From an uncultured Lachnospiraceae bacterium (GTDB lineage Bacteria; Bacillota; Clostridia; Lachnospirales; Lachnospiraceae), in assembly GCA_947589455.1 (NCBI GenBank), contig CANQCD010000007.1:1-35204 (forward strand): a DNA stretch of 35,204 bases. The letters run 5' to 3'. Both the position numbers and the translations under genes were made by a program. Shown in pieces: positions 1 through 35,204 of the stretch. Under the pieces are notes generated by a model. The model worked only from the letters and a program-made list of their open reading frames with translations, had not been told where the DNA came from and searched no databases. Numbering within the stretch: the first letter of the stretch is position 1; the number at the start of each line of letters is the position of its first letter.

Positions 1-1
1 G

Positions 2-241
2 GGCGGCTACACTCAGGCCGGAAACGGCTATCAGCCGGGAAGCGGCGCGCAGGGCGGCTACACTCAGGCCGGAAACGGCTATCAGCCGGGAAGCGGCGCG
101 CAAAGCGGCTACACTCAGGCCGGAAACAGTTATCAGCCGGGAAGCGGCGCGCAGGGCGGCTACACCCAGGCCGGAAACGGCTATCAGCCGGGAAGCGGCG
201 CGCAAAGCGGCTACACCCAGGCTGGGAATAACGGCTATCCA
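2..241 (+). repeat. 51-bp in-frame tandem repeat, 4 full copies plus a partial fifth
   Basis: Copies start at 2, 53, 104, 155 and 206 (last one truncated). Each full copy encodes GGYTQAGNGYQPGSGAQ with few changes (G to S at position 1, NG to NS in copy 3). Copies are nearly identical in DNA, including third positions, so the expansion is recent. The unit contains GCCGGAAACGGC, a 4-bp stem with a GAAA loop. The array continues past the left window edge, so the total copy number is unknown. Confidence 0.95.
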
Positions 242-610
242 CAGATGGAAAACGGTCAGTTTCAGCCGGGCGGTTACAATCAATATGGAAATCCGAATGA
301 AGGAAAGGGATTTGCGATCGCAGGCATGATATTAGGCATTCTTTCCGTTGTGTGCTGCTGTTTCCGCATTAATCTGATATTAGGTATCGTTGGTCTTGTG
401 CTTTCTGTCTATACCATCCGTCAGAATAAGCCGGGCAGAAAGATGGCAGTAGCGGGTATCATCTGTTCCGCAGTGGGGCTTTTCCTTTTCCTGTTGTTTT
501 TGTTTTTGGATATCGTCTATGCGGATCAGATCCAGCAATTTATGCGGGAAATCCTATCAGAGATGCAGATGGATGGAGCATACTATGATTCCGATCTATG
601 GGATTTTTAA
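2..610 (+). CDS. DUF4190-type membrane protein with tandem-repeat N-terminal region (5' end outside window)
   Basis: The ORF track starts this gene at an internal ATG (245), but the same frame is open without stop to base 2, so the gene enters from the left edge; 202 residues are visible. Residues 1-80 are a Gly/Tyr/Gln/Asn/Ser-rich stretch of 17-residue repeats (GGYTQAGNGYQPGSGAQ). It is followed by two hydrophobic segments (GFAIAGMILGILSVVCCC and MAVAGIICSAVGLFLFL) separated by a short polar loop, the usual arrangement of DUF4190 proteins, and a short acidic tail ending in SDLWDF. DUF4190 proteins have no established biochemical function; the disordered repeat region probably lies in the cytosol and may mediate protein contacts (inference). 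A terminator follows directly. No start codon or promoter can be assigned here. Confidence 0.8.
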   Translation, partial: GGYTQAGNGYQPGSGAQGGYTQAGNGYQPGSGAQSGYTQAGNSYQPGSGAQGGYTQAGNGYQPGSGAQSGYTQAGNNGYPQMENGQFQPGGYNQYGNPNEGKGFAIAGMILGILSVVCCCFRINLILGIVGLVLSVYTIRQNKPGRKMAVAGIICSAVGLFLFLLFLFLDIVYADQIQQFMREILSEMQMDGAYYDSDLWDF

Positions 611-627
611 GAATTTTATTTTGTTAT

Positions 628-662
628 CCCAACCGCCGGCTGATCGGTGGTTGGGATTTTTT
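628..662 (+). terminator. Intrinsic terminator of the DUF4190 gene
   Basis: An 11-bp stem CCCAACCGCCG / CGGTGGTTGGG (one G-U pair) with a 6-nt loop is followed by ATTTTTT, 17 nt after the stop codon. Confidence 0.85.
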
Positions 663-795
663 GCGGGAACGGCAGCTTCTCGTTTCCTATAAAGTAAAAA
701 TATTTATGCGCACAACCAGCAAAGGAAAATGTCACTTCGTGACGTCCGCTGGCGCGGCAAAGTGTGCTTCGCATTTTGTTTTTATTTGCGATCGT
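663..795. other. Gap between convergent genes with a small hairpin
   Basis: The gap between the convergent DUF4190 gene and the minus-strand exoprotein holds a perfect short hairpin GTCAC-TTC-GTGAC (731-743) and AAAATG/CATTTT arms flanking it (726-775). It may act as the minus-strand terminator, but no convincing U tract is seen in that orientation. The 68-codon ORF at 598-804 is not supported. Confidence 0.35.
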
Positions 796-1461
796 TTATT
801 TTAAGTCGCCATATTCTATGACCCATTTCATTCCCTTGTATTTTGTATGCGGGTTTAAATAACCAGTCGTTGGCAGACAGTAATCATCATTTTTAGGCAT
901 CTGAAATCCATAGTCCTTGGAAGCGATTTTCCCATGTTTCATTGTGACCACAGAAACAGAGCAGGCGCCCATATGACCCTCGATTTCCAGAACGCCTTTT
1001 CCGGGATATGCGACATAACTCGTATGGGTGGCGTAGATCTTGCCTGCTTTTACTGTCTTGTTTTTCTTGAAAGTATAGACAACCGTTGTGGCATCTGCTT
1101 CACAGCTCCCATATTTTATGAGAAGTTCCGGACTTTTATCCCGGTCTAAGTCTGCGAGGTAGTACCCCCAGATATAATATGTTTTGTGATATTTTTTATG
1201 ATATCGTTTCACCATTTTGTAATATGCTTTTTTCTGTTTTTTTGTCATTTTGTGCAGGGAGGTATCCCGATCTGTTTTTTTCATTTGCTTCAGATATTGT
1301 TTTGCTTTGCTGTATTGCTCTTTTTTAAAATACTTTAGATAACTGGTCAGTAGGCTGGTGTTCGTCGCCGCATCTGCCTGTACGGTAGACAAGGAAAGAA
1401 ACAGTGAGATGTGCAATACGGTAAAAAGCAATGCGAATAGGATACAAACGGTTCTTTTCAT
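796..1461 (-). CDS. Secreted protein of unknown function with a Ca-binding-like DxDxDxxPE motif
   Basis: The 221-residue product starts with an Sec signal peptide (MKRTVCILFALLFTVLHISLF... with a likely cut after QADA). The start at 1461 is preferred over the ORF-track start 1479 because GGAGG lies a few bases before it. The mature part is Lys/Tyr-rich at residues 45-95 and then has ADLDRDKSPELLIKYGS, a motif like those in lachnospiral exoproteins where a DxDxDxxxEL loop may bind calcium (inference). Four cysteines may be paired after export. I recognise no family. It is monocistronic with its own sigma-A promoter. Confidence 0.75.
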   Translation of the reverse strand: MKRTVCILFALLFTVLHISLFLSLSTVQADAATNTSLLTSYLKYFKKEQYSKAKQYLKQMKKTDRDTSLHKMTKKQKKAYYKMVKRYHKKYHKTYYIWGYYLADLDRDKSPELLIKYGSCEADATTVVYTFKKNKTVKAGKIYATHTSYVAYPGKGVLEIEGHMGACSVSVVTMKHGKIASKDYGFQMPKNDDYCLPTTGYLNPHTKYKGMKWVIEYGDLK

Positions 1462-1523
1462 AAAAATCCTCCATTTCACCGCCGTTTTTCTGGCGGTATG
1501 ATAATATCATCTGCTATCTGCGT

Positions 1524-1552
1524 ATTATATCAAATTGCCTGGTTAGAATCAA
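1524..1552 (-). promoter_or_regulatory. Sigma-A promoter of the minus-strand exoprotein gene
   Basis: Read on the minus strand: TTGATT, 17-nt spacer, TATAAT. A small hairpin (ACCGCC / GGCGGT, 1478-1497) sits in the leader just before the ribosome binding site. Confidence 0.75.
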
Positions 1553-1656
1553 ATTTCAACTTCTTTTGCTAAAAGTTTTCTCGGAGAAAGAGACGGAAAT
1601 ATCTCGCGCCATGGGGATGTTACAGACAGGGCGGCGGGGATTGGAAAGAATTTTCG

Positions 1657-1684
1657 GAATATTTTTCCTTTTCCTGCATAAGTA
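1657..1684 (+). promoter_or_regulatory. Candidate sigma-E promoter of spoIVA
   Basis: GAATATT (-35-like), 13-nt spacer, CATAAGTA (-10-like) resembles the sigma-E pattern (about kmATATT-N13/14-CATAcaaT). spoIVA is a classical sigma-E target in Bacillus subtilis, and sigE lies in this same window. The -10 is an imperfect match. Confidence 0.45.
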
Positions 1685-1724
1685 ATACTATAGCGCAATA
1701 GAAAAGATGGAGCAAGGAGGGACT

Positions 1725-3200
1725 ATGGGAAGTTTTCAGGTATACAGCGACTTGGCAGAGAGGACAAACGGAGAATTTTATCTGGGGGTATGCGGTCCGG
1801 TGCGGACAGGGAAATCTACTTTTATCAAGCGGTTTATGGAGCTGCTGGTACTGCCTGGGATTGCAGATGAGAATGACCGCGCAAGAGCCACGGATGAACT
1901 TCCGCAGTCAGCCGACGGAAAAACGATTATGACAACAGAACCGAAATTTATCCCGAAAGAGGCAGTATCGGTAAACTTGTTTGGCGAACATCCGGTCAAG
2001 GTACGGCTGATTGACTGCGTAGGTTATATTGTAAAAGAAGCCGAAGGCATGTTAGAGGAAGAGAACGAAAGAATGGTGATGACGCCGTGGTCAAAGGAGG
2101 CAATGCCTTTTGCACAGGCTGCGGAATTTGGCACCAGAAAGGTGATCCATGAGCATTCAACGATAGGCATCGTAGTGACGACAGACGGGAGCTTCGGAGA
2201 GATTCCGAGAGAGGCATATCTAGACGCCGAGGCGCGGACGATCCAGGAATTAAAAAAGATCGGCAAGCCGTTTGTTGTATTGTTAAATTCCTCCAGACCG
2301 TACAGTGAGGAGACCGCTGCGATCGTTTCAGAGATCAATGAGAAATATGATGTGTCTGCGATGGCGGTAAACTGTAACCAGCTGCGCAGTGAGGATATCC
2401 AAGGCATCATGGAAGGGATCCTTGCCTCGTTTCCTGTCAGGCAGATCGCCTTTCAGCTGCCCAAATGGGTAGAAATGCTCCCAAAAGAGCACTGGCTGAA
2501 GGCAGAGCTGATAGAAAAAGTACGCGGGATTTTAGATAAAATTACCAGGATCAGAGATGTGACGGAAGAGAATATGGCAGTGGACAGCGATTTGATCAGG
2601 CAGTTCCGCATCAGCCGCATGGGGATGGAAAACGGCGTTGTGGAAGTTGACGCGCTGTTTGACGACAGCCGCTACTACCAGATTTTAAGCGAGCTTGTAG
2701 GCACCGGGATCAGCGGCGAGTATGAACTGATCCATCTGTTAAAGGAATATGTAGAAAAGAAAAAAGATATTGAAAAATTCAGCGATGCATGGAATGAGGT
2801 ACGCCGAAAAGGGTATGGAGTCATTACGCCGGGAGTAGATGAGATACTGATCGACGAGCCGGAGCTGATACGCCATGGAAGCAAATATGGCGTAAAAATA
2901 AAAGCAGTCAGCCCGTCAGTCCATCTGATCCAGGCAAATATTGAGACGGAGATCGCGCCGATCGTTGGGACCCAGCAGCAGGCGGAAGATCTGATCCAGT
3001 ACATATCAGGCCAGAACAGCGAGAAAAAAGAATCCATCTGGGACACCAATATTTTTGGAAAAACAGTGCAGCAGCTGGTGGAAGAGGGGATGGACACCAA
3101 AGTAAACCGTCTGACAGATGAAAGCCAGGTAAAGCTTCAGGAGACGATCCAAAAGGTGATCAATGACAGCAATGGCGGACTGGTATGCATCATTATTTAA
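1725..3200 (+). CDS. spoIVA: SpoIVA, stage IV sporulation coat morphogenetic ATPase
   Basis: SpoIVA polymerises around the forespore using ATP and forms the base layer of the spore coat. The product is 491 residues, the normal family length. The diagnostic Walker A GPVRTGKSTFIKRF is at about residues 24-37, with a LIDCVGYIV segment at about 92-100, the SpoIVA-typical middle domain and a C terminus ending GGLVCIII, which in the family contacts the forespore membrane through SpoVM. The start at 1725 (MGSFQVYSDLAERT) is chosen over 1707 because AAGGAGG lies just before it. It is a single gene preceded by a sigma-E-like promoter; no clear terminator separates it from the next promoter. Confidence 0.97.
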   Translation: MGSFQVYSDLAERTNGEFYLGVCGPVRTGKSTFIKRFMELLVLPGIADENDRARATDELPQSADGKTIMTTEPKFIPKEAVSVNLFGEHPVKVRLIDCVGYIVKEAEGMLEEENERMVMTPWSKEAMPFAQAAEFGTRKVIHEHSTIGIVVTTDGSFGEIPREAYLDAEARTIQELKKIGKPFVVLLNSSRPYSEETAAIVSEINEKYDVSAMAVNCNQLRSEDIQGIMEGILASFPVRQIAFQLPKWVEMLPKEHWLKAELIEKVRGILDKITRIRDVTEENMAVDSDLIRQFRISRMGMENGVVEVDALFDDSRYYQILSELVGTGISGEYELIHLLKEYVEKKKDIEKFSDAWNEVRRKGYGVITPGVDEILIDEPELIRHGSKYGVKIKAVSPSVHLIQANIETEIAPIVGTQQQAEDLIQYISGQNSEKKESIWDTNIFGKTVQQLVEEGMDTKVNRLTDESQVKLQETIQKVINDSNGGLVCIII

Positions 3201-3217
3201 AAAATCTTATTTCTATA

Positions 3218-3246
3218 TTGAAAAAATAGTGCAAAAAGCCTATAAT
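3218..3246 (+). promoter_or_regulatory. Sigma-A promoter of the flagellin-like gene
   Basis: TTGAAA, 17-nt spacer, TATAAT, an almost perfect housekeeping promoter. It is not a sigma-D (flagellar) promoter, which would be expected for a true filament gene. Confidence 0.8.
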
Positions 3247-3273
3247 GATACTGATAGAACGACAAAACAGGGC

Positions 3274-3297
3274 TTCGGACAGGAAAGGCAGTCCGAA
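3274..3297 (+). promoter_or_regulatory. Leader hairpin with ACAGGA loop (possible CsrA site)
   Basis: A perfect 7-bp stem TTCGGAC / GTCCGAA presents a 10-nt loop AGGAAAGGCA, so the strand reads GGACAGGAAAGG at the top. It lies in the 5' leader between promoter and ribosome binding site. The ANGGA-in-loop arrangement resembles CsrA sites in flagellin (hag) leaders; no csrA or fliW is visible in this window. Confidence 0.4.
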
Positions 3298-3335
3298 ACT
3301 GTTACCAACAGATAGAGAAATGAGGTGAATGAGTG

Positions 3336-4082
3336 ATGGATATGTCTGTTTCAGCAATGGGAAATCCTTATGAGTCTTATGGCACACCGAGAGTAGAGAA
3401 CAATCCGGCTGATATTTTGATAGCGGAAGAGCAGCTGTCCCAGATAAACGGTTATCAGCAGAATGTCCGGAATGGCGAAGACGGGCAGGGAGTGATCCGG
3501 ACGGCAGACGGAGCGCTTTCCGGGATTGCCGACAGCCTGCAGCGTATGCGGGAGTTAAGCGTCCGTGCATCCAGCTCTGCGTTATATACAAAGGAAGACC
3601 GCAAGATCATGCAGCAGGAGATCAACCAGCTAAAGGAACATATTTCTGATATTGCAAAAAACACGCATTTTAATACGAGGAAGCTTTTGGACGGAAGCAT
3701 GGCGGATCTGCATCTTGCCTTAAATCCGGAGGGCGGCGGATTGTCAATCCAGATGGCAGACGCCACATTGGAAGGCCTTGGGATTGCAGATTATGATGTG
3801 ACAGGTGATTTTGATATCTCTAAGCTGGATGAGGCGATCAAGAGAGTGGGAAACGCAAGGGCGTCTTTGGGGGCGCAGGGCAATGCGCTTGACCACAGTA
3901 TCAGCGTCGGCAGCCTGTCAGCGGAGAACCTGACGGCTTCCTACAGCAGGCTCAGCGATATGGATATCGAAAAATATCTGAGCGAGAAGCAGAAGAGAGA
4001 GATCATGGATCAGTACCGTTATTTTGCGGTCAACAGCCAGCGTCAGCAGAAAGAGAGCATGATACAGAAAATGTTTATGTAA
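3336..4082 (+). CDS. Short divergent flagellin-like protein
   Basis: The 248-residue product contains a flagellin N-terminal-type helix region (residues 24-125: PADILIAEEQLSQI, GVIRTADGALSGIADSLQRMRELSVRA, FNTRKLLDGS) and a flagellin C-terminal-type region (about 160-230: AIKRVGNARASLGAQGNALDH). What differs: the first about 20 residues replace the usual 40-residue D0 helix, and the C terminus (REIMDQYRYFAVNSQRQQKESMIQKMFM) lacks the usual QAxxxMLAQAN...GVLxLL ending that assembles into the filament core. The variable D2/D3 domain is absent. The start at ATG 3336 is preferred over GTG 3333; AGGTG is 8 nt upstream. No other filament or basal-body gene is adjacent. It may be a repurposed or relic flagellin. 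Confidence 0.8.
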   Translation: MDMSVSAMGNPYESYGTPRVENNPADILIAEEQLSQINGYQQNVRNGEDGQGVIRTADGALSGIADSLQRMRELSVRASSSALYTKEDRKIMQQEINQLKEHISDIAKNTHFNTRKLLDGSMADLHLALNPEGGGLSIQMADATLEGLGIADYDVTGDFDISKLDEAIKRVGNARASLGAQGNALDHSISVGSLSAENLTASYSRLSDMDIEKYLSEKQKREIMDQYRYFAVNSQRQQKESMIQKMFM

Positions 4083-4107
4083 GGTTCTGTGCACAGCAGG
4101 CGGGAAG

Positions 4108-4152
4108 AAACAATCCTTTTTGGCGTGTCCGCACGCAAAAAAGGATTGTTTT
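4108..4152. terminator. Strong bidirectional terminator after the flagellin-like gene
   Basis: AACAATCCTTTTT and AAAAAAGGATTGTT pair around an inner GCGTG-TCCG-CACGC stem, followed by TTTTGT; the A/T-rich arms allow function in both directions. Confidence 0.85.
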
Positions 4153-4185
4153 GTCACAATTTACGGTCTAACCGATAAAGAACAA

Positions 4186-4214
4186 CCTCGCAGATATTGA
4201 CTGCGGGGTTTTTT
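4186..4214 (+). terminator. Second intrinsic terminator in tandem
   Basis: CCTCGCAG / CTGCGGGG (8 bp, one G-U) with a 7-nt loop and a TTTTTT tract. Two terminators in a row insulate the next promoter. Confidence 0.8.
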
Positions 4215-4248
4215 CATGGTTAATAGGAGTTGCCTGTGTATTTTTCGT

Positions 4249-4276
4249 GTCTGCGGAAAACAGTCTGTGGAAAACA
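4249..4276 (+). repeat. 14-bp tandem duplication upstream of the NlpC/P60 promoter
   Basis: GTCTGCGGAAAACA is followed directly by GTCTGTGGAAAACA (one change). It sits 12 bp before the -35 box of the next gene. Confidence 0.85.
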
Positions 4277-4288
4277 GCGCGGGGAGTC

Positions 4289-4317
4289 TTGACAATTATT
4301 AAGCAAGTTGCTATAAT
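4289..4317 (+). promoter_or_regulatory. Perfect-consensus sigma-A promoter for the NlpC/P60 gene
   Basis: TTGACA, 17-nt spacer, TATAAT: both hexamers match consensus exactly, so strong constitutive expression of the downstream hydrolase is expected. Confidence 0.88.
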
Positions 4318-4402
4318 TTTATACGCTATGTAATATTTTTGTAATAATTGCATAGATTGAACAGTAGAAATCGTATTACGTGATAAAGAACGGAGTGTCA
4401 TT

Positions 4403-5638
4403 ATGAAAAGGAGATGTATGGAAGGGGCGGCAATCGGGCTTACATTAGCAGCTTTCTGCCTTTTTGTACCAAATCCAGGACAGGCTGCCACTGCCAACCT
4501 GCTGGAAGAGAAACCATTGGCAGGCATTACACTTTCTTTAGACCATTACTGCGAGAATGTGATGGAGAATGCCGCAGAGGAGGCAAAGCAGGAAGCGGAA
4601 GAACAGGAGAGCGGTTCTTCGCAGGACACAGACAAAGAGAAAAAGGATAAGAAATCAGAAAAGGAAAAGAAAGAAAGAGAAAAGAAGATCAAGCTGAACT
4701 TAAAATATGATAAGTTAGGCATTGCAAAAGTGGATACATATCTGAATGTCCGTTCAAAGCCCGGTGAGAGCTCCAAGATCATCGGAAAAATGACAAGGAA
4801 TACAGGATGCAATATCTTAAACACCAAAAAGGGCTGGTCAAAGATTGAGTCGGGCAATGTAAAAGGATATGTCAAGACAGAATATCTGATCACTGGCAAA
4901 GAGGCGGAAGCGCGCGCCCTCAAGGTAGCGACACTCCGCGCAGTTGTCAATACGCAGACGTTAAACGTCCGCTATCTTCCAACGACTGAGTCAAGGATTT
5001 ATGACCAGCTGTCAGAGGATGAAGAGTACACCGTTGAGCGCGAGCATTTGTCTAAGGATTCTATCAAAACATATATGGCAAAGCACAGCAGCAAAAAGGA
5101 TACGAACGGTGTTGACTTAGGCGCAATGTACGACGATCTGGAAAATTGGGTCATGCTTTCTGTGGACAGTGAAAAAATGTTTGTCAGCAAAGATTTAGTC
5201 ACGCTGAAATATAAGTTAAACCGTGCAGTTACGATTAAAGAGGAAGCGCATCGCGCCGCATCTTCTTCCGACTCCGGTTCTTCTTCTGTCGCGGGTTCTA
5301 TTGTATCGTATGCGATGCAGTTTTTAGGGAATCCTTATGTGTGGGGCGGCACCAGCCTGACGAATGGCACGGACTGCTCTGGTTTTACGATGGGAATCTA
5401 CAGGCATTTTGGATACAGCCTTCCGAGAGTATCTGCGGCACAGGCGGCGGCGACGCGGACTGTCAGCGCTAGCGACGTCCAGGTTGGCGATTTGTTCTTT
5501 TACGGAAGCGGGAGAGTCAGCCATGTGGCGTTATATATTGGAAACGGACAGATCATCCATGCGAGCAACGCAAGGGATGGAATTAAGATTTCCAGTGCAT
5601 ATTACCGGAAACCGTTAAAGATTGGGCGTGTTATGTGA
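4403..5638 (+). CDS. Secreted SH3-domain NlpC/P60 peptidoglycan hydrolase
   Basis: This is a 411-residue exported cell-wall endopeptidase that probably cuts within the stem peptide. Signal peptide: residues 1-28 (ending PGQAA). Residues about 50-97 form a Glu/Lys/Ser-rich low-complexity segment. Then come two bacterial SH3 domains (about 105-165, motif TYLNVRSKPGESSKIIG; and about 175-265, motif QTLNVRYLPTTES), a Ser-rich linker, and an NlpC/P60 domain at about 295-411. The catalytic Cys is C325 (TDCSGF), with His374 (SHVALYIG) and a second polar residue His386 (IIHASN). GGAG is 7 nt before the start. It has its own strong promoter and a hairpin at its 3' end, so it is monocistronic. Confidence 0.93.
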   Translation: MKRRCMEGAAIGLTLAAFCLFVPNPGQAATANLLEEKPLAGITLSLDHYCENVMENAAEEAKQEAEEQESGSSQDTDKEKKDKKSEKEKKEREKKIKLNLKYDKLGIAKVDTYLNVRSKPGESSKIIGKMTRNTGCNILNTKKGWSKIESGNVKGYVKTEYLITGKEAEARALKVATLRAVVNTQTLNVRYLPTTESRIYDQLSEDEEYTVEREHLSKDSIKTYMAKHSSKKDTNGVDLGAMYDDLENWVMLSVDSEKMFVSKDLVTLKYKLNRAVTIKEEAHRAASSSDSGSSSVAGSIVSYAMQFLGNPYVWGGTSLTNGTDCSGFTMGIYRHFGYSLPRVSAAQAAATRTVSASDVQVGDLFFYGSGRVSHVALYIGNGQIIHASNARDGIKISSAYYRKPLKIGRVM

Positions 5639-5677
5639 CGCGCTCTGCATTTGCAAGAAGAATAGTCAGAATATCAG

Positions 5678-5708
5678 TATGCAGGGAACATGGCTTCCCT
5701 GCATATTT
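5678..5708 (+). terminator. Perfect 11-bp hairpin after the NlpC/P60 gene (probable terminator)
   Basis: TATGCAGGGAA / TTCCCTGCATA with a 6-nt loop, followed by TTT only; the weak U tract lowers confidence. The ATG that opens the ORF-track entry at 5690 lies inside this hairpin, a reason to reject that start. Confidence 0.6.
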
Positions 5709-5728
5709 GCTGTTGCGAGGAGAGATTG

Positions 5729-7627
5729 ATGGATCATATTGTGATAAAGGTGATAATCGGGATAATCCTTTTGGGGATTTTGTTTGCTGTCAGGGCTTCC
5801 TTTGACAGGATTATCTGCCAAAGGAAAAAAGCAGACAGGATAGAGCAGGAATGGGGGATAGATACCAGAGAGGAATATTCAGATGAGATAAGGAAGAATA
5901 TCGCTTCTTATTATCGCGGCAATCCGGAAGAGGGGCAGATTGACGACATTACCTGGAACGATCTGGATATGGATGCCGTGTTTGCTCTGGTCAACCATAC
6001 GAGGACTTCTCCGGGAGAAGAATATTTGTATTATCTTCTGCGCACGCCGCAGTTTGACCATGCGCCGTTAGATGAGAGGGAGAAGCTGATCCAGAGCTTT
6101 TTAACCCATCCGGAGGAGAGGATGGAATTTGAGATGCTTCTCTATGATATTGGGAAGACAGATAAAATTTCTGTGTTTGAATTGCTCAGCGGGACGAAGG
6201 AATTAAAAAAGATAAAGAGATATCCCCATGTGGCCGCAGCCTGTGTGATGCTTGGCACACTCCTTTCCCTGCCGCTGTCTCCGGCGTCTGCGTTTCTCTT
6301 ATTGTTTGCTGTGATGGGGGTCAACAGTTATTTTTATTACAGGGAAAAGGCAAAGATCATACAAAATATTTCCCTGTTCCATTTTATCCTGGGGATCATC
6401 AAACAGTCGGAAAAACTGGGCAAGATCAGGCTGCCCGGCTGTGAAACGTATTTTGAGAGGCTTAGAGAACTGTCGGGCAGATTTCAGAAATTCTGCAGAT
6501 TCCGCTTTCTTGTCTATGCGGGCGACGGCATCTTTGCCGCTGCATTTGACTCGCTGTTTGACTATATCAGGATCTTATTTCACGTCGATCTGATCAAGTT
6601 CGGGACGATGATCAATGAGGTGCAAAAGTATCAGGCTGAACTGATGGAAATTTACAGGTTGACCGGATATCTGGAAAGTATGCTTGCCGTATCCTCTTTC
6701 CGCGCCAGGTATCCCCAACACGCCGTCCCGGTTTTAGAAAGAAGGCAAAGACCGGGGCTTCGGGCGGAAAATTTGTATCATCCGCTGGTAAATAATCCGG
6801 TGAAAAATACGATGGATACAGAAAAAAGCGTCCTGATCACCGGCTCAAATGCTTCGGGAAAATCTACATTTTTAAAAGCGCTGGCAGTCAATGCGATTTT
6901 TGCCCAGACTATCCATACTGTGCTGGCAGATTGTTTTACCGGAAGTTTTTCCAGGATTTATTCTTCTATGGCGCTGCGGGATAATATCGTTGCGCAGGAG
7001 AGCTATTTTATCGTAGAGATCAAATCCTTAAAAAGGATTTTTAATGCGATTTCTTTTGAGGAAGAGGAGAACAGGCGCGATACGGCGGATGGGGACAGAG
7101 GCGATCCGTTCGATGAGAAAGGGCGCGATGCGGCAGAAGGGGACGGACGCGATCCGCTCGATGAGAAAGGTCGCGATGCGGCAGAAGGGGACGGACGCGA
7201 TCCGCTCGATGAGAAAGGGCGCGATACGGCGGATGGGGACAGAGGCCTTGCGGAAAACGGCACAAAAAAGTGGTTGGATGTGCCGGTTCTGTGCTTTATT
7301 GACGAAATCCTGCGCGGGACAAATACGGTAGAACGCATTGCGGCATCCTCCCAGCTGTTGCAGGAAATTGCAAAAGGGCGGGCGCTGTGTTTTGCCGCAA
7401 CGCATGATATTGAGCTGACCAGACTGCTGGAGGAGAGCTTTGAGAATTATCATTTTGAAGAAGTCCTTTCGGATGGGGACATCTTGTTTGATTATACATT
7501 AAAAAACGGCAGGGCAACGTCAAGAAATGCGATTTCTCTGCTGGAATTGATTGGTTTTGACAAGAAAGTAACAGATCGGGCGCGCCGGCGCGTTGATACT
7601 TTTTTGGAAGAGGGCGTCTGGAAATAA
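5729..7627 (+). CDS. Membrane-anchored MutS-family ATPase with a repeat insertion in the ATPase domain
   Basis: The 632-residue protein has the MutS domain-V ATPase at its C-terminal half: Walker A GSNASGKSTFLK (about 372), Q-loop/signature region ESYFIVEIKSLKRIF (about 430-445), Walker B VLCFIDEILRGTNT (about 520-530), and the H-loop ATHD. It lacks the mismatch-recognition domain I. It carries hydrophobic segments at residues 4-22 (VIKVIIGIILLGILFAV) and about 165-205, so it is probably tethered to the membrane. Such MutS-related proteins are common in Clostridia and their role is not known; classic mismatch repair is unlikely. Start 5729 has AGGAG 6 nt upstream; the track start 5690 lies in a hairpin. 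Odd: a 57-residue charged repeat (450-506) splits the ATPase between Q-loop and Walker B. Confidence 0.82.
   Translation: MDHIVIKVIIGIILLGILFAVRASFDRIICQRKKADRIEQEWGIDTREEYSDEIRKNIASYYRGNPEEGQIDDITWNDLDMDAVFALVNHTRTSPGEEYLYYLLRTPQFDHAPLDEREKLIQSFLTHPEERMEFEMLLYDIGKTDKISVFELLSGTKELKKIKRYPHVAAACVMLGTLLSLPLSPASAFLLLFAVMGVNSYFYYREKAKIIQNISLFHFILGIIKQSEKLGKIRLPGCETYFERLRELSGRFQKFCRFRFLVYAGDGIFAAAFDSLFDYIRILFHVDLIKFGTMINEVQKYQAELMEIYRLTGYLESMLAVSSFRARYPQHAVPVLERRQRPGLRAENLYHPLVNNPVKNTMDTEKSVLITGSNASGKSTFLKALAVNAIFAQTIHTVLADCFTGSFSRIYSSMALRDNIVAQESYFIVEIKSLKRIFNAISFEEEENRRDTADGDRGDPFDEKGRDAAEGDGRDPLDEKGRDAAEGDGRDPLDEKGRDTADGDRGLAENGTKKWLDVPVLCFIDEILRGTNTVERIAASSQLLQEIAKGRALCFAATHDIELTRLLEESFENYHFEEVLSDGDILFDYTLKNGRATSRNAISLLELIGFDKKVTDRARRRVDTFLEEGVWK
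7076..7246 (+). repeat. 48-bp in-frame tandem repeat inside the MutS-like ATPase
   Basis: Three full copies (7076, 7124, 7172) and a 27-bp partial (7220) encode RDAAEGDGRDPLDEKG-type units. The middle two copies are almost base-identical; the outer two share RDTADGDRG. The insertion is hydrophilic and lies in what is normally a short loop, so the fold can tolerate it. All frames stay open through the array, which creates several shadow ORFs on both strands. Confidence 0.95.
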
Positions 7628-7631
7628 GAGC

Positions 7632-7752
7632 TGTTATTGCCCTCCGCACGTCGCAGCGATGCGGGCAGCGTTTGCGTAAATCCCAGAAGACGGCGCTTGT
7701 TATTGCCCTCCGCACGTCGCAGCGATGCAGATAAAATTTGTATAAATCCCAA
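7632..7752 (+). repeat. 66-bp intergenic tandem duplication (1.8 copies)
   Basis: TGTTATTGCCCTCCGCACGT... starts at 7632 and again at 7698; the first about 33 bp are identical (…GTCGCAGCGATGC) and the ends share TTTG(c/t)(g/a)TAAATCCCA. Each copy contains CCGCA/TGCGG arms. It lies between the MutS-like gene and the BofC-like gene. The 61-codon ORF through it is repeat-derived and has no ribosome binding site. Confidence 0.9.
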
Positions 7753-7839
7753 ATATCCGTACAGACTAAAAGAGGGAACTTGTTTATTAGATGAAACAGG
7801 CGCCTGCATTGGCGGGCGTTAGAAAGGTGCGGTAAACCA

Positions 7840-8526
7840 ATGAATGAGAGGATATCAATGGGATTAAAAACGGCGGGGATGCTCGCCTGCGTTGCGGTGG
7901 GAAGTTTTTTTACTTATCAGGGCGCTGTACAAAAAATGGAACAGATGCAGTCAGACTATGAATCACGCCTGTCGGAGCGAGTAGACGTCTATGTGACGAA
8001 ACAGTTGGAGGAGGCGGCGAAGGATGTGGCAGGAAAGCTTGCCAAAGAGGAATCCGAGGCGATTTCTGCTGAGGCTTCCCTGGACAAGCTAGACGTCAAT
8101 ACCATCTTCCAGATCCAGAAATATGACGCTGCGACAGACAAGACCGTGACAGAGTATGAAACGCTGCCGGGAGAATTAGTCGGCGCTTCGCGCAAAGACG
8201 TGGATGCATATTTTCAGCAATATACGTTGGATTTGCCCGCAGAAGAATTTTTAGATGGACTGCAAAGCGTTGGTGTGGTATCCTTTTCCAAGGAGCGTCT
8301 GGTTGTAAAAAAAATATATGACGCTTCAAAAGTTGATTACCGATATTATCTGATCGCGCTGGATGGGGAGGTAGTCGTCTATTACGGCGACAAAAAGACG
8401 GTATATGAATATACGGGGATTGAGGTGAAAGATTTGCCGGCACAGGACAGGAAGGCGCTCAAAAATGGAATTGAGGTCAAGGATGAGGAAGAACTGTACA
8501 GTATTTTAGAAAATTTTTCTTCCTAG
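7840..8526 (+). CDS. Probable BofC C-terminal-domain protein, membrane-anchored
   Basis: This 228-residue protein has an N-terminal hydrophobic anchor (residues 9-27, LKTAGMLACVAVGSFFTYQ), a helical charged stretch (30-80), and a C-terminal domain with YYLIALDGEVVVYYGDKKTV and LPAQDRKALKNGIEVKDEEELYSILENFSS. That ending resembles the BofC C-terminal domain, which in Bacillus modulates the SpoIVB signalling protease in the forespore/intermembrane space. The match is by eye and the N-terminal BofC domain is not evident. ATG 7840 has AGGTG 10 nt upstream; the ATG at 7858 (MGLKTAG) with AGAGG before it is an alternative start. If the call is correct it adds another sporulation gene to the window. 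Confidence 0.55.
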   Translation: MNERISMGLKTAGMLACVAVGSFFTYQGAVQKMEQMQSDYESRLSERVDVYVTKQLEEAAKDVAGKLAKEESEAISAEASLDKLDVNTIFQIQKYDAATDKTVTEYETLPGELVGASRKDVDAYFQQYTLDLPAEEFLDGLQSVGVVSFSKERLVVKKIYDASKVDYRYYLIALDGEVVVYYGDKKTVYEYTGIEVKDLPAQDRKALKNGIEVKDEEELYSILENFSS

Positions 8527-8603
8527 AAGGCAGGCTGCCGGGGAATTTCATATACAAGAGAACCAGTCCGCCCTGTCATGGCAGTATAGAAATGAGGGAG
8601 AAT

Positions 8604-9920
8604 ATGAGAAGTGCAGAAGTTTGCGTGATTGGCGGCGGCGCATCCGGCATGATGGCCGCGATCGAGGCAGGGCGGCGGGGCAGCCATGTCCTTTTGTTAG
8701 AAAAAAAATCCCGCGTGGGCAAAAAGCTTCTTGCAACAGGAAACGGAAGGTGCAATTTTACCAATCGGAAACAATCGCCCGCCTGTTATCACAGTGAGGA
8801 GCCAGAACTTCCGTGGAATATCATCAGGCAGTTTGACGAGAAACAATCGGCTGCGTGGTTTGAAACAATCGGCGTTCCGGCATGGGAACGAGACGGATAT
8901 CTCTATCCGCTTTCGGGGCAGGCCGCCTCTGTCCTTCGGGCGCTGGAGCGTGAACTTGCCCTGACCGGGGCGGAAATCCATACAGAAGAGACGGTTCTGT
9001 CCATAGAGAAAAGAGAGACAGAAGACAGCCGGAGACAGGCGGGGAAAAACAGGCCGTTCCAGATCACAACGGATAAGGGGATTTATCTGGCAGGCAGCGT
9101 GATCCTTGCGACAGGCGGCATGGCGTCTCCTGTGCATGGAAGCACCGGGGATGGTTATTTATTGGCGGAAAAATTGGGACATTCTCTTATTCCGCCGGTA
9201 CCGGCGCTGACTTCCCTTATCATTGAAGGGAAATTTGCAAAGCGATGGAGCGGCGCAAGAATAAAGGGGACGGTTTCCCTTTCCAGTGAAAACGGGGACG
9301 TACTTGCCGCAGAGAGCGGCGAGATACAACTGACCGCAGGCGGGATATCGGGAATCCCGGTGTTCCAGTTAAGCCATCTGGCAGCGCGGGAGATGGCAAA
9401 GAATCGTCAGGTTTTTCTGACGCTTGACAGCGTGGCGGGATGGAGTGAGACGGAGCTTAAGAGAGAACTTTTGTTTCGGCGGGAGCATAACGAGGCGCAG
9501 TCTTTTGGCGACCTGTTAGATGGGATTTTGCCAGAGCAGTTTGCCGCGGCGCTCCTTTTGTATGCCGGAGAGGATATCCGGAAAAGGGCGGGAGACTTAT
9601 CGGAGCCGCAGATTGGGAAAATGGCTTCGCTGATGAAACAGCTCCGGCTCCCGGTCAAAGGGACCGGCGGCTTTGAAAAAGCGCAGGCGACAGCGGGCGG
9701 CGTTCCTGTCGGCGAGATCGATCCAGAGACAATGGAGTCGCTTTGCTGCAAAGGACTTTATCTGACAGGGGAGCTTTTAGATGTCAACGGCTGCTGCGGC
9801 GGATATAATCTGCAGTGGGCATGGACAACGGGATATCTGGCGGCGCAGGCGTTATCCCAAAGAGAGAGCCGGGTGGAAAAGAAAAGCTTCGGCGCAAAAG
9901 AGCAGGGCGGAAACAGATAG
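8604..9920 (+). CDS. HI0933/BaiN-like FAD-dependent oxidoreductase
   Basis: The 438-residue flavoprotein belongs to the HI0933 (YhiN/BaiN) family. Dinucleotide-binding motif VIGGGASGMMAAIEAGRRG at residues 7-25 and LLLEK; the family motif KKLLATGNGRCNFTN at about 37-51; ATGGMASPVHGSTGDGY at about 170-186; and the C-terminal GELLDVNGCCGGYNLQWAWTTGYLAA. Members reduce or oxidise varied substrates; BaiN of Clostridium scindens has been linked to bile-acid ring reduction, but homologs are in most Clostridia, so bile-acid chemistry cannot be inferred here. Start 8604 (MRSAEVCVIGGG) is preferred to 8592 because GAGGGAG lies just upstream and the Rossmann strand should start near the N terminus. Only 15 nt separate it from the next flavoprotein gene, suggesting an operon. 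Confidence 0.9.
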   Translation: MRSAEVCVIGGGASGMMAAIEAGRRGSHVLLLEKKSRVGKKLLATGNGRCNFTNRKQSPACYHSEEPELPWNIIRQFDEKQSAAWFETIGVPAWERDGYLYPLSGQAASVLRALERELALTGAEIHTEETVLSIEKRETEDSRRQAGKNRPFQITTDKGIYLAGSVILATGGMASPVHGSTGDGYLLAEKLGHSLIPPVPALTSLIIEGKFAKRWSGARIKGTVSLSSENGDVLAAESGEIQLTAGGISGIPVFQLSHLAAREMAKNRQVFLTLDSVAGWSETELKRELLFRREHNEAQSFGDLLDGILPEQFAAALLLYAGEDIRKRAGDLSEPQIGKMASLMKQLRLPVKGTGGFEKAQATAGGVPVGEIDPETMESLCCKGLYLTGELLDVNGCCGGYNLQWAWTTGYLAAQALSQRESRVEKKSFGAKEQGGNR

Positions 9921-9935
9921 TGCATGGAGGCAGAC

Positions 9936-11780
9936 ATGTTACATATTGATCAGATAAAAATCCCTCTGGAACAGTTGTTAAAAGATGTTCCGGAAGAACT
10001 TTTAAAAAAGGGGACGATCGGCGCAGAGGAAGAAGGTCTTGTCAAAAAAAAGACATTAAAAAAACTTCGGATCGCGCCCGGACAGCTAAAAGAGTTTCAG
10101 ATTGTAAAAAAGTCCCTGGATGCAAGAAAGAAAAACCAGATACAGTATATTTATCAGGTGGACTGCAGCTGCCGGGCAGAGAAAAAGATTCTGGCAAAAT
10201 GTGGGAAAGGCGACGTGACTTATCGAAAAGAAGAGGCAGGCAAGAGAGGGGCTGGCACGGAGCGGCAGCAAACAGATCCGACGGGTCAGACCATAGCAGA
10301 ACGGCGGCAAACAGAACCAGCGGGTCAGGCCATAGCAAAACGGCGGCAAACAGAACCGGCGGGTCAGGCCATGGCAGAACGGCGGCAAACAGAACCGACG
10401 GATCAGGCCATGGCAGAGCGGCAAACTCTTTTTGGTAAGGTGTCTATCGGTAAGAAGAGTCCAGATAACAGGCCTGTTGTAGTTGGATTTGGTCCGGCCG
10501 GGATGTTTGCGGCGCTGCAGCTTGCCAGAGATGGCAGGACGCCTCTTGTTGCAGAGCGGGGAATGGATGTGGATACGAGAAAACGTACCGTAGACCTGTT
10601 CTGGGAGACAAACGTTTTAGACCCGCAGAGCAACGTACAGTTTGGCGAGGGCGGCGCCGGGGCGTTTTCGGATGGAAAGTTAAACACCCTGGTCAAAGAC
10701 GTCTCCGGCAGGAACCGCAGAGTATTAGAGACATTAGTGGAGTTTGGCGCGCCGTCAGAGATTTTATATCTGCAAAAGCCGCATATCGGAACAGACCGGT
10801 TACGAGAGGTGGTCAGGGAAATCCGCAGGGAAATTATCTCTCTGGGCGGAGAAGTATTATTTGGGACACAACTTGTCGGCTGGGATGCCGCAGACGGAGA
10901 ATTGAGGGAAATTGAGCTGCAGGGAGAGAACGGCCGTATGCGGACGCCGTGCAGCTGCATGGTTCTTGCGCTGGGGCACAGTGCAAGGGACACGCTTCTT
11001 ATGATAAAGGAAAAGGGGGTTTGGATGGAGCCGAAGGCGTTTGCTGTCGGCGTCCGCATCGAGCATCCGCAGGAAATGATAGGGCGGTCGTGTTATGGAG
11101 CGTTTTATCAGAAGCTTCCGCCAGCGGATTACAAGCTGACATATCAGACACAGGCGGGCAGGGGCGTCTATACGTTTTGTATGTGTCCCGGCGGGTATGT
11201 GGTAAATGCTTCCTCAGAGCCGGAGATGCTTGCCGTAAATGGAATGAGTTATCACAGCCGCGCAGGGGAGAATGCGAACAGCGCCATTGTCGTAACAGTA
11301 GATCAAAGAGATTTCGGGGAAGACGGCATATTGGCCGGAATGGAGTATCAGAGGAGCCTGGAACGCGCCGCATATCAGGCGGCGGGCGGGAAAGTCCCCA
11401 TACAGCTTTTTGGCGATTTCAAAGAAGGAAAGAAAAGCACGTCGTTTGGCGGCTTTTTGCCTCAGATCAAGGGCGGTTATTCCTTTGGAAACCTGAGAGA
11501 CGTGCTGCCCGGCGAGATCACGGCGGCTCTGATCGAGGGGATTGAGGCGTTTGGGCAGAAACGAAAAGGGTTTAACAGGCAAGACGCCATTTTGTCCGGC
11601 GTGGAGAGCAGGACGTCTTCGCCGGTAAGGATTCGGCGCGGGGGAAATTTGCAGTCAAATATCAGAGGGATTTACCCATGCGGAGAAGGCGCCGGCTATG
11701 CAGGCGGCATTACTTCGGCGGCAATGGACGGGCTTCGCGTGGCAGAGGAAATCAGAAAGGAATATCAGACAAATGGATGA
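9936..11780 (+). CDS. COG2509-like FAD-dependent dehydrogenase with internal repeat linker
   Basis: The 614-residue protein has an N-terminal helper domain (1-95; IDQIKIPLEQ, LKKLRIAPGQLKEFQIVKKSLDAR), a repeat linker (108-165), then a FAD domain beginning PVVVGFGPAGMFAALQLA (about 180) with NVQFGEGGAGAFSDGKLNT and GAPSEILYLQKPHIGTDRL, and ends with SRTSSPVRIRR and YPCGEGAGYAGGITSAAMDG. These are hallmarks of the uncharacterised FAD-dependent dehydrogenase family COG2509; the physiological reaction is unknown. Start 9936 (MLHIDQIK) has a perfect GGAGG 5 nt upstream; ATG 9924 does not. It overlaps the next gene by 8 bp (ATGGATGA), so the three genes 8604-11994 are probably one transcript. Confidence 0.9.
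   Translation: MLHIDQIKIPLEQLLKDVPEELLKKGTIGAEEEGLVKKKTLKKLRIAPGQLKEFQIVKKSLDARKKNQIQYIYQVDCSCRAEKKILAKCGKGDVTYRKEEAGKRGAGTERQQTDPTGQTIAERRQTEPAGQAIAKRRQTEPAGQAMAERRQTEPTDQAMAERQTLFGKVSIGKKSPDNRPVVVGFGPAGMFAALQLARDGRTPLVAERGMDVDTRKRTVDLFWETNVLDPQSNVQFGEGGAGAFSDGKLNTLVKDVSGRNRRVLETLVEFGAPSEILYLQKPHIGTDRLREVVREIRREIISLGGEVLFGTQLVGWDAADGELREIELQGENGRMRTPCSCMVLALGHSARDTLLMIKEKGVWMEPKAFAVGVRIEHPQEMIGRSCYGAFYQKLPPADYKLTYQTQAGRGVYTFCMCPGGYVVNASSEPEMLAVNGMSYHSRAGENANSAIVVTVDQRDFGEDGILAGMEYQRSLERAAYQAAGGKVPIQLFGDFKEGKKSTSFGGFLPQIKGGYSFGNLRDVLPGEITAALIEGIEAFGQKRKGFNRQDAILSGVESRTSSPVRIRRGGNLQSNIRGIYPCGEGAGYAGGITSAAMDGLRVAEEIRKEYQTNG
10257..10430 (+). repeat. 39-bp in-frame tandem repeat in the COG2509-like protein
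   Basis: Four copies (10257, 10296, 10335, 10374) plus a partial encode AERRQTEPAGQA(I/M)-type 13-residue units. Copies 2-4 are nearly identical in DNA. The array sits exactly between the N-terminal helper domain and the FAD-binding domain, so it acts as an extended flexible linker. Confidence 0.95.
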
Positions 11781-11994
11781 AAAAAAGATCGCAAGGATCA
11801 ATGAATTATATCATAAATCAAAGAGCGAAGGACTTTCGCCGGAGGAACTTGCAGAACAGAAAGACCTGCGGCAGGAATATATTTTATCGATCCGGCGCAA
11901 TATTCGGAATCAATTAGATCATGTGACAGTCGTAAATCCTGACGGAACAATGGCTGATCTGGGCAAAATGCACGGAAAAAAGAGAGGGCACTGA
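11773..11994 (+). CDS. DUF896 (YnzC-like) small protein
   Basis: The 73-residue product MDEKKIARINELYHKSK... matches the DUF896 pattern: helical hairpin INELYHKSKSEGLSPEELAEQKDLRQEYI followed by IRRNIRNQLDHVTVVNPDG. Bacillus YnzC forms a two-helix bundle; its gene is LexA-controlled there, but no function is established. The real start is 11773, inside the stop of the upstream gene (8-bp overlap, translational coupling), not the track start 11698. The nearest Shine-Dalgarno-like AAGGA is 12 nt away, consistent with coupling. Confidence 0.85.
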   Translation: MDEKKIARINELYHKSKSEGLSPEELAEQKDLRQEYILSIRRNIRNQLDHVTVVNPDGTMADLGKMHGKKRGH

Positions 11995-12113
11995 AAACAA
12001 AAGCGGCGAGGCAGGACTTTTAAGCGGTCGTGTGAGACAAGAGCGCCAAAAGAAAAACAAAAGCGGCGAGGCAGGACTTTTAAGCAGTTGTGCGTGACAG
12101 AGTGCCAAAAGAA
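11994..12113 (+). repeat. 60-bp intergenic tandem duplication (2 copies)
   Basis: AAAACAAAAGCGGCGAGGCA... occurs at about 11994 and 12054. The first 31 bp (through GGACTTTTAAGC) are identical; the second halves differ at several bases (GGTCGTGTGAGACAAGAGCGCC vs AGTTGTGCGTGACAGAGTGCC). It fills the gap between the DUF896 gene and the cyclo-ligase gene. Confidence 0.9.
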
Positions 12114-12132
12114 ATACGGGGAGGAAAAACAG

Positions 12133-12699
12133 ATGACAAAAGCAGAGGCAAGAGAGAAGATGAGACAGCTTCGCAGGGCGCTTTCTGATGAGGAGCGCAC
12201 AAAAAAAGAACGGCGTCTTGTGACACAGCTTCTTTCCTTAGACTGCATAAAACAGGCGGACACCGTTTTTTCCTATGCGCCGTATGGAACCGAAGCTTCC
12301 CCGCTCGGAGCGCTGCGCCTGTTATCAGAGCGAGAAGGGAAAAAAATTGCCTTTCCGCGGGTAGAAGGGGACAATATGCATTTTTATGCCGTAGGAGGGA
12401 TCGAAGAGCTGATCCCTGGATTTCGCGGGATACCAGAGCCGCCTGGGTCACAGGAAATCTATCCCCAAAAAGGGACAGTGATGCTGATGCCGGGGCTTGC
12501 CTTTGACCGATACGGAGGACGCGCCGGGTATGGGGGCGGTTATTATGACCGCTATCTGGAGCGGTTTCAAGACGTGCCGTATAGCAAGGCGGCAGTGGCA
12601 TACGACTTTCAGCTTGTGGAGAGGATAGAGACAGAATACTTTGACAGAAGGCCGGATTATATCGTGACAGACAAGAGGACGATCGTCATACGGAAATAA
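12133..12699 (+). CDS. 5-formyltetrahydrofolate cyclo-ligase
   Basis: This enzyme converts 5-formyl-THF to 5,10-methenyl-THF using ATP, returning folate to one-carbon metabolism. The 188-residue length is typical. Visible motifs: RRALSDEERTKKERRL near the N terminus (substrate/ATP binding), VFSYAPYGTEAS, and the family signature MPGLAFDRYGGRAGYGGGYYDRYL at about 120-143. GGGGAGG lies 8 nt before ATG 12133; the ORF-track start 12088 lies inside the upstream repeat and is rejected. Confidence 0.93.
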   Translation: MTKAEAREKMRQLRRALSDEERTKKERRLVTQLLSLDCIKQADTVFSYAPYGTEASPLGALRLLSEREGKKIAFPRVEGDNMHFYAVGGIEELIPGFRGIPEPPGSQEIYPQKGTVMLMPGLAFDRYGGRAGYGGGYYDRYLERFQDVPYSKAAVAYDFQLVERIETEYFDRRPDYIVTDKRTIVIRK

Positions 12700-12846
12700 T
12701 TGGTTATCTGGGTTTCACAGGTTTTTCACATCAAAAACATATTCTCTTCAAAATCGAAACACAAGTTTTTCATAATCTGTGGATACAATATAGACAATCA
12801 AGATAACAAAAGCAAATGCAGATATATTGAAAGGATGGAGATTGAC

Positions 12847-14007
12847 ATGAGAAAAAAACATTATATTGGGATGATTGCCTGTGCAGTGGTATTTGGAATC
12901 GTTGGAAGCGCAAGCTTTGAGGGGATTTCTTATCTGTACAGCCACACAGTTGCAAAAGAAGAACGTACTGCGGCGGCGCCTCAGACAAAGGCAGTCGCAT
13001 CGACTGTCATGACAAACCAGACAGACAGCGACGAGAGTGTGACAAAGGTAGCGGAAAATGTCCTGCCTTCCATTGTGGCGATTGACGTCACAATGACAGA
13101 GACAAACAGCGACTTTTTTGGCAGAACTTACCAGCAGGATGTGGAGGGGAGCGGTTCCGGCATTATTGTCGCACAGGATGAGCGCTATTTATATATTGCG
13201 ACAAACAATCACGTTGTGGCGGACGCCAAAAAAGTCTCTATAAAATTTAATGATGAATCTGTCTGCGAAGCAGAAGTAAAAGGGACAGATTCCGATTCTG
13301 ACCTGGCGGTCGTACAGGTGCTTACGAAGAATATTTCTGACAGTACGCTTGGCAAGATTAAAGTTGCGACCTTAGGGGAATCGGATTCCGTGAAGGTAGG
13401 CGACCAGGCGATCGCGATTGGAAACGCGCTCGGCTATGGGACATCTGTTACCGTAGGGTATGTCAGCGCAAAAGAAAGAGAGGTTGCCGGTGAAGATGTG
13501 ACATTAAAACTGCTGCAGACAGATGCGGCGATCAATCCCGGAAACAGTGGAGGCGCGCTGGTGAATGCAGAAGGCGCAGTGATTGGGATCAACTCCGCCA
13601 AATATGCGGATACCGAGGTAGAGGGCATGGGCTTTGCAATTCCCATCTCGACAGCCGTCCCGATCATCAATGACATCATCTCTTCTGAGATTCTGTCAGA
13701 AAACGAGAGAGGATATTTAGGCATCAGCGGCAAGGAAGTAGACGAACAATATGCAGAGTATTATAATATCCCGGAAGGCGTTTATGTCGCAGAAGTCTCC
13801 CAAAATTCTCCGGCGGAAAAAGGCGGATTAAAGAAAGGCGATATTATTGCCCGGCTGGATGGGCGGGAAATCAAATCTATGGCAGGACTGCAGGATAAAT
13901 TGTCTAAATTAAGAGCCGGCACGAAGGTTAAGATTGTTGTAAAACGTTCTGACAACGGAGAATATAAGGAGAAAGAGTGCACGGTCACACTGGGAAAAAG
14001 ACAGTAA
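12847..14007 (+). CDS. htrA: HtrA/DegP-family membrane-anchored serine protease with PDZ domain
   Basis: A 386-residue surface quality-control protease. One N-terminal membrane anchor (residues 6-24), a Ser/Thr-rich spacer, a trypsin-like domain with triad His122 (TNNHVVAD), Asp152 (SDSDLAVV) and Ser234 (NPGNSGGALVN), and one C-terminal PDZ domain (about 285-380, GYLGISGKEVDEQY, SPAEKGGLKKGDIIARLDG). GGAG lies 6 nt before ATG 12847; ATG 12835 is a possible alternative. The 147-bp gap upstream holds no convincing sigma-A promoter. The stop codon lies in a 20-bp direct repeat. Confidence 0.92.
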   Translation: MRKKHYIGMIACAVVFGIVGSASFEGISYLYSHTVAKEERTAAAPQTKAVASTVMTNQTDSDESVTKVAENVLPSIVAIDVTMTETNSDFFGRTYQQDVEGSGSGIIVAQDERYLYIATNNHVVADAKKVSIKFNDESVCEAEVKGTDSDSDLAVVQVLTKNISDSTLGKIKVATLGESDSVKVGDQAIAIGNALGYGTSVTVGYVSAKEREVAGEDVTLKLLQTDAAINPGNSGGALVNAEGAVIGINSAKYADTEVEGMGFAIPISTAVPIINDIISSEILSENERGYLGISGKEVDEQYAEYYNIPEGVYVAEVSQNSPAEKGGLKKGDIIARLDGREIKSMAGLQDKLSKLRAGTKVKIVVKRSDNGEYKEKECTVTLGKRQ

Positions 14008-14035
14008 ACAGCGTTAAAAGACAGTAAAAAGCAAT
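13996..14035 (+). repeat. 20-bp tandem duplication across the htrA stop codon
   Basis: AAAAGACAGTAAA occurs at 13996 and 14016 with similar flanks (cagcgtt / aagcaat). The first copy contains the htrA stop codon. Confidence 0.8.
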
Positions 14036-14093
14036 AAATTCTTTGCCATTTCATGCCTGCCTTTTTAAAAGACAGGAAAAAGGCAAAAAATAC

Positions 14094-14122
14094 TTTACAA
14101 GAAAACGGAAGTGTGATATCCT
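14094..14122 (+). promoter_or_regulatory. Sigma-A promoter of rpsO
   Basis: TTTACA, 17-nt spacer, TATCCT. The distance to rpsO leaves a leader of about 110 nt. Confidence 0.6.
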
Positions 14123-14137
14123 ATCAGAGTTGTATTA

Positions 14138-14226
14138 TTCTGGTTATGGGATAGCCAGATTGACCGATACCGTTACCCGGAAAACGGACGCTCCAGCCGT
14201 TTCTTAGTAACTGGTGAATGAAAAGA
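14138..14226 (+). promoter_or_regulatory. Structured rpsO leader (probable S15 autoregulatory RNA)
   Basis: The leader can form a 7-bp hairpin (CTGGTTA / TAGCCAG, 14140-14158) and a nested helix in which GTTAC (14172) pairs with GTAAC (14207) and AAACGG (14182) with CCGTTT (14197). Bacterial rpsO genes commonly have leader RNAs bound by S15 itself; assignment to a known S15-leader class would need a covariance-model search. Confidence 0.5.
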
Positions 14227-14240
14227 CAGGAGGTTTTATT

Positions 14241-14507
14241 ATGATCAGTAAAGAAAAGAAAGCAGAAATCATCAAGGAATATGGCCGTACGCCGCAGGAT
14301 ACTGGTTCGCCGGAAGTCCAGATCGCTATTTTGACCGAGCGTATCACAGAGCTTACCGAGCATCTTAAGTTGAATAAGAAAGACCACCACTCCAGACGCG
14401 GTCTGTTAAAGATGGTTGGTCAGAGAAGGAATCTTCTGGAGTATTTAAAGAAGAAAGATATCGAAGGCTACCGCTCTCTGATCGAAAAACTTGGTATCAG
14501 AAAATAA
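14241..14507 (+). CDS. rpsO: 30S ribosomal protein S15
   Basis: The 88-residue protein binds the 16S rRNA central domain. The sequence has the S15 core [44 protein letters not shown] and the ending [16 protein letters not shown] lies 7 nt before ATG 14241, which replaces the track start (GTG 14214). Monocistronic with its own promoter, leader and terminator. The neighbouring pnp gene, common in other Firmicutes, is not found here. Confidence 0.98.
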
Positions 14508-14538
14508 AAAACAGCAAAAAGCAGCAAAAAAACAGGCT

Positions 14539-14584
14539 GCCGTTCTCATGGCATTTGTCAGGACATGAGAACGGCGGCTTTTTT
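14539..14584 (+). terminator. Intrinsic terminator of rpsO
   Basis: GCCGTTCTCATG / CATGAGAACGGC, a perfect 12-bp stem with a 13-nt loop, followed by a TTTTTT tract. Confidence 0.93.
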
Positions 14585-14585
14585 C

Positions 14586-14780
14586 TTATCAAAAGCCAGA
14601 ACCCGCGTTTGCCACAGCGATCGCACAGCACGAGACATTTTAGAAAGAGCAGATTCTGTTATCAAAAGCCAGAACCCGCGTTTGCCACAGCAATCGCACA
14701 ACACGAGACATTTTAGAAAGAACAGATTCTGTTATCAAAAGCCAGAACCCGCGTTTGTCGCAGTGATCGCACAGCGCGCA
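14586..14780 (+). repeat. 73-bp intergenic tandem repeat (2.7 copies)
   Basis: TTATCAAAAGCCAGAACCCG... starts at 14586, 14659 and 14732; the third copy is cut short near 14780. Copies 1 and 2 differ at only a few positions. Each contains a CGATCGC/CAATCGC core and AGACATTTTAGAAAGA. The array starts directly at the rpsO terminator T tract and stops before the next promoter, filling most of a 525-bp gap. Confidence 0.93.
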
Positions 14781-14813
14781 TTGCTTTAGCAAAAACTAAA
14801 TTTCCGATATCAC

Positions 14814-14842
14814 TTGACAAAGATTAAAAAAAGACATAACAT
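14814..14842 (+). promoter_or_regulatory. Sigma-A promoter of the flavin oxidoreductase/alkD operon
   Basis: TTGACA, 17-nt spacer, TAACAT. The resulting leader of about 185 nt is GC-rich and contains short inverted repeats (GCCATA/TATGGC at 14873-14900 and GCCGG/CCGGC near 14953-14967), whose role is unknown. Confidence 0.65.
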
Positions 14843-15032
14843 GGTTTTTGAAACTATGTATAGAAAAGCGGCCATAGGAAAATGATATTTTTATATGGCG
14901 GTTTGCGCCAGCGTGCTGCATGGGGCAGACCAGACGCCCGTTTCCGTCGGGCAGCCGGCTTTACCGGCAGAAAACCGGGGCAGATCAGACGCTTTGCACC
15001 GGAAAGCAGGCAGCACAGGAATGAGGAATCGT

Positions 15033-16127
15033 ATGGCATTTCAGGCATTAGAGATAGGCGATCTAAAAATCCCTTATCCGATCATACAGGGGGGCATGGG
15101 AGTTGGTATCAGCCGGAGCAGGCTTGCCGGCGCCGTTTCCAAAAACGGCGGGCTGGGCATTATTTCAACAGCGCAGATCGGGTATGACGAACCCGATTTT
15201 GATAAGAACCAAAAACAGGCGAATTTCCGGGCAATCCACAAACACATAGCAGAGGCAAAAAAGACAGCGGGAGGCAGACCAGTTGGAGTCAATATCATGG
15301 TTGCGACAAAGGATTATCCAGAGTACGTAAAGGAGTCCGTGGCGGCGGGGGCAGACGTCATTATCTCCGGAGCGGGGCTTCCTGTGCGCCTGCCGGAATA
15401 TGTCGAGGGTTCTAAGTGCTATATTGCGCCAATCGTATCCTCGGAAAAAGCGGCGCTTCTGATGCTCAAAAACTGGGCGAAAAAATACAACCGCACTGCA
15501 GATTTTCTTGTGATCGAAGGACCGATGGCAGGCGGGCATCTGGGCTTTAAAAAAGAGCAGCTCGCGGCGCTGACGCCGGAGGAATATGATAAAGAGATCA
15601 TAAAGATCATCTCTGTTGTCAGAGAGTATGAGGAAAAGTTTGGGAAAAAGATTCCTGTGATCGTCGCAGGCGGCATATTTGACCATGGAGATATCTGCCA
15701 TGCGCTTTCCCTCGGCGCCTCCGGCGTGCAGATTGCCTCGCGTTTTGTGGCGACAACAGAATGTGATGCAGATGAGAGATATAAACAGGCCTATTTAGAC
15801 GCTAAGCGCGAGGATGTCGAGATTGTCATGAGTCCGGTAGGGATGCCGGGGCGCGCTTTAAACAATCCGTTTGTGAGGAAGATAAAAGAGCATCCGCTTC
15901 CGGTCAGCCACTGTTTTCAGTGCCTTGAAAACTGTAATCCGGCAAAAGTCCCCTACTGCATTACAATGGCATTGATCCATGCCGTACAGGGAGATGTGGA
16001 AAACGGCCTGATCTTTGTCGGAGAGAATGTCGGGCGGATCAAACAGATTGTCAGTGTACATGATCTGATGGAAGAGCTGGTGACAGGAGGAGTGCATGAC
16101 ACAGAAGAAACTTCAGAGAAAGCTTGA
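15033..16127 (+). CDS. FMN-dependent NAD(P)H flavin oxidoreductase (nitronate monooxygenase / FabK family)
   Basis: A 364-residue TIM-barrel flavoprotein. The motifs PIIQGGMGVGISRSRLAGAVSKNGGLGIIS (about 16-45), PVGVNIMVA, VISGAGLP, DFLVIEGPMAGGHLG and PVIVAGGIFDHGDICHALSLGASGVQIASRFVAT (about 205-250) are the family signature. The Cys-rich SHCFQCLENCNPAKVPYC near residue 300 resembles a longer clostridial subgroup and may be structural or bind metal (inference). Whether it detoxifies nitronates or acts as enoyl-ACP reductase cannot be told; FabK itself is shorter and usually in the fab cluster, so the first is more likely. Start 15033 has GAGGAA upstream; the long track extension to 14895 is rejected. 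It overlaps alkD by 32 bp. Confidence 0.82.
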   Translation: MAFQALEIGDLKIPYPIIQGGMGVGISRSRLAGAVSKNGGLGIISTAQIGYDEPDFDKNQKQANFRAIHKHIAEAKKTAGGRPVGVNIMVATKDYPEYVKESVAAGADVIISGAGLPVRLPEYVEGSKCYIAPIVSSEKAALLMLKNWAKKYNRTADFLVIEGPMAGGHLGFKKEQLAALTPEEYDKEIIKIISVVREYEEKFGKKIPVIVAGGIFDHGDICHALSLGASGVQIASRFVATTECDADERYKQAYLDAKREDVEIVMSPVGMPGRALNNPFVRKIKEHPLPVSHCFQCLENCNPAKVPYCITMALIHAVQGDVENGLIFVGENVGRIKQIVSVHDLMEELVTGGVHDTEETSEKA

Positions 16128-16794
16128 AAAAATGGCTGAGAAGGATTACAGGGAGTTTAGCCAGGCGCTGATTCCAGGCGTGAAAAACATGCTGGGGATC
16201 CGTCTGCCAAACCTGCGTGTGTTGGCAAAGGAAATGGCGAAAGAGGACTGGAAAGATTATCTGTCCTGGGACAGCTTTCTCTATTTTGAAGAAATCATGC
16301 TGCAGGGGATGATCTTAGGATATGTGAAAGCGCCGGTTGACGAGATCTTACGGGAGACGGAACAATTTATCCCCCGGATTGACAACTGGTCTGTCAACGA
16401 TTCGTTCTGTGTGACGTTTCGCCATGCCTCAGCCTGTCCGGAACAGGTATGGGATTTCCTGATGAGATACCGCGACAGCCATTTAGAATATGAAGTGCGT
16501 GTCGTCGCCGTTATGCTGATGTCACATTTTTTATTGCCGGCATATATTGATAGTGTGTTCGATGTGTTAAAAGGACTTGACACAAAAGCGTATTATGCCA
16601 GTATGGCAGTGGCATGGGCGTTTGCAGAGGCGTGGGCGAAATTTCCCCAGAAAACAAAAAGATATCTGGAAGACGATGCTGTTTTAGACAGGCAGACCAG
16701 ATTGCGGATGCTTCAAAAGGGAATCGAATCCCGCCGAATCCCGGCAGAGGATAAGGAATGGATGCGGTGGGAGAGGAAACGGCTCCGCAGTTAA
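16096..16794 (+). CDS. AlkD-like DNA alkylation repair glycosylase
   Basis: The 232-residue protein is all-helical, with HEAT-like repeats. Family motifs: GIRLPNLRVLAKEMAK (about 34-49), PRIDNWSVNDSFC (about 93-105; Trp and Asp of the base-flipping site), and YEVRVVAVMLMSHFL (about 131-145) with the conserved Arg. AlkD enzymes excise positively charged alkylated purines without flipping the base. GGAGGAG lies before ATG 16096, inside the upstream gene, so the two genes are translationally coupled. Confidence 0.88.
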   Translation: MTQKKLQRKLEKMAEKDYREFSQALIPGVKNMLGIRLPNLRVLAKEMAKEDWKDYLSWDSFLYFEEIMLQGMILGYVKAPVDEILRETEQFIPRIDNWSVNDSFCVTFRHASACPEQVWDFLMRYRDSHLEYEVRVVAVMLMSHFLLPAYIDSVFDVLKGLDTKAYYASMAVAWAFAEAWAKFPQKTKRYLEDDAVLDRQTRLRMLQKGIESRRIPAEDKEWMRWERKRLRS

Positions 16795-16819
16795 TTCTGT
16801 TTTTCGGCGTCAATCCCTC

Positions 16820-16848
16820 TTGACAAGACAGCGCGATAATGCTACTAT
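16820..16848 (+). promoter_or_regulatory. Sigma-A promoter P1 upstream of lon
   Basis: TTGACA, 17-nt spacer, TACTAT. The expected transcription start (about 16855) is only 8 nt before a terminator-like hairpin. Confidence 0.7.
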
Positions 16849-16862
16849 GCTATGTAACAGAG

Positions 16863-16892
16863 CGCAGACCGCGTGGTTCTGCGTTTCTTTTT
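16863..16892 (+). terminator. Hairpin and T tract between P1 and the lon CIRCE
   Basis: CGCAGACC / GGTTCTGCG (8 pairs, one bulged T, GCGT loop) followed by TTTCTTTTT. It may end the alkD operon or cut short P1 transcripts; see finding. Confidence 0.7.
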
Positions 16893-16919
16893 ATCAATAC
16901 GGTTAGCACTCGATAGAAT
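16891..16919 (+). promoter_or_regulatory. Candidate promoter P2 of lon overlapping CIRCE
   Basis: TTATCA, 17-nt spacer, TAGAAT. The -10 box falls in the 9-nt centre of the CIRCE operator, an arrangement suited to direct repression by HrcA. The -35 is weak (4/6). Confidence 0.5.
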
Positions 16920-16929
16920 GAAGTGCTAA
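16903..16929. promoter_or_regulatory. CIRCE operator (HrcA binding site) of lon
   Basis: TTAGCACTC-N9-AAGTGCTAA: 17 of 18 arm positions fit consensus TTAGCACTC-N9-GAGTGCTAA (one G to A change). The lon start codon lies 69 bp downstream. Confidence 0.93.
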
Positions 16930-16998
16930 CAAACAGATTATGGCTGACAGCATATATATTTTATGCAGCGTAGCAGATAGAAAGGTGGATTGAGGATT

Positions 16999-19287
16999 AT
17001 GTTAGTCGTACCAGTATATGACACGTTAATTTTATCAGACGTCCGGATACATGTTGATGAAGAAGTATTTGCCTTGGCAGAGGTGAAAAATATAAAAGAA
17101 GAAACTTCTTTTCTGATCGTTCCAATCCGGGAGAACAAAGACCAGAATTCTTTGACAAGCGAGGATTTTTATGATTTTGGCGTGCTTGCAGAAGTGGCGG
17201 ATGTAATAAAATTGGAGGGTCATACCACTCTGAATGTAGACACAAAAGAGCGTGTCAGGATTTCTAATCTGTCTTTCGAGAAAGACCACATCGAAGCAGA
17301 ATATGAAGTATCAAATGTGATTGAAGATATCACCAAGGAAGAGCAGAAGTTTTTTCTGAAGCGGTTTAAAGAATATGCACAGGATATATTTAAAGACGTG
17401 CCGGGCGGCGCGATCGTCAACAGTTATATCAGGCGCTGGAGAACTATCAACGAAGCGGCTACCCAGCTGGGCGGGTATCTTGCTTTAGATCCGGAGGAAC
17501 GTTTTGCTATCTTGGCTGCCAAATCGATCAGCGAGCGCTATACCCTTTTACTGGGAGGGATAAAAGAGTTGCTTGAGATACGCGATATCAATACGGGGAT
17601 TCGGGAAAAAATGACGGAAGAGCAGCAGACGTCCTACAAGACGGCGGCCATCCGCAGGCAGATAAGATATCTGGAAGAGGAATTAAACGAGCTGGAAAAT
17701 GGCGAATTAGATGAAGAACAGCTCTTGGCGCTGCGCATTAAAAAGGCAGGCATGACGGAGGAAGCAGAGAAAGAATCAAACAGGGCGCTGCGCCGCCTGA
17801 AGATGGAGGGGATGACAGGCCATGAATATGGGGCGCTGTACGATTATCTGGACTTTATGACGTCGCTTGCGTGGAAAGATTCTAAAAAAACGACAGGGTT
17901 TAACATAAAGAGAGCCAGAAGGACACTCGACAGGGGTCATTATGGATTGGACAAAGTAAAGAAACGAGTGTTAGAGCAGATTGCAGTAAACAGCATAAAG
18001 GGAAAACAGGACGGCTCCATCCTCCTTTTTGTTGGCGCACCCGGCACCGGCAAGACCAGCATGGGGCAGGGGATCGCAGATGCGATGGGCAGAAAATATG
18101 TCAGGATCAGCCTGGGTGGTATCCGCGATGAAGCAGAAATCCGCGGGCACAGAAGAACCTATGTCGGCGCGATGCCAGGAAGAATCATGGAGGCTATGCG
18201 GCGCGCCGGAGTCAACAATCCGGTGATGGTACTAGACGAGGTAGATAAGCTGACAAGCGAGGCGCACGGCGACCCGGCAAGCGCTTTGCTCGAAGTCCTT
18301 GATCCGGAGCAGAATTTTGCGTTTACGGATCACTACATGAATGTGCCGTACGATTTATCCAAGGTATTTTTTGTCTGCACGGCAAACACAACCGATGGGA
18401 TTCCCAAACCGCTGTTAGACCGCATGGAGGTCATTAATCTGTCAGGCTATACGCCGTCAGAAAAATATCAGATCGCAAGGCGGCATCTTCTGCCAAAGGC
18501 GATTGAGCAGACTGGTTTAAAAAAAGAACAGATTTCCATCGACACAAAGGCGTTAAGGGCGATCATTGCAGATTATACGATGGAAGCCGGCGTGCGGGGG
18601 CTGCGAAGGCAGCTTGATAAAATCTGCCGTGATACGGCAGTCAAGTTATTAGAAGAAGGGGATCATAAGACGGTCATTACGCAGGAAAATCTGCGCGAAA
18701 TCCTGGGCAAAAAGGTCGCGCACCATGACGAGGCGCTGAAAAAACTGGTTGCCGGCGTGGCGACTGGGCTTGCCTGGACGCAGGCGGGGGGAGATATCCT
18801 CTTTATTGAAGCCGTCGTGACAAAAGGGAGCGGCAAACTCCAGATCACCGGACAGCTGGGCGATGTGATGAAAGAGTCGGCAGAGATTGCCTATACGCTT
18901 GTAAAAGCGGCCTATCAGAAAGAGAAAAAAGATTTTGATAAAATCGATCTGCACATCCATGTGCCAGAGGGGGCGACGCCAAAAGACGGCCCTTCGGCCG
19001 GCGTCACTCTGTTTACCGCATTGTTTTCGCTGTTCTTAAAGAAACCGGTAAAGAGAAAGCTTGCCATGACCGGCGAGATTTCCCTGCGCGGTGAAGTCTT
19101 GCCAATCGGCGGTCTGCCAGAAAAGCTGATGGCGGCACAGCGCGCCGGGGTCAAAACAGTGTTGATTCCAAAAGGGAACGAAGAGGATTTAGAAGAGATA
19201 CCGGATGAGATCAAAAAGAAGCTTACCATCATTCCAGTGGGGCAGATAAGCGAAGTGGCAAGGGAAAGCCTGGGAATTGAAATTTAA
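16999..19287 (+). CDS. lon: ATP-dependent protease La
   Basis: Lon degrades misfolded and regulatory proteins in the cytosol. The 762-residue product has the LonA layout: N-terminal substrate-binding domain (1-190), coiled-coil helical region (about 195-290, with QIRYLEEELNELENGELDEEQ), AAA+ domain with Walker A FVGAPGTGKTSMGQ (about 343) and Walker B VMVLDEVDKL (about 412), and a Ser-Lys protease domain with PKDGPSAGVTLFTALF (catalytic Ser) and GGLPEKLMAAQRAG (Lys). ATG 16999 is used; upstream AAAGGTGG and GAGG are both available, and TTG 16990 is a less likely start. The CIRCE operator ties it to the HrcA regulon encoded 5 kb downstream. Confidence 0.97.
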   Translation: MLVVPVYDTLILSDVRIHVDEEVFALAEVKNIKEETSFLIVPIRENKDQNSLTSEDFYDFGVLAEVADVIKLEGHTTLNVDTKERVRISNLSFEKDHIEAEYEVSNVIEDITKEEQKFFLKRFKEYAQDIFKDVPGGAIVNSYIRRWRTINEAATQLGGYLALDPEERFAILAAKSISERYTLLLGGIKELLEIRDINTGIREKMTEEQQTSYKTAAIRRQIRYLEEELNELENGELDEEQLLALRIKKAGMTEEAEKESNRALRRLKMEGMTGHEYGALYDYLDFMTSLAWKDSKKTTGFNIKRARRTLDRGHYGLDKVKKRVLEQIAVNSIKGKQDGSILLFVGAPGTGKTSMGQGIADAMGRKYVRISLGGIRDEAEIRGHRRTYVGAMPGRIMEAMRRAGVNNPVMVLDEVDKLTSEAHGDPASALLEVLDPEQNFAFTDHYMNVPYDLSKVFFVCTANTTDGIPKPLLDRMEVINLSGYTPSEKYQIARRHLLPKAIEQTGLKKEQISIDTKALRAIIADYTMEAGVRGLRRQLDKICRDTAVKLLEEGDHKTVITQENLREILGKKVAHHDEALKKLVAGVATGLAWTQAGGDILFIEAVVTKGSGKLQITGQLGDVMKESAEIAYTLVKAAYQKEKKDFDKIDLHIHVPEGATPKDGPSAGVTLFTALFSLFLKKPVKRKLAMTGEISLRGEVLPIGGLPEKLMAAQRAGVKTVLIPKGNEEDLEEIPDEIKKKLTIIPVGQISEVARESLGIEI

Positions 19288-19315
19288 TCCGGAATTTAAC
19301 CCTCAGAAAAAGTGC

Positions 19316-19356
19316 TGGGCGGCTTTCTTATGCCGCCCATTTGGTTTGCTTTTTTA
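19316..19356 (+). terminator. Intrinsic terminator of lon
   Basis: TGGGCGGC / GCCGCCCA (8 bp, 8-nt loop) followed by the T-rich TTTGGTTTGCTTTTTT. Confidence 0.7.
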
Positions 19357-19357
19357 T

Positions 19358-19515
19358 GTCCTGTTATCCAGTGGGGACGATTTTAGGATCATCCGTACGA
19401 TAATGGAACTCTTGCCCTTCTTTCCTATGCCCTGCTATCCAGTGGGGACGATTTTAGGATCATCCGTACGATAATGGAACTCTTGTCCTTCTTTCCTATG
19501 CCCTGATATCAAATG
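19358..19515 (+). repeat. 71-bp tandem repeat (2 copies plus partial) running into the fliK-like stop
   Basis: TATCCAGTGGGGACGATTTT... starts at 19365 and 19436 (period 71, nearly identical). A further partial match (TTTCCTATGCCCTG.TATC) extends across 19490-19510, i.e. over the stop codon and last codons of the minus-strand fliK-like gene, so the unit includes the gene's 3' end. Confidence 0.92.
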
Positions 19516-21715
19516 AGAACCGTTTCATTTCTGTCGTGGCATGGGTATTGACCCGGGTGTTAATAAAATCATCCACCGTCGGAGAAGGGCTCTTTTTCTG
19601 TTTAAATAAAAGCTGGCACTGATAGCCCTGCTGTTCCAAGGCGTCTCTTAGCATATTGGCATTCACCTGAAAGAGGTTGACGGACTCTTCATCATTCAGG
19701 GAAAAGTCTGTTATCACGTCATTCCTGTTTTTATCAATCCGGATATCAATCTGTCCCAGATGTTCTAAATCCAAATGGAGGAGCACGCTCGCTTTTTCTG
19801 GATGCTGTTTTAGCCGCTCTTTCTGCGTGTAGACATACAGATCGCCGTGTGCGTCCTGGCTGGGAAGCTTAAAGGGCATCTGGAAGAAAGAAAACGTGTC
19901 GTTTAATGTCTTCATAAAAGAGAGATTGTCCTCGATATCCTTGGCAAAGCTGCCGAGCTGTTCCGAGTCAGAGCCGGAAAGCGTACTTTGGATCAAGCTG
20001 CGGAACTGGCTTATCTGGTGCTGCATTTTAGAATAGAAATCAGACAGGCCGGAATCCTTAAACTGTTCCGGAGTCAATGTCCAGCTGCTCTGCAATTCCC
20101 TGGAAAACAGCTTGTTAAACACCTCCGACTGGAACAGCTCCTTGATCTGTTTGCTGTCAGACAGCGGGATCGTATTGTGTATGACGTTTAGCACCTCTCT
20201 TGCCGTCGCCTCGCCGGAAGCAATTTTTAAAAGCAGATTCCGGCTGATTGGCATATCCTGCAGGTGGTTGAGCAGATCGCTGCGCTCGCCGGGACTGAGA
20301 AAGGTATTTAAAAAGTCATGGTTTCTGGCAGAATTTGTATAAGCCCTTAGCAGGACGTCAAGCGAATGATTGGGAAACGTTACGTCTGCCTGTGCTTCCG
20401 GCTGGGACGAGGCGTTTTTTAGCGCGGCGTTTACAGCGCCAAATGTGCCGGATATCGTGTTTTTTGCATTTTCAGAAAAAGATTGCAGCAATTTTCCTGC
20501 AAATGCAAAACGCCCCTGGTTTTTCTCTGCGTTTTCTGCGGATGCTTCCGCCTGGTTTTCCCCGGCCGGTTTTGGTTCCGCCTGGTCTTTTAGCGGGATA
20601 TCGGCGTCCCCGCCGGCGTCTGCTCCGGCTTCCGGCGCCGTTTCGTTTAACGTCAGGATCTGCCTGACATAATTTTCCGTGACGGCAGGCTGTGGCTCCG
20701 CCGTCTCCAATGCCTCGTTGATCTGCGTCAGATAGGAGGCAAATTCAGAGTCTGTCATCCCTTCCGGCTGTTTGATAGCGCCGGAGAGCGCAGCGTCCCG
20801 CAAAAGCGTCAGCGTATCCTGTAAGGTCAGCGTCCTGTTTTCAAGCTGTAAGGCGGCGTCTTCTGTCAGTGCTGTGCCGGAAAGCATCTGGATGATATCT
20901 GCCTGCGCCTGTGCCGGGAGAGAGGCAAGGGTCGGCGCCGGACTGCCGGCAAAGTCATTCTGGGAAGACAGGCCGATCGAAAGCAGGCTTTTCCCAAAAT
21001 CAGCGACAGCGTCCGCCGGCCCATTTTCAGACAGGGCGCTAAGCAGCGCCGGGATATCCCTGGAAAAAGACTGCAGTCTTTCTAACAGCTGGTAATTGTC
21101 ATTCCGATAATTGCTAAACTGCGCGACAGATTCCGCATCGATCTTCATCATCAGCCGGTTCATGACAGCCAATGTATTCATATCCTCCGTTTTAAAATCA
21201 TACGCCTGTTGCATCAGATTCTGGATAGAAGAGCGGTTGATCGGCAGGAGATTGTCCATCAGCGCTTTGACGGCCTCCTGGTTATGTGGGCTTGCCGGCA
21301 GGTTCGCCTCGTCTAACGCCTTTAAGATCAAAGTAAGCTCTGTCTCTGTCAGGTTTTTTGAGATATTTTCCAGATACAGGGTATTCCCGGAAATCTCCGT
21401 CAGCCGGAAAGAGCCTGTCTGGCCGATGGAATAATTTGAGCTGTCAGGGATCTTGGCGCGGATTACCGTATTATCTTCCAGAGTAATAGAAATTTCGTTA
21501 TTTCTCAGATCTGTGATTTCTCCTCGGAAGACGTCTCCTACATGGATAGAAGCCGGGGTGCGGGAGACGGCGTAATTATCCATGCTTCCCACTGTGCGCG
21601 CCGCCTGTCCGGAGACAGTTCCCTGCCCAACCGGGCTCCTTCCGGCCGGATTTCTGCCTCTTTGGGAAGCGGCTCTTCCCTGGTTCGAATGTAACGGATT
21701 GATTCTTTGTTCCAT
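19496..21715 (-). CDS. Orphan flagellar hook-length control (FliK)-like protein
   Basis: A 739-residue protein. N-terminal region: VGDVFRGEITDLRNNEISITLEDNTVIRA and YSIGQTGSFRLTEISGNTLYLENI, a small beta domain seen in clostridial FliK-like proteins. Centre: long helical and Ala/Glu-rich linker with GADAGGDADIPLKDQAEPKPAG. C terminus: KASVLLHLDLEHLGQIDIRIDKN and VNANMLRDALEQQGYQCQLLF, matching the FliK C-terminal (Flg_hook) pattern that switches secretion specificity. No flagellar export genes lie nearby. GAGG lies 6 nt before the start. A TTGATT-19-TATAAT pair upstream is a weak promoter candidate. Divergent from hrcA; its 3' end is convergent with lon. Confidence 0.72.
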   Translation of the reverse strand: MEQRINPLHSNQGRAASQRGRNPAGRSPVGQGTVSGQAARTVGSMDNYAVSRTPASIHVGDVFRGEITDLRNNEISITLEDNTVIRAKIPDSSNYSIGQTGSFRLTEISGNTLYLENISKNLTETELTLILKALDEANLPASPHNQEAVKALMDNLLPINRSSIQNLMQQAYDFKTEDMNTLAVMNRLMMKIDAESVAQFSNYRNDNYQLLERLQSFSRDIPALLSALSENGPADAVADFGKSLLSIGLSSQNDFAGSPAPTLASLPAQAQADIIQMLSGTALTEDAALQLENRTLTLQDTLTLLRDAALSGAIKQPEGMTDSEFASYLTQINEALETAEPQPAVTENYVRQILTLNETAPEAGADAGGDADIPLKDQAEPKPAGENQAEASAENAEKNQGRFAFAGKLLQSFSENAKNTISGTFGAVNAALKNASSQPEAQADVTFPNHSLDVLLRAYTNSARNHDFLNTFLSPGERSDLLNHLQDMPISRNLLLKIASGEATAREVLNVIHNTIPLSDSKQIKELFQSEVFNKLFSRELQSSWTLTPEQFKDSGLSDFYSKMQHQISQFRSLIQSTLSGSDSEQLGSFAKDIEDNLSFMKTLNDTFSFFQMPFKLPSQDAHGDLYVYTQKERLKQHPEKASVLLHLDLEHLGQIDIRIDKNRNDVITDFSLNDEESVNLFQVNANMLRDALEQQGYQCQLLFKQKKSPSPTVDDFINTRVNTHATTEMKRFSFDIRA

Positions 21716-21827
21716 GAAAAACCTCGATTCTGCATAAAAAACGTGTGTATACGCATCAAACTACTTATTATATTATATCGTCCCAAAAGGATAGATAATC
21801 AACCTCAAAAAAAATTTCAGAAAAACC

Positions 21828-21856
21828 TTGACATTCATTTTCTCTTGTGCTAACTT
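21828..21856 (+). promoter_or_regulatory. Promoter of the hrcA-grpE-dnaK-dnaJ operon
   Basis: TTGACA, 17-nt spacer, TAACTT. The -35 is perfect and the -10 is weak; the CIRCE operator follows 12 bp after the -10, where it would cover the transcription start. Confidence 0.65.
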
Positions 21857-21868
21857 ACTTTATAGAAA

Positions 21869-21895
21869 TTAGCACTCCATTTGAATGAGTGCTAA
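21869..21895. promoter_or_regulatory. Perfect CIRCE operator of hrcA
   Basis: TTAGCACTC-N9-GAGTGCTAA matches consensus at all 18 arm positions. An extra half-site GTGCTAA lies upstream at 21848-21854, overlapping the -10. Confidence 0.98.
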
Positions 21896-21969
21896 CAAAC
21901 CTGACAGGCAGGAGCTGGCAGGAGCGCATTGTCTGATCTGTGGAAATCTTTTCAGAAAGGAGCGGTGGC

Positions 21970-23013
21970 ATGGAGTTAGATGAGAGGAAGCTAAAGATTT
22001 TGCAGGCGATTATCCGGACGTATCTTGATACGGGCGAGCCGGTAGGTTCTCGGACCATTTCAAAATATACGGATTTGAATTTAAGTTCGGCTACCATCCG
22101 GAATGAGATGTCTGACCTGGAGGAGATGGGTTATATTTTGCAGCCGCACACCTCCGCGGGCCGGATTCCTTCTGACAAAGGCTACAGATTGTATGTAGAC
22201 ACGATGCTTGAGGCAAAGACCAGCGAGTTAAACAGCCTTCAGGAATCGCTTGAGGCAAGGGAGGAAAAGATTGACGACGTCCTTCAGAAAGTGGCAAAAT
22301 TCCTGGCGGCAAACACCAATTACGCCACAATGGTGTCCGGACCGAGATACCAGACAAAGCGGGTGAAATTTATCCAGCTCACTTCGGTGGACGCCGATAG
22401 CCTGCTGGCAGTTATCGTGTTAGACAACAATGCGGTGAAAAACCAGATGATAGCGATTGAAGAGCCAATCGAAGAAGAGATGATAGTGAAATTAAACTTC
22501 ATCTTAAATACCACGTTAAACGGGCTGGACGTCCTGGAGATGAACCTGGCGCTGATCCAGAAGATCAAAGAGCAGGTTGGGACCCATACCCAGGTGATTG
22601 ATTCTGTCCTCGAGGCGATTGGAAAGACGCTGATCGAGGAAGACGACTTAGAAGTTTACACCAGCGGCGCGACCAACATTTTAAAATATCCGGAGTTATC
22701 GGATAAGTCAAAGGCGGCGCAGATCCTGGATGCATTTAGCGAAAAAGAGATCATGCATAACTGGCTGGGGCTTCCGGATAAAACACAGGGAAATGGTGAG
22801 GCACACGACATTCAGGTATATATCGGGGATGAGACGCAGATGGAATCCATGAAAGACTGTTCCATGGTGACGGCGACATACCAGATCAGAGAAGGCGTCT
22901 ATGGGAAGATTGGCATTGTCGGGCCAAAGCGGATGGATTATGACAAAGTGGTCGGCACATTAAATTCCCTGATGGGGCAGTTAGACGACATATTTAAAGA
23001 GAAACAGAAATGA
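21970..23013 (+). CDS. hrcA: Heat-inducible transcription repressor HrcA
   Basis: HrcA binds CIRCE and represses chaperone genes; GroEL keeps it active in related bacteria. The 347-residue product has the N-terminal winged helix (ERKLKILQAIIRTYLDTGEPVGSRTISKYTDLNLSSATIRNEMSDLEEMGYI) followed by HTSAGRIPSDKGYRLYVD, the family hallmark, and the C-terminal dimerisation domain ending TYQIREGVYGKIGIVGPKRMDYDKVV. AAAGGAG lies 7 nt before ATG 21970, so the longer track start 21940 is rejected. It is the first gene of the heat-shock operon. Confidence 0.98.
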   Translation: MELDERKLKILQAIIRTYLDTGEPVGSRTISKYTDLNLSSATIRNEMSDLEEMGYILQPHTSAGRIPSDKGYRLYVDTMLEAKTSELNSLQESLEAREEKIDDVLQKVAKFLAANTNYATMVSGPRYQTKRVKFIQLTSVDADSLLAVIVLDNNAVKNQMIAIEEPIEEEMIVKLNFILNTTLNGLDVLEMNLALIQKIKEQVGTHTQVIDSVLEAIGKTLIEEDDLEVYTSGATNILKYPELSDKSKAAQILDAFSEKEIMHNWLGLPDKTQGNGEAHDIQVYIGDETQMESMKDCSMVTATYQIREGVYGKIGIVGPKRMDYDKVVGTLNSLMGQLDDIFKEKQK

Positions 23014-23033
23014 CAAGGAGAGGTGAAAATCCA

Positions 23034-23735
23034 GTGGCAGAGGAAAAGAAAGAGTTTCAGGAAGAGCTTGAAGAAGCGGAAAAAAAGGCGGAAGCGGTAA
23101 AGGTGGAAGGCGGAGAGGACGCCCCGGACTCACAGGGAAACAAGGGGGAAGCTCCGAATGCTTCGGAAGCTTCTTTCGACGGACAGGAGGAAAGCCCGCA
23201 GGAAATTTCGGAAGATGGACAGGAGGTTTCCGCAGAAGAGCCGGAGGAAAAAGCAGGAGACAAAAAAATTTTTGGCAGGAAGAAAGACAAAAAGACAGAA
23301 AAGCTCGAGGCGGAAAACGCCGAATTAAAAGACCAGTTGGTCAGGAGGCTTGCCGAGTTTGAAAACTTCAGGAAGCGTTCGGAGAAAGAAAAGTCCCAGA
23401 TGTTTGAGGTAGGAGCCAAAACAGTGATTGAAAAGCTTCTGCCGGTGATAGACAATTTCGAGAGAGGGCTTATGGGAATCCCGGAGGAAGAAAAGGACGC
23501 GCCGTTTGTCCAGGGTGTTGAACTGGTATACAAACAGCTTTTGACCGCCTTTGAGGAGCTCGGGGTGACTGCGATCGAGGCGGAGGGGGCGGAATTTGAC
23601 CCCAACCTGCACAATGCGGTGATGATGGTAGATGACGAGGAAAAAGGCAGCGGCACAGTCGCCGAGGTAATGCAGAAAGGCTATCTCTACCATGACAGCG
23701 TTGTGCGCCACAGTATGGTCAAGGTAGTAAATTAG
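23034..23735 (+). CDS. grpE: GrpE nucleotide exchange factor
   Basis: GrpE releases ADP from DnaK. About 233 residues: an acidic disordered N terminus rich in Glu (1-85), a long helix (KLEAENAELKDQLVRRLAEFENFRKRSEKEK, about 95-125), then VIEKLLPVIDNFERGL and the C-terminal beta domain ending GYLYHDSVVRHSMVKVVN. Two starts are possible: ATG 23010, overlapping the hrcA stop as ATGA, and GTG 23034 (MAEEKKEFQEE), which has AGGTG 8 nt upstream. GTG is favoured by spacing. Confidence 0.95.
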   Translation: MAEEKKEFQEELEEAEKKAEAVKVEGGEDAPDSQGNKGEAPNASEASFDGQEESPQEISEDGQEVSAEEPEEKAGDKKIFGRKKDKKTEKLEAENAELKDQLVRRLAEFENFRKRSEKEKSQMFEVGAKTVIEKLLPVIDNFERGLMGIPEEEKDAPFVQGVELVYKQLLTAFEELGVTAIEAEGAEFDPNLHNAVMMVDDEEKGSGTVAEVMQKGYLYHDSVVRHSMVKVVN

Positions 23736-23779
23736 TACCCGGAAGGGTACAATGAAAATAACAGCCGGAAATTTCCGGC
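23735..23779 (+). other. Two hairpins in the grpE-dnaK gap
   Basis: GTACCC-GGAA-GGGTAC (23735-23750; 6 bp with a GNRA-type loop) and the palindrome GCCGGAAATTTCCGGC (23764-23779). Neither has a U tract, so they more likely mark mRNA processing or stability than termination. Confidence 0.55.
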
Positions 23780-23813
23780 GGCTTAAAACATGTTTATGAT
23801 AACCAGCATATAG

Positions 23814-25691
<1,878 letters not shown>

Positions 25692-25717
25692 AAAAAGACG
25701 CTGCAGTTTTTTGATTC

Positions 25718-25785
25718 AGCTATTTGTGCCGGAGCGTCACAAATAGCTCTGATGGCATCGCCTTGCCGCGTAAAAGACGCTCCGG
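25718..25785 (+). promoter_or_regulatory. dnaK-dnaJ intergenic RNA structure, pseudoknot-capable
   Basis: A perfect 11-bp hairpin (AGCTATTTGTG / CACAAATAGCT, 25718-25748) has the loop CCGGAGCGT. The loop plus one base (CCGGAGCGTC, 25729-25738) is perfectly complementary to GACGCTCCGG at 25776-25785, four bases before the dnaJ Shine-Dalgarno GGGGA. Confidence 0.6.
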
Positions 25786-25798
25786 AATGGGGATTTAT

Positions 25799-26959
25799 AT
25801 GGCAGAGAAGAGAGATTATTATGAAGTCCTGGGAGTTGGCAGGAATGCCACGGACTCAGAATTAAAATCAGCATACCGGAAGCTTGCAAAAAAATATCAT
25901 CCGGACACCAATCCGGGAGATAAAGAAGCCGAGCAGAAATTTAAAGAAGCGTCAGAGGCTTATGCTGTGTTAAGCGATGCGGATAAACGCCGTCAGTATG
26001 ACCAGTTTGGCCATGCGGCGTTTGAGGGAGGCGCCGGGGGCGCCGGGGGCTTTGACTTTGGCAGCATGGATATGGGCGATATCTTTGGCGATATCTTCGG
26101 CGAGTTTTTTGGCGGCGGCCGTTCCAGGAGCCGGAGCAATGGTCCGATGAAAGGACAGAATATCCGTACATCTGTCAGGATCAGCTTTAAAGAGGCATGT
26201 TTTGGCACGGATAAGGAACTGGATCTGGTGTTAAAAGATGAATGTGCCTCTTGTCATGGGACAGGGGCAAAGGCAGGGACGAAGCCGGAGACATGTTCAA
26301 AATGTGGAGGCAAAGGGCAGGTAGTCTTTACCCAGCAGTCGCTTTTCGGCGTTGTGCGCAATGTGCAGTCGTGTCCAGACTGCCGCGGAACAGGAAAGAT
26401 CATCAAGGAGCGCTGTCCGGATTGTAATGGCTCCGGTTATATCAGCAAAAAGAAGACGATTTCTGTCACAATCCCTGCCGGAATTGACAATGGGCAATGC
26501 GTGCGGATCCGCGATAAGGGAGAGCCGGGGGTAAACGGCGGCGGGAGAGGCGATTTGCTGGTAGAAGTCGTAGTAGCGAACGACCCGATTTTCCGGCGGC
26601 AGGACAGAGATATCTATTCTACCGTCTCCATCACGTATCCAAAAGCCGTGCTGGGCGGTGATATCCGTATCAACACAATTGACGGCAAAGTAGAATATAC
26701 AGTAGCGCCGGGGACACAGACGGATACCAGGATTCGGCTGAAAGGAAAAGGAGTGCCTTCCCTGAGGAACAAACAGATTCGTGGCGACCACTATGTCACG
26801 CTGGTCGTACAGGTGCCGACCAAACTCGACAACAGGCAGAAAGAGCTGTTAGAAGAATTTGATAAGGCAATGTACGGAGAAGAAGAGGAAGACGGCAGCC
26901 AGGAGGACGGCAAAGGAAAGTCACGCGGAGCGAAGCGAGGCAATAAATGGAAAAAATAA
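25799..26959 (+). CDS. dnaJ: Co-chaperone DnaJ (Hsp40)
   Basis: DnaJ stimulates DnaK ATP hydrolysis and delivers substrates. 386 residues: J domain with HPD motif (YHPDTNPGD, about 33), Gly/Phe region ([31 protein letters not shown]), four CxxCxGxG zinc motifs ([32 protein letters not shown]), and C-terminal domains. GGGGA lies 5 nt before ATG 25799; the track start 25724 lies within the upstream hairpin. The last 16 residues ([15 protein letters not shown]) are encoded by the first copy of a 77-bp tandem array, giving an unusual basic tail. Confidence 0.98.
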
Positions 26960-27148
26960 ACGGCGCGGCAGAGCGCTGCGCCAGGGTAAAAGGAAAGTCG
27001 CGCGGAGCGGAGCGAGGCAATAAATGGAAAAAATAACCGGCGCGGCAAAGCGCTGCGCCAGAGTAAAAGGAAAGTCACGCGGAGCGGAGCGAGGCAATAA
27101 ATGAAAAAAATAAACGGCGCGGCAGAGCGCTGCGCCAGGATAAAAGGA
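26912..27148 (+). repeat. 77-bp tandem repeat, 3 copies, starting inside dnaJ
   Basis: Copies start at 26912, 26989 and 27066, with the first bases of a fourth at 27143. Each has GGAAAGTC.CGCGGAGCG.AGCGAGGCAATAAATG and a hairpin GGCGCGGC-AGAGC-GCTGCGCC-type stem. Copy 1 encodes the last 16 codons of DnaJ, including its stop; copies 2 and 3 are non-coding. Confidence 0.95.
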
Positions 27149-27206
27149 TAAAGCGGATTGGTTTCCACGCAAATAAACGGTGGGAAAACCAATCCGCTTT
27201 GTTTCT
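27149..27206. terminator. Terminator of the heat-shock operon (bidirectional)
   Basis: AAGCGGATTGGTTT pairs with AAACCAATCCGCTT (14 bp) and an inner CCAC/GTGG, followed by TGTTTCTATAT. It also faces the minus-strand gene at 27271-27723. Confidence 0.8.
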
Positions 27207-27270
27207 ATATAAGAACAACGGCTGATAGGATATATGTTGGCACGCGGAAAAACTGTGTCCATGCCTTCTC

Positions 27271-27723
27271 CTACCAGTCCTCTACATCCGCAAAAGCATT
27301 GACTGCATCCGGAGAGGCGTCTGTTATCGCTTCGCCGTTTCCGAAACCGATCGAATTGTTCTGTTTTTTCCCCGATTCTTCCTTGTCGTCTAAGATTGTC
27401 TGGATCTGCTCCTGGGTGACTTCGTCTGTCTTTTCTTCGGCAGCCTTGTTTGCGATCGCCTGCGCGCGGCGTTTCTTCTCGGCGATCCTGACTTTTTCTA
27501 AGATTTCTTCAATCTCATCATCGCGGTTGTTGATGGTGACGGCCTCCAGCTGATTGTTGCAGAAATAAAACTTGATCACCTTTCCGCTGACTAAGGCAAG
27601 CTTTTCTACATTGCAGTAATCCGAATCGCGCTGATAGGGAATATTATCATACATCGTCACATGAAAATCTAATGCGGTATCATATTTATACGTTATCACA
27701 TTGGATGCATAGATATCTGCCAT
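27271..27723 (-). CDS. Conserved-looking small cytosolic protein, unknown function
   Basis: The 150-residue product (MADIYASNVITYKYDTALDFHVTMYDN...) has no signal peptide or membrane span. The first 75 residues are beta-rich (VITYKYD, FHVTMYD, VIKFYFCNNQLEAVTINNR), followed by a charged helix (DDEIEEILEKVRIAEKKRRAQAIANKAAEEK), then a low-complexity acidic tail. I recognise no family. Start 27723 follows GGAGGAGG; the track start 27774 is upstream of it and falls in the promoter. It is monocistronic and convergent with dnaJ. Confidence 0.75.
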   Translation of the reverse strand: MADIYASNVITYKYDTALDFHVTMYDNIPYQRDSDYCNVEKLALVSGKVIKFYFCNNQLEAVTINNRDDEIEEILEKVRIAEKKRRAQAIANKAAEEKTDEVTQEQIQTILDDKEESGKKQNNSIGFGNGEAITDASPDAVNAFADVEDW

Positions 27724-27772
27724 ATTTTCACATCCTCCTCCAAAATGGTATTCGTTCCTTAAAAGTAATTCC

Positions 27773-27801
27773 ATTATAGCGTATTTTTAAAATTCCATCA
27801 A
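27773..27801 (-). promoter_or_regulatory. Sigma-A promoter of the minus-strand unknown gene
   Basis: Read on the minus strand: TTGATG, 17-nt spacer, TATAAT. Confidence 0.75.
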
Positions 27802-27842
27802 TAGTAATCAGAAAGTTTTCGCCGGCCGTAACTGCGCCGGAG

Positions 27843-28034
27843 GATCAAGAACCAGGCTTTTTAATACAGGATTGACACGGGACTAACGTTTTGGGGCAGC
27901 TGCGCCGTCATGCGATATCGATCAAGAACCCGATTTTTGACACAGGATTGACACGGGACTAACGTTTTGGGGCAGCTGCGCCGTTATACGATATCGATCA
28001 AGAACCCGATTTTTAACACAAGATTGACGCAATA
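27843..28034 (+). repeat. 76/77-bp tandem repeat (2.5 copies) upstream of the exporter genes
   Basis: GATCAAGAACC... starts at 27843, 27920 and 27996 (the third is partial). The second half (ATTGACACGGGACTAACGTTTTGGGGCAGCTGCGCCGT) is identical between copies 1 and 2 over more than 35 bp. The array ends just before the exporter promoter, which itself carries TTTTTAACACA, a sequence also found in the repeat. The rest of the 435-bp gap holds only the two divergent promoters. Confidence 0.92.
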
Positions 28035-28052
28035 GTATTGTATCATTGAGAA

Positions 28053-28080
28053 TTGACTTTTTAACACAGTATGCTATAAT
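28053..28080 (+). promoter_or_regulatory. Sigma-A promoter of the ABC exporter operon
   Basis: TTGACT, 16-nt spacer, TATAAT. Confidence 0.75.
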
Positions 28081-28158
28081 GATTGTCGTATTATCAATGA
28101 GTGTGTACCTTTTAGCATATTGTGGAGAAAGAACATTTTCTTGAGAGATGGAGAGAGT

Positions 28159-28944
28159 ATGGAGACAACGAAATATTTAAAAAATTTTCTTCGTTATAAG
28201 TATTTGTTATATGAGTTAATAAAAAAGCATATTAAATTACAATACCGCAGGTCTTACCTCGGGATTTTATGGACTTTGTTAGAGCCTCTGCTCACCATGA
28301 TGGTGCTGACGCTGGTGTTCGGGACTTTTTTTGGGCGAGACGATCCGCAATTTCCGGTTTACATCCTTTCCGGGAGGCTGCTGTACCAGTTTTTTGCTTC
28401 CGGAACGAAAGGAGGCTTAAAATCGATCAGCTCAAATTCGTCCATGATCAAAAAAGTTTATGTGCCAAAATATATTTATGTAGTGGCGGCGATCATTTCC
28501 AATTTCGTCACATTTTTGATCTCGCTGGTAGTCCTGGTGGGGGTCGGCGCAGTCTTAAAAGTAAAGATCACGCCATATACGCCGCAGTGTCTGATTCCGT
28601 TAGCAATCCTTTTTGTCTTTACGATGGGATGCGGACTGATCCTTGCGACATTAAACGTGTTTTTCCGGGATGTGGAATATATCTGGTCGGTTTTTTGTAT
28701 GTTGATCATGTACGCTTCCGCCATCATGTACCCGGTAGACAGAGTGATCGCGACAGGCAACGGATGGATTTTTGATATTAATCCGCTGTTTATGTGTATT
28801 GCAAATTTCCGCGACGCCATACTATACGGAAAGCCGATGGATATCAATTATCTTCTGATATCCGCCGTTGTCGCCGTTGTGTCCATGATCGTCGGTTCGC
28901 TGCTATTTTATAAAGAGCAGGATAAGTTTATCCTGTATATCTAG
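28159..28944 (+). CDS. ABC-2 polysaccharide/teichoic-acid exporter, permease (Wzm/TagG type)
   Basis: The 261-residue integral membrane protein exports a lipid-linked surface polymer together with the ATPase encoded downstream. The cytosolic N terminus with LIKKHIKLQYRRSYLGILWTLLEPL is the hallmark of this permease family, followed by about six membrane segments (MMVLTLVFGTFF, YVVAAIISNFVTFLISLVVLVGVG, LIPLAILFVFTMGCGLILATLNVFFRD, IWSVFCMLIMYASAIMYPV, LLISAVVAVVSMIVGSLLFY). GGAG lies 5 nt before ATG 28159. The polymer type cannot be read from sequence. Confidence 0.88.
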   Translation: METTKYLKNFLRYKYLLYELIKKHIKLQYRRSYLGILWTLLEPLLTMMVLTLVFGTFFGRDDPQFPVYILSGRLLYQFFASGTKGGLKSISSNSSMIKKVYVPKYIYVVAAIISNFVTFLISLVVLVGVGAVLKVKITPYTPQCLIPLAILFVFTMGCGLILATLNVFFRDVEYIWSVFCMLIMYASAIMYPVDRVIATGNGWIFDINPLFMCIANFRDAILYGKPMDINYLLISAVVAVVSMIVGSLLFYKEQDKFILYI

Positions 28945-28950
28945 GAAAAA

Positions 28951-29165
28951 GGCGCTTCGCCGGCTCATGTGGCAAGGTGTTTGGCCGGCTCATATGGCAA
29001 GGCGCTTCGCCAGCTCATGCAGCAAGGCGTTTGGCCGGCTCATATGGCAAGACGCTTCGCCAGCTCATGCAGCAAGGTGTTTGGCCGGCTCATATGGCAA
29101 GACGCTTCGCCAGCTCATGCAGCAAGGCGTTTGGCTGGCTTATATGGCAAGACGTTTCGCCGGTT
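28951..29165 (+). repeat. 25-bp alternating tandem repeat (8 units plus partial) between permease and ATPase
   Basis: Eight contiguous 25-bp units start at 28951 and then every 25 bp, alternating two types: GGCGCTTCGCCGGCTCATGTGGCAA-like and GGTGTTTGGCCGGCTCATATGGCAA-like, so the higher-order period is 50 bp (4 copies). There are no unique spacers, ruling out CRISPR. The A-type unit has a GGCG-CTT-CGCC mini-hairpin. All three forward frames stay open, which explains the N-terminal ORF extensions at 28967-29261. Confidence 0.95.
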
Positions 29166-29211
29166 GCAAAAAAGCAGGAAATTTATTTACTTTGCAGAAA
29201 TGAGGAAAACT

Positions 29212-29952
29212 ATGAAAAAAAATGTTGCAGTCCATGTAGAAAATGTCGGGATGCGTTTTAATTTAAGCCAGGAACGCGTCGACAATCTCAAGGAATATGT
29301 GATAAAATTCATCAAAAGAGACTTAAAGTACAATGAATTTTGGGCTTTAAAGGATATCAGCTTTGATATCAAGAAAGGGGAACGGTTAGGAGTCCTCGGC
29401 CTGAACGGTTCCGGGAAAAGCACGCTGTTAAAAGTCGTCTCCGGCGTTCTAAAGCCATCCTGCGGGAACGTTGAGACAAGGGGAGTGATCGCGCCGCTCC
29501 TGGAACTTGGCGCAGGTTTCAGCAGAGAGTATACAGGGAGGGAGAACATTTATCTGTACGGCGCCGTCCTGGGGTACAGTAAAGAATTTCTGGATGAAAA
29601 AATAGACGAGATCATAGATTTTTCCGGTCTGGGAGAATTTATTGAGGTGCCGATCAAAAATTATTCATCAGGGATGAAAGCCAGGCTTGGCTTTTCCATC
29701 GCCACAGTGGTAGAACCGGATATCCTGATCTTAGACGAGGTGCTCTCGGTCGGCGATAAGACATTCCGGAAGAAGAGCGAGCGAAAGATCATGAGTATGT
29801 TTGACACGGGAGTTACGGTTTTGTTTGTGTCCCACTCGTTAGAACAGGTACAGCGCCTCTGCGACAAGGCGATTATTTTAGACAGCGGGCGGCTGGCTGC
29901 GAGGGGACCGGTGGAAAAAGTGGCAAAGATTTACAAAAACATGACGCAATGA
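29212..29952 (+). CDS. ABC exporter ATPase (Wzt/TagH type)
   Basis: The 246-residue ATPase energises the permease encoded upstream. Walker A LGLNGSGKSTLLK (about 64-76), Q-loop region IAPLLELGAGFSREYTGRENIYLYG (typical of polymer exporters), signature YSSGMKARLGFS (about 145), Walker B ILILDEVLSVGD (about 165) and H-loop VSHS. There is no C-terminal carbohydrate-binding extension, so it is the short TagH/KpsT-like form. Start 29212 has GAGGA 5 nt upstream; ATG 29200 is an alternative. It is separated from the permease by 267 bp of mostly repeats, unusually far for such a pair. Confidence 0.92.
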   Translation: MKKNVAVHVENVGMRFNLSQERVDNLKEYVIKFIKRDLKYNEFWALKDISFDIKKGERLGVLGLNGSGKSTLLKVVSGVLKPSCGNVETRGVIAPLLELGAGFSREYTGRENIYLYGAVLGYSKEFLDEKIDEIIDFSGLGEFIEVPIKNYSSGMKARLGFSIATVVEPDILILDEVLSVGDKTFRKKSERKIMSMFDTGVTVLFVSHSLEQVQRLCDKAIILDSGRLAARGPVEKVAKIYKNMTQ

Positions 29953-29999
29953 GACAGACCGCTCCGGCATAGAAGGCTTTGTCCGCTTTTCGGGATGCG

Positions 30000-30108
30000 A
30001 TGAGAAGCATATGACGGAGGGTGGGTTCGGGAAAGGATACGAGGCTAATCCTGATACCGTTATTGTAAATGAGAAGCATATGACGGCGGCTGGATTCGGG
30101 AAAGGGTG
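30000..30108 (+). repeat. 69-bp spaced direct repeat upstream of the LtaS-like gene
   Basis: ATGAGAAGCATATGACGG.GG.TGG.TTCGGGAAAGG occurs at 30000 and again at 30069 (about 38 bp matching, three changes). The second copy supplies the Shine-Dalgarno AAAGGGTG of the next gene. Confidence 0.88.
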
Positions 30109-30115
30109 ATATTTT

Positions 30116-32179
30116 TTGGAAAATGAAAAAATAAAATGGCAAAAACTATTACAGTATGGGATCCGTTATGGGGGCGGTTCTTTTTTGCTGGTCTTTATTA
30201 TAGAAGCGTTGAACCGAAAATCGCTGGTCGGCGGCGTTACTTATATGCTGCAGCGCCCCTCGCTGTTTGTGTTTAATTCGCTGATCATCATGCTGACGCT
30301 TTCGATCGCTTTATTTTTTAAGCGGGAAATTTTTGTATATTGCGTCGTCTGCGCGGTATGGCTGATATTTGGCATTGTCAATTTTGTGATCTTAAGTTTC
30401 CGGGTGACGCCGTTTTCGGCGGTCGACATTACGATGTTAGAGAGTGCGATCAGCGTTTCCGGTCATTATCTGACATTTCTGAATTTTGCAATGATCGGGC
30501 TGGCGGCCGTATTGATCCTTGTGTTAATGATATGCCTTTACAGGAAGGCGCCAAGGCATTCGCACCTGACGCAGAAGAAGCTGTTGAGCGCGGGGATCAT
30601 CGTTGCCCTGATTGTATTTGCGCTGTTTTTCATCCGCAGGAACAGCAATTCCGTACAGGCTCTGGAGACAAATTATACCAACATCTCTGAAGCTTACGAA
30701 AACTATGGGTTTGTCTATTGCTTTACCAACAGCATTATCGACACAGGGATCGCCGAGCCGGAAGATTATTCGCCGGAGAGCGTCGACGCCGTTTTAGAGG
30801 AACTTCCAGAGGCAAAATGGAAGGGAAAGACAAAGCCCAATATCATCTTTCTCCAGCTGGAATCGTTCTTTGATATTTCCGAATTAAAACCGTTAGAGGT
30901 ATCAACCGATGCGATACCGAATTTCCATGCGCTCCAGGAAAAATATTCCGGCGGCCTTCTCACGGTTCCGACCGTGGGAGCGGGTACGGTCAACACGGAA
31001 TTTGAAGTGCTTTCCGGCATGAGCCAGAAAGACTTTGGCGCTTCCGAATACCCCTATAAGACGATCCTGCGCAGCACGCCGGCAGAGAGTATCTGTTACG
31101 ACTTAAAAAAACTCGGTTATCAGTCGCACTGCGTCCACAATAACGAGGGGACTTTTTATGGAAGGAATATCGTATATAAAAATCTGGGATTCGACACGTT
31201 TACTTCGATGGAATTTATGAACGGGCTGGAGGACAATCCAAACGGCTGGAAGAAAGACCGGATTTTAGTAGGAGAGATCCTCGATGCGCTCGACTCGACA
31301 AAAGGGCCGGATTTTACGCTGGGGATCACCGTGCAGAGCCACGGCAAATACGCCGGATTCGCAGTGGAAAAAGGCGCGCCGATACAGGTAAAAAAAGCGC
31401 CCGAGGGGTTAGAAGATTCCTACCGCTACTATGTCAACCAGCTCTATGAGGTAGACCAGATGATCGGCGATCTGGTCGCCGCGTTAGAAAAGCGGAAAGA
31501 AAAGACGGTTCTGGTATTATACGGAGACCATCTCCCAAGCCTGGACATCCAAAAAGCAGACTTAAACGATTCGAATTTATACCAGACGCAATATGTAGTC
31601 TGGGACAATATGGGGTTTGAGAAAGAGGAGCGCAACCTCGCCGCGTATCAGCTTTATCCTGAAGTGCTAAACCGTCTCGGGATCCACGAGGGCAACATTA
31701 CCAAATATCATCAAAATACCCAGTGGGGCACGAAGAGCTATCATGAAAATCTAAGGACGCTGGAATACGATATGCTGTATGGCGAACAGTATGCCTACAA
31801 GGGGAAACTGCCGTATGAGGAAACCGATTTGAAAATGGGGACGAAGCCGCTTACCCTCAAAGACGTCAAAGAAAATGAAAGAGGGTACCTCGTAGAGGGG
31901 ACTGGTTTTACACCGTACGCCCATCTATATTTTCAGGGAGATGAGCTGTCGGTCGAATGGGTGGACGAGACGCATATCCAGATATTAGAAGAGCTGCAGT
32001 ACGAACCGGAAAAGAAAGAAGAAGCGGAAGAGGACGAGCAAAAAGAAGAAGAACAAGAGGAAGAGACAGAGAAAAAGGAGATTCCCAATGCCTTCCTGCT
32101 CCAGATCCAGTCTGACGGGGGCACCGTATTAGGGGAGAGCGAGGTGCTCCGGTGGGAAGATACTTCGCTGCACAAATAG
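30116..32179 (+). CDS. LtaS-type membrane phosphoglycerol transferase (sulfatase fold)
   Basis: A 687-residue enzyme with five N-terminal membrane segments (about 15-180) and an extracellular sulfatase-fold domain. Visible metal/nucleophile residues by analogy with LtaS: E249 (FLQLESFFD), T291 (VGAGTVNTEFE), D471-H472 (LYGDHLPSL) and the QSHGKY motif. LtaS polymerises glycerol-phosphate from phosphatidylglycerol; which polymer is made here is unknown. Start is TTG 30116, supported by AAAGGGTG 7 nt upstream; no in-frame ATG lies near. Odd: a C-terminal extension with a Glu/Lys run (EKKEEAEEDEQKEEEQEEETEKK) before the last 30 residues. It probably works with the upstream exporter. Confidence 0.88.
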   Translation: MENEKIKWQKLLQYGIRYGGGSFLLVFIIEALNRKSLVGGVTYMLQRPSLFVFNSLIIMLTLSIALFFKREIFVYCVVCAVWLIFGIVNFVILSFRVTPFSAVDITMLESAISVSGHYLTFLNFAMIGLAAVLILVLMICLYRKAPRHSHLTQKKLLSAGIIVALIVFALFFIRRNSNSVQALETNYTNISEAYENYGFVYCFTNSIIDTGIAEPEDYSPESVDAVLEELPEAKWKGKTKPNIIFLQLESFFDISELKPLEVSTDAIPNFHALQEKYSGGLLTVPTVGAGTVNTEFEVLSGMSQKDFGASEYPYKTILRSTPAESICYDLKKLGYQSHCVHNNEGTFYGRNIVYKNLGFDTFTSMEFMNGLEDNPNGWKKDRILVGEILDALDSTKGPDFTLGITVQSHGKYAGFAVEKGAPIQVKKAPEGLEDSYRYYVNQLYEVDQMIGDLVAALEKRKEKTVLVLYGDHLPSLDIQKADLNDSNLYQTQYVVWDNMGFEKEERNLAAYQLYPEVLNRLGIHEGNITKYHQNTQWGTKSYHENLRTLEYDMLYGEQYAYKGKLPYEETDLKMGTKPLTLKDVKENERGYLVEGTGFTPYAHLYFQGDELSVEWVDETHIQILEELQYEPEKKEEAEEDEQKEEEQEEETEKKEIPNAFLLQIQSDGGTVLGESEVLRWEDTSLHK

Positions 32180-32196
32180 CGCAGCGCACGTCATAT

Positions 32197-32233
32197 AGTC
32201 ATGTTTTGTCGAAAGGCAGAACATGACTTTTTT
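32197..32233 (+). terminator. Intrinsic terminator of the LtaS-like gene, containing a 0A box
   Basis: A 14-bp stem (AGTCATGTTTTGTC / GGCAGAACATGACT, two G-U pairs) with GAAA loop, followed by TTTTT. The apical TGTCGAA (32207-32213) is also an exact Spo0A-box sequence. Confidence 0.92.
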
Positions 32234-32281
32234 GGTTTCTCTTTTCTTTTGACATCTTTCGCTGTTGCCATCCCTTATACT
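32207..32281 (+). promoter_or_regulatory. Spo0A-dependent spoIIG promoter with 0A boxes
   Basis: TTGACA (32249) and TATACT (32276) are separated by 21 nt, too long for sigma-A alone but the known layout of the B. subtilis spoIIG promoter (22 nt), which needs Spo0A-P. An exact 0A box TGTCGAA lies at 32207 (about -78) and a 6/7 match in reverse (TTTGACA vs TTCGACA) overlaps the -35, as in the Bacillus promoter. Confidence 0.75.
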
Positions 32282-32372
32282 TAACTGCAGAAACAATATG
32301 AAAGAGACAGATTCTTTACATTAAAATAGGGCGCGGGACAGAAAGTTTTAAGATAGCAGAGGGGATGGGAAA

Positions 32373-33158
32373 ATGGTTTTTTATGCGGATTTCTATTTTA
32401 TCCTGAACTTCATCCTGAATTTGTTTCTTTTGATACTTACAGCAATGTTCCGACAGAAAAGATGCCGTCCGGCAAAACTGGCTGCCCTGGCGGCAGGCAA
32501 CGCACTACTGTCCGTCTGGTTCATCTGGCTGTGCCGTGGCAGGGAAATACTCCGTCTGGCGGCCGCGGCGTTGCAGGTGGCGGAAATGACAGCCCTTGCA
32601 TTTCCTCTGGAAGGGATACGGGAATGGAGAAAAAATGCTTCCGTCTTTCTGCTTCTTTCTCTTTTTTCCGGGGGAAGCATTACCGTTCTGCAGGGGGTGT
32701 TAAGCCGCCTGCAGATCGCGCGGGAACATACCTTTTGGAGCGTCACTGGTGCGGCAGCTGTAATTTTCATATTGCTTCTCGTGTTCCGAAGGGAACTGAT
32801 ACGACAGGGACAAAGCAGAAAAAACCGGCTGCAGGCGGTGATACTGCAGGGAGATAGAAGGGCTGCGGCTGCCGTGCTGTATGACACAGGCAACCAGCTG
32901 GTAAGCCCGTATACAGGAGAGAGCGTTGCCGTGATCTCAACGGAGCTTGCAGAAAAGCTCGCGCTGGAAACATCTCAGCGCCCGATCCTGATTCCATATC
33001 ATTCCATTGGCGGGGACGGACTGTTAAAGGCATACCGCCTGCAGTACATGAAACTGGATAACGGGGTGGTCAAAAAAGATTTCCTTGCCGCAGTCTCTGA
33101 CAGCCTGTGCAGACAAAAGGAAATACAGATGATCTTAAATATTACGTGGTCAAAGTAG
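32373..33158 (+). CDS. spoIIGA: SpoIIGA, sigma-E processing aspartic protease
   Basis: SpoIIGA is the septum-localised membrane protease that removes the pro-sequence of pro-sigma-E. The 261-residue protein (shorter than the 309 of B. subtilis) has about five N-terminal membrane segments (residues 6-135) and a protease domain with the catalytic motif LYDTGNQL (D171) and [20 protein letters not shown] lies upstream of ATG 32373. sigE starts 19 nt after its stop, the classic spoIIG operon arrangement. Confidence 0.93.
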
Positions 33159-33177
33159 GCAGAATGGAGGAAAGAAG

Positions 33178-33924
33178 ATGCTTAAAGTATCAATGGCAAA
33201 CAGATTTCAGTTGCGAATCATGCCAGAGATGAAAAATATTTTCTGGAATAACAGAAGCGGTGAAATCCACTATATTGGCGGTGCGGAAATCCTTCCTGCA
33301 CCCTTTACGCTGGAAGAAGAAAAGGAGGTACTCGGCAAGCTGGGAGGAGAGCAGGATCAGGAGGCAAGGGGAAGGCTGATCGAGCACAATCTAAGGCTTG
33401 TAGTATATATTGCCAAGAAATTTGACAATACAGGCATAGGAGTCGAGGATTTGATCTCCATCGGGACGATTGGACTGATCAAGGCGATCAACACCTTTAA
33501 TCCGCTGAAAAATATTAAACTTGCCACTTATGCGTCCCGCTGCATTGAAAATGAGATCTTGATGTATCTTCGCAGAAATAACAAAGTGCGGTACGAGGTT
33601 TCGATCGACGAGCCATTAAATGTGGACTGGGACGGGAATGAACTTCTGTTATCGGATATATTGGGAACGGATGAAAACGTCATTTCCAAGAATATAGAGG
33701 AGGAAGTAGACAAGAGGCTGTTACATATGGCGCTGGAAAAGTTAAACACCAGGGAGCGGAATATCATAGAGCTGCGCTTTGGCTTAAAAAGCCGCGATGG
33801 AAAGGAAAAAACGCAGAAGGAAGTAGCCGACATGATGGGGATTTCCCAGTCCTATATATCCAGACTGGAGAAAAAGATCATGAAGCGCCTGAAAAAAGAA
33901 ATTTTAAAAATGGAACAGGTGTAG
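33178..33924 (+). CDS. sigE: Pro-sigma-E, mother-cell sporulation sigma factor
   Basis: The 248-residue sigma-70-family factor directs early mother-cell transcription. The N-terminal about 30 residues ([20 protein letters not shown]...) form the amphipathic pro-sequence, ahead of the conserved [15 protein letters not shown]. Region 2: [39 protein letters not shown] and [17 protein letters not shown]; region 4: [15 protein letters not shown] and [32 protein letters not shown] is 7 nt upstream of the ATG. Cotranscribed with spoIIGA. Confidence 0.97.
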
Positions 33925-33960
33925 GCAGAAGAGAAAATCAAAAAACGGCACAAAACAAGC

Positions 33961-33989
33961 GTATATTTTTGCAAAAAAAGCAAATCCTA
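33961..33989 (+). promoter_or_regulatory. Candidate sigma-G/F promoter of sigG
   Basis: GTATA, 17-nt spacer, AATCCTA fits the sigma-G pattern (GhATr-N17/18-CATnhTA) except for the first -10 base. Forespore autoregulation of sigG is known in Bacillus. Confidence 0.45.
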
Positions 33990-34056
33990 CTTTATATCAA
34001 AGCTGTGGTAAAGGATGCATACTCCTAATCAAAGTCGCAGCGTGGAGGCTTAAAAC

Positions 34057-34833
34057 ATGGCAATGTATAAAGTAGAGATCTGCGGCGTCAATACAGCAAA
34101 GCTGCCGCTTCTTACGGACGAAGAAAAAAAAGAGCTGTTCGACAGGATACACAACGGAGATAAAGAGGCAAGGGAGGAGTTCATCAAAGGGAATCTGCGC
34201 CTTGTGTTAAGCATTATACAACGTTTTTCGGGATCCGGGGAAAACATCGATGACCTGTTTCAGATCGGCTGCATTGGCCTGATGAAATCCATTGACCATT
34301 TTGATGTTACGATGAATGTAAAATTCAGTACTTATGCCGTACCGATGATCGTGGGGGAGATCAGAAGGTATCTGCGCGACAACAACAGCATACGCGTGAG
34401 CCGCTCGATCCGGGATACGGCTTACAAGGCGATCTATGCAAAAGAAGCGATCATGAAAGAGACGGACAGGGAACCGACGATTGAAGAGATTGCCAAAAAA
34501 ATCGATGCGACGCCAGAAAGCATTATTATCGCCCTGGACGCCATACAAAATCCAGTCTCACTGTATGAACCGGTTTATGGTGAGGGCGGGGATACGCTTC
34601 ATATCATGGATCAGATCAGCGATAAAAAGAACCGCGAGGACTGCTGGATAGAGGAAATATCATTAAAAGCAGCGATAGAACGTCTCTCCAGCAGGGAGCA
34701 CAAGATCATTGAGCTGCGCTACTTTGAGGGCAAGACGCAGATGGAGGTCGCAAAAGAAATCGACATCTCACAGGCACAGGTAAGCCGGTTAGAAAAAAAG
34801 GCGCTGCAGACAATGAAACATTATTTGGGATAA
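34057..34833 (+). CDS. sigG: Sigma-G, forespore sporulation sigma factor
   Basis: The 258-residue factor drives late forespore gene expression. It starts with the sigma-G-specific KVEICGVNTAKLPLL, then region 2 (GNLRLVLSIIQRFSGSGENIDDLFQIGCIGLMKSIDHF, FSTYAVPMIVGEIRRYLRDNNSIRVSRSIRD), region 3, and region 4 (EVAKEIDISQAQVSRLEKKAL). GGAGG is 8 nt upstream of ATG 34057. The 132-bp gap from sigE carries a sigma-G-like promoter, so sigG is probably expressed both by read-through and on its own. Confidence 0.97.
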   Translation: MAMYKVEICGVNTAKLPLLTDEEKKELFDRIHNGDKEAREEFIKGNLRLVLSIIQRFSGSGENIDDLFQIGCIGLMKSIDHFDVTMNVKFSTYAVPMIVGEIRRYLRDNNSIRVSRSIRDTAYKAIYAKEAIMKETDREPTIEEIAKKIDATPESIIIALDAIQNPVSLYEPVYGEGGDTLHIMDQISDKKNREDCWIEEISLKAAIERLSSREHKIIELRYFEGKTQMEVAKEIDISQAQVSRLEKKALQTMKHYLG

Positions 34834-34912
34834 TAGGTAATAAAATATAAAAAAAGCGGCGGGGCGGAAAAGACAAGGATCGCCGCGCTGCAGAAATGAA
34901 AAGGTGGCGTCT

Positions 34913-35176
34913 ATGCGTCTGTGTGATTTGCGTGAAAAAGAGGTTATCAATATCTGCGACGGGGAAAAGCTCGGAAATGTCTGCGATATTGAATTTGATG
35001 TCCGGTCGGGGAAAATCTGTTCCCTGATCATCCCAGGTCCCTGTAAGATCTTTGGGATTCTCGGAAGGGATCACGAATACATTATCCCCTACCAAAATGT
35101 CCAGAGGATCGGGACAGATGTGATCTTAGTGGAAGTAGAGCTCGAAAAATGTATGCAAAAGTGCGACTGGAATTAA
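34913..35176 (+). CDS. YlmC/YmxH-family PRC-barrel sporulation-associated protein
   Basis: The 87-residue protein begins MRLCDLREKEVINICDGEKLGNVCDIEFD and continues SGKICSLIIPG and EYIIPYQNVQRIGTDVILV, the PRC-barrel-like beta fold of the YlmC/YmxH family. A member commonly follows sigG in Firmicutes; in Clostridia the family is sporulation-linked but its action is unknown. Start is ATG 34913 with AAGGTGG 5 nt upstream, not GTG 34904. Four cysteines in a cytosolic protein are noteworthy. The last 28 bases of the window hold nothing recognisable. Confidence 0.9.
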   Translation: MRLCDLREKEVINICDGEKLGNVCDIEFDVRSGKICSLIIPGPCKIFGILGRDHEYIIPYQNVQRIGTDVILVEVELEKCMQKCDWN

Positions 35177-35204
35177 CAGGAAACAGCCTAAAAAAATACC
35201 CTCT

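What the first reader, a model, noticed from the sequence alone, without database searches (positions are those of the whole stretch)
3336..4082. Flagellin-like protein lacking the canonical filament-forming ends
The D1 core is recognisable (GVIRTADGALSGIADSLQRMRELS, ASLGAQGNALDH), but the usual N-terminal D0 helix is replaced by a short unrelated stretch and the C terminus lacks the typical ending. It is driven by a near-consensus sigma-A promoter and sits next to spoIVA, far from any flagellar operon in view. This suggests a repurposed flagellin (secreted effector, cell-surface or intracellular role) rather than a filament subunit.
Basis: partly seen in the sequence, partly recalled or inferred. 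Interest (0 to 1): 0.6.

Follow-up and report, generated by a model that had tools for sequence, protein, structure and literature searches.

The report
Conserved flagellin relative without filament-forming ends
A group of flagellated gut bacteria (Lachnospiraceae) carry, besides their normal flagellin, a conserved flagellin-shaped protein that has lost the parts needed to build the flagellar filament and is switched on differently, so it probably does another, flagellum-dependent job outside or inside the cell.

Summary
Window 3336-4082 encodes an intact 248-residue flagellin homologue. Its D1 core is complete, the first ~20 residues of the N-terminal D0 helix are absent, and the C-terminal D0 segment keeps its length but is recoded to a charged helix. 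It belongs to a monophyletic, single-copy family under purifying selection, found in 27 of 200 sampled Lachnospiraceae genomes, all with the flagellar export gate (27/111 FlhA+ versus 0/89 FlhA-). Family genes have left the flagellin circuit: sigma-A-type promoters instead of sigma-28, and no CsrA-type leader hairpin (only the window copy has one, at chance level). The spoIVA neighbour is incidental. In three lineages the gene lies beside a cap-like (FliD-like) protein that has also lost its D0 ends, usually with a CgeB-like glycosyltransferase. Best reading: a non-filament flagellin paralogue, most likely exported through the flagellar apparatus as a soluble or surface glycoprotein. The non-filament part is strong; export is inferred, and the window's own copy has a degenerate export-signal-like stretch. 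The main rival is a cytoplasmic decoy or co-chaperone acting on FliS or FliW. I found no description of this family in the library searched.

The parts
3218..3246 (+). sigma-A type promoter TTGAAA-17-TATAAT
   Evidence: the same promoter class is enriched in the family (18 of 41 against 2.3 expected)
3274..3297 (+). leader hairpin TTCGGAC[AGGAAAGGCA]GTCCGAA with GGA in the loop; possibly a CsrA site, possibly chance
   Evidence: z -1.78; the only one among 41 family leaders, 0.4 expected by chance
3323..3327 (+). Shine-Dalgarno-like AGGTG
   Evidence: read from the sequence
3336..4082 (+). D0-less flagellin-like gene, 248 aa
3336..3401 (+). residues 1-22: replacement N-terminus, no N-terminal D0 helix; predicted disordered
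   Evidence: (pLDDT below 50 for 1-22)
3405..3959 (+). residues 24-208: D1 core (helices 24-79, 86-109, beta segment, helix 161-208)
   Evidence: Foldseek to B. subtilis flagellin D1 (5gy2) 1.6 A over 166 columns
3960..4079 (+). residues 209-248: recoded C-terminal D0 segment, charged helix
4184..4210 (+). terminator-like stem-loop; gene is probably monocistronic
1707..3200 (+). spoIVA, neighbour, unrelated
4403..5638 (+). NlpC/P60 peptidase with SH3 domain, neighbour, unrelated

Best explanation
The gene is a flagellin paralogue taken out of filament building. Shown by sequence: a complete D1 domain, loss of the N-terminal D0 helix, a C-terminal D0 segment rewritten as a charged helix, and expression signals separated from the sigma-28/CsrA flagellin circuit. 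Inferred: without a D0 coiled coil the protein cannot enter the filament core. Inferred, less certain: it is made at a housekeeping level, probably glycosylated in at least some species by a CgeB-like enzyme, passed through the flagellar type III export channel, and released as a soluble or surface-bound protein. It may work with a cap-like protein that has likewise lost its D0 ends. Its outside partner (exopolysaccharide, mucus, host surface, another cell) is unknown.
For: Strict tie to flagella: 27/111 FlhA+ versus 0/89 FlhA- genomes, p=2.6e-8. Single copy and clearly separate from ordinary flagellins (283-385 bits against at most 202). Monophyletic on D1 alone. dN/dS 0.03-0.16, ends included. 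sigma-A promoters in 18 of 41 (2.3 expected) and no sigma-28 excess, whereas canonical flagellins show sigma-28 in 17 of 20 (5.2 expected). GGA hairpins in 8 of 20 canonical leaders but 1 of 41 family leaders. AF2 gives an intact D1 and no N-terminal D0. Most members keep the SxGKxINSAADDAAG stretch (26 of 41 by a loose pattern), which corresponds to Salmonella FliC 26-47, a stretch reported to direct export (PMC6337784). It is disordered in the models yet conserved, so it is not kept for the fold. A D0-less FliD-like gene lies beside it in three lineages, with a CgeB-like glycosyltransferase in most of those loci; 24 of 27 family genomes hold the FliD-like gene. Precedents: Vibrio FlaE/FlaF leave through FlhA, are not retained in the filament and bind biofilm polysaccharide (PMC6692518); Campylobacter FlaC is secreted (PMC4863622).
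Against: The window copy and its same-genus relative have degenerate export-signal stretches (SYGTPRVENNPAD; ASLTKSVADDPAG), as do the Butyrivibrio members. The C-terminal residues that contact FliS in solved complexes are replaced (E to A; L-A-Q to Q-K-K), so FliS-guided export is doubtful. Early or constitutive expression is not what a late export substrate usually shows. In most lineages, the window included, the gene stands alone. No secretion, glycosylation or expression data exist. The association with the FliD-like gene inside flagellated genomes is modest (p=0.027).
Confidence: 0.45

Rival explanations
1. A cytoplasmic regulator: a flagellin mimic that stays inside and binds FliW or FliS through its D1 surfaces, tuning CsrA control or chaperone supply, as a decoy or co-chaperone.
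For: D1 surfaces are kept: FliW protects Hag 50-72 and 240-260, and FliS has a D1 contact area (PMC6070490). FliW is in 105 of 200 genomes, near the 111 with FlhA. H. pylori HP1076 is a D1-shaped protein that competes with flagellin for FliS (PMC7248283). sigma-A expression and loss of the export-stretch motif in the window's genus fit an internal role.
Against: FliW also protects Hag 11-34, largely missing here, and the FliS D0-C contact residues are changed. FliW and FliS circuits are near universal in flagellated relatives while this gene is in only a quarter of them. An adjacent glycosyltransferase and cap-like gene are not explained.
Confidence: 0.25
2. A minor structural part of the flagellum: D1-only subunits that sit on the filament surface or at its tip together with the D0-less cap-like protein, for example limiting growth or decorating the filament.
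For: The D1 contact motif LQRIRELSVQA is retained in family and canonical flagellins; a D0-less FliD-like partner is present in 24 of 27 genomes.
Against: Expression is not coupled to sigma-28; no solved filament contains such a subunit; D0 forms the channel wall.
Confidence: 0.15
3. An ordinary filament flagellin with unusual ends, or a wrongly chosen start.
For: Pfam and structure hits are all flagellin.
Against: In-frame stop directly upstream; the same truncation in the whole family; normal flagellins are present in the same genome; no solved flagellin listed has such an N-terminus.
Confidence: 0.05
4. A decaying flagellin gene.
For: The window's copy is among the more divergent at the N-terminus.
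Against: No internal stops in any of 27 genomes; dN/dS 0.03-0.16 between close species; good promoter and ribosome site.
Confidence: 0.02

Closest known systems
Filament flagellins (FliC/Hag/FlaA), e.g. Roseburia hominis filament 9hpz, B. subtilis Hag 5wju
   Same: D1 fold and motifs; top structural and sequence matches
   Different: No N-terminal D0 helix, charged C-terminal D0 segment, FliS contacts changed, sigma-A promoter, no family-wide CsrA-type hairpin
Campylobacter FlaC (PMC4863622) and Vibrio FlaE/FlaF flagellin-homologous proteins (PMC6692518)
   Same: Flagellin relatives outside the filament, in flagellated bacteria; those are exported through the flagellar gate
   Different: Export not tested here; different phyla; whether those proteins keep D0 ends was not tested here
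H. pylori HP1076 (PMC7248283)
   Same: D1-shaped protein without a D0, tied to flagella
   Different: HP1076 is unique to H. pylori, 171 residues and membrane-associated; FliS binding here is untested
Sphingomonas cell-surface flagellin homologue (PDB 2zbi, 3k8v)
   Same: Flagellin fold with an annotated surface location; Foldseek hits
   Different: The solved chains are engineered truncations (N20C20, N20C45); the family here is naturally short and tied to FlhA
FlgL (hook-associated protein 3)
   Same: Same superfamily; TIGR02550 72 bits
   Different: Far below the 127-bit cut-off; the genome has its own FlgL

Membership tests
Filament flagellin | Flagellin_N and Flagellin_C domains | tested here: met
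   Pfam 74.9 and 31.7 bits, both over cut-off, but Flagellin_N only from position 40
Filament flagellin | N-terminal D0 helix | tested here: not met
Filament flagellin | Weakly charged C-terminal D0 helix ending VLxLL | tested here: not met
   Same length, 35% charged, GRAVY -1.16 against -0.12; ends MIQKMFM
Filament flagellin | FliS-contact residues in D0-C | tested here: not met
   contact positions replaced across the family
Filament flagellin | sigma-28 promoter and CsrA-type leader, as in canonical relatives | tested here: not met
   the window has one hairpin that may be chance
Filament flagellin | Incorporation in filaments | not testable with these tools
   needs purified flagella
Secreted non-filament flagellin (FlaC, FlaE/FlaF type) | Flagellin homologue beside normal flagellins in a flagellated genome | tested here: met
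Secreted non-filament flagellin (FlaC, FlaE/FlaF type) | Export-signal-like stretch (FliC 26-47) kept | tested here: inconclusive
   Kept in most members, degenerate in the window's genus and Butyrivibrio
Secreted non-filament flagellin (FlaC, FlaE/FlaF type) | FlhA-dependent secretion | not testable with these tools
   only co-occurrence: 27/111 against 0/89
FlgL | NCBIfam TIGR02550 cut-off | tested here: not met
   71.9 against 127.2 bits
FliS-binding D1 mimic (HP1076 type) | Binds FliS in competition with flagellin | not testable with these tools
   none

The most novel reading that the evidence does not exclude
The D0-less flagellin and the D0-less FliD-like protein, with a small helical protein and a CgeB-like glycosyltransferase, form a second extracellular system of gut Lachnospiraceae: glycosylated axial-protein relatives sent through the flagellar gate that assemble by D1 contacts, or act as free proteins, instead of building a filament.
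Probability: 0.15. Interest if true: 0.85.

Novelty: new variant of a known kind. Interest (0 to 1): 0.55.

Why it matters
Flagellin from Lachnospiraceae is a major target of gut immunity, read through D1 (TLR5 binding) and D0. A natural, conserved D1-only flagellin in these commensals would bear on how they meet TLR5 and on tools that count every Flagellin_N hit as a filament flagellin. It also suggests that the flagellar export gate of gut commensals serves non-motility proteins, which is directly testable in cultured species such as Lachnospira multipara, Petralouisia muris or Butyrivibrio proteoclasticus.

Tried and rejected
spoIVA linkage as a functional clue: rejected, neighbours differ in almost every species. 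CsrA control of the window gene from its leader hairpin: 1 of 41 in the family, at chance level; kept only as a possibility. FliW presence as a predictor of the gene: not useful, near universal in flagellated relatives. Equating it with clade F of the Roseburia/Eubacterium flagellins (sigma-43 promoters): rejected, those are 389-504 aa with normal MVVQHNMQA-type starts (PMC3720852). Identifying the ~125 aa neighbour through Pfam, NCBIfam or PDB profiles: nothing credible. Paper searches for the family: none found in the held library.

Full report
Observation. The reading frame at 3336-4082 is intact, with a ribosome site, a TTGAAA-17-TATAAT promoter at 3218-3246 and an in-frame stop directly upstream of the start, so no longer N-terminus can be hidden. 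The 248-residue protein matches Flagellin_N only from profile position 40 and Flagellin_C over nearly its whole length. Against solved filament flagellins its residue 19 aligns with Hag residue 38 and its alignment ends 3 residues before the end of Hag. The first ~20 residues of D0 are therefore missing, while the C-terminal segment is present in length but recoded: 35% charged, GRAVY -1.16, against means of 15% and -0.12 in 22 canonical flagellins; the family means are 32% and -0.95.

It is a family, not an oddity. A profile of 37 members searched against 200 Lachnospiraceae genomes gave two clearly separate score groups: 27 genomes with exactly one hit at 283-385 bits, and ordinary flagellins at 202 bits or less. 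Members typically start with short sequences such as MSSISGVSSS..YGQLASGKRINSAADDAAGLAIAEK and end with ...SRIEDLDxxKAVSExKKxxxLxxYxxMMQKKxxE.... A tree built only from D1 columns, leaving out the altered ends, groups all 47 members on one side with 100/96 support. One further candidate outside the family Lachnospiraceae (L094, genome G466) also lacks the N-terminal D0 helix and lies among ordinary flagellin genes. Between close species dN/dS is 0.03-0.16, with the altered ends constrained much like D1, so this is not decay.

It is tied to flagella but not to the flagellin circuit. All 27 carriers have FlhA (27/111 FlhA+, 0/89 FlhA-, p=2.6e-8). The genomes are related, so this p-value overstates the independence of the data. 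The window's own genome has normal flagellins, FlgL, FlhA (split by a contig gap), FliD, FliS, FliW and CsrA. Canonical flagellin genes show sigma-28 promoters (17 of 20, 5.2 expected) and GGA-loop hairpins of the CsrA type (8 of 20, 0.3 expected). Family genes show sigma-A promoters (18 of 41, 2.3 expected), no sigma-28 excess (8, 7.1 expected) and a GGA hairpin in 1 of 41, which is the window itself and at chance level. These are consensus matches against shuffles, not mapped promoters.

Structure. AlphaFold2 models of the window protein and of L045 (mean pLDDT 78) show the D1 helices at high confidence, a disordered N-terminus (1-22 or 1-24) and a less certain C-terminal helix. The best Foldseek matches to solved structures are flagellins; the D1 part overlays B. 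subtilis flagellin at 1.6 A over 166 columns. D1 contact residues (LQRxREL, N113, R175, G179, N183) are shared with canonical flagellins, while C-terminal positions that contact FliS in the H. pylori complex are replaced by family-specific residues.

Neighbours. spoIVA is next to the gene only in the window's species among those examined; no neighbour is general. A recurrent set does appear in three lineages (L039-L045/L053/G176; L038; G076): a ~430-residue FliD-like protein that also lacks the N- and C-terminal D0 segments of canonical FliD; in most of these loci a CgeB-like glycosyltransferase with DUF3880 and Glyco_trans_1_2; and, in most except G076, L042 and L045, a ~125-residue helical protein. 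In G192, the window's same-genus relative, the gene is next to the glycosyltransferase. By hand arithmetic, about 0.2 lineages would be expected to have the FliD-like gene within 8 kb by chance. The FliD-like family is wider than the flagellin-like one: 79 of 111 FlhA+ and 0 of 89 FlhA- genomes, confined to Lachnospiraceae in the class sample; 24 of 27 flagellin-like genomes have it, against 55 of 84 other flagellated ones (p=0.027). The window's genome has it at G000:C48:12756-14024, away from the window gene. The ~125-residue protein lies beside the FliD-like gene in several genomes, where a FliT-like chaperone role is my inference only.

Mechanism. Shown: a conserved D0-less flagellin with intact expression signals, kept only in flagellated species and outside the normal flagellin control. 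Inferred from established knowledge: without a D0 coiled coil it cannot be a core filament subunit. Inferred with less certainty: export through the flagellar gate. The stretch before D1 that most members keep matches FliC 26-47, reported to direct export (PMC6337784), and is disordered in the models, so it is not kept for the fold. The glycosyltransferase and cap-like neighbours, and the Vibrio and Campylobacter precedents (PMC6692518, PMC4863622), point the same way. Against it: the stretch is degenerate in the window's genus and in Butyrivibrio, FliS contacts are lost, and the expression class is unusual for a late substrate. The strongest rival is an internal decoy or co-chaperone for FliW or FliS, as with HP1076 (PMC7248283).

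Comparison and novelty. By function it would resemble secreted non-filament flagellins; as a family it fails several defining features of filament flagellins, and no curated NCBIfam subfamily reaches its cut-off. No paper in the held library was found to describe it, though most subscription papers are not held. I rate it a new variant of a known kind. The parallel D0 loss in a flagellin and a cap protein is the more surprising part.

Noticed in passing
L039:6774-8072 (-), L142:4688-6028 (+), L145:14360-15658 (-), L146:4637-5938 (+): A ~430 aa FliD-like family without canonical D0 ends, ending PYxTSxYSGMMFNSYC, in 79 of 111 flagellated and 0 of 89 non-flagellated Lachnospiraceae. The window's own genome also has a canonical 707 aa FliD (L144:361-2484).
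   Followed up: partly
L147:3993-4499 (-), G000 contig C22: A third FliD_C-matching protein in the window's genome, cut by a contig end, also ending without a normal FliD C-terminus (..SNGSLDKYL).
   Followed up: no
L039:5375-5764, L145:2334-2699, L038:9417-9827 (-): A ~125 aa helical protein without Pfam match, often beside the FliD-like gene; possibly its chaperone.
   Followed up: partly
L094 / L184:9443-10201 (genome G466, other family): A D0-less flagellin-like gene inside an array of ordinary flagellin genes; possible intermediate or independent origin.
   Followed up: partly
window 1-610: 5'-open ORF with 51-base tandem repeats (GYTQAGNGYQPGSGAQ) before a membrane-protein-like part.
   Followed up: no
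window 7067-7246: 48-base tandem repeats inside a 645 aa MutS-like ORF (5690-7627), adding a charged repeat inside the ATPase part.
   Followed up: no
window 4289-4317: A perfect sigma-A promoter (TTGACA-17-TATAAT with TG) before the NlpC/P60 gene.
   Followed up: no
window 14586-14775, 19355-19510, 26912-27148, 27843-28028, 28949-29163: Several short tandem-repeat arrays with 71-77 (or 25/50) base units, some between genes; seems many for 35 kb.
   Followed up: no
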